Source: Comamonadaceae bacterium (GTDB taxonomy: Bacteria > Pseudomonadota > Gammaproteobacteria > Burkholderiales > Burkholderiaceae_C). Taken from it: 64,000 nt of DNA. The stretch covers positions 1 to 64,000 of the forward strand of contig JAIXUC010000020.1 in the NCBI GenBank assembly GCA_027483665.1, read 5' to 3'. This document shows positions 1 to 64,000 of this stretch, piece by piece; within the stretch, counting starts at the first letter, position 1; every line of letters begins with the position of its first letter. A program made the translations under genes and the position numbers. The notes under the pieces are model-generated. The model saw only the letters and a program-made list of their open reading frames with translations. It did no database searches and was not told where the DNA came from.

Positions 1-885
1 ACCGTGGTCTGGGGCATCAACTGGCCGGTGATGAAGCTGGGTGTGACTGGCTATCCGCCTTTGAGTTTTCGGGCGCTGTCCATGTGGCTGGGCCTGCCGG
101 TATTGGCAGCCGCGCTGTGGTGGATGAAGGTGCCATTCCGGGTGCCGCGCGCGCACTGGCGCGAGCTGTTTGTGCTGGCTGCCACCAACATGTTTGTCTG
201 GCACGCCTGCATCATCGTGGCGGTGCAGTCGCTCTCCAGCGGGCGCTCGGCCATTCTGGGCTACACCATGCCCATCTTCTCGGCGCTCATTGGCGCTTGG
301 GTGTTTGGTGCGGTCTTGAGCGGGCGCGGCTGGCTGGGCGTGGGCGCGGCGGCTTTGGGCGTGCTGCTCTTGCTGTGGCACGAGATCACAGCCATCAGCG
401 GCCAACCTGGCGCGGTGGGCTTGGCGCTGGTGGCTGCAGCCAGTTGGGCCTTGGGCACACAGCTTTTGCGGCGCACCACCATCCCTTTGCCCACGCTCAC
501 CCTGAGCTTTTGGATGACCGCACAAGCCACGGTGGTGATGAGTGTGCTGGCCGTTTTCTTGGAGCAGCCACAGTGGCACTGGCCTGCACCCGTCACTTGG
601 TTTTCTGTGCTCTACAACGCGGTGCTGGTGTTTGGCTTTGCGCACGCGGCTTGGTTCACGCTGGCACGCGGCCTGCCGCCGCTGGCCTCCACGCTGAGCG
701 TCATGCTCATTCCGGTTTTGGGCGTGTTCACCGGCGCTTGGTGGTTGAGCGAACCCCTGCACTGGCAGGACTGGGCCGCCGTGTCTTTGATGGTGGTGGC
801 CATTGCCAGCGTGCTCTGGCCTGCACGCGCTGTGGCCTTGGATTCAGCGACTGCGCCAGCCGAATCAAGGACGCCAAAGGCTTAA
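1..885 (+). CDS. EamA/DMT-family transporter, 5' end cut by window
   Basis: Inner-membrane permease of the drug/metabolite transporter superfamily; the substrate cannot be told from sequence. The visible 294 residues are an almost unbroken series of hydrophobic helices. They begin with WGINWPVMKLG, which is characteristic of the first helix of an EamA repeat, so only a few residues are missing and the true start lies before base 1. A second EamA repeat begins near residue 135. The C-terminal tail is short and polar. The stop codon overlaps the stop of the convergent uracil-DNA glycosylase gene by four bases. The family call is secure; an amino-acid or metabolite exporter role is only a guess. 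Confidence 0.85.
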   Translation, partial: TVVWGINWPVMKLGVTGYPPLSFRALSMWLGLPVLAAALWWMKVPFRVPRAHWRELFVLAATNMFVWHACIIVAVQSLSSGRSAILGYTMPIFSALIGAWVFGAVLSGRGWLGVGAAALGVLLLLWHEITAISGQPGAVGLALVAAASWALGTQLLRRTTIPLPTLTLSFWMTAQATVVMSVLAVFLEQPQWHWPAPVTWFSVLYNAVLVFGFAHAAWFTLARGLPPLASTLSVMLIPVLGVFTGAWWLSEPLHWQDWAAVSLMVVAIASVLWPARAVALDSATAPAESRTPKA

Positions 886-1763
886 GCGCTGGGTTCGTTG
901 CCCTCCAGGCCTTCCATCACATCCATCGCCAGGCACAAGTCGGCCCAGGCTTTGGCTTTGTCGGGCAGGTTGCGCAGCAGATAAGCCGGGTGGTAGGTGA
1001 CGACCACCGGCAGGCCCTGGTAGCGCCAGACTTGGCCGCGCAATTTGCCCAGCGGCTGGGCTGCCACATCGGGCAGGCTCTCGGCCAGCAGCGCCTGCGC
1101 TGCGAATCGCCCCATGGCCAAGATGACGCGCGGTTGCAGCAAGGCAATTTGCCTTTGCAGGTAAGGCAGACACTGCGCCACTTCTGCGGGGGTGGGGTTG
1201 CGGTTGCCAGGCGGGCGGCATTTGATGACGTTGGTGATGTAGGCCCGCTGCGCTGGTGGTTCCTGAGCTTGGTCCTGCGCCTGGGTCGGCGCATCGCTGT
1301 CACTGGCTTGGCGCGTCACACCCATGGCCAGCAGCATGCGGTCAAGCAATTGCCCAGCCGGGCCGACAAAGGGCTCGCCCAGCCGGTCTTCCTGCTCGCC
1401 GGGCGCTTCACCCACCACCATCCAGTGCGCCCGCTGCGAGCCCGCGCCAAACACCGCTTGCTGGCGCTGCTGGCACAAACCACAGGCCTGGCAGGCTGAA
1501 ACCTGGGCACGCATGTCATCCCAGACCAAAGAGGCGATGGCATCGCTGGGCGCCGCCACCCGTTGGGCACCAGGCGCAGGTGCAGGCGCAGGTGCAGGTG
1601 TAAGTGCAGCCGCCCGGCCCAGCACGGGTGCGTCCACTGCAGGCGCGGCTGCCAAAGCCACCGGCTCGGGCTCTGGGGCAAGCGACTGCGGCAACCACAC
1701 GCGCACGCCCATCTCGGCCAGCATGGCGCGCCGGCGGCTGTCGAGTTGTTCAGCCAAGCCCAT
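882..1763 (-). CDS. Uracil-DNA glycosylase, iron-sulfur family 4/5 type
   Basis: Removes uracil from DNA at the first step of base excision repair. With the start chosen here the protein has 293 residues. Cysteines at about 91, 94, 182 and 198 fit the [4Fe-4S] ligands of thermophile-type UDGs. GEAPGEQED (118-126) is the uracil-binding and catalytic loop, and TYHPAYLL near 256 matches the C-terminal HPA motif. The ATG at 1763 is preferred because AAGGAG lies 7 bases upstream; ATGs at 1769 and 1790 and a TTG at 1802 are in frame but badly spaced. Residues 55-65 form an alanine-proline repeat linker between an N-terminal segment and the enzyme domain. The gene overlaps the end of rimI, so the two are probably cotranscribed. 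Confidence 0.88.
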   Translation of the reverse strand: MGLAEQLDSRRRAMLAEMGVRVWLPQSLAPEPEPVALAAAPAVDAPVLGRAAALTPAPAPAPAPGAQRVAAPSDAIASLVWDDMRAQVSACQACGLCQQRQQAVFGAGSQRAHWMVVGEAPGEQEDRLGEPFVGPAGQLLDRMLLAMGVTRQASDSDAPTQAQDQAQEPPAQRAYITNVIKCRPPGNRNPTPAEVAQCLPYLQRQIALLQPRVILAMGRFAAQALLAESLPDVAAQPLGKLRGQVWRYQGLPVVVTYHPAYLLRNLPDKAKAWADLCLAMDVMEGLEGNEPSA

Positions 1764-2439
1764 GGCCATGCTCCTTGCGGTGTGCTGCATGTTGCGCGAC
1801 AACAGCCTGGCACTCGTCGCCTCGCCCGTCGCTCGGAGCCAGCCACAGGCGCATGACCACCGCGTCTTCCCGCTGGCTGCGCGCTGCTGGGTAATAGCGT
1901 CGGCGCAGCCCCACGGCCTCGAAGCCCAGCCGCTGGTAGAGCGCTTGCGCGCGCGTGTTGCTGTGGCGCACCTCCAGCCACAGCTGCTCTGCGCCTTGGG
2001 CCAGCGACCACTGCACCAGCCGCGCCATGATGAGCCGGCCCCAGCCGCGGCCTTGGTGATCGGGGTCTACTGTGATGTTGAGCAAATGCACCTCTTGCAC
2101 GCCCAACATAGCCACAGCGTAGCCCAGGACGGTGCAGCCGCTGGCAGCGAAACCTTCAGGCTGCGCAGACCCTTGCAGCAGCACCGGCATGTGGTAGCCC
2201 GCACGCAGCGAGTCCTGAAAATTGCCCAGCGACCATGGCCACGGATAAGCCCTTTGCTCGATGGCCAACAGGCGCTCCAGTGCAGCTTGCTCAGCCACGC
2301 GCCAATGACCATCGGGGCGGTGGGTTTCATCGAGGCATGGGGGGCATGGGGGCGATGGCGGGTAGTCAGACGCCTCTTGGTCATGGCCCGCAGCCTCAAG
2401 CGCGCTGCGCGATGCGGTGGTCGAGCCGGGCAAGGTCAT
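1750..2439 (-). CDS. rimI: Ribosomal protein S18 alanine N-acetyltransferase (RimI-like)
   Basis: GNAT-fold acetyltransferase predicted to acetylate the N-terminal alanine of ribosomal protein S18. The acetyl-CoA loop appears as VDPDHQGRGWGRLIM, preceded by the beta strand LLNITV and followed by LWLEVRHSNTRAQALYQRLGF, which is typical of RimI. The 229-residue product is longer than the roughly 150-residue norm: about 50 residues precede the domain and a polar tail follows it. Its ATG overlaps the tsaB stop as ATGA, and tsaB-rimI is a widespread gene pair. The N-terminal extension may be overcalled, since a GTG lies closer to the domain. Confidence 0.87.
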   Translation of the reverse strand: MTLPGSTTASRSALEAAGHDQEASDYPPSPPCPPCLDETHRPDGHWRVAEQAALERLLAIEQRAYPWPWSLGNFQDSLRAGYHMPVLLQGSAQPEGFAASGCTVLGYAVAMLGVQEVHLLNITVDPDHQGRGWGRLIMARLVQWSLAQGAEQLWLEVRHSNTRAQALYQRLGFEAVGLRRRYYPAARSQREDAVVMRLWLAPSDGRGDECQAVVAQHAAHRKEHGHGLG

Positions 2440-3353
2440 GGCCCCTCACGCCCTGCTGGGGCGGGCGCTCCATCCCGCCGCGCTGAGGCGGGCGCTCCAT
2501 CAAGCCCCGCTGAGGCGGTTGCTGAAACGGGTTGACGATCGCGCAGCGCGGTGCGCTCTGCCGTGGTTTGCGCCACTTTGTCGCGCACATACAGCGGTGC
2601 TGCCTGTTCCGCGGCCACCACAGCCCCTGCGCGCCACAAAGCGGGAGCCAATCGCAACAAAGCCATGGCCGTGGGCAAAGCCAGCACGCGCGGCATGAAG
2701 AAGGCCCCGCCAAGCGAGGTTGCCGCAACCCCGGCGGCCGGGCCCTCGCTTCGCGCATCGCCGTCCGGCAGGTTTTCCCCATAGGCCTCGAACACATTGC
2801 CCGCCATCAGTGCGCCTTCCCAAGCCAGTACCTGGCCGGGCGGGCAGACCGACACGCCCGAGCGGGCATGCCAGGCGTGGCCGTCCCAATGCCAGCGCGC
2901 TTGATAGACCTCGCCCATGCGCGCATCCAGCAAAGCCAGCACCGACATCGGCGCTGGTGCCACTTCAATGCCCGCGGGCCGCTGCAACTGCCCGCGCGCT
3001 TGTTCGGCAACGGCCAGCAAGGTGTTCACGGGCAGCAGCTTTACACCCGATCCAAAGCCCAGGCCCTGGGCCACGGCGCAAGCGGTGCGCAGGCCGGTGA
3101 ATGCGCCAGGGCCTTGACCGAAGGCAATGGCGTGCAAATCAGCCAGCCTCAAACCCGCTTGGGCCAGCAGCTTCAAAGCCAACGGAATGATCTGCTGTGA
3201 AGCCGTTGCGCCGCCAGCGCCCAAGTGCTGCCAAACCTGCTGGCCGTTGCTCACGGCCACCGACAGGGTGTCGGTGCTGCTCTCCAGCGCCAACAGGCGC
3301 AGGGGCGCTTCGGATGAGCTGAGGGTGGCCGCCGTGGGGCGTGGCAAAGACAT
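2436..3353 (-). CDS. tsaB: tRNA threonylcarbamoyladenosine biosynthesis protein TsaB
   Basis: Inactive ASKHA-fold partner of TsaD in the complex that transfers the threonylcarbamoyl group to A37 of ANN-decoding tRNAs. LLALESSTDTLSVAV near residue 20 and GQGPGAFTGLRTACAVAQGL near 80 are the signature segments. The protein has 305 residues, against about 230 in E. coli. The excess is a disordered C-terminal tail ending in three imperfect 9-residue units built on DGAPA. The open frame continues upstream into dacB antisense, but the family N-terminus fixes the ATG at 3353. It diverges from dacB across 42 bases and is translationally coupled to rimI. Confidence 0.93.
   Translation of the reverse strand: MSLPRPTAATLSSSEAPLRLLALESSTDTLSVAVSNGQQVWQHLGAGGATASQQIIPLALKLLAQAGLRLADLHAIAFGQGPGAFTGLRTACAVAQGLGFGSGVKLLPVNTLLAVAEQARGQLQRPAGIEVAPAPMSVLALLDARMGEVYQARWHWDGHAWHARSGVSVCPPGQVLAWEGALMAGNVFEAYGENLPDGDARSEGPAAGVAATSLGGAFFMPRVLALPTAMALLRLAPALWRAGAVVAAEQAAPLYVRDKVAQTTAERTALRDRQPVSATASAGLDGAPASARRDGAPAPAGREGP
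2454..2518. repeat. 27-bp imperfect tandem repeat in the tsaB tail
   Basis: The 14-base core GGCGGGCGCTCCAT occurs at 2460-2473 and again at 2487-2500. The block CGCTGAGGCGG occurs at 2481-2491 and 2508-2518. The period is exactly 27 bases, so changes in copy number keep the tsaB frame and add or remove nine residues per unit. Confidence 0.8.
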
Positions 3354-3395
3354 CGCGGGATTATCAAACGAGGGCCTTGCGTAGACTGCCGCTAA

Positions 3396-4940
3396 ATGCC
3401 ATCTCCCTCGTCTGTGCCAACCCGCGCCACACCTCGGCTTCTTTCGCGCTTGTGGCGCCGCTCGGCAGCCGTTGCGATGGCTTTGACGCTGGGCAGCGCA
3501 GCGCTGGCGCAAGGCTTGCCGCCCGAGGTGGAAGCGGCTTTCAAGCGCGCGCAGATTCCGCCCGAAGCGGTTTCTGTCTGGCTGGCCGAAGCCGACGGCA
3601 GCCGCGCACCGCGCCTGGCTTGGCAGTCGGTGCAAGCGGTGCAGCCCGCCTCGCTCATGAAACTGGTCAGCACCTATGCCGCGCTGGATTTGCTGGGCCC
3701 GCAGTTTCAATGGCGCACGCCGGTGGTGCTGGAAGGCGCGGTGCGCGAAGGCACGCTGTATGGCAACTTGGTCATTCAAGGCCAGGGCGACCCGACGCTG
3801 GTGGTCGAGCGCGCTTGGCTGCTCATGCGCCGCGTGCGGGCTTTGGGCATTCAGACCATCGCGGGCGACATCGTGCTGGACCGCAGCGCTTTTGCCACCG
3901 CGCCGGCCGACCCCGCCGCTTTCGACGGCGAGCCGCTGCGCCCCTACAACACCACGCCCGATGCGCTGGTGGTGAACTACAAAGCCTTGGTGCTGACGCT
4001 GGTGCCCGACGCGCTCAACCGCGTGGCCCACGTGCAGGCCGAGCCGCCATTGGCCGGCGTGGCCATCAGCGCAGCGGTGCCGCTGACCGGCGGCGACTGT
4101 GGCGACTGGCAAAGCAGCCTGCTGGCCGACTTCAGCGACCCAGCGCGCATCACGCTCTCGGGCAGTTACCCGCAAGCCTGCGGCGAGCGCGCCTGGCCCG
4201 TGGCCTACGCCGACCCGCTGCGCTTCAACCACCGCGCCATCGGCGGCCTGTGGCAAGCCGTGGGTGGGCGCTTGTTGGGCCAGGTGCGTGACGGCTTGGT
4301 GCCCGCTGGCAGCCTGCCTTCGTTTGAAGTGCGCTCACCGGCTTTGGCCGAAGTAGTGCGCGACATCAACAAGAACAGCAACAACCTCATGGCGCGCCAA
4401 CTCATGCTGACGCTGGGCTGGGCCCTAGGCTCAGACGGGCCCACGCTGCTCAGCACGGCAACATCATTCGCCCCAGGCAGCGCTGCGCCACGCCAGCCAG
4501 CCACCATCGAGGGCTCACGCGCCGTGGTGCAGCGTTGGTGGCAAGAGCGCATCGCCCGCCGCTTGCCCAACGGCGCGTTGCTGCCGGGCGACGAAGCGCC
4601 CCTCATCGACAACGGCTCGGGCCTGTCGCGCGCCGAGCGCATCAGCGCGCAAGGCTTGGGGCGCATGCTGCAAGTGGCCTGGGCCTCGCCGCTCATGCCC
4701 GAGCTGATGGCCTCGCTGCCGCTGGCCGGTGTGGACGGCACCCTGCGCCGCAGCCGCGCCCGCCCCGGCAGCGCCCACCTCAAAACCGGCAGTCTGGCCA
4801 ACGTGACCGGCATCGCAGGCTATGTGCACGGCAGCAACGGCAGGCGCTGGGTGCTGGTTGCCATCGTCAACCACCCCCGAGCCAACGCCGCGCGGCCCGC
4901 ACTGGATGCACTGATCGATTGGGCTGGGCGGGAGCCTTGA
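3396..4940 (+). CDS. dacB: D-alanyl-D-alanine carboxypeptidase/endopeptidase (PBP4, family S13)
   Basis: Periplasmic low-molecular-mass penicillin-binding protein that trims pentapeptides and cuts peptidoglycan cross-links. All three active-site motifs are visible in the 514-residue product: SLMK (86-89, nucleophile Ser86), SNN (328-330) and KTG (463-465). A signal peptide occupies residues 15-39 and ends ALAQG. The large insertion between the SxxK and SxN motifs is the extra domain pair expected of the S13 family. The gene diverges from tsaB, so its promoter must lie within the 42-base gap or inside tsaB. No sign of decay. Confidence 0.94.
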   Translation: MPSPSSVPTRATPRLLSRLWRRSAAVAMALTLGSAALAQGLPPEVEAAFKRAQIPPEAVSVWLAEADGSRAPRLAWQSVQAVQPASLMKLVSTYAALDLLGPQFQWRTPVVLEGAVREGTLYGNLVIQGQGDPTLVVERAWLLMRRVRALGIQTIAGDIVLDRSAFATAPADPAAFDGEPLRPYNTTPDALVVNYKALVLTLVPDALNRVAHVQAEPPLAGVAISAAVPLTGGDCGDWQSSLLADFSDPARITLSGSYPQACGERAWPVAYADPLRFNHRAIGGLWQAVGGRLLGQVRDGLVPAGSLPSFEVRSPALAEVVRDINKNSNNLMARQLMLTLGWALGSDGPTLLSTATSFAPGSAAPRQPATIEGSRAVVQRWWQERIARRLPNGALLPGDEAPLIDNGSGLSRAERISAQGLGRMLQVAWASPLMPELMASLPLAGVDGTLRRSRARPGSAHLKTGSLANVTGIAGYVHGSNGRRWVLVAIVNHPRANAARPALDALIDWAGREP

Positions 4941-5004
4941 GGAGCGGTCGCGGTTGCGCCATCTCGGTGCACCACTGAGCGCTAAGCGCCGCCAAAATCA
5001 ACGC

Positions 5005-5265
5005 ATGACCGCCCCAGACCTCATTGGCTTTCTCGCCGCCACGCTCACCACCGCCAGTTTCGTGCCCCAAGCTTGGCTGACGTTTCGCACCAAGGACGTG
5101 AGCGGGATTTCGCTGGGCATGTACAGCGTGTTCACCGCGGGGGTGGCTTTGTGGTTGGCTTATGGCTGGTTGATCAGCGCTTGGCCGGTGGTGGTGGCCA
5201 ACAGCATCACGCTGGCTTTGGCGGCCAGCATTTTGGTGATGAAGCTGCGTTATTCGGGGCGCTGA
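5005..5265 (+). CDS. SemiSWEET-type sugar transporter (PQ-loop/MtN3 family)
   Basis: Small membrane protein of 86 residues with three transmembrane helices, the size of bacterial SemiSWEETs, which dimerise into a sugar uniporter. The signature PQ dipeptide is at residues 21-22 in SFVPQAWLTFRTKDVSG, and the second-helix pattern SLGMYSVFTAGVALWLAYGW fits the family. An in-frame ATG near 4954 would add 17 residues (GAPLSAKRRQNQR) that do not belong to the fold, so the ATG at 5005 is used. The gene follows dacB after 64 bases and may be read from the same transcript. The sugar substrate is unknown. Confidence 0.88.
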   Translation: MTAPDLIGFLAATLTTASFVPQAWLTFRTKDVSGISLGMYSVFTAGVALWLAYGWLISAWPVVVANSITLALAASILVMKLRYSGR

Positions 5266-5266
5266 C

Positions 5267-5320
5267 CTCAGCGCGCAGACGCTGCGCGCTGGTCTCAGTT
5301 GGCAGACGCTGCGCGCTGCA
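5267..5320. repeat. 27-bp tandem duplication at the SemiSWEET/tsaC junction
   Basis: The segment starting CTCAGCGCGCAGACGCTGCG at 5267 is repeated from 5294 as CTCAGTTGGCAGACGCTGCG, a period of 27 bases with three mismatches in the first 20 positions. The second copy contains the stop codon and last codons of tsaC (minus strand), so the duplication displaced sequence just beyond that gene. Confidence 0.8.
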
Positions 5321-6356
5321 ATCTGTCGCGCACGGCGTCCCACTCTGGCCCCTCGGGCGGGGCTTCCACCCAGATCAGGCGCACTGCTTGGGCGTCGAAC
5401 TCGCGCAGCACCGCAAAGAGCTGTTGCGCCGTGGCCGCGGCGTCGTCGGGCATGCGGCGTTGCAGCACCTGGGTGGTTCGCACATGCAAGAGGCTGCGGG
5501 CGTAGACCGCGATGCGTGGCGGCTGCTGGCCAGCACGCTCCAACTCGCCAGCCAGCATGTCCAGGCCGGTTTGCAGGGCTTTGGCATCCATGAGGCGCAC
5601 GCGGGCATCGGGCGCGTAGTGGGCCGCGAGCGTGCCCGAGGCTCGTGGGTTGCTGCCCGCCCATTCCTCAGCAGACCGCACGCGTTCGCCAACGACCGCT
5701 TCCATCTGTGCGGCGCTGATGGCCCCCGGTCGCAGCAGCACCGGCACACCGCGCGTGCAGTCCACGATGGTGGATTCGATCCCCACGCTGCAAGGCCCGC
5801 CGTCCAGGATGAGCAAAGGGTCGGCCTGACCGCCTGCGAATTCCGAGGCCACGTGCGCTGCCTGCGTCGGGCTGACTCGGCCAAAGCGGTTGGCACTGGG
5901 TGCGGCCAAGCCCCACACGCCCACTTGGGCGCAAGCGCGTAGAACAGCCTGTGCCGCCGGGTGCGCTGGGCAACGCAGGCCAATGGAGTTCTGGCCGCCC
6001 GCTGCAGCAGCGGCGCGCTCGGGCCTGCGCGGCAAGATGAGCGTCAGCGGACCCGGCCAGAAGGCCTGCATGAGCCGGTTGGCAAATGGCGGAACATGGC
6101 TTGCAAACTGCGCCACGGGATTGGGTGCATCGGCAAGTGCGCGGGCGTGGGCGACATGCACGATCAGCGGGTGGTCAGCCGGGCGACCCTTGGCTTGGAA
6201 GATGCACGCGACCGCTGCGGGCTGGTCGGCATCTGCCGCCAAGCCATAGACGGTTTCGGTGGGCAAGCCCAACAAGTGGCCTGCTCGCAGGTGCTGTGCT
6301 GCCCGCTCGTTAGCATCAGGCGCGTCAGCTGACAGGACAGAGATGTTGGCAGCCAC
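5295..6356 (-). CDS. tsaC: L-threonylcarbamoyladenylate synthase (Sua5/YwlC type)
   Basis: Makes threonylcarbamoyl-AMP from threonine, bicarbonate and ATP, the first step of tRNA t6A37 formation. LPTETVYGLA (31-40), KGRPADHPL (56-64) and SANRFGRVSPT are the YrdC-domain substrate motifs. At 353 residues this is the long Sua5/YwlC version with an additional C-terminal Sua5 domain rather than the short E. coli TsaC. It starts with GTG at 6356, eight bases after purK, and so sits at the end of the purE-purK unit. tsaB lies 2 kb away, so two t6A genes are close neighbours. Confidence 0.92.
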   Translation of the reverse strand: MAANISVLSADAPDANERAAQHLRAGHLLGLPTETVYGLAADADQPAAVACIFQAKGRPADHPLIVHVAHARALADAPNPVAQFASHVPPFANRLMQAFWPGPLTLILPRRPERAAAAAGGQNSIGLRCPAHPAAQAVLRACAQVGVWGLAAPSANRFGRVSPTQAAHVASEFAGGQADPLLILDGGPCSVGIESTIVDCTRGVPVLLRPGAISAAQMEAVVGERVRSAEEWAGSNPRASGTLAAHYAPDARVRLMDAKALQTGLDMLAGELERAGQQPPRIAVYARSLLHVRTTQVLQRRMPDDAAATAQQLFAVLREFDAQAVRLIWVEAPPEGPEWDAVRDRLQRAASAN

Positions 6357-6364
6357 GCGCGCTT

Positions 6365-7561
6365 TCAGAACGCTTCGATGCCCAGCACCGCCGCGGCCTG
6401 CAAAGCGGTGCGGCGCACGGCCTGCGGGTCATCGCCCGTCAAGGTGATGTGGCCCATCTTGCGGCCCGGCAGGGCGCGCTGCTTGCCGTAGAGGTGCAGA
6501 TGCGCGCCGGGCAGGGACAAGACTTGGTCCCACGGCGGTGACCCACCGTCGGGCCACAAGTCCCCCAGCAGATTCAGCATGACGGCGGCGCTGTGTTGGC
6601 GCGGCTGAACCAGCGGCAGGCCGGCGAGTGTGCGCACTTGCAGCTCGAACTGGGATTGGTCGCAAGAGTCCAGCGTGTGATGCCCGCTGTTGTGCGGACG
6701 CGGCGCGATTTCGTTGACCACCAACGCGCCCAGTTGACGGGCCTCGGCGCTGCCAGCTTGCAGCACAAAGAACTCCACGCACAGCACCCCCACATAGCCC
6801 AAACCTTCGGCAAGGGTGCGGGCGGCCTGCACGGCTTGGTCGGCCGTGGCTGGGGGCAGCACGTCGCCCCCAGCCTCGGTCACGGCCAAGATGCCCTCGC
6901 GGTGCAGGTTGAGCGTGGGCGCGAAGTGAACCATGTGCCCGTCCCAGCCACGGGCCAGCACCACCGAGCACTCTTGCGCCAAGGGCAGGCGCTGCTCCAG
7001 CACGCAGGGAACCCGACCCAGACGATCCCAGGCGGCCAGCAGTTCTTCACGGTTGGCCACGCGCGACTGTCCTTTGCCGTCGTAACCCATGCGGCAGGTC
7101 TTCAAGATGCCGGGCAGCAGCGTGGCCTGCACCGCAGCCGAAGCTTGCGGCGAGTCCACACAAGCAAAGGGCGCGCAAGGCACGCCGCAGCGCAAGAAGT
7201 GGGTTTTCTCAGCGTGCCGGTCTTGCGCAATGGCCACGGCCTGCGCGCCGGGGGCGACGGGGCGCGCCAGAGCCAGCCGCTCCAGCGCCGGGGCTGGCAC
7301 GTTTTCAAACTCGGTGGTGATGGCAGCACAGCTTTGCGCCAATCGGTCCAGGCCCTCGGCATCGAGGTAGGGCGTGGCGATGTGCAGGTGGCTCACCAGC
7401 CCGGCAGGGCTTGCGGGGTCGGGGTCGAGCACAGCGGTGCGAAAACCCATGCTTTGCGCCGCATGAACAAACATGCGCCCCAATTGGCCACCGCCCATCA
7501 CGCCCAGAGTACGCAGTGTTGCGCCGTCAAGGGCGCCTGGCAGCAAGGGGGGCTGGTTCAT
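6365..7561 (-). CDS. purK: 5-(carboxyamino)imidazole ribonucleotide synthase
   Basis: ATP-grasp enzyme that carboxylates AIR to N5-CAIR in purine synthesis. The N-terminal MGGGQLGRMF (residues 23-32) is the family nucleotide-fold motif. RMGYDGKGQ, the ATP-grasp strand CVEFFVL and NEIAPRPHNSGHHTLDSC are all intact. The length of 398 residues is close to the bacterial norm. Its ATG overlaps the purE stop by one base (TGATG), so PurE, which consumes its product, is translated immediately before it. purC, a later step of the pathway, is 2 kb upstream in the same orientation but separated by two other genes. Confidence 0.95.
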   Translation of the reverse strand: MNQPPLLPGALDGATLRTLGVMGGGQLGRMFVHAAQSMGFRTAVLDPDPASPAGLVSHLHIATPYLDAEGLDRLAQSCAAITTEFENVPAPALERLALARPVAPGAQAVAIAQDRHAEKTHFLRCGVPCAPFACVDSPQASAAVQATLLPGILKTCRMGYDGKGQSRVANREELLAAWDRLGRVPCVLEQRLPLAQECSVVLARGWDGHMVHFAPTLNLHREGILAVTEAGGDVLPPATADQAVQAARTLAEGLGYVGVLCVEFFVLQAGSAEARQLGALVVNEIAPRPHNSGHHTLDSCDQSQFELQVRTLAGLPLVQPRQHSAAVMLNLLGDLWPDGGSPPWDQVLSLPGAHLHLYGKQRALPGRKMGHITLTGDDPQAVRRTALQAAAVLGIEAF

Positions 7562-8085
7562 CAGGGCGACTCGGCGGCGTCCGGCGGGGGCGGCACCACC
7601 ATGGCGCGGGCGGCTTCGGTTTGGCGCGCGCGAAAGGCCTGCAACTGCTGGCGCAAGGCCCGGCCTTCGGCGCTGGGCTCTGCGGCCAGCAAAGCCACCG
7701 CAAACAGGGCCGCGTTGGCGGCGCCGGCATGGCCGATGGCAAAAGTGGCCACCGGTACACCGCGCGGCATCTGCACGATGCTGTGCAGCGAATCGACGCC
7801 TTGCAAATGGCGCGAGGCCACGGGCACGCCCAAGACCGGCACTGTGGTTTTAGAAGCGAGCATGCCCGGCAGGTGGGCAGCACCCCCTGCACCCGCGATG
7901 ATGGCGCGCAAGCCGCGCGCCTCGGCCGCTTCGGCGTAGGCAAACATGTCGTCGGGCATGCGGTGCGCGGAGACCACGCGGGTCTCGTGGCTGATGCCAA
8001 ATTCCTGCAACACGGCAGCGGCATGCTGCAGGGTGTCCCAGTCGCTGCTGGAGCCCATCACCACACCGATCTGAATTAGAGTCAT
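7561..8085 (-). CDS. purE: N5-carboxyaminoimidazole ribonucleotide mutase
   Basis: Rearranges N5-CAIR to CAIR. The 174-residue product carries the phosphate-binding GSSSDW (11-16), then VSAHRMPD and [10 protein letters not shown], typical of class I PurE. An upstream in-frame extension of 64 residues has no family character, and the ATG at 8085 gives the normal N-terminus [16 protein letters not shown] polar C-terminal tail rich in proline ([12 protein letters not shown]) is an addition to the compact core. It is the first gene of purE-purK-tsaC and diverges from the thioredoxin-like gene across 83 bases, where both promoters should lie. Confidence 0.95.
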
Positions 8086-8168
8086 GGTCTTTGCCGGGGT
8101 TGGGAACATGGCCTGCTGGGACGAAAAAACAGCCTCGGATTCTATGTTTCCACCTTGAACTGCTTCCC

Positions 8169-9125
8169 ATGATCGACGCCACCCTACAAAACTTCGAAGC
8201 CGAGGTGATTGCTGCCTCCATGACCACGCCGGTGCTGGTTGACTTTTGGGCCGACTGGTGCGGGCCTTGCAAGTCACTCGGGCCCGTGCTGGAAAAGCTG
8301 GAAGTGGCCTACGAAGGCCGCTTCAAATTGGTCAAGGTCAACGCTGACGCAGAGCAGCAGTTGGTCGCCGCCTTCGGTGTGCGCAGCCTGCCCACTTGCG
8401 TGTTGCTCATGAACGGCCAGCCGGTCGACGGCTTCATGGGCGCGGTGCCCGAAGGCCAAGTGCGCGCTTTCCTCGACAAGCATGTGCCCAGCGCCGATGA
8501 GCTGATGGCCGAAGCAGAAACCGAAGAGGCCGAGCAGCTGATCGAAGCAGGCGACACCGACGCTGCCCTGGCCAAGCTGCAAGAAGCGCTGGCCGTGAAC
8601 CCCGCCAACGAAGACGCCCGCTTCGATTACGTGAAGTTGCTGGTGATGTCGGGCGAACTCGACTTGGCCAGCCAGGCGCTGGCACCAGCCCTGACGGTGC
8701 AGCCCGTGGCCTTGCGCTTCGAGGCCTTGTCGCAGTGGATGGCTTGCCTGCGCTTTGTCACCACCGACCCGCGCGGCCAGTGGCCCATCGAGCAGTTCGA
8801 TGCGGCCGTTGCGGCCAACAAGCGCGACTTCGAAGCGCGTTTCGACAAAGCCCGCGTGCTGATCGCCATGGGCGAGTGGCCGCAGGCCATGGACGAGTTG
8901 CTGGAGATCATCATGCGCGACAAGGCCTGGGGCGATCAGGCCCCGCGCAAGGCATACGTGGCGCTGCTGGAACTGATGACGCCACCCAAACCCAAGGCCG
9001 ACGCCGCGGGCGCCGGCAAAACCGCCAGCGGCATTGAGATTGCTGGCAAAGCCCTGGCGCAGCAAGACCCGCAGGCCGAGCTGGTGTCGCGCTACCGCCG
9101 CAAGCTGAGCATGGCGCTGAACTGA
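8169..9125 (+). CDS. cnoX: CnoX/YbbN-like thioredoxin with TPR domain
   Basis: Cytoplasmic thioredoxin-fold protein joined to a helical TPR region, the architecture of the chaperedoxin CnoX. In E. coli CnoX protects proteins from chlorine stress and hands them to GroEL. The thioredoxin domain fills residues 1-110 with the full active site WCGPC at 30-34, so unlike E. coli CnoX it should be redox active. Residues 117-300 hold the tetratricopeptide-like helices ([19 protein letters not shown] and following). The ATG at 8169 matches the thioredoxin N-terminus; the in-frame sequence upstream is not conserved in character. Monocistronic and divergent from purE. Confidence 0.85.
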
Positions 9126-9139
9126 AGCAGCAGCGCAGC

Positions 9140-9158
9140 GGCGCTGGGCTTCAGCGCC
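9140..9158 (+). terminator. GC hairpin between cnoX and the nuclease gene
   Basis: GGCGCTG (9140-9146) pairs perfectly with CAGCGCC (9152-9158) around a 5-base loop, 15 bases after the cnoX stop and overlapping the stop of the convergent nuclease gene. There is no T-run, so intrinsic termination is uncertain. Confidence 0.3.
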
Positions 9159-9732
9159 CGTTGTCTTGGCCGCGCTCCAGGCGTCGGTACACCCAGGGCG
9201 GCAGGGGCCGCGCATCGCGCCAAAGCCCCAAGCGCTGCGAGCGCGCTGACTCTTCTGCGACGGCGTAGCGGCGCTGGTCTTGCGCATCTTGCTCTCGGGC
9301 ATAAGCGCGGTACCACCAGGCCCAGCCCTCGCGCACCTGCGCCAAGCCCACGTCCTGCTGGGGACACCCAGCGGCTTTTGTGCAGGCTGGATCGAGCAGC
9401 CAGACCTGAGCCACGGCGCGGCCATAAGCGTCCCGCTTATCGATGCGCAGCCACACATCACGGCCCGCCAGCAAAGTGCCCAGACGCGCCTTGGCTTGCG
9501 CAGAAAAAGGCTGCCCGCGCTCGGGGGCATCGATGCCCGAAATGCGCACGCGCTGGGTTTCACCGTTGCGGTCTTTTGCCAGAAAGGAGTCGCCGTCATC
9601 TACTTCGATCACGCGCCATGTGCGCGTGTCGGCCCCAACGGGCAGCGCCGCAACCAGCGCCGTCAGCAGCACGGCCAGCGCACAGCACCTGCGCGAGGGG
9701 TTGGCTGTGGGGTTGGCCATGATGTTGGCCAT
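9151..9732 (-). CDS. Secreted thermonuclease-family (SNase) protein
   Basis: Predicted exported DNA/RNA nuclease with a staphylococcal-nuclease fold. A signal peptide covers residues 14-34 (ALAVLLTALVAALPVGA). The three catalytic residues of the family are present: Arg63 and Glu71 in RISGIDAPERG, and Arg105 in KRDAYGRAVAQV. Asp46 and Asp48 in VDDGDSF fit the calcium-binding strand. The C-terminal segment EESARSQRLGLW is typical of these proteins. It follows purC after nine bases and could be the last gene of fba-purC. The physiological role (phosphate or nucleotide scavenging, or biofilm DNA) is unknown. Confidence 0.88.
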   Translation of the reverse strand: MANIMANPTANPSRRCCALAVLLTALVAALPVGADTRTWRVIEVDDGDSFLAKDRNGETQRVRISGIDAPERGQPFSAQAKARLGTLLAGRDVWLRIDKRDAYGRAVAQVWLLDPACTKAAGCPQQDVGLAQVREGWAWWYRAYAREQDAQDQRRYAVAEESARSQRLGLWRDARPLPPWVYRRLERGQDNGR

Positions 9733-9741
9733 GGGTTGGGC

Positions 9742-10707
9742 TCAGCCGCGCAAACGCCGCGCGGCCTCTTGGTACTTCTCGGCGGTGCGCGCAATCACCT
9801 CGGGCGGCAAGGTGGGCGGCGGCGCGCACTTGCCCCAGGGCCTGCCATCCACCTGCGCCTGCTCCAGCCAGTCGCGCAGGTATTGCTTGTCGAAACTCGG
9901 CGGGTTGCGGCCCGGCTGATACAGGTCTGCTGGCCAATAGCGCGAAGAGTCGGGCGTGAGCACCTCGTCCATGAGCACCAGCGTGCCTTGCGCGTCCAGC
10001 CCGAACTCGAACTTGGTGTCGGCGATCAAGATGCCGCGCTCCAGCGCCATGGCACTGGCTGCTTCGTACAGCGCCAAGCTGACCTCGCGGATGCGGCTGG
10101 CCAACGCCAAGCCGATCATCTCGACCGTGCGCTCGAAGCTGATGTTCTCGTCGTGCTCGCCCTGCTCGGCTTTGGCCGCCGGCGTGTAGATGGGCTGCGG
10201 CAGGCGGCAGGCGTTCACCAAACCATCGGGCAGCGGCACACCGCACACGCTGCGGCTGGCTTGATACTCCACCCAGCCGCTGCCCGCCAAATAGCCGCGC
10301 ACCACGGCCTCCACCGGAATCGGGCGCAAGCGCCGCACCAGCATCGAACGGCCCCGCACTTGGGCCTGCTCAGCCTCCGGCACCACCGACAGCGGGTCTT
10401 CACCGGTGAGGTGGTTCGGCACGATGTGGCCCAGGCGCTCAAACCAAAACAGCGAGAGTTGCGTGAGCAAAGCGCCCTTGCCGGGAATGGCCTGATCCAT
10501 CACCACATCAAAAGCGCTGATGCGGTCGCTGGCCACCATGAGGATGCGGTCATCGCCCACGGCGTAGTTGTCGCGCACCTTGCCGCGCGCCAGCAGCGGC
10601 AGGCTCAAGTGGCTGGTGTGCAGGCCCACGCCAGACAGCGCATCGGCTTGCGCACTGGCCTGCGCACTGAGCTGCGCACTGGCTTGCACATCGGCCTGTG
10701 GACTCAC
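9742..10707 (-). CDS. purC: Phosphoribosylaminoimidazole-succinocarboxamide synthase
   Basis: SAICAR synthetase joining aspartate to CAIR with [33 protein letters not shown] and [12 protein letters not shown] are canonical, and the 321-residue length suits the longer PurC form found in betaproteobacteria and yeast. Translation appears to begin at GTG 10707, whose GTGA overlaps the fba stop; no ATG lies between it and the conserved core. The first 25 residues are an unusual low-complexity segment of repeated four-residue units ([20 protein letters not shown]) ahead of the catalytic domain. Cotranscription with the glycolytic gene fba is likely. Confidence 0.94.
10636..10695 (-). repeat. 12-bp tandem repeat in the 5' coding end of purC
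   Basis: Five successive 12-base units on the minus strand, of the form GCCAGTGCGCAG with small changes, encode the tetrapeptides [16 protein letters not shown] and ADAL directly after codon 4. The unit length keeps the frame whatever the copy number. Confidence 0.85.
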
Positions 10708-11768
10708 TGCACCACCTGGGCCAGCTCGCCGCGTGCGTACTGCGCGGCCACCACTTGCAGCGGCCGGCTCTTGATGCTGGCGGCTTGGCCTTCACAGCCA
10801 AACTCGACATAGCGTTGCTGGCAGATGCGCTTGGCGGCTTCGCGCGCGGGCTTGAGGTAGTCACGCGGGTCGAATTTTTCCGGGTTCTCGTGCAGAAACT
10901 GGCGCACCGCTGCGGTCATGGCCAAGCGGATGTCGGTGTCGATGTTGATCTTGCGCACGCCGTGTTGAATGGCCTCCTGGATCTCACTCACCGGCACGCC
11001 GTAGGTCTCTTTGATGGCCCCACCAAAGCGGCGAATGGTGGCCAGCAGGTCTTGCGGCACGCTGGAGCTGCCATGCATGACCAAGTGCGTGTTCGGAATG
11101 CGGCGATGAATGTCTTTGATGCGCGCAATCGCCAAGATGTCGCCTGTGGGCTGGCGCGTGAATTTGTAAGCGCCGTGGCTGGTGCCAATCGCAATGGCCA
11201 AGGCGTCGAGCTGGGTGCGGCGCACAAAGTCGGCGGCTTGTTCCGGGTCGGTCAACAACTGATCTGCCGTCATGGTGCTGTCGGTGCCGTGGCCGTCTTC
11301 CTTGTCCCCCTTCATGGTCTCCAGGCTGCCCAGGCAACCCAGCTCGCCTTCGACCGTCACGCCCAACTGGTGCGCCATGTTCACCACCTCGCGGGTGACC
11401 TGCACGTTGTAGTCATAGCTGGCGATGGTTTTGCCGTCGGCTTCCAAGCTGCCGTCCATCATGACGGAAGAAAAGCCCAGATCAATGGCCCCGCGACACA
11501 CCGCCGGGCTTTGGCCATGGTCTTGGTGCATGACCACCGGAATGTGCGGGTAGGTCTCGACCGCTGCCTGGATGAGGTGCTTCAAGAAGCCCTCGCCCGC
11601 GTACTTTCGCGCACCGGCGCTGGCCTGCATGATGACCGGCGCACCCACGGCCTGGGCCGCTTCCATGATGGCCTGCACCTGTTCCAGGTTGTTGACGTTG
11701 AACGCCGGAATGCCGTAGCCATGCTCGGCGGCATGGTCGAGCAGTTCGCGCATGGAAACCAGGGCCAT
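10704..11768 (-). CDS. fba: Class II fructose-bisphosphate aldolase (Calvin/glycolytic type)
   Basis: Zinc-dependent aldolase cleaving fructose-1,6-bisphosphate in glycolysis or running in reverse for gluconeogenesis. VMHQDHGQS around residues 80-87 supplies His81, Asp83 and His84 of the metal site. [19 protein letters not shown] and [10 protein letters not shown] complete the family signature. The 354-residue length is standard. The start at 11768 gives [24 protein letters not shown]; the frame continues upstream without conserved sequence. Two other glycolytic genes, pyk and pgk, lie 4-6 kb away in the same orientation but in a separate unit. Confidence 0.96.
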
Positions 11769-11981
11769 GGTGAAACCTTCAGATGGTGGGAACTTGGGGG
11801 AGCGGCTCGGTGAGTGGCAACCGCAGATGCTCAAGGGCTGTTGACTGCCCCAACAAGCGCGCAAATTCTACCGAGGCAAGGGATTGCGCAAGGAGGGATG
11901 GAGGGCGTACCGGCGGTCAAAGCCACACCGAAGGGGTGGCCTTAAGGCCCACTTCATCTGTAGCGCCGAGCATGCGCGCCG

Positions 11982-13649
11982 ATGAATGAATCACCAGCCA
12001 AACGGCACTACCCACCCTGGGCACTCGCCCTGCTCACCAGCCTTTGGCTGGCTGGCCCCGGCAATGCGGTGCTGTGGCAACGCCTCACCCACTTACCCGA
12101 CGGCGCGCAGGCAAGCGTGGTGGGGCCACTGGCACTGGGCATCGTGGCGGCGCTGATGGTGCTGCTGGCACCGCTGTGCGGCTCGCGGGCCATGCGCTTG
12201 GCCTGCGTGGCCTTGGCCCTGCTCGCCGCGTTCATCAACCACGGCATGCAGCAGTACGGCGGCGTCATCGACCCAAGCATGGTCACCAACGTCTTGCAGA
12301 CCGACCTGCGCGAGGCCGGCGATTTGCTGAGCTGGAAGCTGCCGCTCACCCTGTTGCTGTTGGCTGGCCCAGTGCTGGTGCTGGCCTGGTGGCTGCCCTT
12401 GCGGCGGCTGTCGCCCACGCGAGGAGCGCAACACGCGCTGGTGGTCGGGTTGGCCTCGGGCTTGCTGCTGGCCCTGGTGCTGTGGGCCAGCCTGCACAGC
12501 TTGGCGCCACTGATGCGCAACCACACCGGTCTGCGCTATGCCATCACGCCGCTCAATGCGCTGTACGGCGTGACGCGGGTCGCTGCAAGCCAGCCCGCCA
12601 AGAGCCAGCCGCTGCAAGCCATCGGCCAAGACATCGCTCTCAGCCCGCCGCCGACCGCGGCCCCGCCACTGCTGGTGTTGGTCTTGGGCGAGACCACCCG
12701 CAGCGACCACTTCGGACTCAACGGCTACAGCCGCGACACCACGCCCAGGCTGCGTGCGCTGCAAGCGTCTGGGGAAGCTGTGCTGAGCGTGCCCGGCGTG
12801 CTGGCCTGCGGCACCAGCACCGCGGCTTCTTTGCCGTGCATGTTTTCCCACGCGGGACGCCTGGGCTTTGCAGCACTCGAGCAGCCGCACGAGAACCTGT
12901 TGGACCTGTTACAGCGTGCAGGCTTGGCCGTCCTGTGGGTCGATAACCAATCGGGCTGCAAAGGGCTGTGCGACCGCGTCCCCCACGCCGATACAGGGGC
13001 GCTGCGCACCTCACCGGCCTGCGGCACAGACCCCGACGGCTGCTCCGACGCCGTGGTGTTGGACGGCCTGAGCGCGCGCGTGGCCGCCCTGCCCGCCGAG
13101 CGGCGCGCCCAAGGCGTGGTGCTGGTCTTGCACCCCATGGGCAGCCACGGCCCTGCTTACTACAAGCGCTCGCCAACGGCGCTGAAAGCCTATCTGCCCG
13201 AGTGCAGCACCGCTGTGTTGAAAGACTGCGACAGCACCCAGCTGGTGAACGCCTACGACAACTCGGTGCTCGCCACTGACGCCCTGCTGGCAAACACCAT
13301 CGGCTGGCTCAAGGAGCAGAAGAGCTACCGCACGGCCATGGTGTTCGTGGGCGACCACGGCGAGTCTTTGGGCGAATCTGGTTTGTACCTGCACGGCATG
13401 CCTTGGTCCTTGGCCCCCGAGGTGCAAAAGCGTGTGCCCTGGATCGAGTGGTTTTCGCCCGCCTACGCTCAGTCGCTGCAACTGGACATGGCTTGCATGG
13501 CACGCCGCAAAGACCTCAGCCACGACCACCTGTTCCACAGCCTGCTGGGCTTGCTTTCAGCCAACACCTCCCTCTACCAAGCTTCACTCGATGCGAGCGC
13601 ACCCTGCCGTGGGCTTTCAGCCAGCATCCAAGCCGGCCCCCCGGGATGA
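11982..13649 (+). CDS. eptA: Phosphoethanolamine transferase, EptA/sulfatase family
   Basis: Inner-membrane enzyme with a periplasmic alkaline-phosphatase-fold domain that moves phosphoethanolamine from phosphatidylethanolamine to lipid A or a related acceptor. Hydrophobic helices fill residues 10-170. The catalytic domain opens with LVLVLGETTRSDHFGLNGY, where Thr238 is the expected nucleophile. Zinc ligands fit Asp458/His459 in GDHGES, and HPMGSH (384-389) fits the substrate site. Several cysteines suggest the family's disulfides. Its stop overlaps the start of a PAP2 phosphatase gene as ATGA. The acceptor cannot be proved from sequence; no pmrAB-type regulator is adjacent. Confidence 0.88.
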   Translation: MNESPAKRHYPPWALALLTSLWLAGPGNAVLWQRLTHLPDGAQASVVGPLALGIVAALMVLLAPLCGSRAMRLACVALALLAAFINHGMQQYGGVIDPSMVTNVLQTDLREAGDLLSWKLPLTLLLLAGPVLVLAWWLPLRRLSPTRGAQHALVVGLASGLLLALVLWASLHSLAPLMRNHTGLRYAITPLNALYGVTRVAASQPAKSQPLQAIGQDIALSPPPTAAPPLLVLVLGETTRSDHFGLNGYSRDTTPRLRALQASGEAVLSVPGVLACGTSTAASLPCMFSHAGRLGFAALEQPHENLLDLLQRAGLAVLWVDNQSGCKGLCDRVPHADTGALRTSPACGTDPDGCSDAVVLDGLSARVAALPAERRAQGVVLVLHPMGSHGPAYYKRSPTALKAYLPECSTAVLKDCDSTQLVNAYDNSVLATDALLANTIGWLKEQKSYRTAMVFVGDHGESLGESGLYLHGMPWSLAPEVQKRVPWIEWFSPAYAQSLQLDMACMARRKDLSHDHLFHSLLGLLSANTSLYQASLDASAPCRGLSASIQAGPPG

Positions 13650-14389
13650 CGCGGCGCGCCTTCTGGCGGCACGCCATGGTGTCGGCTTCGTGCTTGGCCT
13701 TGCTGCTGCTGTGGGACGCCAGCCCCGGCGACCTCTGGTTGGCACAAGCGATGGCCAGCAACGGCCGCTTCGTGTGGCGCGAGCACGTGGCCCTGACCTG
13801 GTGGGCGCACGATGCCGCGCGGGGCGTGGGCTGGCTCGTGGTGCTGTGGTTGTGCGCCGGCCTGCGCTGGCCCACAGGCTCGCTCCGGCGATTGAGCCTT
13901 GCGCAGCGGGCGCAGTGGGTCATCAGCACCCTGCTGGCTTTGGCTTTGATTGCCATCGCCAAAGGGTTCAACACCACGCAGTGCCCTTGGGACTTGGCGG
14001 CATTCGGCGGCCATGCGCCGTGGATCGGACATGGGCCATGGTCATGGGGCCGTGCGGCAGGAGGCCACTGCTTTCCCGCAGGGCATGCCAGCACGGGCTT
14101 TGCCCTGCTGGGCGCTTACTTCGTCTGGCGACCCGTGGATGTGCGCACGGCCAAGCGCTGGCTCGTTGCGGCATTCGCCGTCGGCATGGCCTTGGGTCTG
14201 TCGCAGCAATGGCGCGGTGCCCATTTCATGAGCCACACGCTGTGGACGGCCTGGCTGTGTTGGACGACAGCCTGGGCGGTGGATGCCGCTTGGCCCAGAC
14301 TGCTCAGGGCTTGGCAAGGCCGACGAAGCTCAATACCTCTTCGCGCACCGGTGCCAACCAGCGCAAGGGGCTGGCCACTGCGCCGATGA
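13646..14389 (+). CDS. PAP2-family membrane phosphatase
   Basis: Integral membrane lipid phosphatase of 247 residues, translationally coupled to eptA. The PAP2 signature is spread over Lys106 and CPWD (113-116), PAGH (144-147) and QQWRGAHFMSH with Arg190 and His197. The family's usual PSGH is PAGH here, and CPWD stands where the RP pair is usual, as in a subgroup of bacterial membrane acid phosphatases. About five to six helices are visible. Next to eptA, dephosphorylation of lipid A or undecaprenyl pyrophosphate is the likely role (inference). The last 29 codons overlap the end of the convergent esterase gene. Confidence 0.85.
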   Translation: MTRRAFWRHAMVSASCLALLLLWDASPGDLWLAQAMASNGRFVWREHVALTWWAHDAARGVGWLVVLWLCAGLRWPTGSLRRLSLAQRAQWVISTLLALALIAIAKGFNTTQCPWDLAAFGGHAPWIGHGPWSWGRAAGGHCFPAGHASTGFALLGAYFVWRPVDVRTAKRWLVAAFAVGMALGLSQQWRGAHFMSHTLWTAWLCWTTAWAVDAAWPRLLRAWQGRRSSIPLRAPVPTSARGWPLRR

Positions 14390-15215
14390 GGCTGGCGTGG
14401 CCCACACGCTCCAGCACCTGCGCGCGCACGTCCACGCCAGCGGCCTTCAAGCTCGTGGCCAGGCCCAGGGTGTTGCGCTGCGGGTTCACCAATTCGTCAT
14501 CGCTGGCAGCCAGCAGCAAGCTGCGTGGTGCACGCGCCGAGACGTGGACGATGGGCTGAGAGGCCTGCGGTGTGTCGGGCCAACTGAAGGCCCGCTGGGT
14601 GTCGGGGTTGATGATGGGCAAAAAGTCGTACGGGCCAGCCAAGCCGATGAAGCCGGCCAATTGCTCGCGGCGTGCGCCCAGCCAACGGGGATCCAAAGCC
14701 AGCATGGCCGCGTTGTAGGCACCGGCGCTGTGGCCCATGAGGTAGATGCGCGCCGGGTCTGCGCCCAGAGCCTGCGCTTGGTCCATCGCCCAGCGCATGG
14801 CCAGCGCACAGTCTTCGAGGAACACCGGGTAGCGCACTTCGGGATAAAGCCGGTAATCGGGCACCAGCACCAGCGCGCCGCCAGAAGCCAGCGCCTCACC
14901 CACGAAGCGGTAGTCGGCCCGCTCGCCACTGCGCCAGTTGCCGCCGTAGAAAAAAACAACCAGGGGTGGCCGCGCAGCGATGGGGGTCGGTGATGACTGA
15001 ACCGGCGAGTAGATGTCCAGCACTTGTCGGGGCAAGCTGGCGGCTCCCGCGTATGGCACCCTCTCACGCAACCGGTACGTGCTGCTGGGCACCAGCGCGT
15101 TGAGCACGCCGGTGGCCGAGCAGCCACTCACAGCAGCTCCTATCGCACCGAGTGCACCGAGCAGTCCAAGGCGGCGGGCCATGTCTTGAACCTCGGGCTG
15201 CTCCGTGCTGGGCAT
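14304..15215 (-). CDS. Alpha/beta hydrolase lipoprotein (carboxylesterase-like)
   Basis: Predicted lipid-anchored esterase. GHSAG (161-165) gives nucleophile Ser163, FFYGGNW (88-94) supplies the oxyanion loop, and DDE then RVGHASL near the C-terminus fit the acid and histidine of the triad, as in hormone-sensitive-lipase/BD-FAE relatives. A lipobox AVSGC ends at Cys32. The ATG at 15215 directly follows the pyk stop, but the ATG at 15182 (MARRLGLLGALG) gives a more normal lipoprotein signal peptide and may be the real start. It lies downstream of pgk-pyk, probably on the same transcript. Substrate unknown. Confidence 0.83.
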   Translation of the reverse strand: MPSTEQPEVQDMARRLGLLGALGAIGAAVSGCSATGVLNALVPSSTYRLRERVPYAGAASLPRQVLDIYSPVQSSPTPIAARPPLVVFFYGGNWRSGERADYRFVGEALASGGALVLVPDYRLYPEVRYPVFLEDCALAMRWAMDQAQALGADPARIYLMGHSAGAYNAAMLALDPRWLGARREQLAGFIGLAGPYDFLPIINPDTQRAFSWPDTPQASQPIVHVSARAPRSLLLAASDDELVNPQRNTLGLATSLKAAGVDVRAQVLERVGHASLIGAVASPLRWLAPVREEVLSFVGLAKP

Positions 15216-16649
15216 TCAGTCGACCCGGCAAATCTTGAGCATGTTGGTGCCGCCCGGTGCGCCCATGGGCTCGCCGCAGGTGATGGCGTAGACATCGCCG
15301 CTGGTCACGATGCCGCGGCGCTTGAGGTGCGCTTCAGCGTCGGCCAGGGCCGTGTCGCGGTCGGCGCTGGTGTCCATGAGCAGCGGGCGCACGTTGCGGT
15401 AGAGCGCCATCTTGCGCTGCGTCACCAGCTTGGGCGTGAGCGCGTAGATGGGCACGTGGATGCGGTGGCGGCTCATCCACAGCGCGGTCGAACCCGAGTC
15501 GGTCAGCGCCACGATGGCCTTGGCGCCCAGGTGGTGCGCCGTGAACAAGGCCCCCATGGCGATGCTTTGGTCGATGCGCCCGAAGGTCTGGCCGGTGAAA
15601 TCGGCGTCCAGCTCCACGCCTTCTGCGTCTTCTGCGGCTTGGCAGATGTTGGCCATCTCCACCACGGTCTCCAGCGGGTACTTGCCAGCGGCCGTCTCTG
15701 CGCTGAGCATCACCGCGTCGGTGCCATCCAGCACCGCGTTGGCCACGTCGCTCACCTCGGCGCGTGTGGGCACCGGGTTGGTGATCATGCTCTCCATCAT
15801 TTGCGTGGCGGTGATCACCACGCGGTCCATCTGCCGCGCCATGCGGATCATGCGTTTTTGCAAAGCCGGCACCGCCGCATTGCCCACTTCCACGGCCAAG
15901 TCACCACGCGCAACCATGATGCCGTCGCTGGCCGCGAGGATGGCTTCCAGGTGCGGGATGGCCTCGGCGCGCTCGATCTTGGCAATCAGCCCCGGCTTGT
16001 GGCGGTATTCGGCGGCGGCCACGTTGCACAGCTGGCGCGCCATTTCCATGTCGGTGGCGGTTTTCGGAAAGCTCACCGCCACGTAGTCGGCCTGAAAACC
16101 CATGGCGGTTCGGATGTCGTCCATGTCCTTGGCGGTTAGCGCCGGCGCGGTGAGCCCGCCGCCCTTTTTGTTGATGCCCTTGTTGTTGGACAGCTCGCCG
16201 CCCAGTTGAACCACGGCATGCACCTGCTCGCCGCGCACCTCGCGCACCTGCATGACGATCAGGCCATCGTTGAGCAAGAGCGTGTCGCCAGCGCGCACGT
16301 CGCGCGGCAGTTCTTTGTAGTCCAGGCCCACGCCGGTGTCGTCGCCCAGTTCGGTGCGCGAAGCGTCCAGCACGAAATGCTGGCCCGGCTCCAACATGAC
16401 CTTTCCTTGCGCGAACTTCCCGACGCGGATCTTGGGGCCTTGCAGGTCGGCCATGATGGCCACCTCGCGCCCGGCGCGCTGCGCGGCTTCACGCACCAGC
16501 CGGGCGCGGTCGATGTGGTCTTGCGCCTTGCCGTGGCTGAAGTTCAGCCGCACCACGTTCACGCCTGCGCGGATCATTTGTTCCAGCAGTTGCGGGTCGC
16601 TCGAGGCGGGGCCCAGGGTGGCAACGATCTTGGTGGCGCGACGTGGCAT
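15216..16649 (-). CDS. pyk: Pyruvate kinase
   Basis: Converts phosphoenolpyruvate and ADP to pyruvate and ATP. RATKIVATLGPASSDP at the start, RLNFSHGKAQDH, ADLQGPKIRVG and the active-site run IMVARGDLAVEVG followed by ITATQMMESMI are all canonical. The 477-residue length and the C-terminal allosteric domain (QSIAMGALFTAHHLGAKAIVALTDSG) are complete. The ATG at 16649 yields the standard N-terminus MPRRATKIVATLGP. It follows pgk by 22 bases, so the two ATP-forming glycolytic enzymes form one unit. Confidence 0.97.
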   Translation of the reverse strand: MPRRATKIVATLGPASSDPQLLEQMIRAGVNVVRLNFSHGKAQDHIDRARLVREAAQRAGREVAIMADLQGPKIRVGKFAQGKVMLEPGQHFVLDASRTELGDDTGVGLDYKELPRDVRAGDTLLLNDGLIVMQVREVRGEQVHAVVQLGGELSNNKGINKKGGGLTAPALTAKDMDDIRTAMGFQADYVAVSFPKTATDMEMARQLCNVAAAEYRHKPGLIAKIERAEAIPHLEAILAASDGIMVARGDLAVEVGNAAVPALQKRMIRMARQMDRVVITATQMMESMITNPVPTRAEVSDVANAVLDGTDAVMLSAETAAGKYPLETVVEMANICQAAEDAEGVELDADFTGQTFGRIDQSIAMGALFTAHHLGAKAIVALTDSGSTALWMSRHRIHVPIYALTPKLVTQRKMALYRNVRPLLMDTSADRDTALADAEAHLKRRGIVTSGDVYAITCGEPMGAPGGTNMLKICRVD

Positions 16650-16671
16650 GGCTTGGCTTTCGGTGTTTGGC

Positions 16672-17898
16672 CTAATGGAGACCCTGGGATGAATGGGCGG
16701 CTCGGCGCGCCAGCACCTCAAAAGCGGGCAGGGTCTTGCCCTCCAACACTTCCAGAAAAGCGCCGCCGCCGGTAGAGATGTAGCCGATGCGCGGCGCGAT
16801 GCCGTACTTGGCGATGGCCGCGAGTGTGTCGCCGCCGCCAGCAATGGAGAAGGCCGGGCTGTCGGCGATGGCCCGCGCCAGCGTGGCCGTGCCCTGCGAG
16901 TAAGCCTCGAACTCGAACACGCCCACCGGGCCGTTCCAGACGATGGTGCCTGCTGCTTGAAGGCGTTGCGCCAGCGTGGCTGCACTGACCGGGCCAATGT
17001 CCAAGATCAGGTCGTCGTCGGCCACGTCTGTGGCGGCCTTGACGGTGGCTGGTGCGTCTGCATGAAAGGCTTTGGCCGTGACCACGTCCACCGGAATGGG
17101 CACTTCGGCACCGCGCGCTTTCATGAGCGCCATGACCGCGCGGGCTTGCTCCAACAGGTCGGGCTCGGCCAGGCTCTTGCCGATCGGCAAGCCCGCTGCC
17201 AGCATGAAGGTGTTGGCGATGCCACCGCCCACGATCAGGCCATCGACCTTGGAAGCCAGGCTCTCCAAAATGCTCAGCTTGGTCGACACCTTGCTGCCGC
17301 CAACGATGGCCACCAAGGGCCGTGCCGGTTGCGCCAGCGCGCGGCTGATGGCGTCCATCTCTGCGGCCAGCAGCGGCCCTGCACAGGCGATGGGCGCGAA
17401 CTCGGCGACGCCATGGGTGGAGGCCTCGGCGCGGTGCGCGGTGCCGAACGCGTCGTGCACGAACACATCACACAAGGCGGCCATGCGCTTGGCCAAAGTG
17501 GCGTCGTTCTTTTTCTCGCCCACATTGACGCGGCAGTTTTCCAGCAGAACCACCTCGCCCGCCGCCAACGCACGGCCCTGCAGGCTGAAACCATCGACCC
17601 AGTTGGCAACCAGCGGCACAGGTCGCCCCAGCAACTCGCCCAAACGCAGGGCAACAGGTGCGAGTGAGTCTTCTGGCCGCAGCGTGCCTTCGGTGGGTCG
17701 GCCCAGGTGCGAGGTGACCATGACAGCCGCGCCCGCTTGCAGCGCCATGCGGATGCAGTCGAGCGATGCGCGGATGCGCGTGTCTTCGGTGATGCGGCCT
17801 TGCTCGTCTTGTGGCACGTTCAGGTCAGCGCGAATCAACACACGTCGACCGGCCACAGAGCCAGCCGCGCACAGGTCGGCGAAACGGATGAATGTCAT
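16672..17898 (-). CDS. pgk: Phosphoglycerate kinase
   Basis: Transfers phosphate between 1,3-bisphosphoglycerate and [16 protein letters not shown] (19-31) is the family signature, followed by [11 protein letters not shown], the hinge sequence [12 protein letters not shown] and the nucleotide-binding GGGDTLAAI near the C-terminus. The protein is 408 residues, close to the usual 390-400. The first gene of pgk-pyk, it is preceded by 106 bases in which I see no clear regulatory site. Confidence 0.97.
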
Positions 17899-18004
17899 GT
17901 GCTGGGTGGCCTTGATGGCCTTGAGAGGAGTCTCGGTTGGCCCCGACAGGGCCTTGCCGAATGAGAGGGGAGATCGGCTGGAATTGTAGGAGGCACCCGC
18001 GTGC

Positions 18005-18346
18005 TCACCAGCCCCAGCCGATGTGCAGCGGCAGGTACACCGCCATGCCGACGACGATGGTGCCCAGCACGCCGCGGCGAAAGAAGAACCAGGTGGCGCC
18101 TGCCAAGGCCGCCATCCAGCGCGCGTCCTGCCAAGTGCCGATCAGCTGGCCCTGCGCCATCACGATCTCGGGCACGATCACCGCAGAGAGCGCCGCCAGT
18201 GGCGCGTATTGCAGGCCACGCTGCACCCAGTGCGGCAGCGTCCAGGGCTTGGACGAAATGAAAAACAAGGAGCGCGTGATGACGGTCACGCAGGCCAAGC
18301 CCGCGATGATCAGCATGGTGCTCCAGTCGGTGACGTTGGGTTCCAT
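18005..18346 (-). CDS. azlD: AzlD-family subunit of branched-chain amino acid exporter
   Basis: Small inner-membrane subunit that pairs with AzlC in branched-chain amino acid (or analogue) export. The 113-residue product has about four hydrophobic helices and the family sequence [12 protein letters not shown] followed by [19 protein letters not shown]. The ATG at 18346 ([13 protein letters not shown]) leaves four bases after the azlC stop; an ATG at 18364 would overlap azlC and add MPRTEK. The azlC-azlD pair lies directly after fmt in the same orientation. Confidence 0.87.
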
Positions 18347-18350
18347 TTTT

Positions 18351-19097
18351 TCAGTGCGTGGCATCAGCGCGCTCGCGCTGTCCCAGCGGGGTTTTTTCGA
18401 GCATCAAGCAAATGGCCACAGCGGCTGCGATGGCCACCAAGATGTTGAGCTTGAATGGCAAAGCAAAAGCCGCCACGGCAGCGCAGCCAGCCACACCGGC
18501 TGAGACCAAGCGCAGCCGCGTGGAAACCAGCGAACAGCTCATGCCCACCAACGCCAAGATGCCCGCAAAGCCCAGGCCCCATTCCGTGGGCACGACGTTG
18601 CCCAACACGATGCCCAGCACGCTGGCTGCTGTCCAGCCGAACCAGTTCACCGCGGTGTTGCCCATCAGGTAGGCGTCGCGGGCAGCGCGCTCTTCATCGG
18701 TTTGGCCAGGCGTCGGGTAGTTTTGCGTGAACATGACGTAGCTCATGTCGGCAATCACATAACCGGTCATCAAGCGGCGCCACAGGGGCAAATGCATCAT
18801 GTAGGCGCGCAGGTGAACGCTGAAGACGACAAAGCGCAGGTTGACGCAAAAGCTGGTGGCCAAGATCACCCAGAACGGCGCGCCTGCGGCCAGCAAAGGC
18901 ATGGCGGCCAGCTGAGAGCTGCCGGCGTAGACCACGGTGCCCATGAACAGCGCTTCCCACACGCTCATGCCGGACTTGATCATGGCCACGCCGGTCATCA
19001 GGCCCCAGGCTGCGATGCCGGGCGCGACCGGCATCATGTCTTGGGCGCCGCGGCGGAATTCCGGATGGGCGCGCATAGCGCTAGAGAAGAACAGCAT
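18351..19097 (-). CDS. azlC: AzlC-family branched-chain amino acid exporter subunit
   Basis: Large inner-membrane subunit of the AzlCD/LIV-E-type exporter, 248 residues. The family sequences AALFMGTVVYAGSSQLAAM-like stretch (EALFMGTVVYAGSSQLA), SFCVNLRFVVFSVHL and LMTGYVIADMSYVMF are visible across about seven helices. The ATG at 19097 lies two bases after the fmt stop, so it is almost certainly translated from the def-fmt message; ATG 19076 (MRAHPEFRRG) is an alternative. Export of valine, leucine or a related amino acid is inferred from the family. Confidence 0.88.
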   Translation of the reverse strand: MLFFSSAMRAHPEFRRGAQDMMPVAPGIAAWGLMTGVAMIKSGMSVWEALFMGTVVYAGSSQLAAMPLLAAGAPFWVILATSFCVNLRFVVFSVHLRAYMMHLPLWRRLMTGYVIADMSYVMFTQNYPTPGQTDEERAARDAYLMGNTAVNWFGWTAASVLGIVLGNVVPTEWGLGFAGILALVGMSCSLVSTRLRLVSAGVAGCAAVAAFALPFKLNILVAIAAAVAICLMLEKTPLGQRERADATH

Positions 19098-19099
19098 GC

Positions 19100-20143
19100 T
19101 CAGTGGTGAAGTGAGGCAGCGCCCAGCCGGTCGCCGGGCTGCAGCGTGTTGCCGCGCAGCCAGTCTGCCAGACCCGAACGCTTGGCCCCAGCGCGCTGCA
19201 GCTCGCCAAGACACACCACGCCCGCGCCGCAAGCCACGCGCACGAACTGTGAGTCCACTGTCAGCACGGTGCCAGGCTTGGGGTTGGCCGTGTCAGACGT
19301 GCTGTTGCTGGCGAAGGCTGAGGTGTCGGCCTCTTCTGCATGGGCATGCCAAAGCTTCAGCAGCTCGCCGCGCCACAGGGTTTGCGCGCCCGGTGCGGGG
19401 TTGAGTGCACGCACGGTGCGGGCGATGCGGTGCGCGTCTTGCGTCCAGTCAACGACGGCTTCTGCTTTGTCGATCTTGGCGGCGTAGCAAACGCCCTCGG
19501 CGGGTTGTGGCTGCGGCTGCAGCGCGCCTTGTTCTGCCAGTGCCAGGGCGCGCAGGATGAGACCAGCGCCCTGCTGCGCCAAACGGTCGTGCAAGCTGGC
19601 CGTGGTGTCGGCGGCTGGGCCGCTTTGGGAAATGGGCAGGGCCTCGGCCAAGAGCATGTCGCCGGTGTCCAGCCCCGCGTCCATCTGCATGATGGTCACG
19701 CCGGTCTCGGCGTCACCCGCCTGAATGGCGCGGTGTATGGGTGCGGCACCGCGCCAGCGCGGCAACAAAGAAGCGTGGATGTTCAGGCAACCCAGACCCA
19801 GTCCCCCGCCGCTGCGGTCGGCCATGAACTGTAGGACCCAGCCGGGCAAGATGAGCCCGTAGGCAGCCACCACCATGGCGTCGGCTTCGGCCTGTGCAAA
19901 GGCAAGCCGTGCCGAGGCTGCGTCTTCGGGATAGCGGCCATCGGTGCGCAGGCTTCTGGGCTGGGCCACCGGAACACCGTGGGCCAGCGCCCACTGCTTG
20001 ACGGGCGAGGCCTGAAGCTGCATGCCCCGCCCCGCAGGTCGGTCGGGCTGTGTGAGCACCAGCGCCACGTGGTGGCCGCCCGAGTGCAGCGCCTCCAGTG
20101 CGGTTTGCGCAAAAACCGGGGTTCCAGCGAATATGAGCCTCAA
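19100..20143 (-). CDS. fmt: Methionyl-tRNA formyltransferase
   Basis: Formylates the initiator Met-tRNA using 10-formyl-tetrahydrofolate. The catalytic segment [20 protein letters not shown] contains the conserved Asn, His and SLLPxxRGxxP motif, and [17 protein letters not shown] follows. The C-terminal tRNA-binding domain ([17 protein letters not shown] onward) is complete. A TTG at 20143 would give the family-typical start [12 protein letters not shown] and has GGAG upstream; a GTG at 20176 would add 11 residues of no family character. It follows def by 45 bases (12 from the GTG), the usual def-fmt operon. Confidence 0.94.
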
Positions 20144-20188
20144 AACATCCAGCTCCAAGCCGGCTTCACGCGGCACTCCGTGCGGGTT

Positions 20189-20713
20189 TCATGCGGCACC
20201 CCGCGCAGGTGCGGCATCTTCGCGCCGCTTGAGCATCTTGGTCTTGATGCGGTTGCGCTTGAGCGGGGACAAGTACTCGACAAACACTTTGCCCAGCAAA
20301 TGGTCCATTTCGTGCTGGATGCACACCGCCAGCAGGCCCTCGGCCGCCTCTTCGCGTGACTGGCCGTGCTCGTTGAGTGCCAGCACCCGCACCGCCGTGG
20401 CACGCTCCACGCCGTCGTAGATGCCGGGCACTGACAAGCACCCTTCGTCGCTTCGCTGGCGCTCGGGGCTCGCCCAAACCAACTCCGGGTTGATCAGCAC
20501 CAGCGGCTGGCTGCGGTCTTCAGACACATCGATCACGATCACCCGCTCGTGTACATCGACCTGGGTCGCGGCCAAGCCGATACCTTGGGCCTCGTACATG
20601 GTCTGCAGCATGTCGGCCACCAAAGTGCGCACGCGTGCATCAACCGCTTGCACCGGGCTTGCCACGCGCTGCAAGCGCGGATCGGGATACTTCAAAATCG
20701 TGAGCAATGGCAT
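20189..20713 (-). CDS. def: Peptide deformylase
   Basis: Iron/zinc hydrolase that removes the formyl group from nascent N-termini. All three motifs are present: GIGLAATQ near 45, EGCLSVP near 90 and QHEMDHLLG near 133, together giving the Cys and two His metal ligands and catalytic Glu. The 174-residue length is standard for class I. The ATG at 20713 yields [14 protein letters not shown]. The first gene of def-fmt-azlC-azlD, it diverges from the LysM gene across 307 bases. The C-terminus is basic ([13 protein letters not shown]). Confidence 0.96.
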
Positions 20714-21020
20714 GGTCTGCAAATAGAAAGTAGGACCTGAGCTGACGTGTCTGTTGGTTGCGCAGCGCGGCTCACACCTCGGTGCACGCTGCAAGCCACC
20801 ACGGCCGAGGCGGGCACTGACGCGCGGCCAGCACGACACTGTGCGTCGGTATTTTCGCCACTTTTTTCTCGGGCAAGGCCGTGCGCAAGTGGAAATCGTT
20901 GATCAATCAATGGCTTGAGCGCAGAATCGTGCGTAATTTATCAAGTTGGACCGATGCGCCAATGCCGGACTTGGCCGGTTCGGCGATGCATCGCGACACA
21001 TCGCGTGGGGGCAACAGGTA
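20714..21020. promoter_or_regulatory. Divergent intergenic region def / lysM
   Basis: The only gap above 300 bases. On the minus strand a TTGCCC (20871-20876) and AATACC (20848-20853), 17 bases apart, make a weak sigma-70-like candidate for def-fmt. On the plus strand the AT-richer stretch 20896-20945 containing TTGATCAATCAATGG and GTAATTTATCAAG is the likely promoter area of the LysM gene, but no convincing -35/-10 pair stands out. The rest shows no coding character. Confidence 0.35.
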
Positions 21021-22238
21021 ATGCGAGATTCGATGGAAAAAATGACAAAAGACGGCAGCGTTCCAACCTTGGTGTGGACGCTGGTCATCGCTGCAGCCTT
21101 ATGCGCAACAGCCCAGGCCCAGAATTTTCCGATTTCCCCTGCGCAGCGTGCGACGGCTCAGCAAGTGGCCCAAGGCGGCGTGCCCTTGAGCGAATTGTCG
21201 GAAACCGCGCCCGACAACTACACCGTGAAGAGCGGCGACACGCTCTGGGGAATTTCCGGTTTGTTCCTCAAAAGCCCTTGGCGCTGGCCAGAACTCTGGG
21301 GCATGAACCTCGAAGACATCCGCAACCCGCACCGCATCTATCCAGGGCAGCAGCTGTTTTTGGTCAAAGCCAATGGCCGCGCCCGCTTGAGCACCCGCGC
21401 CCCCTCCGACGACAGTGAAATTCCAACGGTGAAGGTTTCACCGCGTACCCGTGTCGAGGCTTTGTCCAGCACCTCGCTGCCCACCATCCCCTTCAACTTG
21501 ATCGAGCCGTTCCTGGCAGAGCCCCTGATCGTTGAGGAAGGCGATTTGCTCAAGGCCCCACGCATTGTTGGAACGCGTGACCAGCGGGTTTTATTGAGTC
21601 GCGGCGACCGCGGGTATGTGCGGGGCTCTGACGGTCCGCTGCTCGACCCTGGCTCTGGCAAACGCGTTTATCGGGTGTTCCGCAATGCGACTGCGCAACG
21701 CGACCCTGACACCAACGCCATCCTGGGTTATGAAGCGCAGTTCGTCGGCCGAGCCGAGCTCGTTCGCCCCGAGTCCTCCAGAGAAATCACGGGCAAGGAT
21801 GGCAAGAAACAGCTTCAGGTGGAGCCAGCCACCATCGACATCACAGCATCCAAAGAGGAAATGCGTGTGGGCGACCGCCTCGTACCCGAGCCGCCACGTG
21901 ACCTCACCAGCTTCGTACCGCGTGCGCCGGATCGCTCCATCGAAGCACGCATCGTTTCGGTCTACGGCAACGCTGTGGCCAACGCCTCGCAGAACCAGGT
22001 GGTGCTGATCAACAAAGGCACGCGCGACGGCATTGCAGCCGGGCAAGTCTTTGCGATTCTCAAAGACGGCATGGTCATGGTGGACCGCACCTCGCCTGAC
22101 AAGGCCTCCATCAAGCTGCCCAATGAGCGAAATGGTCTGCTGATGGTGTTTCGACCCTTCGACAAGATGGCCTACGCTTTGGTGCTCGACATCACCGACG
22201 CGGTCAATGTCGGCGACCGACTGGTCAATCCACGCTGA
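21021..22238 (+). CDS. LysM peptidoglycan-binding domain protein
   Basis: Exported cell-wall protein of 405 residues. A signal peptide spans residues 12-34 (LVWTLVIAAALCATAQAQ). One LysM domain lies at 67-115: it begins YTVKSGDTLWGISGLFL and ends RIYPGQQLFLVK. The long remainder is beta-rich without a recognised catalytic motif. An arrangement of this gene ahead of dprA, opposite def-fmt, is common in Burkholderiales. The ATG at 21021 is chosen because it starts just ahead of the signal peptide; ATG 21033 is also possible. A structural or accessory role at the envelope is inferred. Confidence 0.87.
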   Translation: MRDSMEKMTKDGSVPTLVWTLVIAAALCATAQAQNFPISPAQRATAQQVAQGGVPLSELSETAPDNYTVKSGDTLWGISGLFLKSPWRWPELWGMNLEDIRNPHRIYPGQQLFLVKANGRARLSTRAPSDDSEIPTVKVSPRTRVEALSSTSLPTIPFNLIEPFLAEPLIVEEGDLLKAPRIVGTRDQRVLLSRGDRGYVRGSDGPLLDPGSGKRVYRVFRNATAQRDPDTNAILGYEAQFVGRAELVRPESSREITGKDGKKQLQVEPATIDITASKEEMRVGDRLVPEPPRDLTSFVPRAPDRSIEARIVSVYGNAVANASQNQVVLINKGTRDGIAAGQVFAILKDGMVMVDRTSPDKASIKLPNERNGLLMVFRPFDKMAYALVLDITDAVNVGDRLVNPR

Positions 22239-22239
22239 G

Positions 22240-22291
22240 CGCCGTCCCGGCAGCGGACTCTTCCACGCCGTCCCGGCAGCGGGCTCTTTCT
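22240..22291. repeat. 26-bp imperfect tandem duplication after the LysM gene
   Basis: CGCCGTCCCGGCAGCGGACT and the following six bases (22240-22265) recur at 22266-22291 with two or three mismatches. The duplication begins one base after the stop codon and does not form a hairpin of terminator type. Confidence 0.8.
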
Positions 22292-22372
22292 TGATGAGCG
22301 GGTGATCCCGATCCGCCAGCACCGGGCGGACGGGGCGCCACATCTCCTTGGAGCGCCAGACACTGCGCCGCC

Positions 22373-23578
22373 ATGGACATCGAAGAACTCCCTCACTGGT
22401 TGCGGCTGGAACTGACCCCGGGCGTGGGCCCCATCGTCACTTGTCGCTTGCTAAAAGCCCTCGGCTGCGCCGAGGCGGTGTTTGCCCAAACCCAAGACGC
22501 GCTGGCCGATGTCGTAGGGCCTGCTCTGGCGCACGCGCTCAAGCAAACCCCGCCAAACCTCGCCGTGGTAACGGCCAACGCACAGGCGTGGCTCATCACC
22601 GGCCGCGCTGAACCGTGGTCTCGCCGTGTGCTCGGTTGGGCAGACCCGGACTACCCTGCGCCCTTGCTGGAGCTGCCCGACCCACCGCCGCTGCTTTGGG
22701 TGATGCAGCCAGCCAAGATGCCGCCCGGCCAGATGCCGCTGCTGTGGCCCCAAGCGTTGGCGATCGTGGGCAGCCGTAACCCCAGCGCGCAAGGCACGCT
22801 CAATGCGCAGGCTTTCGCGCGTGCTTTGTCCGACGCGGGCTGCACCATCGTGTCTGGCTTGGCTTTGGGCATCGACACGGCGGCGCACCGCGGCGCGCTG
22901 GCCAGCGCAGCAACTTGGCCCACGGTGGCCGTGGTGGGCACCGGTCTCGACCGGGTCTACCCCCGGCAAAACGCGGAACTGGCACGCGCCATCGCGCAGC
23001 GCGGTTTGATCATCAGCGAATTCATGCCCGGTACGCCGCCGCTGCCTGCGCATTTCCCGCGCCGCAACCGGCTCATAGCGGCGTTGTCACGCGGCACTCT
23101 GGTGGTGGAGGCAGCCCTGGGGTCTGGTTCGCTCATCACAGCCAAGCTGGCCGCGGACATGGGGCGCGATGTATTTGCAATTCCTGGCTCGATTCACTCG
23201 GCCACAGCACGCGGCTGTCACGCGCTGATTCGAGAGGGGGCACAACTGGTGGAGCAGGCGCAGGACATCTTGCAGGCGTTACCGGGTCTGGGACTGAGCA
23301 CCACAGGCGCTGCCCACGCCGCAGCGCGTGCAGCGCCGGCACAGGACGAGGCACCCGACACCACAGCCGATCCCGATCAATCACCAACCCCCACGTTTCA
23401 GCGCGCTGCAGCTCAGTTGCTTGTTGCACTGGGCCATGACCCAGCCGACCTCGACAGTCTGTGTGTGCGGACGGGCTTGCCTGTTGCGACGGTGCAAGCC
23501 GCGCTGCTGGAATTGGAGCTGAGCGGACGCGTTTGCAGAAGCGAAGGCGGCCACTACCTGCAATTGGTCGACATCTGA
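22373..23578 (+). CDS. dprA: DNA-processing protein DprA (Smf)
   Basis: Loads RecA onto incoming single-stranded DNA during natural transformation. The extended Rossmann domain carries GSRNPS (133-138), SGLALGID (161-168), PRRNRLIAALS and VEAALGSGSLITAKLA, all hallmark DprA segments. A SAM-like helical N-terminus and a C-terminal winged-helix domain (about 335-400) complete the 401-residue protein. The winged helix follows a disordered linker rich in Ala, Asp and Pro. It lies between the LysM gene and smg, as in related genomes. No other competence genes are in the window. Confidence 0.94.
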   Translation: MDIEELPHWLRLELTPGVGPIVTCRLLKALGCAEAVFAQTQDALADVVGPALAHALKQTPPNLAVVTANAQAWLITGRAEPWSRRVLGWADPDYPAPLLELPDPPPLLWVMQPAKMPPGQMPLLWPQALAIVGSRNPSAQGTLNAQAFARALSDAGCTIVSGLALGIDTAAHRGALASAATWPTVAVVGTGLDRVYPRQNAELARAIAQRGLIISEFMPGTPPLPAHFPRRNRLIAALSRGTLVVEAALGSGSLITAKLAADMGRDVFAIPGSIHSATARGCHALIREGAQLVEQAQDILQALPGLGLSTTGAAHAAARAAPAQDEAPDTTADPDQSPTPTFQRAAAQLLVALGHDPADLDSLCVRTGLPVATVQAALLELELSGRVCRSEGGHYLQLVDI

Positions 23579-23707
23579 CGGCCAAGCGCACACCTGACGG
23601 CAGAGCGCACGGTACCCAAGCACGCTGGCCAGGCGCGTCAGAGCACAGCCGGAAACACCGCCCAGATTCGGGCTTGGAAGCAAAAGCCCTAGGCTATATT
23701 GACCCGC

Positions 23708-24175
23708 ATGATTGATGTGTTGGTCTATGTCTACGAAAACTTCTGGGACATGCAAGCCTGTCCGCAGTCGCCCCAACTTCATCAGCGGCTGAGTTCAGTC
23801 GGGTTTGAAGCCGAGGAGATTGACGGCGCGCTGCATTGGCTAGACACCTTGCGACACAGCGCCGACGCCGCGCGTGCAGACACTTGGGACAGTTCGCCAA
23901 CCATGGCCAGCTTGCGCCTCTTTGTCGAAGACGAGCATGAACGTCTGGGGGCGCAGGGCCTGGGCTTGATCCGCGCTCTGGAAAGCGAAGGCGTGCTGGC
24001 TGCCGAATTGCGCGAGCGCGTCATGGACCAAGCGATGGCACTGGGCCAAGGCCCACTCGACCTGGACGACCTGAAGATCATGGTGCTGATGACCTGCTGG
24101 GGCAACGGCATGACACCTGACCGACGCCTGCTGGCAGCACTCGGACATGACCCTTTGCGCCGCCCCGTGCACTGA
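23708..24175 (+). CDS. smg: Smg/DUF494 family protein
   Basis: Small acidic cytoplasmic protein of unknown function, 155 residues. The opening MIDVLVYVYENFWD is the DUF494 signature, and the family is found next to dprA from E. coli to Burkholderiales. The sequence is predicted largely helical, with no catalytic motif. The ATG at 23708 gives the conserved start; a TTG nine bases earlier is in frame. In many relatives topA follows, but here the next gene is a convergent DUF1631 gene. Confidence 0.9.
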   Translation: MIDVLVYVYENFWDMQACPQSPQLHQRLSSVGFEAEEIDGALHWLDTLRHSADAARADTWDSSPTMASLRLFVEDEHERLGAQGLGLIRALESEGVLAAELRERVMDQAMALGQGPLDLDDLKIMVLMTCWGNGMTPDRRLLAALGHDPLRRPVH

Positions 24176-24222
24176 GCAGGCGTGGGCAGCACCAATGGCC
24201 AGCCCGTCTCGGGCCAAGGCAT

Positions 24223-26784
24223 TCAGCTGAGTAGACGCTCTGGGTTGGCGTCGAGCTTGGCCAGCGCATTGCGCGTGGCGCGCACTGTGAGCGACTCTTC
24301 TTCCTGGGGCACCAGCAAGCCGGCTTGCAAATAGGCAGCCAGTCGGCGCACCTGAATCAGCGCACTGCGGCCATCGGTTGAGGCAAACAGGTGCAACTGC
24401 TTGCGCTCGCTGCGCCAGGCGTACTGCACCTGGCTGATGCGACCGTTGTGGTCCAAGGTGAACCAGGTCCCGTGCTGCAGTTCATTGGCCCAGGCCAGCA
24501 TGGCAGCGCTGGGCTTGGAGCCGCCGTCCGAAATGATGTCGATGTTGGACGCGTCCATGCCGATCATCATCTCGATCGTCTCGGCATCCAGCGGCAGCTC
24601 TTCGCCACCTTCATCGCTGATGAACTCTTCCAGATTGGCCAGCCGCTTGGCCATTTGCTCGATCTGCGCCTGCGGAATGGCCTCCGTTTTGGACATGAAG
24701 GCATCCGCCAGGGTGTCGCCAATGGTCTTGATGTGCACCTCTTGCGAGTTGCCCACGATGCCCGACAACTGCATGCCCTGGCGCAAGCGCTGCAGCAGCG
24801 CGGGCAGGTCTTGAATGACGCGCGCGCGGTCGTTGCGGTTGGGTTTGGCACTGGCGGCCCAGACAAGGTCGGTGGCGCTTTTTTTCAGGGCTGCGGTATC
24901 GGCGTGCTGCGCGCCCTGGCGCACCGTGGAGACCGCCAAAACATCTGCCCAGACCTTGAAGAGGAACTCACGAATTTCGTCGCGCACAGGCACGTCTTTG
25001 AGCATGTTGCGAAGCTCGATCGTGTACTTGATGGACAGCGCCTCTTTCTGCTCGACCTGCTGGGCGACGCTGACGACCTTTTGGGCTGGACCCTTTTCTG
25101 TGAGGAACTTGGCCAGGAATTTCTGAAACTCGTCGTAGACCAACTGGTAGACGCGCCGACCGGTTTCCGGATATTGCTCGATCACCTGCACCACGCGGCG
25201 GATCTCGGTTTCCAAGGCGCTGCCGTTGATGCTGCTGGCGTCAAAGCCCATGACACATGAGCCCATGTGGTCGATGAGCTTGCGCGCCGGGTGTTGCGTG
25301 GTGCCGAAGAACTCGGGCTCGGCCAAAGCCACCCGCAGCACGGGCATTTGCAGGCGCGCAAACCACACCCGAATGGACGGCGGCAGACGCTCTTCGGCCA
25401 AGATGCTCTGGAACATGAGCGCGACGATCTCGATCGTGGCTTTCTCGGACTGTGTGCTGGCCTTCTTCTTGAGTTCGCTGGTTTTCTCTCGGAGGTCTTC
25501 CGCGACTCGAACAATGCCAGCGGGGCTGAAGTCAAGGATTTGCGTTCCACCACCAGAGGCGTGGCTCGCAAACTCACTGGACACGCGGCCTGCTGCGCTT
25601 GAAAGCCCTCCAGTCGACGCGCCTGCGGGCTGCAACGCTGCGCTGCGCGGCATCAGAGCCTGCATGAGTGCAGCGGACGGCTTGTTGGGGCGCGTCATGT
25701 CAAAGTCGGCGACCCGGTCGACCAGCAGGCGCTTGAGTTGCCCCATCACCCCTTGCGCCCTCACCCGTGCCCTTGCCAAGGGCGAATTCGCGGTCAGCAT
25801 GCGGGTTTCCTGCTCGGCATCGGGCGCCCTGTCTCCGCCCTGACGCTGCCCTCTGTCGGCAGAGCCGTAAGCGCCTGAGGGTGGTGGGCTGTAGGCGGCA
25901 GGGTCGTAACCGCCGCTGGGACCGTACCCGCCGCTGGAACCATAGCCGCCGCTGGTCCCCGAGGCAGGGTTTTGACTTGGTGCGTAATTCCCACCAGCGG
26001 GCGCATAGGCAGACCAATGGGCTCCAGGTGCAGGCCCGATGGGCGCGCCCCCGGTGATCGGCGCACTGGCAGACACCGGGGCGCTGGCCGAGTCTGGCTC
26101 TAGCCGCCCCGTGCCCGTGGGCCGAACTGCAGTCGGCGTGCGCCGCACCATCGACTTGAAGTCGATCTGCGGCATGACGCCTTTGGACACCAGTGTCTCG
26201 TTGGCTTCCTTGTAGGACTTGGTCAGCACTTCAATCAGATGCCTCTGGACGATGTCTACCACCAGCAGCCACGTGGTGCGCGTGAGTTTGGATTTCTGCC
26301 ATTGATCGACGAGCTCACGGGCGATGACCTCCGGGCGAAAGATGTCGTTGCTTGCGAGTTCTGGCGACTGCTCCAGATGCTGAATGCGCAGCTTCAGGTC
26401 GTTGAGATCCCAGGTCACTTTGTCGGTAATGGACAGGGCCAACCGAGACCAGAGGATCTTGCTTTCCACCTCGTCGTTGTCGACCAACTCCATGCCCAGA
26501 CCTAGAACCTGCCCTCGGGGCGGAGCGGGTGGCTGCTCGCTGACGCTGCGCCAGGCAGCGGGTAGCGCCTCCGAAAACAGCGTACGGTATTTTTTGAATT
26601 CCAGGAAAGCGTCTTGGCGGTCTTGCTGCTCGCGGCCATTGTTGGACTGCTCCAACAACTGACTCAGGCGCTCGCCGATTTCCTTGGCCAGTGTGGGCGC
26701 CGATTTGACCAGCCGCTCAGCGAACGCCACGCGCACCAAATGGGCGATGGAGCGCTCCGGCGTGCGGCTGGGGGGTGGAGGCAT
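24223..26784 (-). CDS. DUF1631 family protein
   Basis: Large cytoplasmic protein of 853 residues that matches DUF1631 (purine-nucleoside-phosphorylase-like naming exists in databases but has no support in the sequence). Two helical parts are separated by a disordered Gly/Tyr/Ser/Pro segment around residues 240-340 with repeats of the GGYG type. The C-terminal part, ending in WFTLDHNGRISQVQYAWRS and VRRLAAYLQAGLLV, resembles a PilZ-like barrel, so cyclic-di-GMP binding is conceivable but unproved. The ATG at 26784 lies four bases after the secF stop, which points to cotranscription with the Sec genes. Function unknown. Confidence 0.85.
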   Translation of the reverse strand: MPPPPSRTPERSIAHLVRVAFAERLVKSAPTLAKEIGERLSQLLEQSNNGREQQDRQDAFLEFKKYRTLFSEALPAAWRSVSEQPPAPPRGQVLGLGMELVDNDEVESKILWSRLALSITDKVTWDLNDLKLRIQHLEQSPELASNDIFRPEVIARELVDQWQKSKLTRTTWLLVVDIVQRHLIEVLTKSYKEANETLVSKGVMPQIDFKSMVRRTPTAVRPTGTGRLEPDSASAPVSASAPITGGAPIGPAPGAHWSAYAPAGGNYAPSQNPASGTSGGYGSSGGYGPSGGYDPAAYSPPPSGAYGSADRGQRQGGDRAPDAEQETRMLTANSPLARARVRAQGVMGQLKRLLVDRVADFDMTRPNKPSAALMQALMPRSAALQPAGASTGGLSSAAGRVSSEFASHASGGGTQILDFSPAGIVRVAEDLREKTSELKKKASTQSEKATIEIVALMFQSILAEERLPPSIRVWFARLQMPVLRVALAEPEFFGTTQHPARKLIDHMGSCVMGFDASSINGSALETEIRRVVQVIEQYPETGRRVYQLVYDEFQKFLAKFLTEKGPAQKVVSVAQQVEQKEALSIKYTIELRNMLKDVPVRDEIREFLFKVWADVLAVSTVRQGAQHADTAALKKSATDLVWAASAKPNRNDRARVIQDLPALLQRLRQGMQLSGIVGNSQEVHIKTIGDTLADAFMSKTEAIPQAQIEQMAKRLANLEEFISDEGGEELPLDAETIEMMIGMDASNIDIISDGGSKPSAAMLAWANELQHGTWFTLDHNGRISQVQYAWRSERKQLHLFASTDGRSALIQVRRLAAYLQAGLLVPQEEESLTVRATRNALAKLDANPERLLS

Positions 26785-26788
26785 GGGG

Positions 26789-27778
26789 TCAGACGGTGGC
26801 GCCCGCGTTCGGATCGTTCGGGTCGGAGTCCTTTTTACCAGAACTGCGCGCCAAATCCTCTCGCTTGATACCCAGCCACATGGCAATGGCCGCAGCCACG
26901 AAAACAGAAGAATAGATGCCAAAACAGATGCCGATGGTCAGCGCCAGTGCAAAGTAATGCAAGGTCGGGCCACCGAACAGCAGCATCGACAACACCATGA
27001 TTTGCGTGGAGCCGTGCGTGATGATGGTGCGGCTGATGGTCGAGGTAATGGCGCTGTCGATCACCTCGCGCGTGGTCAGCTTGCGGTACTTCCGGAAGGT
27101 TTCCCGGATGCGGTCAAAGATGACCACGGATTCGTTGACGGAGTAGCCCAGCACCGCCAGCACTGCCGCCAGCACCGCCAGCGAAAACTCCCACTGAAAG
27201 AAGGCGAAGAAGCCCAGGATGATGATCACGTCGTGCAGGTTGGCCACGATGGCCGCGACAGAGAACTTCCACTCGAAGCGAAAGGCCAAGTAAATCATGA
27301 TGCCTACGATCACCACGCCCAAGGCCTTCAAGCCGTCAGCTGCCAGTTCCTCGCCGACGGCCGGCCCTACAAATTCGACACGCTGAATGGAAGCACCCTC
27401 GCCGCCCGCGGCCACCACAGCCTGCAAGAGCTTCGCTTGGTCCAGTACGGGCCGGCCGTTGCCGTCCACGCCGCGCAGGGCTGGAACGGCCGCGTCTTTG
27501 TTGCTCAGGCGCACCAGCACATCGCGCGAGGTGCCAAAGGTCTGCACCTGCGGCTCGCCAATGCCGATCTGCAGCATGGCCCCACGAATCGCCTCCACGT
27601 TGGCCGTTTGCTGGTAGCGCGCCTCCACCAACACACCGCCGGTGAACTCCACCGACAGGTTCAGGCCGCGGGTCACCAAAAAGAAAACTGCCAAGGCAAA
27701 GCTGATGAAGCTGATCGCGTTCAGCACGATGGCGTGCTTCATGAACGGGATGTCACTGCGGATTCGGAAAAATTCCAT
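26789..27778 (-). CDS. secF: Protein translocase subunit SecF
   Basis: Membrane subunit of the SecDF complex, which uses proton motive force to pull exported proteins through SecYEG. The 329-residue protein has an N-terminal helix, a periplasmic domain opening with LNLSVEFTGGVLVEARY, and five C-terminal helices containing the family motif YSVNESVVIFDRIRE. The ATG at 27778 gives the usual MEFFRIRSDIPFMK start. It is preceded by secD with a 55-base gap and followed within four bases by the DUF1631 gene. Confidence 0.95.
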   Translation of the reverse strand: MEFFRIRSDIPFMKHAIVLNAISFISFALAVFFLVTRGLNLSVEFTGGVLVEARYQQTANVEAIRGAMLQIGIGEPQVQTFGTSRDVLVRLSNKDAAVPALRGVDGNGRPVLDQAKLLQAVVAAGGEGASIQRVEFVGPAVGEELAADGLKALGVVIVGIMIYLAFRFEWKFSVAAIVANLHDVIIILGFFAFFQWEFSLAVLAAVLAVLGYSVNESVVIFDRIRETFRKYRKLTTREVIDSAITSTISRTIITHGSTQIMVLSMLLFGGPTLHYFALALTIGICFGIYSSVFVAAAIAMWLGIKREDLARSSGKKDSDPNDPNAGATV

Positions 27779-27833
27779 GAGCAGGCCTGTTAGAGGTTGG
27801 CTTGGACGTTTTTGCTTCGAGGCATGTACCTTG

Positions 27834-29720
27834 TCATGGCGCCGCCGGTGTTCGCTCAGGCGCCACCTCGGGCTTCCACACCGTGCCAATCGACACTGTT
27901 TTGAGCTTTTTCTGCCTGCCGTACCAGAGGTTGACCAAACCGCGAGAAAAAACCACGGCCGAGAACATGGAGGTGAGGATGCCAATGCAATGCACCACCG
28001 CGAAACCGCGTACCGGGCCTGAGCCGAAAGCCAACAGCGCGATGCCTGCAATTAGCGTGGTGATGTTGGAGTCCAGGATGGTGCCCCAGGCGTTTTCGTA
28101 ACCGGCGTGTATCGCCTGCTGCGGTGAGCGCCCCAAACGCAGCTCTTCGCGCACACGCTCGTTGATGAGCACGTTGGCATCGATAGCCATGCCCAAAGCC
28201 AGCGCAATGGCGGCCATGCCGGGCAAGGTGAGCGTGGCCTGCAGCATGGACAGCACGGCCACCAGCAGCAACAAGTTGAAGGCCAGCGCTACGCTGGAGA
28301 ACAGGCCAAACAGCATGTAGTAAGCACACATGAAGAGCATGATCACCAAGAAGCCCCAGATCACGCTGTTGAAGCCCTTGGCAATGTTTTCTGCACCGAG
28401 GCTAGGACCGATGGTGCGCTCTTCGATGATGTCCATGGGCGCGGCGAGCGAGCCGGCGCGCAGCAACAGCGCGGTGTCGGCAGCTTCAGCCACGGTCATT
28501 GCACCGGAAATCTGCACGCGCCCGCCGCCAATTTCGGTGCGAATGACCGGCGCGGTCACGACTTCGCCCTTGCCTTTTTCGAACAACAAAATCGCCATGC
28601 GCTTGCCGACGTTTTCACGCGTGACGTCGCGGAAGATGCGCGTGCCTTTCGCATCGAGGCTCAGGTGTACCGCAGGCTCTTGGGTTTGGCCATCGAAGCC
28701 GGGCTGTGCATCGGTCAGGTTTTCGCCAGTCAGCAGCACTTGGCGCTTGACGATGACGGCCTGGCCATCTCGCTCGAGGTAGCGCTCTGCGCCAAAGGGC
28801 ACGGCGCCAGAACCGGTGGCAGCGGCGCGCGCCTCGGCGCTGTCATCGACCAAGCGCACTTCCAGCGTAGCGGTGCGGCCAATGATGTCTTTGGCTTTGG
28901 CGGTGTCCTGCACCCCTGGCAGCTGCACCACGATGCGGTCTTGGCCCTGTTGCTGAATGACTGGTTCGGCCACGCCCAACTCGTTGATGCGGTTGTGCAG
29001 CGTGGTGATGTTTTGCTTGAGCGCGTCGTCTTGCACTTTGCGGGCCGCCTCCGGCTTAAGCACCAAACTCAAGCGGAACTCAGCACCGTCTGGGGCTCGC
29101 GTGGCATTGAAATCAGGAAACTGGGTGGGCAGCAGCGCTTCCACCGCCGCGACCGCTGCGGTGTCGCGCAGGCGAATGTCCACGCGCTGGCCTTCGCGCG
29201 AGATGCCGTTGTGGCGAATGTTTTTGTCGCGCAGGGCAGCGCGCATCTCACCTGTCAGGGCTTCTGCGCGCTTGGTCAGGGCAGATGGCATGTCCACCTG
29301 CATGAGGAAGTGAACGCCGCCGCGAAGGTCCAGCCCGAGGTACATCGGGTTGGCCTTGAGGGCAGTCAGCCAGGCTGGCGAGCGCGACAGCAAGTTGAGC
29401 GCTACCACAAAGCTGGGGTTCGCTGGGTCGGGGTTGAGCGCACGCTCGATGGCGTCTTTGGCCTTGATTTGCTCATCGGGCGTTGACAGGCGGGCACGCA
29501 CCGAACCCGCCTCCAAGACCAGCAAATCTGGCTGGATCGAGACCGCCTTCAAAGCGCTCTCGACTTGGCTCAGGGTGCCTGTCTCGACCTTCACGGTGGC
29601 CCGGGCAGCCGACACCTGCACCGCCGGGGCTTCACCAAACACATTGGGCAGCGAGTACAGCAGGCTGAACGCCAGCATGACCAGCAAGACCGCGTACTTC
29701 CAGAGGGGGTATCGATTCAT
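27834..29720 (-). CDS. secD: Protein translocase subunit SecD
   Basis: Partner of SecF. The 628-residue protein starts with a single helix (YAVLLVMLAFSLLYSLP). A large periplasmic region follows with MYLGLDLRGGVHFLMQVD, and then comes a five-helix domain with the conserved GMAIDANVLINERVREELR, whose Asp is the proton-relay residue. Length and domain order are normal for a Gram-negative SecD. It is preceded by yajC after 29 bases, forming the classic yajC-secD-secF order. Confidence 0.96.
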   Translation of the reverse strand: MNRYPLWKYAVLLVMLAFSLLYSLPNVFGEAPAVQVSAARATVKVETGTLSQVESALKAVSIQPDLLVLEAGSVRARLSTPDEQIKAKDAIERALNPDPANPSFVVALNLLSRSPAWLTALKANPMYLGLDLRGGVHFLMQVDMPSALTKRAEALTGEMRAALRDKNIRHNGISREGQRVDIRLRDTAAVAAVEALLPTQFPDFNATRAPDGAEFRLSLVLKPEAARKVQDDALKQNITTLHNRINELGVAEPVIQQQGQDRIVVQLPGVQDTAKAKDIIGRTATLEVRLVDDSAEARAAATGSGAVPFGAERYLERDGQAVIVKRQVLLTGENLTDAQPGFDGQTQEPAVHLSLDAKGTRIFRDVTRENVGKRMAILLFEKGKGEVVTAPVIRTEIGGGRVQISGAMTVAEAADTALLLRAGSLAAPMDIIEERTIGPSLGAENIAKGFNSVIWGFLVIMLFMCAYYMLFGLFSSVALAFNLLLLVAVLSMLQATLTLPGMAAIALALGMAIDANVLINERVREELRLGRSPQQAIHAGYENAWGTILDSNITTLIAGIALLAFGSGPVRGFAVVHCIGILTSMFSAVVFSRGLVNLWYGRQKKLKTVSIGTVWKPEVAPERTPAAP

Positions 29721-29749
29721 GCTTTTCGAGCCCAGTGTGGGGTAGATGC

Positions 29750-30082
29750 TTACTTGAGAGTGCCCTTGGGCAGCACTTGAATGATGGCGCTGCGCTGAAG
29801 CTGCACTTGAACGTTGGAGGACAGCTCGACACTGACGTAGGTGTCACCGATCTTGGTGATCTTGCCGAGCACGCCGCCCGCAGTGATGACCTCATCGCCT
29901 GCTGCGAGCGCGTCGATCATGGCGCGGTGCTCTTTTTGCTTTTTGAGCTGCGGACGGATCATGAGGAAGTACAGCACCACGAACATGAGCACCAGTGGCA
30001 TCAAGTTCAGCAAGGTGGCGCCGATGCCGCCAGCGGGTGCAGCGGCCGGGGCAGTTTGGGCGAAGGCAGAAGTGATGAACAC
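29750..30082 (-). CDS. yajC: Preprotein translocase subunit YajC
   Basis: Small inner-membrane protein associated with SecDF, 110 residues. One transmembrane helix (LNLMPLVLMFVVLYFLMIRPQ) is followed by the conserved KKQKEHRAMIDALAAGDEVITAGG. The GTG at 30082 is chosen as start because GGGAG lies about eight bases upstream and the resulting N-terminus MFITSAFAQ is typical; the frame stays open further upstream without family sequence. The tgt-queA genes often seen upstream are absent: the next gene upstream in the same orientation is the indolepyruvate oxidoreductase, 136 bases away. Confidence 0.93.
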   Translation of the reverse strand: MFITSAFAQTAPAAAPAGGIGATLLNLMPLVLMFVVLYFLMIRPQLKKQKEHRAMIDALAAGDEVITAGGVLGKITKIGDTYVSVELSSNVQVQLQRSAIIQVLPKGTLK

Positions 30083-30218
30083 GGCAAGGCTCCCGAGGTA
30101 GGCAAAAACCGCGGATTGTAGGACCCGGCCTCGGGCCCTCCCTTCGGCTCGGGACAAGGCCGCTCAAGTCAACAGGGCTGTGCTCGAAGCGGCGCTGCGT
30201 GATCAGGCCGACGAGGGC

Positions 30219-33200
30219 TTAAGCAACGCGGGCCTCGACGCTGTTCTGTCCAACCGAGCGCCAGCGGGCCATCAGCGCCGCCCAGCGCGGCTGCACATCC
30301 GCCAGATGGCGAGCTTTGACATGCCCATAGCCGCGGATGTGTTCTGGCAGGCGCGCCACCTCCACCGCCAAGGCGTGGTTGTGTTCGTTCAAGCCAGTCA
30401 ACAGCTCGTTGATGGTTTGGCGGTACTGCTCGATGAGTTGGCGCTCACCTTGCCGCTCTTCGCTGTAACCAAACAGGTCAAGCGGCGTACCGCGCAAACC
30501 TTTCAGGCGCGCCAGAAACTTGAAGACCCACAAGGTGCTGTGGCCAAAGCGCCGCTTCACCAACTCGCCTTGTGCATTGCGTTTGGACAACAACGGTGGG
30601 GCCAAGTGGTAGCTCAAGCGCACCGGGCCTTCGAACTGCTCGGCCAGCCGCGCATGAAAAGCCGGGTCTGCATGCAACCGCGCTACCTCGTATTCGTCTT
30701 TGTAGGCCATCAGCTTGAAGAAGTAGCGTGCACTCGCTTCGGCCAGCGCTGTTTTGCCCAGCGGCGCTTCGGCAGCGCGCACCCGGTCGACCAAAGCGCG
30801 GTAGCTGGCCGCGTAAGCCGCGTTTTGGTAGTCGGTGAGGAAGCGCTCACGCCGCAAGATCAGCTCGTCGAGCGTCTCGCGCTTTTTGAACTGGACCACT
30901 TGGCCTTGGCTGGCCTCGCTCTGCCCCATGGCGCGGGCCAGTGCCTGTGGGTCATGCGCTGCCAAACGGCCCAGGGCGAAGGCGCGCTGGTTTTGGGAGA
31001 CAGCCACCGCGTTGAGCTCCATGGCGCGCAACAGCGCTTGCAGGCCCAGCGGCAACCAGCCCCGCTGCCAGGCGTAGCCGAGCAAGATGGGGTTGGTGTA
31101 GAGGGTGTCGCCCATCAAGCGCTGCGCCATGGCGTCGGCGTCCAACAAGCCCAGCGCGTCGGGGCGGGCAGCGCCAACCGAGCCCGGCCTTGCCGCAGCT
31201 GCGGCAAGGCTTGGCTGACTGGCCGCACCAGCGTCCAGTGACTCGGCAACATCGGCCGGCAGCGACAAGACCCGCGCGATGTCGGCCACGCATTGGGTGG
31301 CCGGGTTTTGCCAGTCGGCGTGCTGCACGAAAGCCGCGGTGGGCGAGCCGTGGGTGTTGAGAGCCACCCGCGTGCGGCCCGGTCGCATGCGCTGCAAGGT
31401 GTCTTCATAGGCGGTAACGATCGGATCACAGCCGATGACGAGGTCGGCCCCAGCCGTGCCCACGCGCGTGGTGCGGATGGTGTCTTGGCTGTTGGCCAGC
31501 AGCACGTGGCTCCAGGTGGCGCCGCCCTTTTGCGCCAAGCCAGCAGCGTCTTGCGTGACGATGCCCAGACCTTCCAAGTGGGCTGCCATGCCGAGCAGCT
31601 GCCCGATGGTGATCACACCAGTGCCGCCGACGCCAGCCACCACCAAGCCCCAAACCTGGCCGTCGACCAGCTTGGGCGGGTTGGGCAACGGCAGATCACC
31701 CGAGGCCAGGGGGTCTGCGACCTGTGCCGGGCGCGGCTTGCGAAGCGGCGCGCCTTCCACCGTGACGAAGCTGGGACAAAAGCCTTTGGTGCAGGAGAAG
31801 TCTTTGTTGCAGGTGCTTTGGTTGATGGTGCGCTTGCGCCCAAATTCCGTCTCCAGCGGCTCGACGCTCATGCAATTGGACTGCTCGCCGCAGTCGCCGC
31901 AGCCCTCGCAGACGGCTTCGTTGATGACCACGCGCCGCTGCGGGTCGGCCAGGGTGCCGCGCTTGCGGCGGCGACGCTTCTCGGTGGCGCAGGTCTGGTC
32001 GTAGACGATGGCGCTGGTGCCCTTGATGTCTCGGAACTGGCGTTGGATGTCGTCCAACTCGTCGCGGTGGTGCACGGCCACACCCGCTGGCAGCGCGGCA
32101 CCTTGGTACTTTTCTGGCTCGTCGGTCACGACCACCAGGCGCGACACGCCCTCGGCTTGCAAGCTGTGCGTGATCTGCAACACCGTGTGGCCCTCGGGCC
32201 GCTCGCCCACCGGCTGGCCGCCGGTCATGGCCACCGCGTCGTTGTAGAGCAGTTTGTAGGTGATGTTCACGCCGGCTGCGATGCTTTGGCGAATGGCCAA
32301 GATGCCGCTGTGAAAGTAGGTGCCATCGCCCAGGTTGGCAAAGATGTGCTGCTCGTTCGTGAAAGGCTGTTGGCCGACCCAGGGCACGCCTTCGCCGCCC
32401 ATTTGCGTGAAGCCCGTGGTGGAGCGGTCCATGCGCATGGCCATGATGTGGCAACCAATGCCCGCCATGGCGCGCGAGCCCTCCGGAACTTTCGTGCTGG
32501 TGTTGTGCGGACACCCCGAGCAGAACCAAGGCTGCCGCTCAGCGCCGCCCAACACCAAGGTTTGCATGGCGCGTTCTTTGGCCTCGAGCACCGCCAGTTG
32601 GCTGTCGATGCGGGCCGCCAAGTCGCTGCCCACACCCAGCTTTTTGACCCGCTGCGCGATGGCGCGGGCAATCAGCGCGGGCGAGAGGTCGGCGTTGGCG
32701 CGCAGCAAAGTGTTGGCACTCGGGTTGGGCATGGACCACTCGCCGCCCGAGAAATCGCCATTGACCTCGTTGAATTTGCCCAGCACGTTGGGGCGCACAT
32801 CAGCGCGCCAGTTGTAGAGCTCTTCTTTGAGCTGGTACTCAATGACTTGGCGCTTTTCTTCGACCACCAAGATCTCTTGCAGACCCGTGGCGAATTCGCG
32901 CGTCAGCTGCGCCTCCAGCGGCCACACCACCGCCACTTTGTGCAGGCGAATGCCAATCTGTCGGCAGGCCTCGTCGTCCAGCCCCAGGTCGGCCAGGGCT
33001 TGGCGGGTGTCGTTGTAGGCTTTGCCGCTGGCAATCAACCCCAGCCGGTCGCCGCGCCCGCCGTGCGCGCCTTCAATGACGTTGTGGTTGAGCCGGTTGG
33101 CGCGCACATAAGCCAGCGCCGCGTACCACTTGTAATCAAACAGGCGGGCCTCTTGGCTGAGTGCGTCGTCTGGCCAGCGGATGTGCACGCCGCCGGGCGG

Positions 33201-33920
33201 CATGTCGAATTCGGGCACGACGATTTGGACCCGCGCCGGATCGATCTGCGCCGTGGCGCTGGACTCCACGATTTCCTGAATGGTCTTCATGCCCGCCCAG
33301 ACCCCGGCGAGGCGGCTCATGGCGAAGGCGTGCAGGCCTAAGTCCAAGATGTCTTGCACGCTGGTCGGAAAGAACACCGGCAGGCCACAGGCCTTGAAGA
33401 TGTGGTCACTCTGGTGGGCTGCGGTGCTGCTTTTGGCGACGTGGTCGTCGCCGGCAATCGCAATCACGCCACCCAAGGCGCTGGTGCCGGCCATGTTGGC
33501 GTGCTTGAACACGTCGGAGCAGCGGTCTACGCCCGGGCCTTTGCCGTACCAAATGCCAAAGACACCGTCGTAGCGATTCGTGCCCGGTGGCGCAAAACCC
33601 AGTTGTTGCGTGCCCCACACGGCGGTGGCGGCCAGTTCTTCATTGACGCCTGGCTGAAACACCACGTGGTGGTTCTTCAGGTACTTCTGCGCTTTCCACA
33701 GCGATTGGTCGTAGCCGCCGAGCGGCGAGCCGCGATAGCCGCTGATGAAGCCCGCCGTGTTGTGGCCGGCCATCTGGTCGCGCAGGCGCTGCAGCATGGG
33801 CAGCTTCACCAGAGCCTGCACACCGCTCATGAAGGCTCGGCCCTCGTCGAGCGCGTATTTGTCGTCCAAGCTGACTTGGGCCAGCGCGCGTTGAATGTGC
33901 TCGGGCAAGGGTGCGTTCAT
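30219..33920 (-). CDS. Indolepyruvate:ferredoxin oxidoreductase, fused three-part form
   Basis: Oxidatively decarboxylates aryl pyruvates (indolepyruvate, phenylpyruvate) to acyl-CoA, passing electrons to an acceptor. The 1,233-residue chain combines an N-terminal pyrimidine-binding/IorA-like domain (about 20-400), a thiamine-diphosphate domain with CSGCPHN (467-473) and GDGTYFHSG (531-539), and a ferredoxin-like cluster region with cysteines at 671, 674, 677, 683, 704, 710 and 715. A gamma/IorB-type domain then starts at VAGVGGTGV near 761, and a C-terminal DUF6537 region follows. This single-chain type needs no separate IorB. It diverges from an Lrp-type regulator gene across 130 bases, a conserved pairing in betaproteobacteria, and so probably serves aromatic amino acid catabolism. 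Confidence 0.92.
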   Translation of the reverse strand: MNAPLPEHIQRALAQVSLDDKYALDEGRAFMSGVQALVKLPMLQRLRDQMAGHNTAGFISGYRGSPLGGYDQSLWKAQKYLKNHHVVFQPGVNEELAATAVWGTQQLGFAPPGTNRYDGVFGIWYGKGPGVDRCSDVFKHANMAGTSALGGVIAIAGDDHVAKSSTAAHQSDHIFKACGLPVFFPTSVQDILDLGLHAFAMSRLAGVWAGMKTIQEIVESSATAQIDPARVQIVVPEFDMPPGGVHIRWPDDALSQEARLFDYKWYAALAYVRANRLNHNVIEGAHGGRGDRLGLIASGKAYNDTRQALADLGLDDEACRQIGIRLHKVAVVWPLEAQLTREFATGLQEILVVEEKRQVIEYQLKEELYNWRADVRPNVLGKFNEVNGDFSGGEWSMPNPSANTLLRANADLSPALIARAIAQRVKKLGVGSDLAARIDSQLAVLEAKERAMQTLVLGGAERQPWFCSGCPHNTSTKVPEGSRAMAGIGCHIMAMRMDRSTTGFTQMGGEGVPWVGQQPFTNEQHIFANLGDGTYFHSGILAIRQSIAAGVNITYKLLYNDAVAMTGGQPVGERPEGHTVLQITHSLQAEGVSRLVVVTDEPEKYQGAALPAGVAVHHRDELDDIQRQFRDIKGTSAIVYDQTCATEKRRRRKRGTLADPQRRVVINEAVCEGCGDCGEQSNCMSVEPLETEFGRKRTINQSTCNKDFSCTKGFCPSFVTVEGAPLRKPRPAQVADPLASGDLPLPNPPKLVDGQVWGLVVAGVGGTGVITIGQLLGMAAHLEGLGIVTQDAAGLAQKGGATWSHVLLANSQDTIRTTRVGTAGADLVIGCDPIVTAYEDTLQRMRPGRTRVALNTHGSPTAAFVQHADWQNPATQCVADIARVLSLPADVAESLDAGAASQPSLAAAAARPGSVGAARPDALGLLDADAMAQRLMGDTLYTNPILLGYAWQRGWLPLGLQALLRAMELNAVAVSQNQRAFALGRLAAHDPQALARAMGQSEASQGQVVQFKKRETLDELILRRERFLTDYQNAAYAASYRALVDRVRAAEAPLGKTALAEASARYFFKLMAYKDEYEVARLHADPAFHARLAEQFEGPVRLSYHLAPPLLSKRNAQGELVKRRFGHSTLWVFKFLARLKGLRGTPLDLFGYSEERQGERQLIEQYRQTINELLTGLNEHNHALAVEVARLPEHIRGYGHVKARHLADVQPRWAALMARWRSVGQNSVEARVA

Positions 33921-34029
33921 GGAGGCTCCTGGCCTGGGCAGCGGCGCCCGGCGTGTTGGCAAAGTGTAGGCAGGCCAGGGCGAACTGTCTTTGCGTTCTA
34001 TCCCCTGAATTGGCTGGTGTAAGAATGAA

Positions 34030-34044
34030 TCTTTCGCAGAAAGA
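34030..34044. promoter_or_regulatory. Perfect dyad before the Lrp-type gene
   Basis: TCTTTC (34030-34035) and GAAAGA (34039-34044) form a perfect inverted repeat around GCA, ending six bases before the ATG. It could be an autoregulatory operator, but it also includes the purine run that would serve as ribosome binding site. Confidence 0.35.
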
Positions 34045-34050
34045 GCCTTT

Positions 34051-34557
34051 ATGGAAACGTCTGAGAAGCAACTCGACAAATTCGATATCGCCATCCTGCG
34101 CGAGCTGCAGGCCGACGGCAGGTTGACCAACGCGGAATTGGCCAACCGCGTGGGCCTGAGTGCCGCACCTTGTTGGCGGCGGGTTCGGGCGCTGGAGACG
34201 GCGGGCATCATCAGCGGCTACCGCGCAGAGATCGACCGCCACAAGATCGGCCTGGGCGTGCTGGCCTTCGTGCGCCTGGATGCCGAGCGCAACACGGGCG
34301 ACGCCAACCGCCGCCTGGAAGACGCGATCCGCGGGTTGCCGGAAGTGATTTCATGTCACTACATCAGCGGCACGGGCACTTTTGAGTTGCAAGTGGTCAC
34401 GCAAGACTTGGACAGTTTTTCCCGCTTCGCCCTGGGCAGCCTGATCAACCTGCCCAACGTCAAAGACCTGCACACCAGCTTTTCGCTGGGCGTGGTGAAG
34501 GCGGAGTCGGTGTTGCCCCTGGGGCACTTGATGCATCTTGCAGGACAGACAGCGTGA
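34051..34557 (+). CDS. Lrp/AsnC family transcriptional regulator
   Basis: Feast/famine-type DNA-binding protein of 168 residues. The N-terminal helix-turn-helix (LDKFDIAILRELQADGRLTNAELANRVGLS) is followed by the linker and RAM ligand-binding domain (GVLAFVRLDAERN, then VISCHYISGTGTFELQV). It sits head to head with the fused indolepyruvate oxidoreductase gene, so it most likely senses an aromatic amino acid or derivative and controls that gene; this is inference from position. An imperfect dyad lies directly before its start. The stop overlaps the next gene's GTG. Confidence 0.93.
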   Translation: METSEKQLDKFDIAILRELQADGRLTNAELANRVGLSAAPCWRRVRALETAGIISGYRAEIDRHKIGLGVLAFVRLDAERNTGDANRRLEDAIRGLPEVISCHYISGTGTFELQVVTQDLDSFSRFALGSLINLPNVKDLHTSFSLGVVKAESVLPLGHLMHLAGQTA

Positions 34558-35291
34558 ACGCCTACAAACCAGAGCTGTTGAATGCGCTGCGTCTTCTGAT
34601 GGCGGTGTGTGCCTGCGCAGGGGTGGCCCACGGCGCTATGGCGCAGACGCAGACGCAGACGCAGGAGCAGACGCAGACGCAAAGCCTGCCTACTTGGGCC
34701 GTGCCCCAGACCGGCAGTCCCTTGCCACTGAAGAACCTGCGCGTGGAGTTGCGGCAAACACAGGGCAACAGCGCTTCGGGGCAACGGCTGTCAGTGGACG
34801 GCTCTGTGGTGCTGAGCCCCGGGCAGTCTTCGGCTCAGGTGCGCATTCAAGGCAACGAGCGTGACAACCAAAGCCAGCGCGGGTTGGCCCAGCAGATCAC
34901 CGTGCTCAATGGCCGCAGCGCCCAAGCCTTGTTGGGTCAAACCGTGCCACTGCGTTTGTGGCAAACGGTGGCAACACCGGGCGGCTTTCGCTGGGTGCCC
35001 TCGACCGTGCTGATCGACCAGCGCAGCGGCCTGTGGGTGCAGCCTCGTTGGGACGGCGGCGCCGAGCTGGAATTGGATGTGCGCGCAGCGTTGGTCAGTG
35101 GCGGCAACCCTTTTCGGGGCGAAAGCAGCAGCGCATCGACACAGACCACGCTGCGCCTGCCGCTGGGTGAATGGGTGGTGCTGGCGGAGTCAGACGCCAG
35201 CAGTGCAGATTCAAGCCAAGGCCTGACAGGTCAAGCCCGTCAGCAAACTCAGAGCAGTTTGTTGGTCGAGGTGCGCGTCACGGTGCCCTGA
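34554..35291 (+). CDS. Exported protein of unknown function with QT repeat
   Basis: Hypothetical 245-residue protein whose GTG start overlaps the stop of the Lrp-type gene (GTGA). A signal peptide of about 30 residues ends GAMAQ. Directly after the predicted cleavage site comes a run of alternating Gln and Thr (12-13 residues), encoded by a CAGACG hexamer repeat. The mature part is rich in beta strands and includes LNGRSAQALLGQTVPLRLW and WDGGAELELDVRAALVSG, loosely like the short domains of secretin-related proteins. I do not recognise the family. It appears to be intact and codon use matches its neighbours. Confidence 0.7.
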   Translation: MNAYKPELLNALRLLMAVCACAGVAHGAMAQTQTQTQEQTQTQSLPTWAVPQTGSPLPLKNLRVELRQTQGNSASGQRLSVDGSVVLSPGQSSAQVRIQGNERDNQSQRGLAQQITVLNGRSAQALLGQTVPLRLWQTVATPGGFRWVPSTVLIDQRSGLWVQPRWDGGAELELDVRAALVSGGNPFRGESSSASTQTTLRLPLGEWVVLAESDASSADSSQGLTGQARQQTQSSLLVEVRVTVP

Positions 35292-35796
35292 CCGCGCCGG
35301 TGCTGGCCGCCGCGGCTTTGTTCACGTGCGCTGCAATGGCGGCCCGCAGATCATCACGCTCTTCGCAAGGCGGGCGCTGGCACAACTGCTCCAAGGCTTG
35401 CAAGTGCTGGCGAGCGAGATCGAGTCTGTCGAGCATCAGGTAGGCCTCGCCGATGTACTCGTGAGCACCCTTGTGGGCTGGGTCTATTTGCAAGGCTTGA
35501 CGGTAATGGAACAAAGCGCGGTTGACGTCGGGCGGCGTTTGCTTGCGCAGCGCATAGCCCAGCAGGTTGTGGGCATCTGCCAACTCGGGGGCGTCGGCCA
35601 GAGCTGCTCGCAGCTCAATCTGGGCGCGTAGCCATTCCTGTGAAGCAATGGCGGCCCGCGCAGCCTGCATCCGGTCGGCGCTGGAGGCCAGGTTCGAGGT
35701 GGGCACGTCCACAGCCCAAGCGGGCGTTGTTCCCGAAAAACCAAACAGAGCCGAGAAACTGCAAGCCAAGAGGAGGGCTGATTGTTTGTTCATCAT
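35278..35796 (-). CDS. Exported TPR-repeat protein
   Basis: Small periplasmic protein of 172 residues. A signal peptide (residues 4-28, ending TPAWA) precedes helical TPR pairs: IELRAALADAPELADAHNLLGYAL, then ALFHYRQALQIDPAHKGAHEYIGEAY and LDLARQHLQALEQL. It probably serves as a protein-binding adaptor; the partner is unknown. The gene starts at the ATG at 35796 or the adjacent one at 35793; no good Shine-Dalgarno is seen. Its end overlaps the convergent exported-protein gene by 14 bases. It diverges from the PhoX-family gene. Confidence 0.8.
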   Translation of the reverse strand: MMNKQSALLLACSFSALFGFSGTTPAWAVDVPTSNLASSADRMQAARAAIASQEWLRAQIELRAALADAPELADAHNLLGYALRKQTPPDVNRALFHYRQALQIDPAHKGAHEYIGEAYLMLDRLDLARQHLQALEQLCQRPPCEERDDLRAAIAAHVNKAAAASTGAVRAP

Positions 35797-35819
35797 GCGA
35801 AGCAAGCTAACTGCGGGAT

Positions 35820-35837
35820 GTGACATTTTGGTGACAA
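35820..35837 (-). promoter_or_regulatory. Pho-box-like direct repeat
   Basis: Read on the minus strand the sequence is TTGTCAC CAAA ATGTCAC: two 7-base half-sites separated by four AT-rich bases, the spacing of the PhoB box. A further CTGTCAC half-site lies at 35873-35879 on the plus strand. The region separates the TPR gene from the PhoX-family gene, a classic PhoB target, which makes phosphate control plausible. Confidence 0.45.
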
Positions 35838-35943
35838 AGAATCCCGCTGCGCCGCAAGTAATGGACACGAACCTGTCACAAAGCCTGTTGAAACTCAGCC
35901 GCTGGGGGCGTTTTCCCCTGCCGACCATTTCGAGGATGCCGAC

Positions 35944-38163
35944 GTGAACAAACCCATGGATATCCCCCGCGATGTCTTCAATGAAGAAGACTCCAACACC
36001 TCCGACAACCCGCATTTTCAAAGCGTGCTCAACGCCCGCCTGAGCCGCCGCGGCGCACTGCGCACCAGCATCGGCGCATTGGCCGGTGCCATGTTGGGTG
36101 GCGCAGCAGTCACGGCAGCACCTGCAGCCTTCGCACAAACCGCCACCGCTGCTGCCGCCAAGGCGCTGGGCTTCAAGGTCGTTGACAAGCACCGCCTTGA
36201 CCTCGTCGTTGTTCCAGAAGGCTACGAAGCCAGCGTGATCTACGCACTGGGTGACCCACTGATGGCTGGCGTTCCCGCTTACAAGAACGACGGCACCGAC
36301 AACGACTTCGACAAGCGCGGCGGCGACCACCACGACGGCATGCACTGGTACGGCCTGACCAGCGACGGCAAGCCCTCGCGCACCGCCACCACCCGCGGCT
36401 TGCTGGCCATCAACCACGAAGCCACCACCGATCAGCGGCTGTCCTCTCACTTCATCCACGCTGACGGCGGCAAGCTCTCTCTGCCACGCCCGGCTGCTGA
36501 GGCCGTCAAGGAAATGCACATCCATGGCATCGCCGTGGTCGAGGTGCGCAAGAACGGCAGCAAGTGGGAATACGTTCCGAATTCGACCTTCAACCGACGC
36601 ATCACCCCGCTGACGCCAGCAGAAATCTCTGGCCCAGCCCGCGGCAGCGCCATGATGGTCACCAAGTACTCGCCAGATGGCACCCGCACCCGCGGCACCA
36701 TCAACAACTGCGGCTCTGGCCTGACGCCTTGGGGCAGCTACATCTCGGGCGAAGAGAACTGGTTCGGCTACTTCCACCGCGCCGCTGATGACGACGCCAA
36801 GCGCGGCGACAAAACCGCCGTGGCCCTGCGCCGCTACGGCCGCGCACAAGGTGCTGCCTCGCGCCACGGCTGGGAATCCGCCGGTGCCGACGACCAGTTC
36901 GCCCGCTGGAACAACGGCAAGCTGGGCACGTCTGCCAACGGCAGCGACGATTACCGCAATGAAATGAACGCCCAAGGCTACATGCTGGAAGTCGACGCCT
37001 ACAGCCCGAACGCAGCTCCACGCAAGCGCACGGCACTCGGCCGCTTCGCCCACGAAAGCGCCGCTTTCAATGTGCCTGTGGCTGGCCAGCCGATCGCCGC
37101 TTACATGGGCGACGACTCGCGCAACGAGTACATCTACAAGTTCGTGTCTGACGCCCGCTGGGACCCGGCCGACGCCAACCCAGCCGACCGCTTGGCCGTC
37201 GGTTCCAAGTACCTGGACAAAGGCAAGCTGTATGTCGCCAAGTTCAACGCCGACGGCAGCGGCCAGTGGATGGAGCTGACCATCGACAACCCGACCATCA
37301 AGGGTTTCGCGGGTTACGCCTTTGCAGACCAAGCCGACGTGCTGGTGAACTGCCGCTTGGCCGCTGATGCGCTGGGTGCCACCAAGATGGACCGACCCGA
37401 GTGGGGCGACGTCAACCCCAAGAATGGCGAGGTCTACTTCACCCTCACCAACAACAGCAACCGCACGCTGAACCCCACTGGCGGCTCCGCCTTGTTGCCA
37501 GACTCCGCCAACCCGCGCGTCTACACCGACATGAGAGGCAGCACGGCGCAAAACGGCAACCCCAACGGCCACCTGCTGCGCCTGCGCGAAGGCACTGGCG
37601 GCCCCGCAGCCACCAGCCTCACCTGGGACATCTACCTGTTTGGCGCTGAAGCCGCAGCCGACAAGGCCCGGGTGAACCTCTCGTCCCTGACTGACGAGCA
37701 GGACTTTTCCAGCCCGGACGGTCTGTGGTTCAGCCCTTACAGCGGCATCTGCTGGATCCAGACCGACGACGGCGCCTACGTCGACCGCACCAACTGCATG
37801 ATGCTGGCCGCCTTGCCCGGCCAGGTCGGCGACGGGCGCACGGTGAGCCTGGAGTACACGACCCCGGCTGGCCCGCTGAAGGTGGACACCCGTGTCGGCA
37901 AGGCCCCCACGCCAGACACGCTCAAGCGCTTCCTGGTCGGCCCTCTGGGTGCCGAGATCACCGGCATCACCGAGACGCCCGATGGCCGCGCGATGTTCGT
38001 GAACATTCAGCACCCGGGCGAAAACACGCCCGTCGCTGATGTGCGCGACCCCAGCAGGTACGAAAGCCACTGGCCTTCCAACGTGGGCTACGGCGCAGGC
38101 CAGCGCCCACGCTCGGCCACGATCGTCATTACCAAAAAAGATGGCGGCGTGATCGGCACCTGA
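35944..38163 (+). CDS. PhoX/DUF839 family Tat-exported phosphatase-like protein
   Basis: Periplasmic or extracellular beta-propeller protein of 739 residues in the PhoX family of calcium/iron phosphatases. A twin-arginine signal (SRRGALRTSIG, 34-44) ends near AAFAQ at 65. Family segments include LLAINHEA, GSGLTPWGSYISGEENWFGYFH (259-280, shown in part) and FSSPDGLWFSPYSGICWIQTDDG. In characterised PhoX the residue before the Glu pair is, as I recall, an iron-bridging Cys; here it is Gly269, so catalysis may differ. GTG 35944 has AGGA seven bases upstream and is preferred over ATG 35956. A strong terminator follows. Confidence 0.88.
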   Translation: MNKPMDIPRDVFNEEDSNTSDNPHFQSVLNARLSRRGALRTSIGALAGAMLGGAAVTAAPAAFAQTATAAAAKALGFKVVDKHRLDLVVVPEGYEASVIYALGDPLMAGVPAYKNDGTDNDFDKRGGDHHDGMHWYGLTSDGKPSRTATTRGLLAINHEATTDQRLSSHFIHADGGKLSLPRPAAEAVKEMHIHGIAVVEVRKNGSKWEYVPNSTFNRRITPLTPAEISGPARGSAMMVTKYSPDGTRTRGTINNCGSGLTPWGSYISGEENWFGYFHRAADDDAKRGDKTAVALRRYGRAQGAASRHGWESAGADDQFARWNNGKLGTSANGSDDYRNEMNAQGYMLEVDAYSPNAAPRKRTALGRFAHESAAFNVPVAGQPIAAYMGDDSRNEYIYKFVSDARWDPADANPADRLAVGSKYLDKGKLYVAKFNADGSGQWMELTIDNPTIKGFAGYAFADQADVLVNCRLAADALGATKMDRPEWGDVNPKNGEVYFTLTNNSNRTLNPTGGSALLPDSANPRVYTDMRGSTAQNGNPNGHLLRLREGTGGPAATSLTWDIYLFGAEAAADKARVNLSSLTDEQDFSSPDGLWFSPYSGICWIQTDDGAYVDRTNCMMLAALPGQVGDGRTVSLEYTTPAGPLKVDTRVGKAPTPDTLKRFLVGPLGAEITGITETPDGRAMFVNIQHPGENTPVADVRDPSRYESHWPSNVGYGAGQRPRSATIVITKKDGGVIGT

Positions 38164-38180
38164 GCCTTCAGCTCTTCAGC

Positions 38181-38208
38181 AAAAAGCCCGGCTTCGGCCG
38201 GGCTTTTT
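38181..38208 (+). terminator. Bidirectional intrinsic terminator phoX / mltA
   Basis: AAAAAGCCCGGC (38181-38192) and GCCGGGCTTTTT (38197-38208) form a perfect 12-bp stem with a TTCG tetraloop. It lies 17 bases after the PhoX-family stop and 29 before the convergent mltA stop, and the A/T runs on both sides allow it to serve both genes. Confidence 0.95.
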
Positions 38209-38237
38209 CTTGGGCCCTTGGAGGTGAACGATGTGCT

Positions 38238-39473
38238 TCAAGGTTTCGGCCACAGCGCCCACAACTGCAGCGGCTGCTTCACCCGCCCGGCCCATTCACC
38301 GGCCTCTGGCCCCCAGCCGGCGAAGAAGTCGGCGCGCACCGCACCCACGATGGCGCTGCCGGTGTCTTGGGCCAATACCAAGCGCTGCAGCTGCGCCTGC
38401 GGGCCGCTGGAGGCCAGCCACAGCGGCGTGCCGTAGGGGATGCTGGCCGGGTCGACCGCTACCGATCGACCTGGCGTGAGTGCCACGCCCTGAGCGCCGC
38501 GTGGACCAAAGCCGGCCTCGAAATCACTCAAGGGTTCTTCCTTGAAAAACACCACGCGCGGGTTGCTCCACAGCATTTCTTGCACGCGCTGCGGGTTGGC
38601 TGCAATCCAGGCGCGAATGCCGGGCCACGAGGCATCTCGAATGGCTCCTTGGTTAAGCAGCCAGCCACCCACGCTGCGGTAAGGCTGTTCGTTGGTGGCC
38701 GCGTAGGCCAAGCGCACTTGGCGGCGGCTGCCGTCGGGCTCTGTCACTTGCAATCGTCCGCTGCCCTGAATCTGCAGCACCAATGCATCCACGGGGTCCG
38801 CCAGCCAGGCGATGGCGCGGCCTTGCAAAGCGGCTTGCGCTGCAGGCAGGGTGTCCATTTCCTGGCGGCTGTACCAAGGCTGGCGTGCCACCAACCCTGC
38901 GGGTGGCTGGTACAGCGGCACCTCAAAGCCGGGCTGGCGTGTACGCGAGGCCATCAGCATGGGCTCGAAGTAAGCGGTCAACAGACCTTCGGTCTCGCCA
39001 GACAAGGGCTCGATGCGGTAAGGCTGCAAGCGCTGCAGCACCCAGGCCATTTGGTCGGTGGGACTGGCGATGCTCAAAGGCCGAACCTCGGCGCACAGAG
39101 GGCCCCACAGCGGGCTTGGCCGCTCGCAGCTGCGCAGCCAAGCGTTCCATGCTTCGTGCAGGGGGTCTTGCGCCAAACCGGGCAGCTCGGACCAGCGCAC
39201 CGGTTGCCAACGGCTTTTGGCTTGCAGCAGCGGCGCGGGCAAGGCTTGGGTGTCGGCGCGGGCAATGAGCGCGCTGAGTTCGCCTGCCAGTGCCGGGTCG
39301 ACGGTGGAGCTTGCAACAGGCAAGCCGCTGCTTGATGGTGGACGTGGAGCAACGGGCACGCCCACTGCACGAACAGCGCCCGATGGATCGGGGCTTTGCC
39401 GCGGTGGTGCAGAGCAGGCCACCAGCGTTCCTAGAATCGCCACTCCACTCAGCCTGCGCCATTGCCATTTCAT
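38238..39473 (-). CDS. mltA: Membrane-bound lytic murein transglycosylase A
   Basis: Outer-membrane lipoprotein that cleaves the glycan backbone of peptidoglycan with formation of 1,6-anhydromuramic acid. The lipobox LVAC ends at Cys20, giving a normal lipoprotein signal. GLLTAYFEPML opens the MltA barrel domain. The C-terminal 3D domain has SVAVDPASIPYGTPLWL and AQDTGSAIVGAVRADFFAGWG, holding the catalytic Asp. The length is 411 residues. The ATG at 39473 overlaps the ATG of a small plus-strand gene by two bases. Confidence 0.94.
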   Translation of the reverse strand: MKWQWRRLSGVAILGTLVACSAPPRQSPDPSGAVRAVGVPVAPRPPSSSGLPVASSTVDPALAGELSALIARADTQALPAPLLQAKSRWQPVRWSELPGLAQDPLHEAWNAWLRSCERPSPLWGPLCAEVRPLSIASPTDQMAWVLQRLQPYRIEPLSGETEGLLTAYFEPMLMASRTRQPGFEVPLYQPPAGLVARQPWYSRQEMDTLPAAQAALQGRAIAWLADPVDALVLQIQGSGRLQVTEPDGSRRQVRLAYAATNEQPYRSVGGWLLNQGAIRDASWPGIRAWIAANPQRVQEMLWSNPRVVFFKEEPLSDFEAGFGPRGAQGVALTPGRSVAVDPASIPYGTPLWLASSGPQAQLQRLVLAQDTGSAIVGAVRADFFAGWGPEAGEWAGRVKQPLQLWALWPKP

Positions 39474-39663
39474 GACCTTGATTCTGCTGGAAGCCCTGCT
39501 GGCGCTGTTGCTCTTGGTGGGCATCGTCTGGTGGACGATGTTCTCGGGCCGCCCCAAGGGCGAGTTGCCGCAGCCCTCCGCCGAGGGGGCGCCTGCTGAA
39601 GTGGAATCTGGCGGTGAATCGACACCGCAAGCGGGTTCCGATTCAACTCCCCCCAAGGTTTGA
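39472..39663 (+). CDS. Small single-pass membrane protein
   Basis: A 63-residue reading frame with one strongly hydrophobic helix at residues 3-23 (LILLEALLALLLLVGIVWW) followed by a Pro/Glu/Ser-rich soluble tail. It starts inside the mltA start codon in the opposite direction (CATG) and ends 10 bases before the convergent response regulator gene. Sequence and size resemble short hypothetical membrane proteins I associate with Comamonadaceae, but no function is known and no clear ribosome binding site precedes it. It could be a chance frame, although it fills the whole gap between its neighbours. Confidence 0.5.
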   Translation: MTLILLEALLALLLLVGIVWWTMFSGRPKGELPQPSAEGAPAEVESGGESTPQAGSDSTPPKV

Positions 39664-39673
39664 CGCGCTGAAG

Positions 39674-40312
39674 TCAGATGTCGCGCAGCACCCGCGACAG
39701 ATCGACCGCCGAGCGCACCTCCATCTTGTCGAACACGCGAGCGCGGTGGACTTCCACGGTTCGCACGCTGATGTCGAGTTGGTCAGCAATGAGTTTGTTG
39801 GGCAAGCCGTCCAGCACGCGCTGCATGACGTCGCGCTCGCGCTGGGTCAGCTCATCGAGCCTGGCGCGCAGCTTGGCGCGCTGGCGCAACGACTGCAGGG
39901 CCTGTGCCGAGCTTTGCAGAGCCTGCTCGACCCGGTCTACCAGCAGGTTGTCCGAGAAGGGCTTTTCGCAAAAGTCAAAAGCGCCGCGCTTGACCGCGTC
40001 CACGGCGGTGGGCACATCGGCATGGCCAGTCAGAAAAATGACTGGCAAAACCGGCAACAGTTGCCGCTCGACCAAACGCTCGAACAGCACCAAGCCGCTC
40101 TCGCCGGGCATGCGCACGTCCAGCAGCATGCAGCCGGGCTGGCGAGGCAAGCCGTCTGCGCCCAGCGCCTGCGGCAAGTGCGCTTCGAAGGCCCGCGCGC
40201 TGTCGAAGGCTTCGCTCAGCAAGTGGCGTGAACGCAGCAGCCAGGCCAGCGCCTCGCGCACGCCGGCGTCGTCATCCACCAAATAAACCAGGGCGTCGGG
40301 TGCAGGTTGCAT
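39674..40312 (-). CDS. FixJ/DctR-type LuxR response regulator
   Basis: Two-component transcription regulator of 212 residues. The receiver domain occupies residues 1-125 with acidic pocket VDDD (12-15), phosphorylation site Asp65 in LLDVRMPG and Lys in FCEKPFSD. The LuxR-type helix-turn-helix (LTQRERDVMQRVLDGLPNKLIADQLDIS-like, about 145-205) ends with RTVEVHRARVFDKM. It follows its histidine kinase after 12 bases. Relatives such as DctR, TodT and StyR control dicarboxylate or aromatic uptake genes; no such genes adjoin it here. Confidence 0.92.
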   Translation of the reverse strand: MQPAPDALVYLVDDDAGVREALAWLLRSRHLLSEAFDSARAFEAHLPQALGADGLPRQPGCMLLDVRMPGESGLVLFERLVERQLLPVLPVIFLTGHADVPTAVDAVKRGAFDFCEKPFSDNLLVDRVEQALQSSAQALQSLRQRAKLRARLDELTQRERDVMQRVLDGLPNKLIADQLDISVRTVEVHRARVFDKMEVRSAVDLSRVLRDI

Positions 40313-40324
40313 GGCGCTGGATTG

Positions 40325-42409
40325 TCAATCGGGCGCTGCTGGCAAGGTGAAGCGAAAGACCGTGCCTTGCGGTTGTCGCGGCTCATACAGCAGCGCGCCA
40401 CCATGCTGCTCGACGACGGTGCGGCACAGGCTCAAGCCCAAGCCCATGCCCTGCGCCTTGGTGGTGAAGAAAGGCGTGAAGATGCGCTGCGCCACCTCGG
40501 GCGTGATGCCAATGCCGCCGTCGCCCACAGAAAACTCGACCCAAGTCAGGCTCGCTGCGTCCTCGAGTGGTGCAGGACCGCTGGCGCCACGGGCTGTGCC
40601 GGCTGAAGGGCGGCGCAGGCGCACGCCAATGCGCAGATCGCGCGCTGCGATGGGCACTTGGTCCATGGCCTGCATGCCGTTGCGCGCCAAGTTCAGCAGC
40701 ACCTGCTCGACCATGGTTCTGTCGCACCACACCGCAGGCGCGTCTGCATGTACATCCACCAGCACCCGCACATGCAGCTTGCGCGCCTGCAGCACGATGA
40801 GCGGCATGACGGCATCGAGCAAAGCTTGCGGCGTCACAGCTTCGCGCTGCTGGTCGCGCCGACGCACGAAGTCGTGCACGCTGCGAATGACCTTGCCGGC
40901 CCGCTCAGCCTGCCCTGCGATGCCATGCATGGCCTGGCGCAGCGCTTCAGCGGGCAGCGCGCCTTGCGCCAACAAGTTGAGGCTGCCGGTGGCGTAGCTG
41001 GAAATGGCGGCCAATGGTTGGTTGAGTTCGTGGCTCAGCAGCGAGGCCATCTCGCCCACAGTGGCCAAACGCGCCGTGGCCTGCAGGCGCTCTTGCGAGG
41101 CACGCGACAGTTCTTCCACGCGGCGCTGTTCGCTGATGTCCAGGAAAGCGCTCATCCAGCCTGTCTGCACGCCGCCGGCGTCGATCAGCGGCGCTTCGAT
41201 CACCAGCACCGGAAAACGCGTGCCGTCGCGGCGCATGAACACCGACTCGAAACCAGTACGCGGCGGCACCGCGCCGGCCAGTCGGCTGATCAGGCGGCTT
41301 TGGTACTCGGCGGCCATTTCTGGCGGCCAGTAGGGCTGCGTGTCGTGCGGCTGCTTCAGCTCTTGCGCGCTGAAGCCGACCATGGCGCAAAACGCCGGGT
41401 TGACGTAGGTCACGCGGCCTTGCAGGTCACGCGCGCGCAAACCAGTCACCAATGAGTCTTCCATGGCCTTGCGAAAGGCCAGGGCCTCTGCCAGTTCGCG
41501 CTCGGCGCGTTGGCGGCGGCGGCTGTCACGCACCAGCAAGGCCAGCACCACGGCCAGCGCCAGCGACACCGTGGCCACCAGCGCGGTGAGCACATTGGGC
41601 AGCAGGCCGGGCGCGCCAATCCAGCGGTCCAGGCGCAGCACCAAGGTGTGTCCGGGCAGATCCAGCAGTTGTTGCGCTTGCAGCTGACCGCTGCGGCGCT
41701 GGCCCTCCCCCAGCATGGCCAAGCGGGTGCCGTCGGCTTCGGTGAAAGACACCTGATGGCTGCGCAACAGCTGGCGAGGCACCATCTCGGCCAGCAAATC
41801 GGGCAAGGCGTAGGTGGCCACCAGATAGCCCGCTGGCAAGCCATCGCGGATGAGCGGCAGGCACACGTCCATCACCTCCATGCCCAGCCCGTCGGGTTGC
41901 GGCAGGTAATAGCTGTTGGCATAAGCCGGCCCGCTCAAGCGGCTGGCCGTGGCGCAAGCGATGCCCACCTCGCTCAGAACACTGGCGCGACCAATGCGTG
42001 CGAAGGGGTTTCGCCAGTAGGGGCTGTCGGCCCCTGCCAATAGAGCCAGACGCTGGTCACGCCATTCGATATGCACCCATTCGCGGTGCTCGCGCAGCAA
42101 GGCGACCGCTTCAAAAGACCAGCCCTGCGGTGATGGGTCGCCCACCTGCAAGGACTGCAGCGACTGCACACGGCGGTTAAGACCAGAACGGATGTCACTG
42201 ACCACAGCGGCCGCGTCTTGCTCCAGCTGCATTTGCTGCTGGCTCAGTTCGTAGCGGCCAGTCAACCAGACCAAGGTCCCCATCAGGGAAGCCAGCAGGC
42301 AGGCGAGCAAGCCCCACAACAACCAGCGCCGATTACCCGCCAGGGCGGTTTTTTCAGCGGGCTGGTCGCTGGGCTGTGAACTGCCGATGGCAGGCGTGGC
42401 TGCGGGCAT
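40325..42409 (-). CDS. PAS-domain sensor histidine kinase (DctB/DctS-like)
   Basis: Membrane sensor of 694 residues. Helices at about 29-50 and 273-294 flank a periplasmic ligand domain of some 220 residues. A PAS domain (about 315-430, with GRVTYVNPAFCAMVGFS) is followed by the dimerisation box LLSHELNQPLAAISSY with phospho-acceptor His460. The ATPase domain has NLARNGMQAMD, GDGGIGI and GLGLSL. The ELNQPL box is typical of DctB/FixL-class kinases. Its ATG overlaps the stop of the nitrilase-family gene (TGATG), so it is the fourth-from-last gene region of the yhdP transcript. The ligand is unknown; C4-dicarboxylate is a guess from the family. Confidence 0.9.
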   Translation of the reverse strand: MPAATPAIGSSQPSDQPAEKTALAGNRRWLLWGLLACLLASLMGTLVWLTGRYELSQQQMQLEQDAAAVVSDIRSGLNRRVQSLQSLQVGDPSPQGWSFEAVALLREHREWVHIEWRDQRLALLAGADSPYWRNPFARIGRASVLSEVGIACATASRLSGPAYANSYYLPQPDGLGMEVMDVCLPLIRDGLPAGYLVATYALPDLLAEMVPRQLLRSHQVSFTEADGTRLAMLGEGQRRSGQLQAQQLLDLPGHTLVLRLDRWIGAPGLLPNVLTALVATVSLALAVVLALLVRDSRRRQRAERELAEALAFRKAMEDSLVTGLRARDLQGRVTYVNPAFCAMVGFSAQELKQPHDTQPYWPPEMAAEYQSRLISRLAGAVPPRTGFESVFMRRDGTRFPVLVIEAPLIDAGGVQTGWMSAFLDISEQRRVEELSRASQERLQATARLATVGEMASLLSHELNQPLAAISSYATGSLNLLAQGALPAEALRQAMHGIAGQAERAGKVIRSVHDFVRRRDQQREAVTPQALLDAVMPLIVLQARKLHVRVLVDVHADAPAVWCDRTMVEQVLLNLARNGMQAMDQVPIAARDLRIGVRLRRPSAGTARGASGPAPLEDAASLTWVEFSVGDGGIGITPEVAQRIFTPFFTTKAQGMGLGLSLCRTVVEQHGGALLYEPRQPQGTVFRFTLPAAPD

Positions 42410-43224
42410 CACAGCAGCCGGTGCTGCAGAGCGGGCAACCGGCTGCGGCATTCGGCTTGTAAGGCCGCGTCCAGCTCGGCGAGCACCCAGCCTTCGCCTT
42501 GCGCATGGCAGCCCAAGACCTTGCCCCAAGGGTCAACCACCATGCTGTGGCCCCAAGTGGTGCGCCCGTTGTCGTGCAGGCCACCTTGGGCGCTGGCCAG
42601 GACGTGGCACAGGTTCTCGACCGCGCGGGCACGCAGTAACAACTCCCAGTGCGCCTGACCGGTGGTGTGGGTGAATGCGGCTGGCACCAGCAACAAGCCC
42701 GCGCCGCTTTGCACCAGCTGGCGGTAGAGCTCGGGGAATCTCAGGTCGTAGCAAACGCTCAATCCGACGCGCCAGGTGTGGCCGCTGCGGCTGGGGAGCT
42801 CGAAGAAAACGGGCGTTTCGCCGCGCTCCAGCACGCGGGCTTCGTCGTAGCGCTCGCGCCCGTTGTCAAAGCGAAACAGGTGCATCTTGTCGTAGCGCGC
42901 GACGCAACGCCCGGTGGGGTCGAACACCAAACTGGCGTTGCGCACGCGGCCAGGTTGGCTGGTTTTCAAGGGCATGGTGCCAGCCACGATCCACAGCTGA
43001 AGGCTTTGCGCGGCCTCAGCCATGGCGTCTTGAATCGGGCCTTGGCCGAAGTCTTCGGCCACGCCCAACTTGTCGGTGTCCTGGTGGCCCATGAGGCAAA
43101 AGTACTCGGGCAGCACAGCCAGTTCGGCGCCCGCTTCGCTGGCTTGCCTCAACAGCACTTGGGCGCGCTCCAGGTTCAGCGCCAGCTGAGGCGTGGACAC
43201 CATCTGAATGGCAACGACCTTCAT
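42409..43224 (-). CDS. Carbon-nitrogen hydrolase (nitrilase superfamily, Nit-type)
   Basis: Cytoplasmic amidase of 271 residues. The catalytic triad is clear: Glu40 in LAVLPEYF, Lys113 in YDKMHLF and Cys158 in GLSVCYDLRFPE. Spacing and the RFPELYR sequence place it with Nit1/Nit2-type enzymes, which include deaminated glutathione amidase, so metabolite repair is the likely role. It overlaps the yhdP stop by four bases and the kinase start by one. The same gene follows yhdP in many proteobacteria, usually with tldD next, which is missing here. Confidence 0.9.
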   Translation of the reverse strand: MKVVAIQMVSTPQLALNLERAQVLLRQASEAGAELAVLPEYFCLMGHQDTDKLGVAEDFGQGPIQDAMAEAAQSLQLWIVAGTMPLKTSQPGRVRNASLVFDPTGRCVARYDKMHLFRFDNGRERYDEARVLERGETPVFFELPSRSGHTWRVGLSVCYDLRFPELYRQLVQSGAGLLLVPAAFTHTTGQAHWELLLRARAVENLCHVLASAQGGLHDNGRTTWGHSMVVDPWGKVLGCHAQGEGWVLAELDAALQAECRSRLPALQHRLL

Positions 43225-46200
43225 CTGGAGGCTCCTGGTGCTGCGGGCGTGGCGGGCTGGGTAGGCGCGGCAGGCGGGGGACCTGGATTTGGCTCGACAA
43301 CACCCGCTTTGCGCTCCACCTTGGTGACGCGCGGGTCGAGCCAACTGCCATCGATACGGAACTCTTGCGTGGCCGCCTCCATCAGCGGGCGGCGCAAAAA
43401 CAGCTGGGCCAGGAAGCTCCCCAGCCCGAGAGCCGGGTTAATAACCGTGGCCACCAACGAGGCAGTGCCGGCATTGATCTCGGGCACCACCACCACGCGC
43501 AGGTCTTGCGTCTCGCGGGTGATGTCGGCGCTGCCGTCCATCAGGACCGCGGCGTTGACGCCTTTCATTTGCAAGTTGTTGGTGCTGGCCACGCCTTGGT
43601 TGATCTGCACGTCGCCGCGGATGAAGTCAAAAGAAAAGCCCTCGCTGAAAACGTCCCGGAAATCCAGCGCCAGCCGCCTGGGCAGGCTTTGCAGACTGAG
43701 CACGCCCAGCAAACGTGCGATGCCAGGGTCGGCCTTCAGAAACTGGCCCTCTTCAATGTTCACATTGAAGCGGCCCGTCATGCTGGGCGTATCCAGCGCC
43801 GTGGGCGAGCCGAGCCAGGCCACTTGGCCCTCCATGCGGCCTTTGCCACGGCGTATCACCCCAGGCTGGCCAAAACGCTCCAACAAGGCACCCGAGTTAG
43901 AAACATCGAGCTTGAAGTTCATGACCGTGCGGCGGCGCTCGGGCGCAGGCGCGCCAGAAACTGGCGCTGCGCCAGGCGTACCCAATGCAGCCCAGTTGCC
44001 TGTTGCGCTCAGGCTGGCTTCAGGCAGAGTCACCAACAATTTGTTGAGCCGCCACTCGCGGCTGGCCGGCAAGCGCGGACTGTCAGCCGTGGCGGCCACC
44101 GCAGCGACGCCCCGGTTCACGGCATCCACCTCGACACGCCCGAAACGGCGGCCGCGCAGCTCCAGGTCCTCGACCACCAGGTCAAGCGCCGGAATAGCGC
44201 TGGGCTGCTCACCCAGCAGCCGCTCGACGTCGCTCACCTGCGACGGGGCCAAACTCAGCCGAGCCAGACGCGCAAACACCAATCCCACGCCGCTGCCAGC
44301 GGGTTGGCGGTACTCGACGTAGCCGTTGAGCTCTTCTGCGTTGACGTTGGCGCGCCAGAGCAACCCCTCGCGGGACCCGCCCACCACCACCTGTCGCAAG
44401 CGCCGCTGCGACACCGCAATCTCTTCGGCACGCAATGCCACGATGTTGGGCAGGTAAGTCAGCAGCGGGGCAGCAGCAGCCGTTGCACGCGCGGCCACGC
44501 GAGCGGCGACGCGGTCGGTTGGTCGCTCCGAGGACCGCTCTGGAGGCCGCTCAGCGGCACGCCCGGGCGGACTCCCTGCAGTGGTAGCTGCAGGCGGTGA
44601 AGCATCGTCGAGCAGGACAGACCAAGCATCCAGATCAACGCGCTTGAACTTCAAATTGGCGGCCACCCCTGAAGCCGGCATTTGGACCTCTTCTCCCGGC
44701 TCCAAGCCGATGGCGACCGTGCCACGCAGCACACGCGCCACGCCGCCTTGCAACTCGCGTTCGTAGTCGAGCGAGACGAGCTCGCCGAGGTCGAGCTGAA
44801 AGCGGTCGCGCACGCGTTGCGGCAGCGTCGGCTGTTCGCTCAGCAAGCTGTTGTCAAAGCGCAGCGGCAGAGCAACCGCAGCAGGCTTGTTCAAGGGCTC
44901 TGGGAGGTTCAGGGCCATGCCGACCAAGCTGCTGTTGATCTGCAGTTCGCTATGGCCTTGGCGCAAACCGAAGCTGGCGTTGTAGCTGGTGCTCCCGGCC
45001 ATTCGTGCGCCCAGGCGAGACAAGGCACCCATGTCCCGGGCAGCGCGCAAGCCCTCGGCACTCATGACGCCTTGCGCGCGCAACAGCAGTTCGGGCTCAC
45101 CGCGAGGCGGGGTCTTTCTGTAGCCACCATCGATGCGGGCATCGCCGCCCAGCAAGCGCACTTGCAAGGCGGTGGTGTTGAAGCCAGTTTCTGTGAAGCT
45201 CAGGCTGCCCCGCACGCGTGACAGCACCGGCGTTTGCGGCGCAATTTGCAGGTCATTGCCGCTGAACGCCAAGCTGCCCTGGACCCGCGTGCGGTCGACG
45301 TCGGCCAAAGGGATGTTGAGCTGCAAGCGCAGGTCGGCATTACCGCTGCCGGTTGCCTCGTCAAGGGCTTGGTAGAGCATCTCTGAGAGTGGCGTGGTGC
45401 TGGCTACCAGCAGCGCGTCGGCCAGGGGGCCTTGCGCCCGCGCGTCTACTTCGACCACCCGGTTGGCGATGACAGTCGGGATGCGCGCCGTACCTTGACT
45501 GACGGCCAAACCCGTTCCTGAAAGTCGGGCCGTGATGTCGCGCACCTCGATGCGCTCATGCTCGAAAACCAAGCGCGCTTGAGCCTGTGTGAGCCTGGGC
45601 CAAAGCAGGCCAGCCCGTGCTTGCGGTGCAAAGGCAAACTCGGCGTTGCGCACCTGCGCCTTGACCAAAAACTCACCCTTGCTGCGATCGACAAAAGGAA
45701 ACTGCATCAAGTCGCCACGCAAACGCAGGCTGACGTCTGATACATCACCAGACACCACCGCCTGCTCCAAGTAGGCGCGCGCGTCAGCGTTCATCGCCAG
45801 CGGCAAGTAACTCGGCAGCGCGGCGGCGTTGAAACGTGTCAGGTTGCCGCGCAAGTCCACCGCGCCAGGAGCCACGCGGCCCGACGTCGGGGTCGGGGCC
45901 TGGGTGGGGGCGACCCCTCTGTCAGCAGCAGGCGCGCTTTGCCAACTGCCGCTCAAGCTTCCTGCGGCGTCTGAGTTGGCAAAGTCGAGTTGGTCAATCT
46001 GCAGCAAGGTGCTCTGGGCCGTGCGCTGCCAGCGCAGTTGCGCCAGCAAGCTGTCCAGCGGGATGTCGGCTTGCCTGAACACGCCCGGCAAGTCGAGTGC
46101 GCCTTGCTCGATCTGCAACCTGGCGTTGCCGCCAGCCTGCGTGGCGCGGAAGTCCAGACTCAAGCCCCGCGCTGCGGGCCACGCGCCCTCGGTGCGCCAT

Positions 46201-47474
46201 GCCACGTTGCTGAATCGCCCGCTGGCATCGAAGGTGTCCCAATGCTGCCAGTCTCCGCGCCAAGCCAACTTGAGCTGATCGACTCGGCCCTGCGGCGCCA
46301 GTTTGGCCAGCGTCGCTTGCAGTGCCGCATCGAGCGGGGCACGCGCGGCCAATTGCGCCAGTGCCCGCAGGTCCAGCGCATCGCCTTGCACTTCGCCTGT
46401 TGCAGTGCTGCGCGCCACCTCACCCGCCTGTCGCCAGCGCAAGTTACCGCCCGGCCAGCGCAGCCCGTCTGCTGTCGTGAACTGCAGGCCCGCGGTGGCG
46501 GCCTCGAATCCATCGGGCAAGCGATCAACGGAGAGTCGACCCTGCGCCTCGGCGAGGGCCAAAGCAGGCAAATCAGGACGCAAAACCACCGCCAGCTGCG
46601 CCAAAGCGAGATCGGCCGTCAGCGTGCTGATCTGGCCCCGTGCAAGCCCCAGCCACAAACGCAACGCACCTTGGCCTTGCTGTATTTGCACTGGCAAACG
46701 CGTTTGCTCGCGAACGACAGCCAAGTCAATTTGCGCAGCCTGCACGAACAGCTCGCCCTGCCAGTCCTGCCAGCGACCTGGCGACGCCGACAACAGCGGG
46801 CTTCGCACCACAGCCGCCGCCGACAACGCGCGCCCCCAACTCGAGGGCGGCATCGCTTGCAAGCTCAAGGCGTGGCGGCGTCCGTCATTGAGCAAACGCA
46901 AATCAACGGCGCCAAAGCGCAACTCGGGTGCGCCTACTTGCTCGTTGATGAAACGCACGGTCCCCCGAGTGATGCGCAGGCGGTCTTGTGAAAACACCCA
47001 GTCCGCCGCAGGGGTTTGCTCGGAAGTGCTGCGCGCCAACTCGATACCCGCGACAAACAAGCGACCTTGGGCGTCGAGGCGAACTTCCAAGTCGGGCGAG
47101 TCGATGTGCAGATCCGTCACGCCCAGGCGCAGCAGAGAGGCGACCGAGGCGGAAACTTTCACACTGGGCAGGCGCAAGGTCTCTCGGCCTTGTGTGTCAC
47201 GCAGGCTGACATCGGTGAGGGTGAAAACAGGCGATAGACCTGTGCTCTGCGCTCGTATTGCACCGATGCCCACCTGCACGCCCAGCAGGCGGGTCGCTTG
47301 GACTTCCAGCGTCGGGCGAAGTTCCCCGATGCGCGGCACAATCCAGACGTGCAACACCGCAAGCGCCAGCCCCATCAGCAGCCAGACACACACAGCAGCA
47401 GCCAAAGTCCACTTGGCCACGCTCGAGACGAGGCGTTGCCGCGACGTGGGAACAGGTGACAGGTCCAGTGACAT
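43221..47474 (-). CDS. yhdP: YhdP family AsmA-like protein
   Basis: Very large inner-membrane-anchored protein (1,417 residues) of the AsmA/TamB-like group. In E. coli, YhdP together with TamB and YdbH carries phospholipids towards the outer membrane. One helix near the N-terminus (residues 20-45) is followed by a long beta-rich periplasmic body. The C-terminal DUF3971/AsmA_2 region contains VNIEEGQFLKADPGIARLLG and a second hydrophobic end (GTASLVATVINPALGLGSFLAQLFL). A Pro/Arg-rich linker with repeated R-P-x-x-R units lies near residue 985. It diverges from glnE with 25 bases between start codons. Confidence 0.92.
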   Translation of the reverse strand: MSLDLSPVPTSRQRLVSSVAKWTLAAAVCVWLLMGLALAVLHVWIVPRIGELRPTLEVQATRLLGVQVGIGAIRAQSTGLSPVFTLTDVSLRDTQGRETLRLPSVKVSASVASLLRLGVTDLHIDSPDLEVRLDAQGRLFVAGIELARSTSEQTPAADWVFSQDRLRITRGTVRFINEQVGAPELRFGAVDLRLLNDGRRHALSLQAMPPSSWGRALSAAAVVRSPLLSASPGRWQDWQGELFVQAAQIDLAVVREQTRLPVQIQQGQGALRLWLGLARGQISTLTADLALAQLAVVLRPDLPALALAEAQGRLSVDRLPDGFEAATAGLQFTTADGLRWPGGNLRWRQAGEVARSTATGEVQGDALDLRALAQLAARAPLDAALQATLAKLAPQGRVDQLKLAWRGDWQHWDTFDASGRFSNVAWRTEGAWPAARGLSLDFRATQAGGNARLQIEQGALDLPGVFRQADIPLDSLLAQLRWQRTAQSTLLQIDQLDFANSDAAGSLSGSWQSAPAADRGVAPTQAPTPTSGRVAPGAVDLRGNLTRFNAAALPSYLPLAMNADARAYLEQAVVSGDVSDVSLRLRGDLMQFPFVDRSKGEFLVKAQVRNAEFAFAPQARAGLLWPRLTQAQARLVFEHERIEVRDITARLSGTGLAVSQGTARIPTVIANRVVEVDARAQGPLADALLVASTTPLSEMLYQALDEATGSGNADLRLQLNIPLADVDRTRVQGSLAFSGNDLQIAPQTPVLSRVRGSLSFTETGFNTTALQVRLLGGDARIDGGYRKTPPRGEPELLLRAQGVMSAEGLRAARDMGALSRLGARMAGSTSYNASFGLRQGHSELQINSSLVGMALNLPEPLNKPAAVALPLRFDNSLLSEQPTLPQRVRDRFQLDLGELVSLDYERELQGGVARVLRGTVAIGLEPGEEVQMPASGVAANLKFKRVDLDAWSVLLDDASPPAATTAGSPPGRAAERPPERSSERPTDRVAARVAARATAAAAPLLTYLPNIVALRAEEIAVSQRRLRQVVVGGSREGLLWRANVNAEELNGYVEYRQPAGSGVGLVFARLARLSLAPSQVSDVERLLGEQPSAIPALDLVVEDLELRGRRFGRVEVDAVNRGVAAVAATADSPRLPASREWRLNKLLVTLPEASLSATGNWAALGTPGAAPVSGAPAPERRRTVMNFKLDVSNSGALLERFGQPGVIRRGKGRMEGQVAWLGSPTALDTPSMTGRFNVNIEEGQFLKADPGIARLLGVLSLQSLPRRLALDFRDVFSEGFSFDFIRGDVQINQGVASTNNLQMKGVNAAVLMDGSADITRETQDLRVVVVPEINAGTASLVATVINPALGLGSFLAQLFLRRPLMEAATQEFRIDGSWLDPRVTKVERKAGVVEPNPGPPPAAPTQPATPAAPGASR

Positions 47475-47499
47475 GGGTGCGCGGCAGGTGTCAACGATT

Positions 47500-50211
47500 A
47501 TGACGGTGGGGGCGGATCATCCGCGCTTCATTCAGCGTCTGCGCAGGCGCTATGCAGGGCAACTACACCTGTTGCCCTCAGGACCGCCAACCCACCTCAG
47601 TATGGCCGCGGCACACGCGGCGCTTCTGCAAGAAGGCTTTGATACAGGCCAATCGCTGCGCATCACCCGGCAACTGGTTTTGGAACGTCTGGCGGTGCTC
47701 GATTGTGAACAGCAGGCACCGCTGCACGACATCACACGAGCCATGACCGAGCTGGCAGAGTTCGCGCTCGACACTGCGTGGCAAACCGTGCGCCAGCAGA
47801 TCGACGAGGCGCATGGGGCGCCGCGCAACGCCAGCGGCGCGCGCACCGGATTTTGGGTGGTGGGCATGGGCAAGCTCGGGGCACGCGAGCTCAACGTATC
47901 AAGCGACATCGACCTGATTTACGTGTACGAAGAGGACGGCCAGACCGAGGGCGGCAGCACGGGCCGCCAGTTGTCTGGCCATGAGTACTTTGCGCGGGTG
48001 GTGAAAGGCCTGCACACGCTGATCGGAGAGAGCACCGAGCACGGCCAAGTCTTTCGCATGGACTTGGCGCTGCGCCCCAACGGCAGCGCTGGCCCGCCCG
48101 CCATTTCTTTAGGCGCGCTGGAAGACTATCTGGTCGCCCAAGGGCGCGAGTGGGAACGCTTTGCCTGGCTGAAAAGCCGCGTGGTGGCTCCCCTGGACAG
48201 CAAGCCCGACGCGGGCGTGCAGGCCCTGCGAGGATTGGTTCTGCCGTTCGTGTTCAGGCGCTACCTTGACTACAACGTGTTTGATGCGCTGCGCGATTTG
48301 CACCGGCGCATCCGCAGCGACGCGGTGCGCCGCAGCGCAGGCCACCCCGAGCGTGCCAACGATGTGAAGCTGTCGCGCGGTGGCATTCGCGAAATCGAGT
48401 TCATCGTGCAACTGCTGCAGGTGGTGCGCGGCGGCCAATTTCCCGAGCTGCGCACACGCCCCACGCTGGATGCGCTGCAGCGCCTGGGGCGGGCACAACT
48501 CATGCCGACCGCCACGGCCGAAGCATTGGCCTTGGCCTACACGTTCTTGCGGCGCGTCGAACACCGCATTCAGTATCTGGATGACCAGCAAACGCACGTA
48601 CTACCCACCCACGATGACGATTTGGCCTGGATAGCGGGCACGATGGGATTTGCGGATACGCCCGGCTTTCTCTGCGAGCTTGATGCGCATCGCGAACTGG
48701 TGGCGCAAGAATTTGATCGGCTGCTGGGCACCAGCACGCCGGAATGCCGGGGCAAAGCGTGTCGCCCGATGCAGCCAACTTTCGACGCCAGCGAATGGCT
48801 GGTGGCTCTGCCCGCACCACTGCGAGAACGCCTGCGCGGCTGGCCCGAGCACCCGCGCGTGCTGGCACTGCGCGAAGACGCGAGCGCTCGCCTCATGCGC
48901 CTGGTGCAGCAAACCGGTGCCTGGGTCAACGCAGAACCCGAGGGAGGCAGCACGGGTTCTGGCTCTCGCATACAGGGGGCTCTGCGCTGGGCCGACTGGA
49001 TTGAGCCATTGCTGCGCCGCGACAGTTACCTGGCACTGCTGGTCGAGCGCCCCTGGGTCCACCAGCGCCTGCTGCAGTTGCTCGCCACAGCCCGCTGGCC
49101 CGCGCGTTATTTGCTGCGCCACCCGGGCGTGATTGATGAGCTCGCAGGCGTCAACCTGCTGGAGCAGCGCTTTCAGCCTGCAGCCCTGGAGGCCGAGCTT
49201 GAGCAGCGGCTGCGCGCGCTCCAATCCACCGCCGAGGCTGATGACGAAGCCTTGCTCAACCTGCTGCGCCGCGCCCACCACGCCGAGATGTTCCGCACGC
49301 TGGCGCGCGACGTCGAAGGCCGCCTGACGGTCGAAGAAGTGGCCGACGACCTGAGTGCCTTGGCCGACACCGTGCTGCGCGTGACCTGTCGCTGGTGTTG
49401 GCATCGACTGCGCCAGCGGCACCGCGATGAGCCGCTCATGGCGATCATCGGATACGGCAAGCTGGGCGGCAAAGAATTGGGGTACGGCAGCGACCTCGAC
49501 ATCGTCTTCGTCTACGACGACGAGGACGAATGCGCGCCCGAGGTCTACGCCGCTTTCGTGCGCAAGCTCATTGGCTGGCTCACCATCAAAACCAGCGAAG
49601 GTGACCTGTTCGAGATCGACACCGCCCTGCGACCCAACGGCGGCTCGGGCTTGTTGGTCACGCGCTTCTCAGCCTATGCCGACTACCAGCAGCAACGCGG
49701 CAGCAACACCGCCTGGACTTGGGAACACCAAGCCATGACGCGGGCCCGCTGCGTGTTGGGATCGGCTGATCTGGCACAGCGCTTCCAAGCCGTGCGAGAA
49801 GCGGTCATCACAGCGCCCCGCCAGGCCAACAAGTTGCGCGAAGAAATCATGGGCATGCGCCAGCGTTTGCGCGCGGCCCGGCCAGTGCCGGACGGCCAGT
49901 TCGACGTGAAGCACAGCCCCTGCGGCATGGTGGACGCCGAATTCGCCGTGCAGTGGCTGGTGCTGGCCCACGCAGCGCAACATCCGCCGCTGCGCGACAA
50001 CGTGGGCAACATCGCCCTGCTGCAGCGCGCCGAAGCCTGCGGCTTGTTGCCCCAGGGTGTGGGGCAAGCGGCTGCCAGCGCCTACCGCTCGCTGCGGCGC
50101 GTGCAGCACGCCGCGCGGCTCGATGAGCAGCCCACCCAAGTCGACAACAGCGCTTTGCAGGCCGAACGGGCGGCCATTGGCGCGCTGTGGCGTGCGGCCT
50201 TCGGTGATTGA
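47500..50211 (+). CDS. glnE: Glutamine synthetase adenylyltransferase/adenylyl-removing enzyme
   Basis: Bifunctional enzyme of 903 residues that attaches AMP to glutamine synthetase or removes it, depending on PII signals. Both nucleotidyltransferase domains are visible: GMGKLGARELNVSSDIDL (122-139) in the removing half and GYGKLGGKELGYGSDLDI near 651 in the adenylylating half, each followed by the helical GlnD-PII-UR-type domain. The ATG at 47500 is used; the frame extends far upstream through yhdP antisense without family sequence. A GTG at 47488 is possible. It is followed after nine bases by an aldehyde dehydrogenase gene. Confidence 0.95.
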   Translation: MTVGADHPRFIQRLRRRYAGQLHLLPSGPPTHLSMAAAHAALLQEGFDTGQSLRITRQLVLERLAVLDCEQQAPLHDITRAMTELAEFALDTAWQTVRQQIDEAHGAPRNASGARTGFWVVGMGKLGARELNVSSDIDLIYVYEEDGQTEGGSTGRQLSGHEYFARVVKGLHTLIGESTEHGQVFRMDLALRPNGSAGPPAISLGALEDYLVAQGREWERFAWLKSRVVAPLDSKPDAGVQALRGLVLPFVFRRYLDYNVFDALRDLHRRIRSDAVRRSAGHPERANDVKLSRGGIREIEFIVQLLQVVRGGQFPELRTRPTLDALQRLGRAQLMPTATAEALALAYTFLRRVEHRIQYLDDQQTHVLPTHDDDLAWIAGTMGFADTPGFLCELDAHRELVAQEFDRLLGTSTPECRGKACRPMQPTFDASEWLVALPAPLRERLRGWPEHPRVLALREDASARLMRLVQQTGAWVNAEPEGGSTGSGSRIQGALRWADWIEPLLRRDSYLALLVERPWVHQRLLQLLATARWPARYLLRHPGVIDELAGVNLLEQRFQPAALEAELEQRLRALQSTAEADDEALLNLLRRAHHAEMFRTLARDVEGRLTVEEVADDLSALADTVLRVTCRWCWHRLRQRHRDEPLMAIIGYGKLGGKELGYGSDLDIVFVYDDEDECAPEVYAAFVRKLIGWLTIKTSEGDLFEIDTALRPNGGSGLLVTRFSAYADYQQQRGSNTAWTWEHQAMTRARCVLGSADLAQRFQAVREAVITAPRQANKLREEIMGMRQRLRAARPVPDGQFDVKHSPCGMVDAEFAVQWLVLAHAAQHPPLRDNVGNIALLQRAEACGLLPQGVGQAAASAYRSLRRVQHAARLDEQPTQVDNSALQAERAAIGALWRAAFGD

Positions 50212-50220
50212 GCCCACACC

Positions 50221-51639
50221 ATGCAAGCAGACCCCCCCGTGCAAATCAGCGCCCTATTCGAGCAACTGCGCAGAGCCTCACGCGCAGACCCAGCGCCCAC
50301 GTTGGCCGAGCGCCAGGATCGACTGCAACGGTTACTGGCGTTGATCGACCGCCACGAAGCCGCCTTCACGCAGGCCATATCCCAGGACTTCAGCCATCGC
50401 AGCGCACACGAAACCCGCCTGGCTGAAACCTTGGTGGTGCGCAGCGCCATTCGCCACGCCCAGGCCCATCTCAAGGGCTGGATGCGCGTGCGGCGCATGC
50501 CCACCGCTCTGCACTTTTTGCCGGGCTACAACCGGCTGCAAAGCCAGCCGCTCGGCGTGGTGGGCATCGTGTCGCCGTGGAATTACCCGCTGCAGTTGGC
50601 CCTGTCGCCCGCTGTGGCTGCACTCGCCGCCGGCAACCGCGTGATGCTCAAGCCTTCCGAGCTGACACCGGCTTTCTCAGAGCGCTTGGCACTGGCCGTG
50701 CGAGAGCATTTCGCCTCCGACGAAATGGCGGTGGTGACGGGCGACGCGAGCGTTGCGCGTCAAGTGGTGCAACTGCCCCTCGACCATTTGTTCTTTACCG
50801 GCTCCACAGCCGTTGGGCGTCAAGTGGCCCTGGCTGCCGCAGCCAACCTCACCCCCGTCACGCTGGAACTGGGCGGGAAGTCTCCGGCCATCTTGGACGT
50901 CAGCGTGCGGCTGGTTGAGGCAGCACCCCGCCTGGCTTACGGCAAGCTGCTCAATGCCGGGCAGACCTGCGTTGCGCCAGACCACCTGCTGGTGCCACGC
51001 GGTCAATCCGAATCGGTGGCCAGCAGCTTGCGTGCGGCCATCGCAGCGCTCTACCCGACGCTGCGCGACAACCCGGACTACACCGCCATCATCAGCCCAG
51101 CTCATCAGGCCAGGTTGCAAGCCCTGCTGGACGACGCCTTGGCCAAGGGTGCGCGCGCCATCGTGGTGAACCTGGCCCAAGAAGACTTAGGGCCCACCCG
51201 CAAGATGGCGCCCACCTTGCTGCTGGGCGTGAAGCCCGACATGCGGGTGATGCAAGAAGAAATCTTCGGCCCGCTGTTGCCCATCGTGGAGTACGACCGG
51301 CCTGACGACGCCATCGCCATGGTCAATCAGGGCGAGCGGCCACTGGCTCTGTACTGGTTCGGCGAAAACCCCGCTGCGCGTGACCGGGTGTTGGCGCGCA
51401 CCATCAGCGGGGGGGTGACCATCAACGATTGCTTGTGGCACTTAGGCCAGGAAGACCAGCCCTTCGGCGGCGTGGGCGCCAGTGGGCAGGGCTCCTACCA
51501 CGGGGAGTGGGGCTTTCGCACTTTCAGCCACGACAAACCTGTGTTCTACCAAGCGCGCCTCGCAGGCACGGCTTGGTTGCGGCCGCCTTACGGCCAGCGC
51601 TTTGAGCAGCTGATGGCTTTGCTCAAACGCATAACTTGA
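50221..51639 (+). CDS. calB: Coniferyl-aldehyde-dehydrogenase-type ALDH (class 3)
   Basis: NAD(P)-dependent aldehyde dehydrogenase of 472 residues. The catalytic Glu216 is in TLELGGKSP and Cys250 in NAGQTCVAPD. VVGIVSPWNYPLQL and GSTAVGRQV bind the cofactor, and EEIFGPLLPIVEY is the closing motif. It lacks the long extensions of classes 1/2 and matches CalB-like enzymes, which oxidise coniferyl and other bulky aldehydes. It may be cotranscribed with glnE across a nine-base gap, though the two functions are unrelated. The specific aldehyde is not deducible. Confidence 0.88.
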   Translation: MQADPPVQISALFEQLRRASRADPAPTLAERQDRLQRLLALIDRHEAAFTQAISQDFSHRSAHETRLAETLVVRSAIRHAQAHLKGWMRVRRMPTALHFLPGYNRLQSQPLGVVGIVSPWNYPLQLALSPAVAALAAGNRVMLKPSELTPAFSERLALAVREHFASDEMAVVTGDASVARQVVQLPLDHLFFTGSTAVGRQVALAAAANLTPVTLELGGKSPAILDVSVRLVEAAPRLAYGKLLNAGQTCVAPDHLLVPRGQSESVASSLRAAIAALYPTLRDNPDYTAIISPAHQARLQALLDDALAKGARAIVVNLAQEDLGPTRKMAPTLLLGVKPDMRVMQEEIFGPLLPIVEYDRPDDAIAMVNQGERPLALYWFGENPAARDRVLARTISGGVTINDCLWHLGQEDQPFGGVGASGQGSYHGEWGFRTFSHDKPVFYQARLAGTAWLRPPYGQRFEQLMALLKRIT

Positions 51640-51665
51640 AGGGCGGAAGGGCGCGGGTACTGGTT

Positions 51666-52622
51666 TCAGTGCGTGAGCACTTGGCGGATGGTGGCTGCCA
51701 GCTCTTCGGCTGCGAACTTCGCTACATAGGCATCGGCACCGACGCTGCGCACATGGTCTTCGTTGGTGGTGCCCGAAAGCGAGGAATGGATGACCACAGG
51801 CAGGCCTTTGAATCGGGCGTCTTCTTTGATCTGCCGCGTGAGCGTGAAGCCGTCCATCTCGGGCATTTCCAGGTCCGTCAGTACCAGCGCCACCTTGTCC
51901 CCGATGCGCTGGCCCTCGCTTTCTGCGGCCAGTTGCAGCGACTGCAACTTGTCCCAACACTCTTTGCCTGACTTGGTCATGATGAAGGGAGCGCCCAAAG
52001 CGTGCAGTCCTTGCTCGATGAGCGAGCGTGCCACTGCCGAGTCGTCAGCCGCCAAGATGACCGTGCCGGCCTTGAGTTTGACCTTGGGGCCGATGGTTTT
52101 GGGGTCCACTTCGTTTTCTGGCGGCGGCATGACCTGGCGCAGGATGGATTCGACATCCAGGACTTGAGCCAAGCGCGTGTTGTTCACATCGCCGTCCAGA
52201 CGGGCGATGCTGGTGACCATGCTGGCCGCAGAGCTGCCCTCGGCCGACAGCACCTGCTTCCAGTCGAGGCGAACGATGTCTTCCACTGCTTCGACAGCGA
52301 AAGCTTGCGTCGTTCTGGCGAACTCGGTCACCAGCATGATGTTCAAACCTGTCTTGGGCGTACAGCCCACCACCGCAGGCAAGTCAATCACCGGGATGAT
52401 CTGGCCGCGCAGGTTGACCACACCCAGCATGTGCGCCGGAGACCCTGCCATGGCAGTAATGGCCGGCATGGCGACGATCTCGCGGATCTTGAAGACATTG
52501 ATGCCAAACAACTCGGAGCGCTCGCCTTGCGGGTCTCCGCCCAGCCGAAACAAAAGCAACTCGAATTGGTTGGAGCCGGTGAGGCTGCCTCGCTCTTGGC
52601 TGTCTCGCTGCGCGGTTTTCAT
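51666..52622 (-). CDS. cheV: Chemotaxis coupling protein CheV
   Basis: Couples chemoreceptors to CheA and carries its own receiver domain. The CheW domain (about 18-165) includes NVFKIREIVAM and LRGQIIPVIDLPAVVG. The receiver domain (about 187-318) has AADDSAVAR and phosphorylation site Asp250 in LVLTDLEMPEMDG, with Lys in VAKF. The 318-residue length is standard. No other chemotaxis or flagellar gene is in the window, so it is a stand-alone cheV. An inverted repeat 34-59 bases upstream of its start may be a control site. Confidence 0.94.
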   Translation of the reverse strand: MKTAQRDSQERGSLTGSNQFELLLFRLGGDPQGERSELFGINVFKIREIVAMPAITAMAGSPAHMLGVVNLRGQIIPVIDLPAVVGCTPKTGLNIMLVTEFARTTQAFAVEAVEDIVRLDWKQVLSAEGSSAASMVTSIARLDGDVNNTRLAQVLDVESILRQVMPPPENEVDPKTIGPKVKLKAGTVILAADDSAVARSLIEQGLHALGAPFIMTKSGKECWDKLQSLQLAAESEGQRIGDKVALVLTDLEMPEMDGFTLTRQIKEDARFKGLPVVIHSSLSGTTNEDHVRSVGADAYVAKFAAEELAATIRQVLTH

Positions 52623-52655
52623 AAATGTTCGCCGGTTGAGAAGGTCAAATTCATT

Positions 52656-52681
52656 CTAGGCTTGGGTCATGACGAGCCTAG
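52656..52681. promoter_or_regulatory. Inverted repeat upstream of cheV
   Basis: CTAGGCT (52656-52662) and AGCCTAG (52675-52681) are perfect inverted 7-base arms around 12 bases that include the palindrome GTCATGAC. It lies in the 188-base gap between cheV and the HiPIP gene and could bind a dimeric regulator of either gene. Confidence 0.3.
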
Positions 52682-52810
52682 GCGTCGGGTTTGCCCTGTG
52701 CTTTGACTGAGTAAAGTGCTCAAGTGTTGTGCCATTTCGCTGACCGAGTGCGGCGGTGCGGGGCAACATACTAAGGTTTTCAACAACTACGATCCATTGG
52801 AGTTCATCAC

Positions 52811-53116
52811 ATGACCGTTTCCCGCCGTGTATTCATGATGCAAGCTGCAGCAGCCAGCGGCGTATTGGCCAGCCAACAGGCACTGGCCCAGGTGAAATTG
52901 GAAGAGAACGACCCTCAAGCGGTGGCACTGGGCTACAAGCACGACAGCACCAAGGTCGACAACAAGAAGTACCCCAAGCACGCCGCCACGCAGTTGTGCA
53001 ACAACTGCCAGCTCTACCAGGGCAAGGCAGCGGACGCGTGGGGCGGCTGCCCGCTGTTTGGTGCCAAGCAAGTTGCCGGCAAGGGCTGGTGCAGCGCTTA
53101 CGTCAAGAAGGCCTGA
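52811..53116 (+). CDS. High-potential iron-sulfur protein
   Basis: Small periplasmic electron carrier with one [4Fe-4S] cluster. The 101-residue precursor has a twin-arginine signal (SRRVFMMQAAAASG), exported folded as expected for a cofactor protein. The mature part carries the four cluster cysteines at 63, 66, 80 and 94 in the HiPIP spacing CNNC, GGCPLFG and GWCSAYV. Such proteins feed electrons to photosynthetic reaction centres or terminal oxidases; no photosynthesis gene is visible, so a respiratory role is likelier. A terminator hairpin follows 45 bases after the stop. Confidence 0.94.
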   Translation: MTVSRRVFMMQAAAASGVLASQQALAQVKLEENDPQAVALGYKHDSTKVDNKKYPKHAATQLCNNCQLYQGKAADAWGGCPLFGAKQVAGKGWCSAYVKKA

Positions 53117-53161
53117 ACACGCTCTCTTGAAGCCAGCGGCCCTGTCGGCGCTGGCTGGAAC

Positions 53162-53199
53162 AAACCGCCTGGAGGATTGACTTCCTCAGGCGGTTTTTT
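53162..53199 (+). terminator. Intrinsic terminator after the HiPIP gene
   Basis: AAACCGCCTGGAGGA (from 53162) pairs with TCCTCAGGCGGTTT (ending in a six-T run at 53194-53199), with a single bulged G and a small loop. The right arm contains the stop codon and last three codons of the convergent TAXI gene, so the hairpin is partly coding for that gene. Confidence 0.85.
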
Positions 53200-54568
53200 C
53201 TTGAGGGGTGCCACGCAGCAAAGCGCTGCGAACCAGGGCGATGTGCTGGCGCAGGGCGTAGAGCTCATCGGTGTAGGACAAAGGCACGACGACCCGGCCC
53301 ACTTGACGCTCGACCTCGTCGAGCGCAGACAACAGCACGGGGGCGGGCTCCAAGCCCTCGGCCTGACGGTCTTCCAGATCGCGCAATTGCGCGTACCAGC
53401 GGAACACGCGGGAACGCACGCGAAACTCGTACAAGGGCGGCACGATGCGGCTCAGCGGCAACAACACCGCGACGATCAGCCCCAACACCAGCCACATGCG
53501 CTCGATGAGGTTGGCCACCCAGAACGGGAGGTAGCGCTGCAACAGGGGCGTGCCCGAACGCAGCGTGCGCTCGGCTTCGGGCCACAAAGGAAACTCGTTC
53601 AACTCGGCACTGGGAAACTGGCGCGCCCGGTTGAACCAACCCGCATCTCCGTGCAGCGCAACCGCTGCTTGTGAGAACAGCGTGCGGATGGCCGGGTGGG
53701 TGCCATCGCGCGCCAGCAAAGCGGTGGTGGGCGCCACCAGCCGGATGTCGCGCGGCGGCAAATCGGTTGCCAGGTTGACCACGCCGCGCGGCAACACCAC
53801 CGGCGTGAGGTAGGTGAACCTGCGCGCATAGGCCTCAGCCTGGGCAAAGTCCATCAACTGCACGCCCGGCGTTTGCAAAAGCATTTGCACCATGAGCGAC
53901 TGCGGTGCGGAAGCAAAGACCAGCGCGTCGATTTGCCCTTCCAAAAACGCCACGACCGCGGGGGTGGGTTCAAGCTGGCTCAACAGCCAGGTTTCAGGCT
54001 CGACTTGGTTGGCTTCGAGCAGGGTTCGCATGAGCGTGGGCACACCACTGCCTGCTGTTCCGATGTTGATGCGCAAACCGCGCACCTCGGTCAGGCCGCT
54101 CAACGACTGTCGGGATGGTTTTTGGGCTTGCAACGCCTCGGTTCTGTAGAAAAACCAGACCGGCTCCACGAACAAGCTGCCCAAAGAGCCGATGCGCGGG
54201 GTGAACATGCTGCCGTCGCCAGTGGCTGCCGAGTCTGAGTCATGGCTGCCGCCTTGTACAAACCCCAGGTCCACCTGGCCCGAGCGCAACAGCGCCAGGT
54301 TGGCAGATGATCCTTCGCTCGGGACCAGCTCCACTGTGATCCCGTGTTCTGCCAAGGCCGCTGCGTAACGCTGACCAAATGCATCGTAGGCGCTTTGCGC
54401 AGGGCCTGTGGCCAAGCGCACGCGCTGGGGAGGGTTAGGGTCCAGCCACCAGTAAGCCAACACCAACAGCAGCACCGCCAACAGCGCGACTGGCCCAGCC
54501 GAGATCAACAAGGCGCGCACGGAAACCAGCGACTGGCTGACTATGCGGGCCATCTTGGGGCGGGTCAT
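53186..54568 (-). CDS. TAXI-family TRAP-type solute-binding protein, membrane-anchored
   Basis: Binding protein of the TRAP-associated extracytoplasmic immunogenic family, 460 residues. A transmembrane helix at about 18-41 precedes the ligand domain with RLATGPAQSAYDAFG and LRINIGTAGSGVPTLMRTLL, which are TAXI signatures. Unlike soluble TAXI proteins it has a second helix near 355-375 (MWLVLGLIVAVLLPLSRIV) and a charged cytoplasmic tail of about 85 residues. No DctQ or DctM permease gene is nearby, so it may act as a sensor or scaffold rather than in transport (inference). Its ATG at 54568 overlaps the preceding hydrolase stop. Last gene of the long minus-strand unit. Confidence 0.88.
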   Translation of the reverse strand: MTRPKMARIVSQSLVSVRALLISAGPVALLAVLLLVLAYWWLDPNPPQRVRLATGPAQSAYDAFGQRYAAALAEHGITVELVPSEGSSANLALLRSGQVDLGFVQGGSHDSDSAATGDGSMFTPRIGSLGSLFVEPVWFFYRTEALQAQKPSRQSLSGLTEVRGLRINIGTAGSGVPTLMRTLLEANQVEPETWLLSQLEPTPAVVAFLEGQIDALVFASAPQSLMVQMLLQTPGVQLMDFAQAEAYARRFTYLTPVVLPRGVVNLATDLPPRDIRLVAPTTALLARDGTHPAIRTLFSQAAVALHGDAGWFNRARQFPSAELNEFPLWPEAERTLRSGTPLLQRYLPFWVANLIERMWLVLGLIVAVLLPLSRIVPPLYEFRVRSRVFRWYAQLRDLEDRQAEGLEPAPVLLSALDEVERQVGRVVVPLSYTDELYALRQHIALVRSALLRGTPQEKTA

Positions 54569-55617
54569 TGGGGAACAAAGCGAGAGAGCAGAGCTTGGTT
54601 CTGCTCGGGCCACTGCCGCAGGGCCTGGCGCTCGTCGAGCAAGGCCGATCGCAGAAAAGCCAAGGTCAGGCTGGCCGTGGCTTGCTTGATGCGGTCGTTC
54701 AGTGATGCGCTGCCCGATTGGCGATCGGTGAATATGCTGTGCGAGCCACCCGCAAAGACCGCGAGCGTCTTGTCGGGTGCGGCCATCGCTTCGAACAAAG
54801 CGATGCGGTCAGACGCATCCGAGAAATAGCCCGGCACACGGATGGTGTCTTCGGTGGTGGTGACGTGCAGATTGGGCACTTGCACCGGCGCGAGCACGCG
54901 CTTCAAGTCTGGCTCGCCGTAGAAAGGCGGTGCCGAAAGCAACACCGCAGCGCGCACACGGGGATCTGCCAAGCGCACAGGCTGCCCCTGCCGTTCGACC
55001 GTGGCACCCACGGCCAACATGGCGGTGTTGGCACCGTAGGAGTGGCCAGCGGCGGCGATGCGCTCGAAATCGAGGCGCTGCGCGATGCCGGCTTCACGCT
55101 CGATTTGGTCCAGACCAAACGACAAGTCGGCCACGCGCGCAACGGCTTCGGCGTCTTGTGCTGCTGCTGCCAGGCGGCCCGGCAAGCCCAAGGCACTGCC
55201 GCGCCAAATCTGGCGGTCGCTGCCCACATGTTGCAGGTGCAGGCTGGCCATGCCATGGCTTGCCCAGTGGCGCCCCAGATAACTGTAGCCCTCGCGCGAA
55301 CCCCCGATGCCATGTGAGAACACCACCAGCGGCACCCGATGGGTAGCCTCGGGCAGGTACAGCCGCGCCGGCACGGGGCGCTGGCGGGTGCCGTCGAGCC
55401 AGTCGAAGTCTTGCAGCGTGAACGCGCCCTGCGCTGCGCCCCGCAGCATGTCTTGAGCAGCTGAGCCAGGTGGCCACAATGCCCAAGCGCCGCCAACACC
55501 AAAAGCAGCAGCGCCCAGCAGCCAGGTTCGTCGGCTTGAACCTCGGCTTGGGGTGCCTTGGGGGGGTGCAGCGGCGTGCACATCGCCTAGGGGTTTCAAA
55601 TGGCGCGGTCGGTTCAT
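54565..55617 (-). CDS. Exported alpha/beta hydrolase (PAF-acetylhydrolase-like)
   Basis: Predicted periplasmic hydrolase of 350 residues. The N-terminus has a twin-arginine-like stretch SSRRTWLLGAAAFG (27-40) followed by a hydrophobic segment. The hydrolase core has FSHGIGGSREGYS (100-112), nucleophile Ser193 in AGHSYGANTAM and His in AGGSHSIF, as in dienelactone-hydrolase and platelet-activating-factor-acetylhydrolase relatives. It overlaps the epimerase stop and the TAXI start by four bases each. In this company a lipid or ester substrate is plausible but unproved. Confidence 0.84.
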   Translation of the reverse strand: MNRPRHLKPLGDVHAAAPPQGTPSRGSSRRTWLLGAAAFGVGGAWALWPPGSAAQDMLRGAAQGAFTLQDFDWLDGTRQRPVPARLYLPEATHRVPLVVFSHGIGGSREGYSYLGRHWASHGMASLHLQHVGSDRQIWRGSALGLPGRLAAAAQDAEAVARVADLSFGLDQIEREAGIAQRLDFERIAAAGHSYGANTAMLAVGATVERQGQPVRLADPRVRAAVLLSAPPFYGEPDLKRVLAPVQVPNLHVTTTEDTIRVPGYFSDASDRIALFEAMAAPDKTLAVFAGGSHSIFTDRQSGSASLNDRIKQATASLTLAFLRSALLDERQALRQWPEQNQALLSRFVPQ

Positions 55618-56510
55618 GGGGCCTCCGAGGTGCTGTCGATCTGCATCCAGGCGCTGGCGGTTTCACCCGGCTGCAATACCCGAATGCCCAGGCTGTCCAG
55701 TTGGACTGGGTCACCATGCGCGAGTTGCAGGGCGTTGTTGACGTGGCTCACAGGCTCGATGGCGAGGAAGTCGCGCCCGGGCTGGGTGAAGACCACCACG
55801 CGTTTCAGGTTTGAGTTGATGCGTGTGCGCAGGCGGCTGTCTTGCAGCAAGGCTTGGCCGTCCCAGCCGTCAAAGCAGTGGTCTACATCGAGGCTGTCGC
55901 AGTCGGCGCTGGGGCCTGCGCTCGACTCATGCCGGGTGGGCAGCTTGCGCTCGTCCATGGCCCAGCGGCCCTTTGCGCACAAACTCAGACGCGCCCCTGG
56001 GCGCTTGACGAAATAGGGGTGCCAGCCCAGACCTACCGGTGCAGGCTGTGGGTGCGTTTGGCGCAGCTCCATGGACCAGCGCGTGCCGTGCGCGTGTACC
56101 TCAAAGTGCTGCTCCGCCTCAAAGGAGAACGGCCAGTTCTCGTCTGGCGTGTGGCGCAGACGCAGGCTGGCCCGCGTGGGGCTTTGCGCGGTGACGTCCC
56201 ATGCGCGCCTCCAACCCACGCCGTGGATGGCATGGGGCTCGGGCTCGAAATTTCGCGCCAACGCGTGGTGCTGCCCAGCCCAGTCGAAGGCAGCGTCGCC
56301 AATCCGATTGGAAAACGGCACCAAGGGATAACTGCCGCTGGCGCGCACTTGCGCCAAGCTCAGCGGCTCTGCGCTGCGCAACACGGGCTCTGCACCACAC
56401 CAAAGCCCCGCCACGCAACCGCCCAGGTCGGGGCGCAGCACCAGCCGAAAACGCAGGCCGGCCGGGCCGGCTGGCCCCAGCAGCTCCACGACCTGGGCTT
56501 GCGTGTTCAT
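55614..56510 (-). CDS. Aldose 1-epimerase family protein
   Basis: Galactose-mutarotase-fold protein of 298 residues. The conserved active-site elements are present: LVPFSNRIGDAAF, IHGVGWRRAWDV with the catalytic His, VGLGWHPYF with the second His, and FLAIEPVSHVNNAL with the catalytic Glu. It probably interconverts anomers of a hexose or a sugar derivative. The gene overlaps both neighbours by four bases. It is not a member of the known fatty-acid-modification module upstream, so its coupling to those genes is notable. Confidence 0.88.
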   Translation of the reverse strand: MNTQAQVVELLGPAGPAGLRFRLVLRPDLGGCVAGLWCGAEPVLRSAEPLSLAQVRASGSYPLVPFSNRIGDAAFDWAGQHHALARNFEPEPHAIHGVGWRRAWDVTAQSPTRASLRLRHTPDENWPFSFEAEQHFEVHAHGTRWSMELRQTHPQPAPVGLGWHPYFVKRPGARLSLCAKGRWAMDERKLPTRHESSAGPSADCDSLDVDHCFDGWDGQALLQDSRLRTRINSNLKRVVVFTQPGRDFLAIEPVSHVNNALQLAHGDPVQLDSLGIRVLQPGETASAWMQIDSTSEAP

Positions 56511-57007
56511 GAGCCGGCAGCGCGGCGCTTGAGCCAGCGCATGAGCGTGCCCAGCGCAGGCAGCTTTTCATACAGCTCTTCGGCCACGTCCCAATAGTCG
56601 CGGTGCCAAACGATGCGCCCGTCATCGGCCAGCTTCAAATGGCTGCTGCCGCGGATGCAGCGCGGCTCGCGCTGGCCTTTGAAACAAAACAGAAAGTCCC
56701 AGCACAAAAAGGCCTGGCGGCCGTCGACCACTTGGGTGGTCACCACAAAGCGCGGTTGATCCAGTGCCACGTACATGTGCGAGAACACCCGCTGCACTTC
56801 GGCCAAGCCACGGACTTCGTTGAATGGGTCTTTGAAGTAGGCGTCGGGCGTGTAGTACTGGTCGAACTGCGCCACGCTATGTGGAGTGAGTGCTTCAAAG
56901 AAAGCCACGATGCGCGCCACTTCTGCGCGGGCGGGTGCAGGTGCTGGTACAGGTGCAGCGGCCAAGTCGGCGGCGGCGGCCATGGAGGTGTCCGCTGTCA
57001 CGCTCAC
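56507..57007 (-). CDS. NTF2-like (SnoaL-type) family protein
   Basis: Small cone-shaped-fold protein of 166 residues. The domain runs from VARIVAFFEALTPHSVAQFDQYYTPDAYFKDPFNEV-like sequence near residue 33 to RIVWHRDYWDVAEELYEKLP. It resembles ketosteroid-isomerase relatives that act as isomerases or binding subunits. The GTG at 57007 is chosen because it overlaps the SDR stop (GTGA); about 23 further codons upstream lie inside the SDR gene. The first 30 residues are Ala/Pro-rich and disordered. The same family accompanies the SDR and DUF3833 genes in other proteobacteria. Confidence 0.82.
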   Translation of the reverse strand: MSVTADTSMAAAADLAAAPVPAPAPARAEVARIVAFFEALTPHSVAQFDQYYTPDAYFKDPFNEVRGLAEVQRVFSHMYVALDQPRFVVTTQVVDGRQAFLCWDFLFCFKGQREPRCIRGSSHLKLADDGRIVWHRDYWDVAEELYEKLPALGTLMRWLKRRAAGS

Positions 57008-57798
57008 AAACCCGTCATGCGGCGCACCAAGGGGAAATAGGCGCTGTAGGGCAACTGGCTGATCAGTTTCATCCAACGCGTGAAGCGCTTGGGAAAGTGG
57101 ATCTCGAACTCGCCGTCAGCCCAGCCCGCCAGAATGGCTTGGGCCGCTTGCTCTGGCGTGATGAGCGCGGGCATGTGGAACTCGTTTTGCGCGGTCAGCG
57201 GCGTTTCCACAAAGCCCGGGTTGACCAAGCTCACGCCCAAGCCAGCGTCTTGCAAATCAAGGTAGAGCGTTTCAGCCAGATTGATGAGCGCCGCCTTGGT
57301 CGGGCCGTAGGCCAAACTTTTCGGCAGGCCGCTGTAGCCCGCCACGCTGCTGATGAGGCTGATGTGCCCACTGCGACGCGCCAGCATGTCCGGCAACACC
57401 GCGTCCAAGAGGTGCAGCGCGCCCACATAGTTCACCTGATCGTGCATCAGCATGTCGGCCAAGTCATAGGCCGTGGCGCGCTGCGGCTTGTAATAACCCG
57501 CGCAGTAGAAAGCCAGGTCGATCGGGCCGCCAGTTCGGATGTGCTCTGCGGCTGCGCGCACGGCGTCGGCCTGGGTCACGTCCAGCGGCAATGCCTGTGC
57601 TGCGACGCGGCCGGTGGCGGGGTCTGCCGGGTGGCTGTCGGCAAAACTTTGCAGCAGTTCTGCGTTGCGCGCCGACACGATGACGCGCGCGCCACGGGCG
57701 TGCAATGCGCTGGCGGTGGCACGGCCAATGCCGGTGGAGGCACCGACCAGCCAGACGCTGCGGCCCTGCCAGTGGCGTAGTGGGGAGTTGAGCGGCAT
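57004..57798 (-). CDS. Short-chain dehydrogenase/reductase
   Basis: NAD(P)-dependent oxidoreductase of 264 residues. The cofactor loop GASTGIG is at 19-25. The CAG motif (99-101) stands in place of NNAG, and the catalytic Ser150/151, Tyr164 and Lys168 sit in SLISSVAGYSG and AYGPTKAAL. The ATG at 57798 begins MPLNSPLRHWQGRSVWLVGAS; a TTG at 57813 would overlap the DUF3833 stop and add five residues. It is coupled to the NTF2-like gene. Within this gene set it may act on an oxidised lipid or aldehyde, which is inference. Confidence 0.9.
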   Translation of the reverse strand: MPLNSPLRHWQGRSVWLVGASTGIGRATASALHARGARVIVSARNAELLQSFADSHPADPATGRVAAQALPLDVTQADAVRAAAEHIRTGGPIDLAFYCAGYYKPQRATAYDLADMLMHDQVNYVGALHLLDAVLPDMLARRSGHISLISSVAGYSGLPKSLAYGPTKAALINLAETLYLDLQDAGLGVSLVNPGFVETPLTAQNEFHMPALITPEQAAQAILAGWADGEFEIHFPKRFTRWMKLISQLPYSAYFPLVRRMTGL

Positions 57799-57809
57799 GC
57801 GGTGTCCGA

Positions 57810-58349
57810 TCAACGCTTGCGAAAGGACAAAGTCACTTCGCCCAGCCGGATGCCAAATTTGCTCATGGTGGCTTTGTTGAGCATGGTGCGCTCGTCCATG
57901 AGGTACATCCAGTCGTCGAACTGCACCTCGTAGGTCTTGCCGTCCACCGGCAGAGCCAGCGTGTAAGTCCAGAAGAAGGCGTTGCCGCGTTCCTGCCCAA
58001 AGGCTTCGCCAACCACGTCGTCCGCTCGGCCGACATAGCGGCCATCTGGCAGTTTTTTCATGCGCCAGACGCGCTTTTGTTTGGTGCCGTCGGAGTAGAA
58101 GAAGTCTTCGTCCAGCACGCCATCGTCGCCGTTCCAGCTGCAGTTCATCACCACGGTGAAGCGCTTGACGACTTTGCCCGAGCGATCGGTGAACACGCCC
58201 CAGGCATCCACCACGCCGTTGAAGTACTGGCGCAGATCAAGCACCGGTTTTTCTGCGGCGTAGTCGGAAATCTGCTGGCTGGCGCAGCCGCTTAATGCCG
58301 CCACAGAGGTGGCGGCCAAGGTGGCGGATAAGAGCAGTCTGCGTTTCAT
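57810..58349 (-). CDS. DUF3833 family lipoprotein
   Basis: Lipid-anchored envelope protein of 179 residues with lipobox ALSGC ending at Cys22. The mature sequence contains LDLRQYFNGVVDAWGVFTDRSG, characteristic of DUF3833, and continues as a single beta-rich domain resembling lipocalin-like barrels (FTYTLALPVDGKTYEVQFDDWMY). Function is unknown; the family recurs beside CFA synthase and DUF1365 genes. It overlaps the MFS gene stop by four bases. Confidence 0.88.
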   Translation of the reverse strand: MKRRLLLSATLAATSVAALSGCASQQISDYAAEKPVLDLRQYFNGVVDAWGVFTDRSGKVVKRFTVVMNCSWNGDDGVLDEDFFYSDGTKQKRVWRMKKLPDGRYVGRADDVVGEAFGQERGNAFFWTYTLALPVDGKTYEVQFDDWMYLMDERTMLNKATMSKFGIRLGEVTLSFRKR

Positions 58350-59677
58350 GGAGCGTCTTTCTGGAGCGATGGAGATGGAATGGGCTCAGGCGCCGGTTCA
58401 GCCAATGCCGGCGCGCGGATGATCAAGGCGTACAAGCCAGCGGCAGCCAACAGCTTGAGTACACAGGGCAACAAGCAATAAGCCAGGGTGAGTGCTTGCA
58501 GTGCCTGCGGGTCGCGCGTGCCAGGCTGGTAGCCGAACAGGCCCAGCAACGGCAAGGCAAGGCCCGCGGCGAGTGCCAGGTTGAGCTTGATGGCGAAGTT
58601 CCACCAGCCGAAGTAAGCACCCTCGGCCTGACCACGGTCGCCGCCCTGGGCGATGACACCAGCGAGCATCGCGCCCGGCAAGGCCAGGTCTGTGCCCAAG
58701 GCCACGCCCGACAGGGCGCATACCAACACGAAGGCCCAGGCATCACCGGCACCCAGTTGCGAAGCCCACACGAACACGGCGATGGCCAGCAACATGCCTG
58801 CCAGCCAAGTGCGCGCCAGACCCCAGCGGCGTACCAAGAAAAGCCACAGCGGGATGGAAGCAGCAGCCGTCAAGAAGTAAGTGCCCAGGAAAGCGGGCTC
58901 CATGCTGGCCGGGGCTTGCAGGCGGTCTTGCACAAAAAACAGCACCAGCGTGGCAGGCACCGCGCTGGCAATGCCGTTGAGCACAAACACCGCCAGCAGT
59001 CGACGAAAGGCCGGGTTGGCCAATGGCCGCCACAACCAGGCAGCCGATGCCGCTTGTGGCGAAGCACGTCGTGGACTGGGTGCCACCGATCTCGCCCAGG
59101 CCCACCAACCCACCCCAAGGCACGCAGCAAAAACCGCACTGGTGATGCCCAGCCCAGCCACCGTCGGCAGCACGGAAGCCGTCACCACGCCCACCAGCCC
59201 CAAGCCCTCGCGCCAAGCGACGATCCGGCTGCGTTCGGCCTCGCTGCCACCGTGCATGGCGGCCCAGGCTTGGTGCATCACCGACAACAGGCTGTAAGCC
59301 GCGTAGGTGATGACCAGCATCACAGAGGCGTAGATCAGCAGGCCCGTCTGGGTGGCGCGCACTGCGGTGGGCGGAAAGAACAGCATCACAAAACCGGCCA
59401 GCAACACCAAACCCGCTACACCGCCGACGCTGAGCACGGCGCGGGTGGAGCGCGCAAACAGGCGGTCTGACCAGCGGCCCAACAGCGGGTCGATCACCGC
59501 GTCAAACAAACGCGCGCCCAACAACACCGCGCCCAGCCACGCCAGGGGAACCGCGAACTCACGCGCATAGTGGTTGGGCAGCAGCACGTACAAAGGCAGC
59601 GCGACGAAAGCCAGTGGCAAGCCCAACAGCCCATAGCGGGCGGCCTGTGCCGCAGAGAAAGGGTCGTGCTGCGCCAT
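58346..59677 (-). CDS. MFS transporter, GPH (sugar:cation symporter)-like
   Basis: Inner-membrane permease of 443 residues with about 12 helices. The loop GRWSDRLFARST after the second helix fits the MFS/GPH A-motif, and ARLFDAVIDPLLGRWSD is a strong GPH signature. The two halves are separated by a loop rich in Pro and Arg (SVAPSPRRASPQ). The ATG at 59677 gives MAQHDPFSAAQAARYGLLGLP. It lies between the chalcone-isomerase-like and DUF3833 genes. GPH-like members recur in this gene set, but the substrate is not known; a lipid or lipid precursor cannot be excluded. Confidence 0.88.
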   Translation of the reverse strand: MAQHDPFSAAQAARYGLLGLPLAFVALPLYVLLPNHYAREFAVPLAWLGAVLLGARLFDAVIDPLLGRWSDRLFARSTRAVLSVGGVAGLVLLAGFVMLFFPPTAVRATQTGLLIYASVMLVITYAAYSLLSVMHQAWAAMHGGSEAERSRIVAWREGLGLVGVVTASVLPTVAGLGITSAVFAACLGVGWWAWARSVAPSPRRASPQAASAAWLWRPLANPAFRRLLAVFVLNGIASAVPATLVLFFVQDRLQAPASMEPAFLGTYFLTAAASIPLWLFLVRRWGLARTWLAGMLLAIAVFVWASQLGAGDAWAFVLVCALSGVALGTDLALPGAMLAGVIAQGGDRGQAEGAYFGWWNFAIKLNLALAAGLALPLLGLFGYQPGTRDPQALQALTLAYCLLPCVLKLLAAAGLYALIIRAPALAEPAPEPIPSPSLQKDAP

Positions 59678-59703
59678 GGGCTGTGCTGCTGCTGGGCCAG
59701 CTC

Positions 59704-60318
59704 TTAACGACCACTGCGGGCCAACAAAGCCTCGCGCAGTTGCGGCGCGGAGGTTTGCGGAGCCAGCCAGATGCCAAAGAAAAGACGCGCGAACTCGGCA
59801 TCGGCCACCTCGCCTACGGGGCGGTCGTTGGCCAAGAACACCACACCCTGCCCGGGCCTGTAGATGCCGGCGATGCGATCGCCTTTTTTCACATCGGGCA
59901 GCAAGCGCTGCAGGGCATCGCGCCAACGCTGCGCCTGCGCTTCGTCGAAGCGGCCCACGCGCCGCATCTCGACCACCGAGCGTTCGGCAATGCGCGCGCC
60001 AGGCAAGGCACGCAAATAGGTCAGCTCCAGTCGCATGGGGTGTGCCGCGTAGTTGTCGGCAGTAAAGCCGGGGGCCACGTCGAGGCGTGCGTCGTAGACG
60101 TCGAGACCCAGCCAAGTCATGCGGCCTTGGCCTGCCTGCCGCAACGACATGGCAGCCACGCTGCCGTCTGCTGCCGGCGCCCCCTCCACTGGGCGCTGCT
60201 GGGTTGCAGCCGAATGCGCTGCTGAATGCGCCGCTGAATGCGCCATGTCCGAAGAAGCCCAAGCCGCATTCGCCGCGAGCGCCAGCAAGCAAGGGACAGC
60301 GCGGGCTGCGGGTGTCAT
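59704..60318 (-). CDS. Chalcone-isomerase-like domain protein, exported
   Basis: Predicted periplasmic protein of 204 residues in the chalcone-isomerase-like family, whose bacterial members are thought to bind fatty acids rather than isomerise chalcones. A signal peptide of about 21 residues precedes three SAAH units (12-base DNA repeats). The domain contains GLDVYDARLDVAPGF, LELTYLRALPGARIAERSVVEMRR (shown in part) and KGDRIAGIYRPGQGVVFLAND. It overlaps the end of the methyltransferase gene by four bases, which supports a shared role in lipid modification. Confidence 0.85.
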   Translation of the reverse strand: MTPAARAVPCLLALAANAAWASSDMAHSAAHSAAHSAATQQRPVEGAPAADGSVAAMSLRQAGQGRMTWLGLDVYDARLDVAPGFTADNYAAHPMRLELTYLRALPGARIAERSVVEMRRVGRFDEAQAQRWRDALQRLLPDVKKGDRIAGIYRPGQGVVFLANDRPVGEVADAEFARLFFGIWLAPQTSAPQLREALLARSGR

Positions 60319-61562
60319 GGTTTGCGCAGCGTGTACTGCACCACGTCGATGTTGGCGTGGGCGAAAGCTGCTTCGCAATACGCGAGATAGAACTCCCATA
60401 TCTTCATGAACCTTTCGTCAAAACCAAGGGACAACACGTGAGCCTTTTCGGCCAGGAACTTCTCGCGCCAGCGCTTGAGCGTCTCTGCATAGTCGGCACC
60501 AAACGCGAACTCGTCTTCCACCACCAGGCCAGCGTGCTCGGCCTGCTTGCGGAATTCCGCGGGGCAAGGCAAGCAGCCACCGGGGAAGATGTATTGCTGG
60601 ATGAAATCGGTCGATTGCAAATAGCGCTCAAAGTAGCGGTCTGCGATGACGATGCTTTGAATGCAAGCCCGTCCGCCCGGTTTCAGCAAACGCGCCACCG
60701 ACTGAAAGTAGGTGGGCCAGTAAGCGCGCCCGACGGCTTCGACCATCTCAATCGAGCAAATGGCGTCGAACGGACCATCGTTGATGTCTCGGTAGTCCTG
60801 CAAGCGCAGGTCGGCGCGCTGCGCCGTGCCCAAGCGCTGCATGCGCGCTTGCGCGAAAGCCAGTTGTTCGGTGGACAAGGTCACGCCAGTCGTGGACGCA
60901 CCGAATTCGGTGGTGGCCATTTCGGCCAACGCGCCCCAGCCACAACCGATCTCCAGCACCCGCTGGCCGGGCTGCAACTGCACCATGCGCAACGCCCTGC
61001 GAACCTTGGCAAATTGCGCCTCGCGCAGCGACAGGTCGGCTTTGTCCCCCGCAGCATCGAAATGCGCGGAGGAGTAATTCATGGTGTCGTCCAGCCACAG
61101 TTCGTAGAACGCATTGCCCAAGTCGTAGTGCGCGTGGATGTTTTTGCGGCTGTTGGTGCGGGTGTTGCGGTTGAGCAAGTGGCGCAGCCGATAGGCGAGT
61201 CGCCCGATCCAGCTGCCGTAGATGATGTCTTCGACCTCGTCGCGGTTGGCAATGAAGAGCTTGAGCAACTCGATCAGGTTGGGCGTGCTCCAGTCGCCTG
61301 CGATGTAGCCCTCGGCGAAGCCAATGTCACCCGACTTCAGGGCAGCGCCGGGGAGTTTCCAGTTGTGCAGCACGATGGTGGCGTGCGGCTCGCCGTCGCC
61401 CGGCTCGGTTGCGCCGAAGCGGTGCACGCTGCCGTCGGGCAAGTTCACGGTCAGCACGCCGTGGCTGAGCCGCTTCAGCAGGGCCAAGGCCGTGCGCGCG
61501 GCCGAGGGGGCCTCTGCCGGCAAGCGTGAGGAAGACAGGGTGCTGGGGTGCATCGAGGGCAT
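60315..61562 (-). CDS. cfa: Cyclopropane-fatty-acyl-phospholipid synthase-like methyltransferase
   Basis: SAM-dependent enzyme of 415 residues that methylates unsaturated acyl chains within membrane phospholipids. LEIGCGWGALAEMA (203-216) binds SAM. IHAHYDLGNAFYELWLDDTMNYSSA lies at 142-166 (shown in part), and FPGGCLPCPAEF carries the family's active-site region. GFAEGYIAGDW (81-91) belongs to the N-terminal lipid-binding domain. Products could be cyclopropane, methyl-branched or furan-precursor acyl chains; sequence alone does not decide. The ATG at 61562 has a second in-frame ATG at 61553. Confidence 0.9.
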   Translation of the reverse strand: MPSMHPSTLSSSRLPAEAPSAARTALALLKRLSHGVLTVNLPDGSVHRFGATEPGDGEPHATIVLHNWKLPGAALKSGDIGFAEGYIAGDWSTPNLIELLKLFIANRDEVEDIIYGSWIGRLAYRLRHLLNRNTRTNSRKNIHAHYDLGNAFYELWLDDTMNYSSAHFDAAGDKADLSLREAQFAKVRRALRMVQLQPGQRVLEIGCGWGALAEMATTEFGASTTGVTLSTEQLAFAQARMQRLGTAQRADLRLQDYRDINDGPFDAICSIEMVEAVGRAYWPTYFQSVARLLKPGGRACIQSIVIADRYFERYLQSTDFIQQYIFPGGCLPCPAEFRKQAEHAGLVVEDEFAFGADYAETLKRWREKFLAEKAHVLSLGFDERFMKIWEFYLAYCEAAFAHANIDVVQYTLRKP

Positions 61563-61619
61563 GGCTACAGATGGATGGTTGTTCTGACGGGTGGTCTGGT
61601 TAAGGCGGGCAGCAGCGCG

Positions 61620-62447
61620 CTAGCGTGTGACAAAGGCGTCCGGCGGCTGCGGCTTGCGGTGAAACCGCACCCGCTTGCGCCACAGGTTCACGGCCTGCCA
61701 GTGGATGCGAGCGATCACACCCAAAGTGTGCAAAGGGTAACGCCATGCGGCCTTGTGCAGGCTGGCTGCACAAAGCAGCTCCAACTGTCCGCTGACGCTG
61801 GTTTGCAGCAGCGGGCCGCTGTCGTCGTCGTGGTCGATGCGGGCCACCACTTTGGCACCCGCGCCGGGCCAGCCGGGTTGTTCGCCGCCTGCTGTCATGA
61901 AGCGGAAGCGGTAGCCGCCTTCGATGCTGCAAAAGGGCGACACATGAAACACCTTCTGGGCGCGCAGCTCTTGGCCCAGACGAGGCTGGTCCAGGAAGTA
62001 GCAGTGGCGCTCGCCGAAGGTGTTGTTGACCTCGACCACGATGGCGCGCAGGCCGCCGTCGGCTCGGTGGCAGTGCCAAAAGCTGACGGGCTTGAAGGTG
62101 TAGCCCCAGATCCTGGGGTAACAGTGCAGCCAGACTTCACCATCGGCGTCAGCGACGCCCTCGGCACGAAGCAGTTCGTCTAACCAAGACAGCGCACCGC
62201 CCGCCTCGGGGCCGCGCCCGTCGCCGTGGTCGACGTCGTGGAAGCTCAGCAAACCCGAGCGGTTGCGGGCCAGTGCCGGCCAGCCGTGCTGGCGCAGGCT
62301 GCGCATGGGCAGCATCAGAAAAAACGTGGGGTACTGAAAGGCGTGTGCCGGGCGCAGGCGCACATGGCGCACAAGCCCAAAACCCATGAGCACAGGTTGA
62401 GGCTTGACATGCTGTACGGGCGGCGCTGCTGGCGCACTCGGGTTCAT
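61620..62447 (-). CDS. DUF1365 family protein
   Basis: Cytoplasmic protein of 275 residues. VRHVRLRPAHAFQYPTFFLML-type opening, YPRIWGYTFKPVSFWHCHR and VVVEVNNTFGERHCYFL are DUF1365 signatures, and KVFHVSPFCSIEGGYRF follows. No catalytic mechanism is established; the family almost always sits beside an FAD oxidoreductase and a CFA-type methyltransferase, exactly as here. The ATG overlaps the FAD oxidoreductase stop by four bases, and a 57-base gap separates it from the methyltransferase gene. Confidence 0.9.
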   Translation of the reverse strand: MNPSAPAAPPVQHVKPQPVLMGFGLVRHVRLRPAHAFQYPTFFLMLPMRSLRQHGWPALARNRSGLLSFHDVDHGDGRGPEAGGALSWLDELLRAEGVADADGEVWLHCYPRIWGYTFKPVSFWHCHRADGGLRAIVVEVNNTFGERHCYFLDQPRLGQELRAQKVFHVSPFCSIEGGYRFRFMTAGGEQPGWPGAGAKVVARIDHDDDSGPLLQTSVSGQLELLCAASLHKAAWRYPLHTLGVIARIHWQAVNLWRKRVRFHRKPQPPDAFVTR

Positions 62448-63820
62448 GCCAACTCCGCCACTTTTCCAGTGCCGGTTGCTGCACCGTTCGCCATCTGTGC
62501 AGGTTCGTCTGCGCGTTCGTGTTGGCCTGTGGTCCCCGCCTGGATGCCTTGCGCCACGCCCAGGCCGGCTTTGTAGCCGTCTTCATGAAACCCGTAGCCC
62601 GCCCAGGCGCCGCAAAACCACGTGTGCTGCTGGCCTTGCAGCCGAGGCAACTGCGCCTGCGCTCGCACGGCAGCCACATCAAATACAGGATGCGCGTAGT
62701 CATAGCGACCCAGCACATGGCGTTCCTCAATGTCGCGCAAGGGGTTGAGCGACACCACCACGGGCTGTGCGAAGGGCAGCGGCTGCAGGCGGTTGAGCAA
62801 GTAGTGCAGGCACACGTGCGCTTGTTCTGCGCTGGCGTCGGCTGCGCGCTCGTAGTTCCAGGCAGCCCAGGCAGCCCGACGCTCTGGCAAAACGCTCGCA
62901 TCGGTGTGGAGCACGGCCACATTGGGGTGGTAGCGAATGGCACCCAGCACCGACTGCTCTTGCGCGCTGGGCTCGGCCAGCAGCGCCAGCGCTTGGTCGG
63001 AATGGGTGGCTAGCACCACCTCGTCGAAGCGTTCGTCGGTGCTGTCGGTCAGCACGCGAACACCTTGTGCGTCGCGCTCGATGCGGCGAACCGGGCTGTT
63101 CAGGCGGGCATCCGCCAGGCCCGAGATGATGGCTTGCACGTAATTGCGCGCGCCACCGCTGACCGTGAACCATTGCGGCCGGTTGGTGACCTGGATCAAC
63201 CCGTGGTTGTGACAGAACCGAATCATGGTGGAGACCGGGAACTGCAACATCTGTGCCGTGGGGCAGCTCCAGATGCAGGCCATCATGGGCATGAAGTACC
63301 AGTCGCGAAACTCGTCGCTGAATGCTTGGGCTTGCAAAAATTCGGCCAGCGGCTGCGTCAACTCGGCCTCGGTGCCTTGTTGCGCGATGCGGCTGGTCGT
63401 GGCGTTGAAGCGCAGCAAGTCGCGCAACATGCGCAAGAAACGCGGGTTGAGCAAATTGCTGCGTTGCGCAAACACGGTAGACAGGCTGCTGCCGCTCCAC
63501 TCCAGCGTGCGCCCACCCAGCACGCCCGGCGCTTTGACAGAAAAAGACATGTCCGACTTGGACGTGGCCACGCCCAGCTCCTCGAACAGCGCAATCAGCT
63601 GCGGGTAGGTGCGTTCGTTGAACACCAAAAACCCGGTGTCCACACCATGCGTGACGGCTAGACCAGAGGCATCGGGCAGCGTCACATCGACCGTGTTGGT
63701 GTGGCCGCCGAAATAACTGCCCGCTTCAAACAGGGTGACTTGGGCGGTTTCGTGCAAGCGGTGGGCCGCCGCCAATCCGGCAATGCCTGAACCGACAACC
63801 GCCACGCGGCGCCGGCTCAC
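62444..63820 (-). CDS. FAD-dependent oxidoreductase (amine-oxidase fold)
   Basis: Flavoprotein of 458 residues. The Rossmann motif VAVVGSGIAGLAAAHRL (6-22) and the following FEAGSYFGGHTNTVDV are typical of the NAD(P)-binding amine-oxidase group that accompanies DUF1365. The C-terminal FAD motif is FCGAWAGYGFHEDGYKAGL. It probably oxidises or desaturates acyl chains or their products (inference from company). Translation begins with GTG at 63820. It is the first gene of the eleven-gene minus-strand unit and lies 14 bases downstream of a T-run preceded by a hairpin-forming leader. Confidence 0.9.
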   Translation of the reverse strand: MSRRRVAVVGSGIAGLAAAHRLHETAQVTLFEAGSYFGGHTNTVDVTLPDASGLAVTHGVDTGFLVFNERTYPQLIALFEELGVATSKSDMSFSVKAPGVLGGRTLEWSGSSLSTVFAQRSNLLNPRFLRMLRDLLRFNATTSRIAQQGTEAELTQPLAEFLQAQAFSDEFRDWYFMPMMACIWSCPTAQMLQFPVSTMIRFCHNHGLIQVTNRPQWFTVSGGARNYVQAIISGLADARLNSPVRRIERDAQGVRVLTDSTDERFDEVVLATHSDQALALLAEPSAQEQSVLGAIRYHPNVAVLHTDASVLPERRAAWAAWNYERAADASAEQAHVCLHYLLNRLQPLPFAQPVVVSLNPLRDIEERHVLGRYDYAHPVFDVAAVRAQAQLPRLQGQQHTWFCGAWAGYGFHEDGYKAGLGVAQGIQAGTTGQHERADEPAQMANGAATGTGKVAELA

Positions 63821-63834
63821 CGCACCACCCCTGC

Positions 63835-63964
63835 AAAAGAAAAAGCTGCGAAGCGCCCCGACGCGAACAAGGGAGGGAGTGAGGAGGAGGAAAACCGCCT
63901 CGGGATTTCAGACCGCCCCACCGGGATGGTCTGGCTTCGCAGCATCAAAACTGAGCTTGCTGCG
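63835..63964 (-). promoter_or_regulatory. Attenuator-like leader of the FAD-oxidoreductase operon
   Basis: Read on the minus strand, GCTGCGAAGC (63943-63934) can pair over its full 10 bases with GCTTCGCAGC (63854-63845), which is followed at once by TTTTTCTTTT, a terminator layout. The same left arm can instead pair through GCTGCG with the earlier CGCAGC (63964-63959), which would prevent the terminator. A third hairpin CAGACC/GGTCTG lies inside. The layout suits transcription attenuation, but no ligand or leader peptide is recognised, and the terminator loop of about 79 bases is long. Confidence 0.35.
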
Positions 63965-64000
63965 TAAGAACACACATCCCGAAGCCAGGTTCCCGCGGCT
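63840..64000 (+). ncRNA. Possible structured RNA (6S-like), cut by window end
   Basis: Read on the plus strand, GCCTCGGGAT (63897-63906) pairs with ATCCCGAAGC (63976-63985) and encloses two hairpins, CAGACC/GGTCTG and CGCAGC/GCTGCG. Short stretches ATTTCAGACC, CAAAACTG and ACACACAT occur in the same order as similar pieces of E. coli 6S RNA, though the spacing differs. This is weak evidence, and the opposite strand has a competing attenuator reading. Confidence 0.22.

Follow-up and report, generated by a model that had tools for sequence, protein, structure and literature searches.

The control of furan fatty acid synthesis is known, as far as the published descriptions drawn on here go, through the sigma-E/ChrR system of alphaproteobacteria. 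The R. sphaeroides genes concerned are RSP1091/1090 with RSP2144, and to these can be added RSP1089-1087, which we take to encode an MFS transporter, a DUF3833 protein and a short-chain dehydrogenase (SDR). The last three (402, 186 and 245 aa) resemble in length the MFS, DUF3833 and SDR genes of the locus reported here and are described as dispensable for the fatty acid; the same account places DUF1365 in UfaO and gives RPA2571-2569 of R. palustris in the order found here, namely FAD desaturase, DUF1365 protein and SAM methyltransferase (PMC7380195).

The present locus lies in a window of 64,000 nucleotides (the whole stretch of DNA that was analysed) from a Comamonadaceae bacterium, and its eleven-gene operon appears, from sequence, to be mostly a furan-fatty-acid (ufa) gene cluster of this known kind. 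Unlike the clusters of R. sphaeroides and R. palustris, it includes chalcone-isomerase-like and NTF2-like genes and has three further genes at its end; and it comes without a ChrR match and with a structured RNA and a leader open reading frame (ORF) in front.

Results

All eleven genes are on the minus strand, and the order, coordinates and 4-base overlaps (at eight of ten junctions) read from this DNA in a first-pass annotation agree with the ORFs, the Pfam matches and the sequence. The first gene (62444..63820) encodes a UfaD-like FAD oxidoreductase (methyl fatty acyl desaturase; Pfam Amino_oxidase, 1.2e-18, and NAD_binding_8), occupies the position of RSP1091/RPA2571, and overlaps by 4 bases the adjoining DUF1365 gene (61620..62447; PF07103, 7e-73, 245.5 bits), whose product belongs to the furan-ring-forming monooxygenase family. 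The third (60315..61562; PF02353, 9e-86) encodes a CFA-type methyltransferase that is of the CMAS family by profile, does not reach the cut-offs for the Cfa models listed, and completes the D-O-M order of RPA2571-2569. By these matches the three products would correspond to UfaD (at the family level only), UfaO and, probably, UfaM. There follow genes for a chalcone-isomerase-like protein (59704..60318, scanned as 59704-60399; PF16036), a GPH-type MFS transporter (58346..59677, scanned as 58346-59683; PF13347), a DUF3833 protein (57810..58349; PF12915), an SDR (57004..57798, scanned as 57004-57813; Pfam), a SnoaL/NTF2-like protein (56507..57007, scanned as 56507-57076; Pfam), an aldose-epimerase-like protein (55614..56510; PF01263, 7.5e-30), a PAF-AH_p_II-like alpha/beta-hydrolase (54565..55617; Pfam) and a TAXI-type solute-binding protein (53186..54568; PF16868).

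Read from the sequence, six overlaps are ATGA (FAD/DUF1365, CFA/chalcone, MFS/DUF3833, NTF2/epimerase, epimerase/hydrolase and hydrolase/TAXI) and that of SDR/NTF2 is GTGA; the TTGA at DUF3833/SDR requires a possible TTG start at 57813, and an ATG that follows 15 nt further on is no less likely. The DUF1365/CFA and chalcone/MFS junctions are gaps of 57 and 26 nt. A better test than the 4-base overlaps is whether relatives keep the first eight genes, and the joint recurrence of these families, which the first-pass annotation had stated, was found: UfaD, UfaO and the methyltransferase occur together in all 107 family loci fetched, with all eight genes in order in 65.

The sigma-E/ChrR link named in the same annotation holds for the R. 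sphaeroides counterparts, which are described as belonging to that system and making furan fatty acids (PMC7380195, PMC6852236), but is not supported for the genome of the window, where the ChrR model (TIGR02451) gave no match although a Caulobacter control was positive. Just 14 of 150 family genomes score above the cut-off of this model. A search of the same genome with MerR_1 for a LitR/CarH regulator (MerR plus B12-binding) returned three matches, all in open frames of 157-161 aa, which are not long enough to hold a B12 domain; the LitR-type protein of one relative (L082), given for comparison, has 316 aa with MerR_1 and B12-binding domains.

The epimerase, hydrolase and TAXI genes are additions that do not occupy this place in relatives. 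It had been proposed that with them the eleven genes make up one extended envelope system, in which the three products process or sense a modified lipid; among the findings that would refute this, the first-pass annotation had itself named missing linkage of the last three genes across relatives. All three are coupled by 4-base overlaps in the present genome, but no conserved linkage was found: homologues of any of them follow the core in none of the 74 loci having at least 1 kb beyond the NTF2 gene. Homologues at E <= 0.001 occur, own genome included, in 57 (epimerase), 53 (hydrolase) and 98 (TAXI) of 150 genomes, where the three lie apart; own genome excepted, no stretch fetched around the best matches (in most cases 1.5 kb to either side, and as much as 10 kb for 38 named hydrolase loci) held two of them together. 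We regard the extended system as the least probable of the readings considered here.

Upstream of ufaD, and still within the window, is a twelfth unit that the first-pass annotation lacked: a leader ORF crossing a structured RNA. A glutathione peroxidase (GSHPx) gene lies further upstream, just beyond the window edge (contig C25:64113-64865). The RNA (63835..63958, minus strand; match to model R1 at 63833-63954, with a 5' end near 63958 predicted from the promoter) folds as a three-way junction of about 120 nt, comprising P1 (63943-63934 with 63854-63845), P2 (63933-63909) and P3 (63905-63896 with 63865-63856), and is followed by a U-run (63844-63835). P3 ends in a CU-rich, anti-Shine-Dalgarno-like apical loop (63867..63894; 30 nt in most relatives). 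Compensatory changes on both sides were detected in 24 of 28 pairs, with 89.5% of cells paired; none of 500 shuffles came up to this, and sliding made the signal collapse. The 50 training copies were picked partly by P1 and by T-richness after P1, so those two statistics are partly selected, whereas P2 and P3 were not used for picking. At least 4 T fall within 9 nt past P1 in 47 of 48 copies, and in 25 of 26 further copies found with the model. In the 26 model-found copies, whose alignment is fitted to the model, 22 of 28 pairs show compensatory changes (0 of 500 shuffles). The own copy scores 107.9 bits as the one match in its genome and, folded alone, has a z-score of -3.5, with 2 of 200 shuffles folding as well.

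Identity is 92% over the 23 columns of the P3 loop, against 83%, 64% and 77% in the stems P1, P2 and P3, and 98% of the loop is pyrimidine. In the own copy a single A and a single G interrupt the CU tract; each of the 50 copies contains two to six CCUCC words. Only one hairpin loop in alignment A1 carries the motif, and we therefore rejected assignment to the alpha-r14/cuckoo RNAs, in which a CCUCCUCCC loop caps each of three or more hairpins. Matches were found in 109 of 150 family genomes, one in each, and a wider search of 399 genomes of the order gave only 11, all in the same family. Among 4,227 Rfam covariance models the best match of the own region had an E of 1.1, and none of 17 homologous loci matched at E <= 0.1. 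The RNA is apparently undescribed, single-copy, and conserved in much of the family.

In front of it is a candidate RpoE (ECF02)-type promoter (63965..63993, minus strand), with a -35 element GGAACCT (63993-63987), a 17-nt spacer and a -10 element TCTTA (63969-63965); this is a weak version, its -35 being GGAACCT and its TCTTA not fitting TCNA. Of 76 loci, 63 have GGAAC[TC] in the 170 nt before the RNA (on average 6.4 and at most 15 in 500 rounds of shuffling), and in 39 a TCNA follows it at a distance of 15-18 nt (on average 0.35 and at most 3 in 300 rounds); the 13 copies without the GGAAC element include four of nine CorA-type unlinked ones. The own genome has rpoE adjoining rseA (TIGR02939, 235.0 bits, just under the 236.15 cut-off), and this arrangement and the promoter type (GGAACTT-N16/17-TCNA) together suggest an RpoE-dependent transcript. 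Contig bases 61000-65200, scanned with a sigma-70 pattern, contained no site (shuffled sequence gave 0.5).

Counting that of the own genome, 51 of 108 ufa upstream regions have the RNA in the same orientation, while 56 of 109 copies are, by coordinates, away from DUF1365, some of them in genomes without any DUF1365 match (e.g., G012, G019). Each of the 20 unlinked loci examined (of 56) has a convergent gene downstream, GST in 11 and CorA in nine, at a distance within 300 nt in 17; the RNA is therefore a gene of its own, and these loci have the features of a standalone sRNA gene, with promoter and terminator as predictions. One unlinked locus (L321) has a same-strand SDR homologue between the RNA and the convergent gene. 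Because 57 of 107 ufa loci are without the RNA (25 with LitR, 13 with TetR, 11 with ChrR and eight unassigned), the pathway can do without it. In 25 of 107 ufa loci of relatives the RNA is accompanied by a LitR gene upstream, so other promoters may drive GPx-RNA-ufa.

The leader ORF (63817..63945, minus strand; 42 aa from the ATG at 63945) ends in a TGA that overlaps the GTG start of ufaD (GTGA), which is the ninth 4-base overlap of the series; 14 nt separate the U-run from ufaD. Among 50 linked loci, the leader-frame stop falls within 20 nt of the ufaD start in 42, as against 1 and 3 for the other frames, and an NTGA overlap is present in 24, as against 0 and 3. The frame is without stops in 48 of 50 linked copies, P2 has a length of 1 mod 3 in all 50, and the arm-to-arm length is a multiple of 3 in 48. 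Such spacing is likewise seen in 19 of 26 model-found copies, which are mainly unlinked, so linked copies are not alone in showing the frame constraint. In several GST-type unlinked copies the frame is lost. ATG, GTG or TTG stands at the P1 edge in just 23 of 50 copies (31 counting CTG), and no clear Shine-Dalgarno sequence for the ORF was seen by eye. Selection at the peptide level was not seen: third codon positions are no more variable than second, and the BLOSUM score is equal in frames 0 and 1.

Discussion

The RNA looks like a stress-induced regulatory RNA that, in the ufa arrangement, is also the translated leader of an operon. What the computation shows is that the structure is conserved, that matches come one to a genome, that most copies have the promoter motif, that the RNA also stands alone, and that the frame is constrained. 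The case for the structure is strong; the mechanism is inferred. Our preferred reading, held tentatively and short of conviction, is that an RpoE-dependent sRNA doubles as the translated, terminator-like leader of the ufa operon. The envelope-stress (RpoE) promoter would give rise to the ~120-nt RNA directly ahead of the furan-fatty-acid genes. Because standalone copies face convergent genes and end in a terminator-like stem and U-run, the RNA is expected to work in trans, presumably by pairing of the near-invariant CU-rich loop with the Shine-Dalgarno regions of target mRNAs. With ufa directly downstream, the ORF running through the full length of the RNA, with its stop on the start codon of ufaD, would provide a switch: ribosomes translating the leader would unwind P1/P3, so that no terminator forms and RNA polymerase enters ufaD, where the ribosome finishing the leader could re-initiate; if the leader is untranslated, P1 would close, transcription would stop at the U-run, and the free sRNA would be released. 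This reading thus predicts that RpoE transcribes the RNA, that transcription can terminate at its end, that it base-pairs with mRNAs, that leader and ufaD are coupled, and that the operon yields furan fatty acids against singlet oxygen.

A simpler view, in which the RNA works only in trans, as an RpoE-dependent sRNA with an anti-Shine-Dalgarno loop, ufa having its own promoter and the leader frame being a by-product of history, strikes us as possible though rather unlikely. It would account for the standalone context of all 20 unlinked loci examined, for copies in genomes without a DUF1365 match (G012, G019), for the strong conservation of the loop, for a peptide without selection, and for multiple-of-3 spacing in the 19 of 26 mostly unlinked copies; but it leaves unexplained why in 42 of 50 loci (vs. 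1 and 3 for the other frames) the frame stays open and closes at the ufaD start, and the 14 nt between U-run and ufaD in the own genome leave no room there for a promoter. The opposite extreme, a riboswitch or attenuator acting only in cis on ufa, fits the 51 of 108 upstream regions with the RNA in the same orientation and the frame that ends at ufaD, yet is largely refuted, and so improbable, given the 56 of 109 copies away from DUF1365, the genomes without a match to it, and the convergent genes downstream of the 20 unlinked copies examined.

Could the leader ORF instead encode a functional small protein, the RNA structure being secondary? A frame that is stop-free in 48 of 50 linked copies and ends at the ufaD start speaks for this, but third codon positions no more variable than the second, equal BLOSUM scores, loss of the frame in several GST-type copies and an unconserved start codon make it hardly probable. 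Comparably slim is the chance that the CU loop binds a protein instead of mRNAs, so that the RNA would titrate that protein or act as a scaffold. A pyrimidine-binding protein could use such a long, conserved, unpaired CU tract equally well, but the two to six CCUCC words in every one of the 50 copies fit Shine-Dalgarno pairing, and we know of no protein partner.

The reading of an sRNA that doubles as a leader can be carried further, into an evolutionary account that we consider doubtful: an RpoE-driven anti-Shine-Dalgarno sRNA, single-copy in most family members, may have become a translated ufa attenuator in about half of the ufa loci, such that the same transcript would either end as a trans-acting stress sRNA or be read through, by translation coupling, into lipid-protection genes. 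Structure rather than peptide would have been kept, with the frame constraint tightest where the operon is downstream. If the double role is true, it would be a clean and testable case of an sRNA gene turned translated attenuator. Within one family, the ufa operon stands behind four front ends (ChrR, LitR, TetR and RpoE-type RNA leader), a natural series of exchanged control. And since this sRNA candidate, absent from Rfam 15, is widespread, single-copy and strongly conserved in its anti-Shine-Dalgarno loop, its targets should reveal which functions these bacteria shut down when the envelope is stressed.

Among described RNAs, the sigma-E-dependent MicA, RybB and MicL of E. coli have promoters of the class GGAACTT / TCNAA, and CcsR1-4 of R. 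sphaeroides carry the anti-Shine-Dalgarno motif. To the former we liken the present RNA in promoter class and likely repressor role; for sequence and structure the comparison consisted of the Rfam scans, which gave no match. Pos19 of R. sphaeroides is likewise reported as an RpoE-dependent sRNA of photo-oxidative stress and is termed a small coding RNA (PMC5036791, PMC8307010), but it comes from another group of organisms with an RpoE of the ChrR type, and the likeness drawn here is one of description. Bordetella S17/Burkholderia bdhR1 (RF02278) is described as a betaproteobacterial sRNA whose single-stranded sites are rich in C/U and which has a factor-independent terminator; its locus is different, between a glycosyltransferase gene and coq7 (PMC11722255), and the Rfam scans gave no match of it to the present RNA. 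The alpha-r14/cuckoo sRNAs (NfeR1; CCUCCUCCC anti-Shine-Dalgarno loops) are likewise described with a strongly conserved CCUCC-type motif in unpaired loops and diverging stems (PMC10746234, PMC3927594). As described, these and CcsR1-4 are built of three or four separate hairpins that each bear a 9-nt motif, whereas the present RNA forms a single three-way junction, which a terminator-like stem closes and which has one loop of ~30 nt.

The eleven-gene operon and its predicted furan-fatty-acid core

The window's contig (C25, JAIXUC010000020.1) is 184,631 bases long, the window being its first 64,000 bases, and belongs to a genome of 2.9 Mb. The eleven minus-strand genes that the first-pass annotation had placed at 53186-63820 are borne out, in the claimed order, by open-reading-frame calls, the sequence and Pfam: a UfaD-like FAD oxidoreductase is followed by DUF1365, CFA-type methyltransferase, chalcone-isomerase-like, GPH-type MFS, DUF3833, SDR and SnoaL/NTF2-like genes (the core), and then by a tail of genes for an aldose-epimerase-like protein, a PAF-AH-like hydrolase and a TAXI-type protein. 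The 4-base overlaps described there can be read at 8 of the 10 junctions, one of them requiring a TTG start (SDR) and one a GTG start (NTF2). On the opposite strand, 69 bases past the end of the TAXI gene, lies a gene for a high-potential iron-sulfur protein (PF01355; window 52811-53116).

The same annotation held that the core families recur together, and this is the case: the first three genes are present in all 107 of the relatives' loci, and the eight core genes occur in order in 65 of the 107. (DUF1365 is found in 110 of the 150 family genomes, including the window's source genome, hereafter its own genome; 107 of the 109 other loci were fetched, and the window proteins were run against them by tblastn.) The core is already known in kind. 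According to the accessible part of one report (PMC7380195), RSP1091, RSP1090 (a DUF1365 protein) and RSP2144 are UfaD, UfaO and UfaM, RSP1087-1089 are dispensable for the fatty acid in R. sphaeroides, and the R. palustris UfaD, UfaO and UfaM are RPA2571, 2570 and 2569, whose gene order is identical to that of the first three genes of the window's operon. Judged by its sequence, the core is a furan-fatty-acid operon, and its methyltransferase would be either UfaM or an ordinary Cfa.

The proposed extension of this core by the epimerase, hydrolase and TAXI genes does not hold among relatives, since none of the 74 loci that reach at least 1 kb beyond the NTF2 gene carries a homologue of any of the three after the core. 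Such homologues occur at E <= 0.001 in 57, 53 and 98 of 150 genomes, respectively, own genome included. Leaving the own genome aside, no two of these families stood together in the sequence retrieved on either side of the best matches. In the 38 hydrolase loci of named genomes, the hydrolase had no homologue of the epimerase, TAXI or NTF2 genes close by, and there was no match at E <= 1 to the RNA described below; scattered SDR, methyltransferase and CheW homologues, of 26-33% identity, were found there and disregarded. From these comparisons, in which the genus is represented by the window's genome alone, the tail genes look like an accretion of an ordinary kind in the window's lineage.

A structured RNA ahead of ufaD

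Directly upstream of ufaD, at about 63835-63958 on the minus strand, lies a structured RNA. Counting k-mers in 106 upstream regions brought out a shared block, CU-rich and stem-like, and a script written to find a CU tract enclosed by an inverted repeat picked up 51 of 108 such regions. A narrower script kept 52 candidates by score, from which four loci (L115, L119, L118 and L083) were then removed; those in L115 and L119 were judged to be chance stems and stayed out, and the other two came back with hand-placed anchors, yielding 50 aligned copies adjoining ufa or DUF1365 (linked copies). A covariance model of the RNA, R1, recovered one more that the narrower script had missed (L109, 49.5 bits), for 51 copies.

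The RNA is a three-way junction closed by P1 (11 pairs), with a variable hairpin, P2, that is weaker (73.8% paired), and a 10-pair hairpin, P3, whose loop is mostly 30 nt long and CUUCUCCUCCUCCCUCCCUCCCUCCUU-like. Across the 50-copy alignment, 24 of 28 pairs have changed on both sides and 89.5% of cells are paired; none of 500 shuffles reached any of five covariation measures, and sliding the alignment by one column lowers pairing to about 41%. P1 was used in selecting the copies, P2 and P3 were not, and the seven inner pairs of P3 all vary on both sides and are 91.7% paired. The columns of the P3 loop are 92% identical, as against 64-83% for the stems. Following P1 is a U-run (at least four T within 9 nt) in 47 of 48 copies, a count that is partly selected because T-richness entered the selection of this first set, and in 25 of the 26 model-found copies. 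In these 26 (20 fetched copies located away from ufa, 5 others and L109), whose alignment was fitted to the model, 22 of 28 pairs covary, a result reached in 0 of 500 shuffles. The window's own copy has a folding energy of -48.8 kcal/mol (z -3.5).

Distribution and genomic context

Of the 150 family genomes, 109 gave a match to R1, always a single one (own copy, 63833-63954, 107.9 bits), and R1 also matched 11 of 399 genomes of the order, all from the same family, whose share of the 399 is not given. These counts come with rough E-values and from scoring the best 24 (family) and 9 (order) candidates per genome under strict filters, such that weak second copies and distant relatives could be missed; as far as the filters reach, the RNA looks restricted to the family. 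Scans of the own region and of 17 homologous loci against Rfam 15 gave nothing meaningful, and the RNA of one relative, used as query, matched no plasmid. The RNA was not recognised among the papers listed by searches of an openly accessible library, and of those listed for the letters of the CU loop none was, by title, about a bacterial sRNA. The BRE repeat of Bordetella, multi-copy in the accessible portion of its description (PMC3110155), was set aside as an identity for the RNA.

Sorted by coordinates, the 109 copies comprise 53 linked and 56 unlinked ones, some of the unlinked copies lying in genomes with no DUF1365 match. The linked count takes in G137 and G082, two genomes whose DUF1365 genes are broken and whose loci were not fetched; their RNA copies adjoin DUF1365 by position. 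A convergent gene lies downstream in all 20 of the unlinked loci that were fetched, encoding a glutathione S-transferase (GST) in 11 and CorA in 9, and it is within 300 nt of the RNA in 17 of the 20, with an intervening same-strand SDR homologue at locus L321. That the RNA is a leader of ufa and nothing more was rejected on account of the unlinked copies, by whose context it is a gene of its own.

Candidate promoter and neighboring regulators

Within 170 nt upstream of the RNA, GGAAC[TC] is present in 63 of 76 copies (500 shuffles: mean 6.4, maximum 15), and in combination with TCNA at 15-18 nt in 39 of 76 (300 shuffles: mean 0.35, maximum 3), the shuffles preserving single-base composition alone. 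Among the 50 linked copies 44 have the -35 element, as do 9 of the 11 GST-type, 5 of the 9 CorA-type and all 5 other copies; L109 lacks it. We take this motif to be of the RpoE (ECF02) type, against which the own promoter is imperfect. The own genome encodes an RpoE homologue, which scores 235.0 bits with TIGR02939 against a cut-off of 236.15, and the next gene after it is for an RseA_N protein. A promoter guess, TTGGTC-N18-TAATAT, with the palindrome CATAAtcaacTTATG (C25, about 64090-64055, upstream of the RNA) was dropped as a shared element. This palindrome sits between promoter-like hexamers, and of the 300-nt regions upstream of ufaD (106 in all, 105 from relatives) none but that of the own genome showed its pattern.

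Control by ChrR, which the first-pass annotation mentioned for related R. sphaeroides genes, was rejected for the own genome, where TIGR02451 had no match and the control was positive; across the family, 14 of 150 genomes have ChrR above the cut-off, and a match of some kind at E <= 0.001, usually weak and partial, turns up in 49. LitR control was rejected as well: the three MerR matches of the own genome are all open frames of 157-161 aa, too short to be of the B12-binding LitR type, and it has no such LitR gene. Sorting the 107 relatives' ufa loci by front end, with single-query tblastn that may miss divergent members, gave RNA only in 25, RNA and LitR in 25, LitR only in 25, TetR in 13, ChrR in 11 and none of these in 8, one of which (L035) is from a genome where a ChrR match above the cut-off lies on the same contig, some 5.5 kb upstream. 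The TetR-type regulator (e.g., L119:14185-14829) is an apparent alternative front end for the operon. In 50 of the 107 loci (e.g., L082:14299-15249) a LitR/CarH-type MerR-B12 gene is found no more than 4 kb upstream of ufaD, and a palindrome-like TTGTCTAGGACAA was often seen by eye upstream in loci of this type, among the upstream regions shown.

Just outside the window, a glutathione peroxidase gene (GPx; PF00255, C25:64113-64865, L002:4113-4865) lies directly upstream of the RNA on the operon strand. Among relatives' ufa loci, 31 of the 50 that bear the RNA and 11 of the 57 that lack it have a GPx homologue upstream. In 19 inspected loci with both LitR and RNA, LitR is upstream on the opposite strand and adjoins GPx where GPx was found; at such loci GPx, RNA and ufa may also be light-driven. 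Divergent from GPx is a weak AurF/FA_desaturase_2-like protein (C25:65049-65984, L002:5049-5984), homologues of which, 75-94% identical over the matched parts, adjoin the RNA in many relatives, whether ufa is present or not.

A reading frame through the RNA

An open reading frame crosses the RNA and ends at the start of ufaD; in the own copy it extends from an ATG at 63945 to a TGA at 63819-63817 that overlaps the GTG of ufaD. The linked copies are constrained to keep this frame: the arm-to-arm distance of P1 is a multiple of 3 in 48 of 50, and the length of P2 is 1 mod 3 in all 50. The frame is free of stops in 48 copies, as against 28 and 34 for the other frames, and its stop falls no more than 20 nt from where ufaD starts in 42 versus 1 and 3, these distances being approximate, with the start extrapolated from the BLAST match. 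Stop/start overlaps of the NTGA form, in frame with ufaD, number 24 for the leader frame, and 0 and 3 for the others.

The encoded peptide is another matter. The codon at the P1 edge, the presumptive start, is ATG, GTG or TTG in only 23 of 50 copies, third codon positions are no more variable than second ones, and BLOSUM scores are equal in two frames; the codon-position pattern, equal BLOSUM and unconserved start argue against a functional leader peptide. Of the 26 model-found copies, mostly unlinked, 19 have an arm-to-arm distance divisible by 3, and a P2 length of 1 mod 3 is seen in 4 of the 11 GST-type and 8 of the 9 CorA-type copies; we infer that the latter may have descended from linked ancestors. 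At three loci (L101, L074 and L111), the leader frame continues in frame into UfaD, resembling a leader-enzyme fusion. This was dropped as support because the other frames run on in 9 and 16 of 50 copies, and the run-on may be due to chance.

Proposed mechanism and known relatives

Beyond the observed structure, motif, context and frame constraint, we tentatively propose as the likeliest reading, with somewhat less than even confidence in the full mechanism, that the RNA is an RpoE-driven sRNA that doubles as a translated attenuator leader of ufa. RpoE would drive its transcription; when the leader is untranslated, P1 and the U-run would end transcription and release an sRNA of about 120 nt, whose CU loop could pair with Shine-Dalgarno regions. 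When the leader is translated, ribosomes would open P1, polymerase would read into ufa, and ufaD would be reached by stop/start coupling. A plain sRNA with no leader function is the main rival, and the frame kept by the linked copies has to be set against it. We raised our estimate for it, and slightly lowered that for the full mechanism, because the run-on frames were dropped as evidence and some of the unlinked copies lack the promoter element; we still regard a plain sRNA as less likely than the full mechanism.

Judged by the accessible parts of their descriptions, none of the closest known systems has the architecture of the window's RNA. In Shewanella, a periplasmic glutathione peroxidase is RpoE2-dependent (PMC4336711); Pos19 of R. 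sphaeroides is an RpoE-dependent sRNA of photo-oxidative stress (PMC5036791, PMC8307010); and the alpha-r14/cuckoo RNAs present anti-Shine-Dalgarno loops on three hairpins, each with CCUCCUCCC (PMC10746234, PMC3927594).
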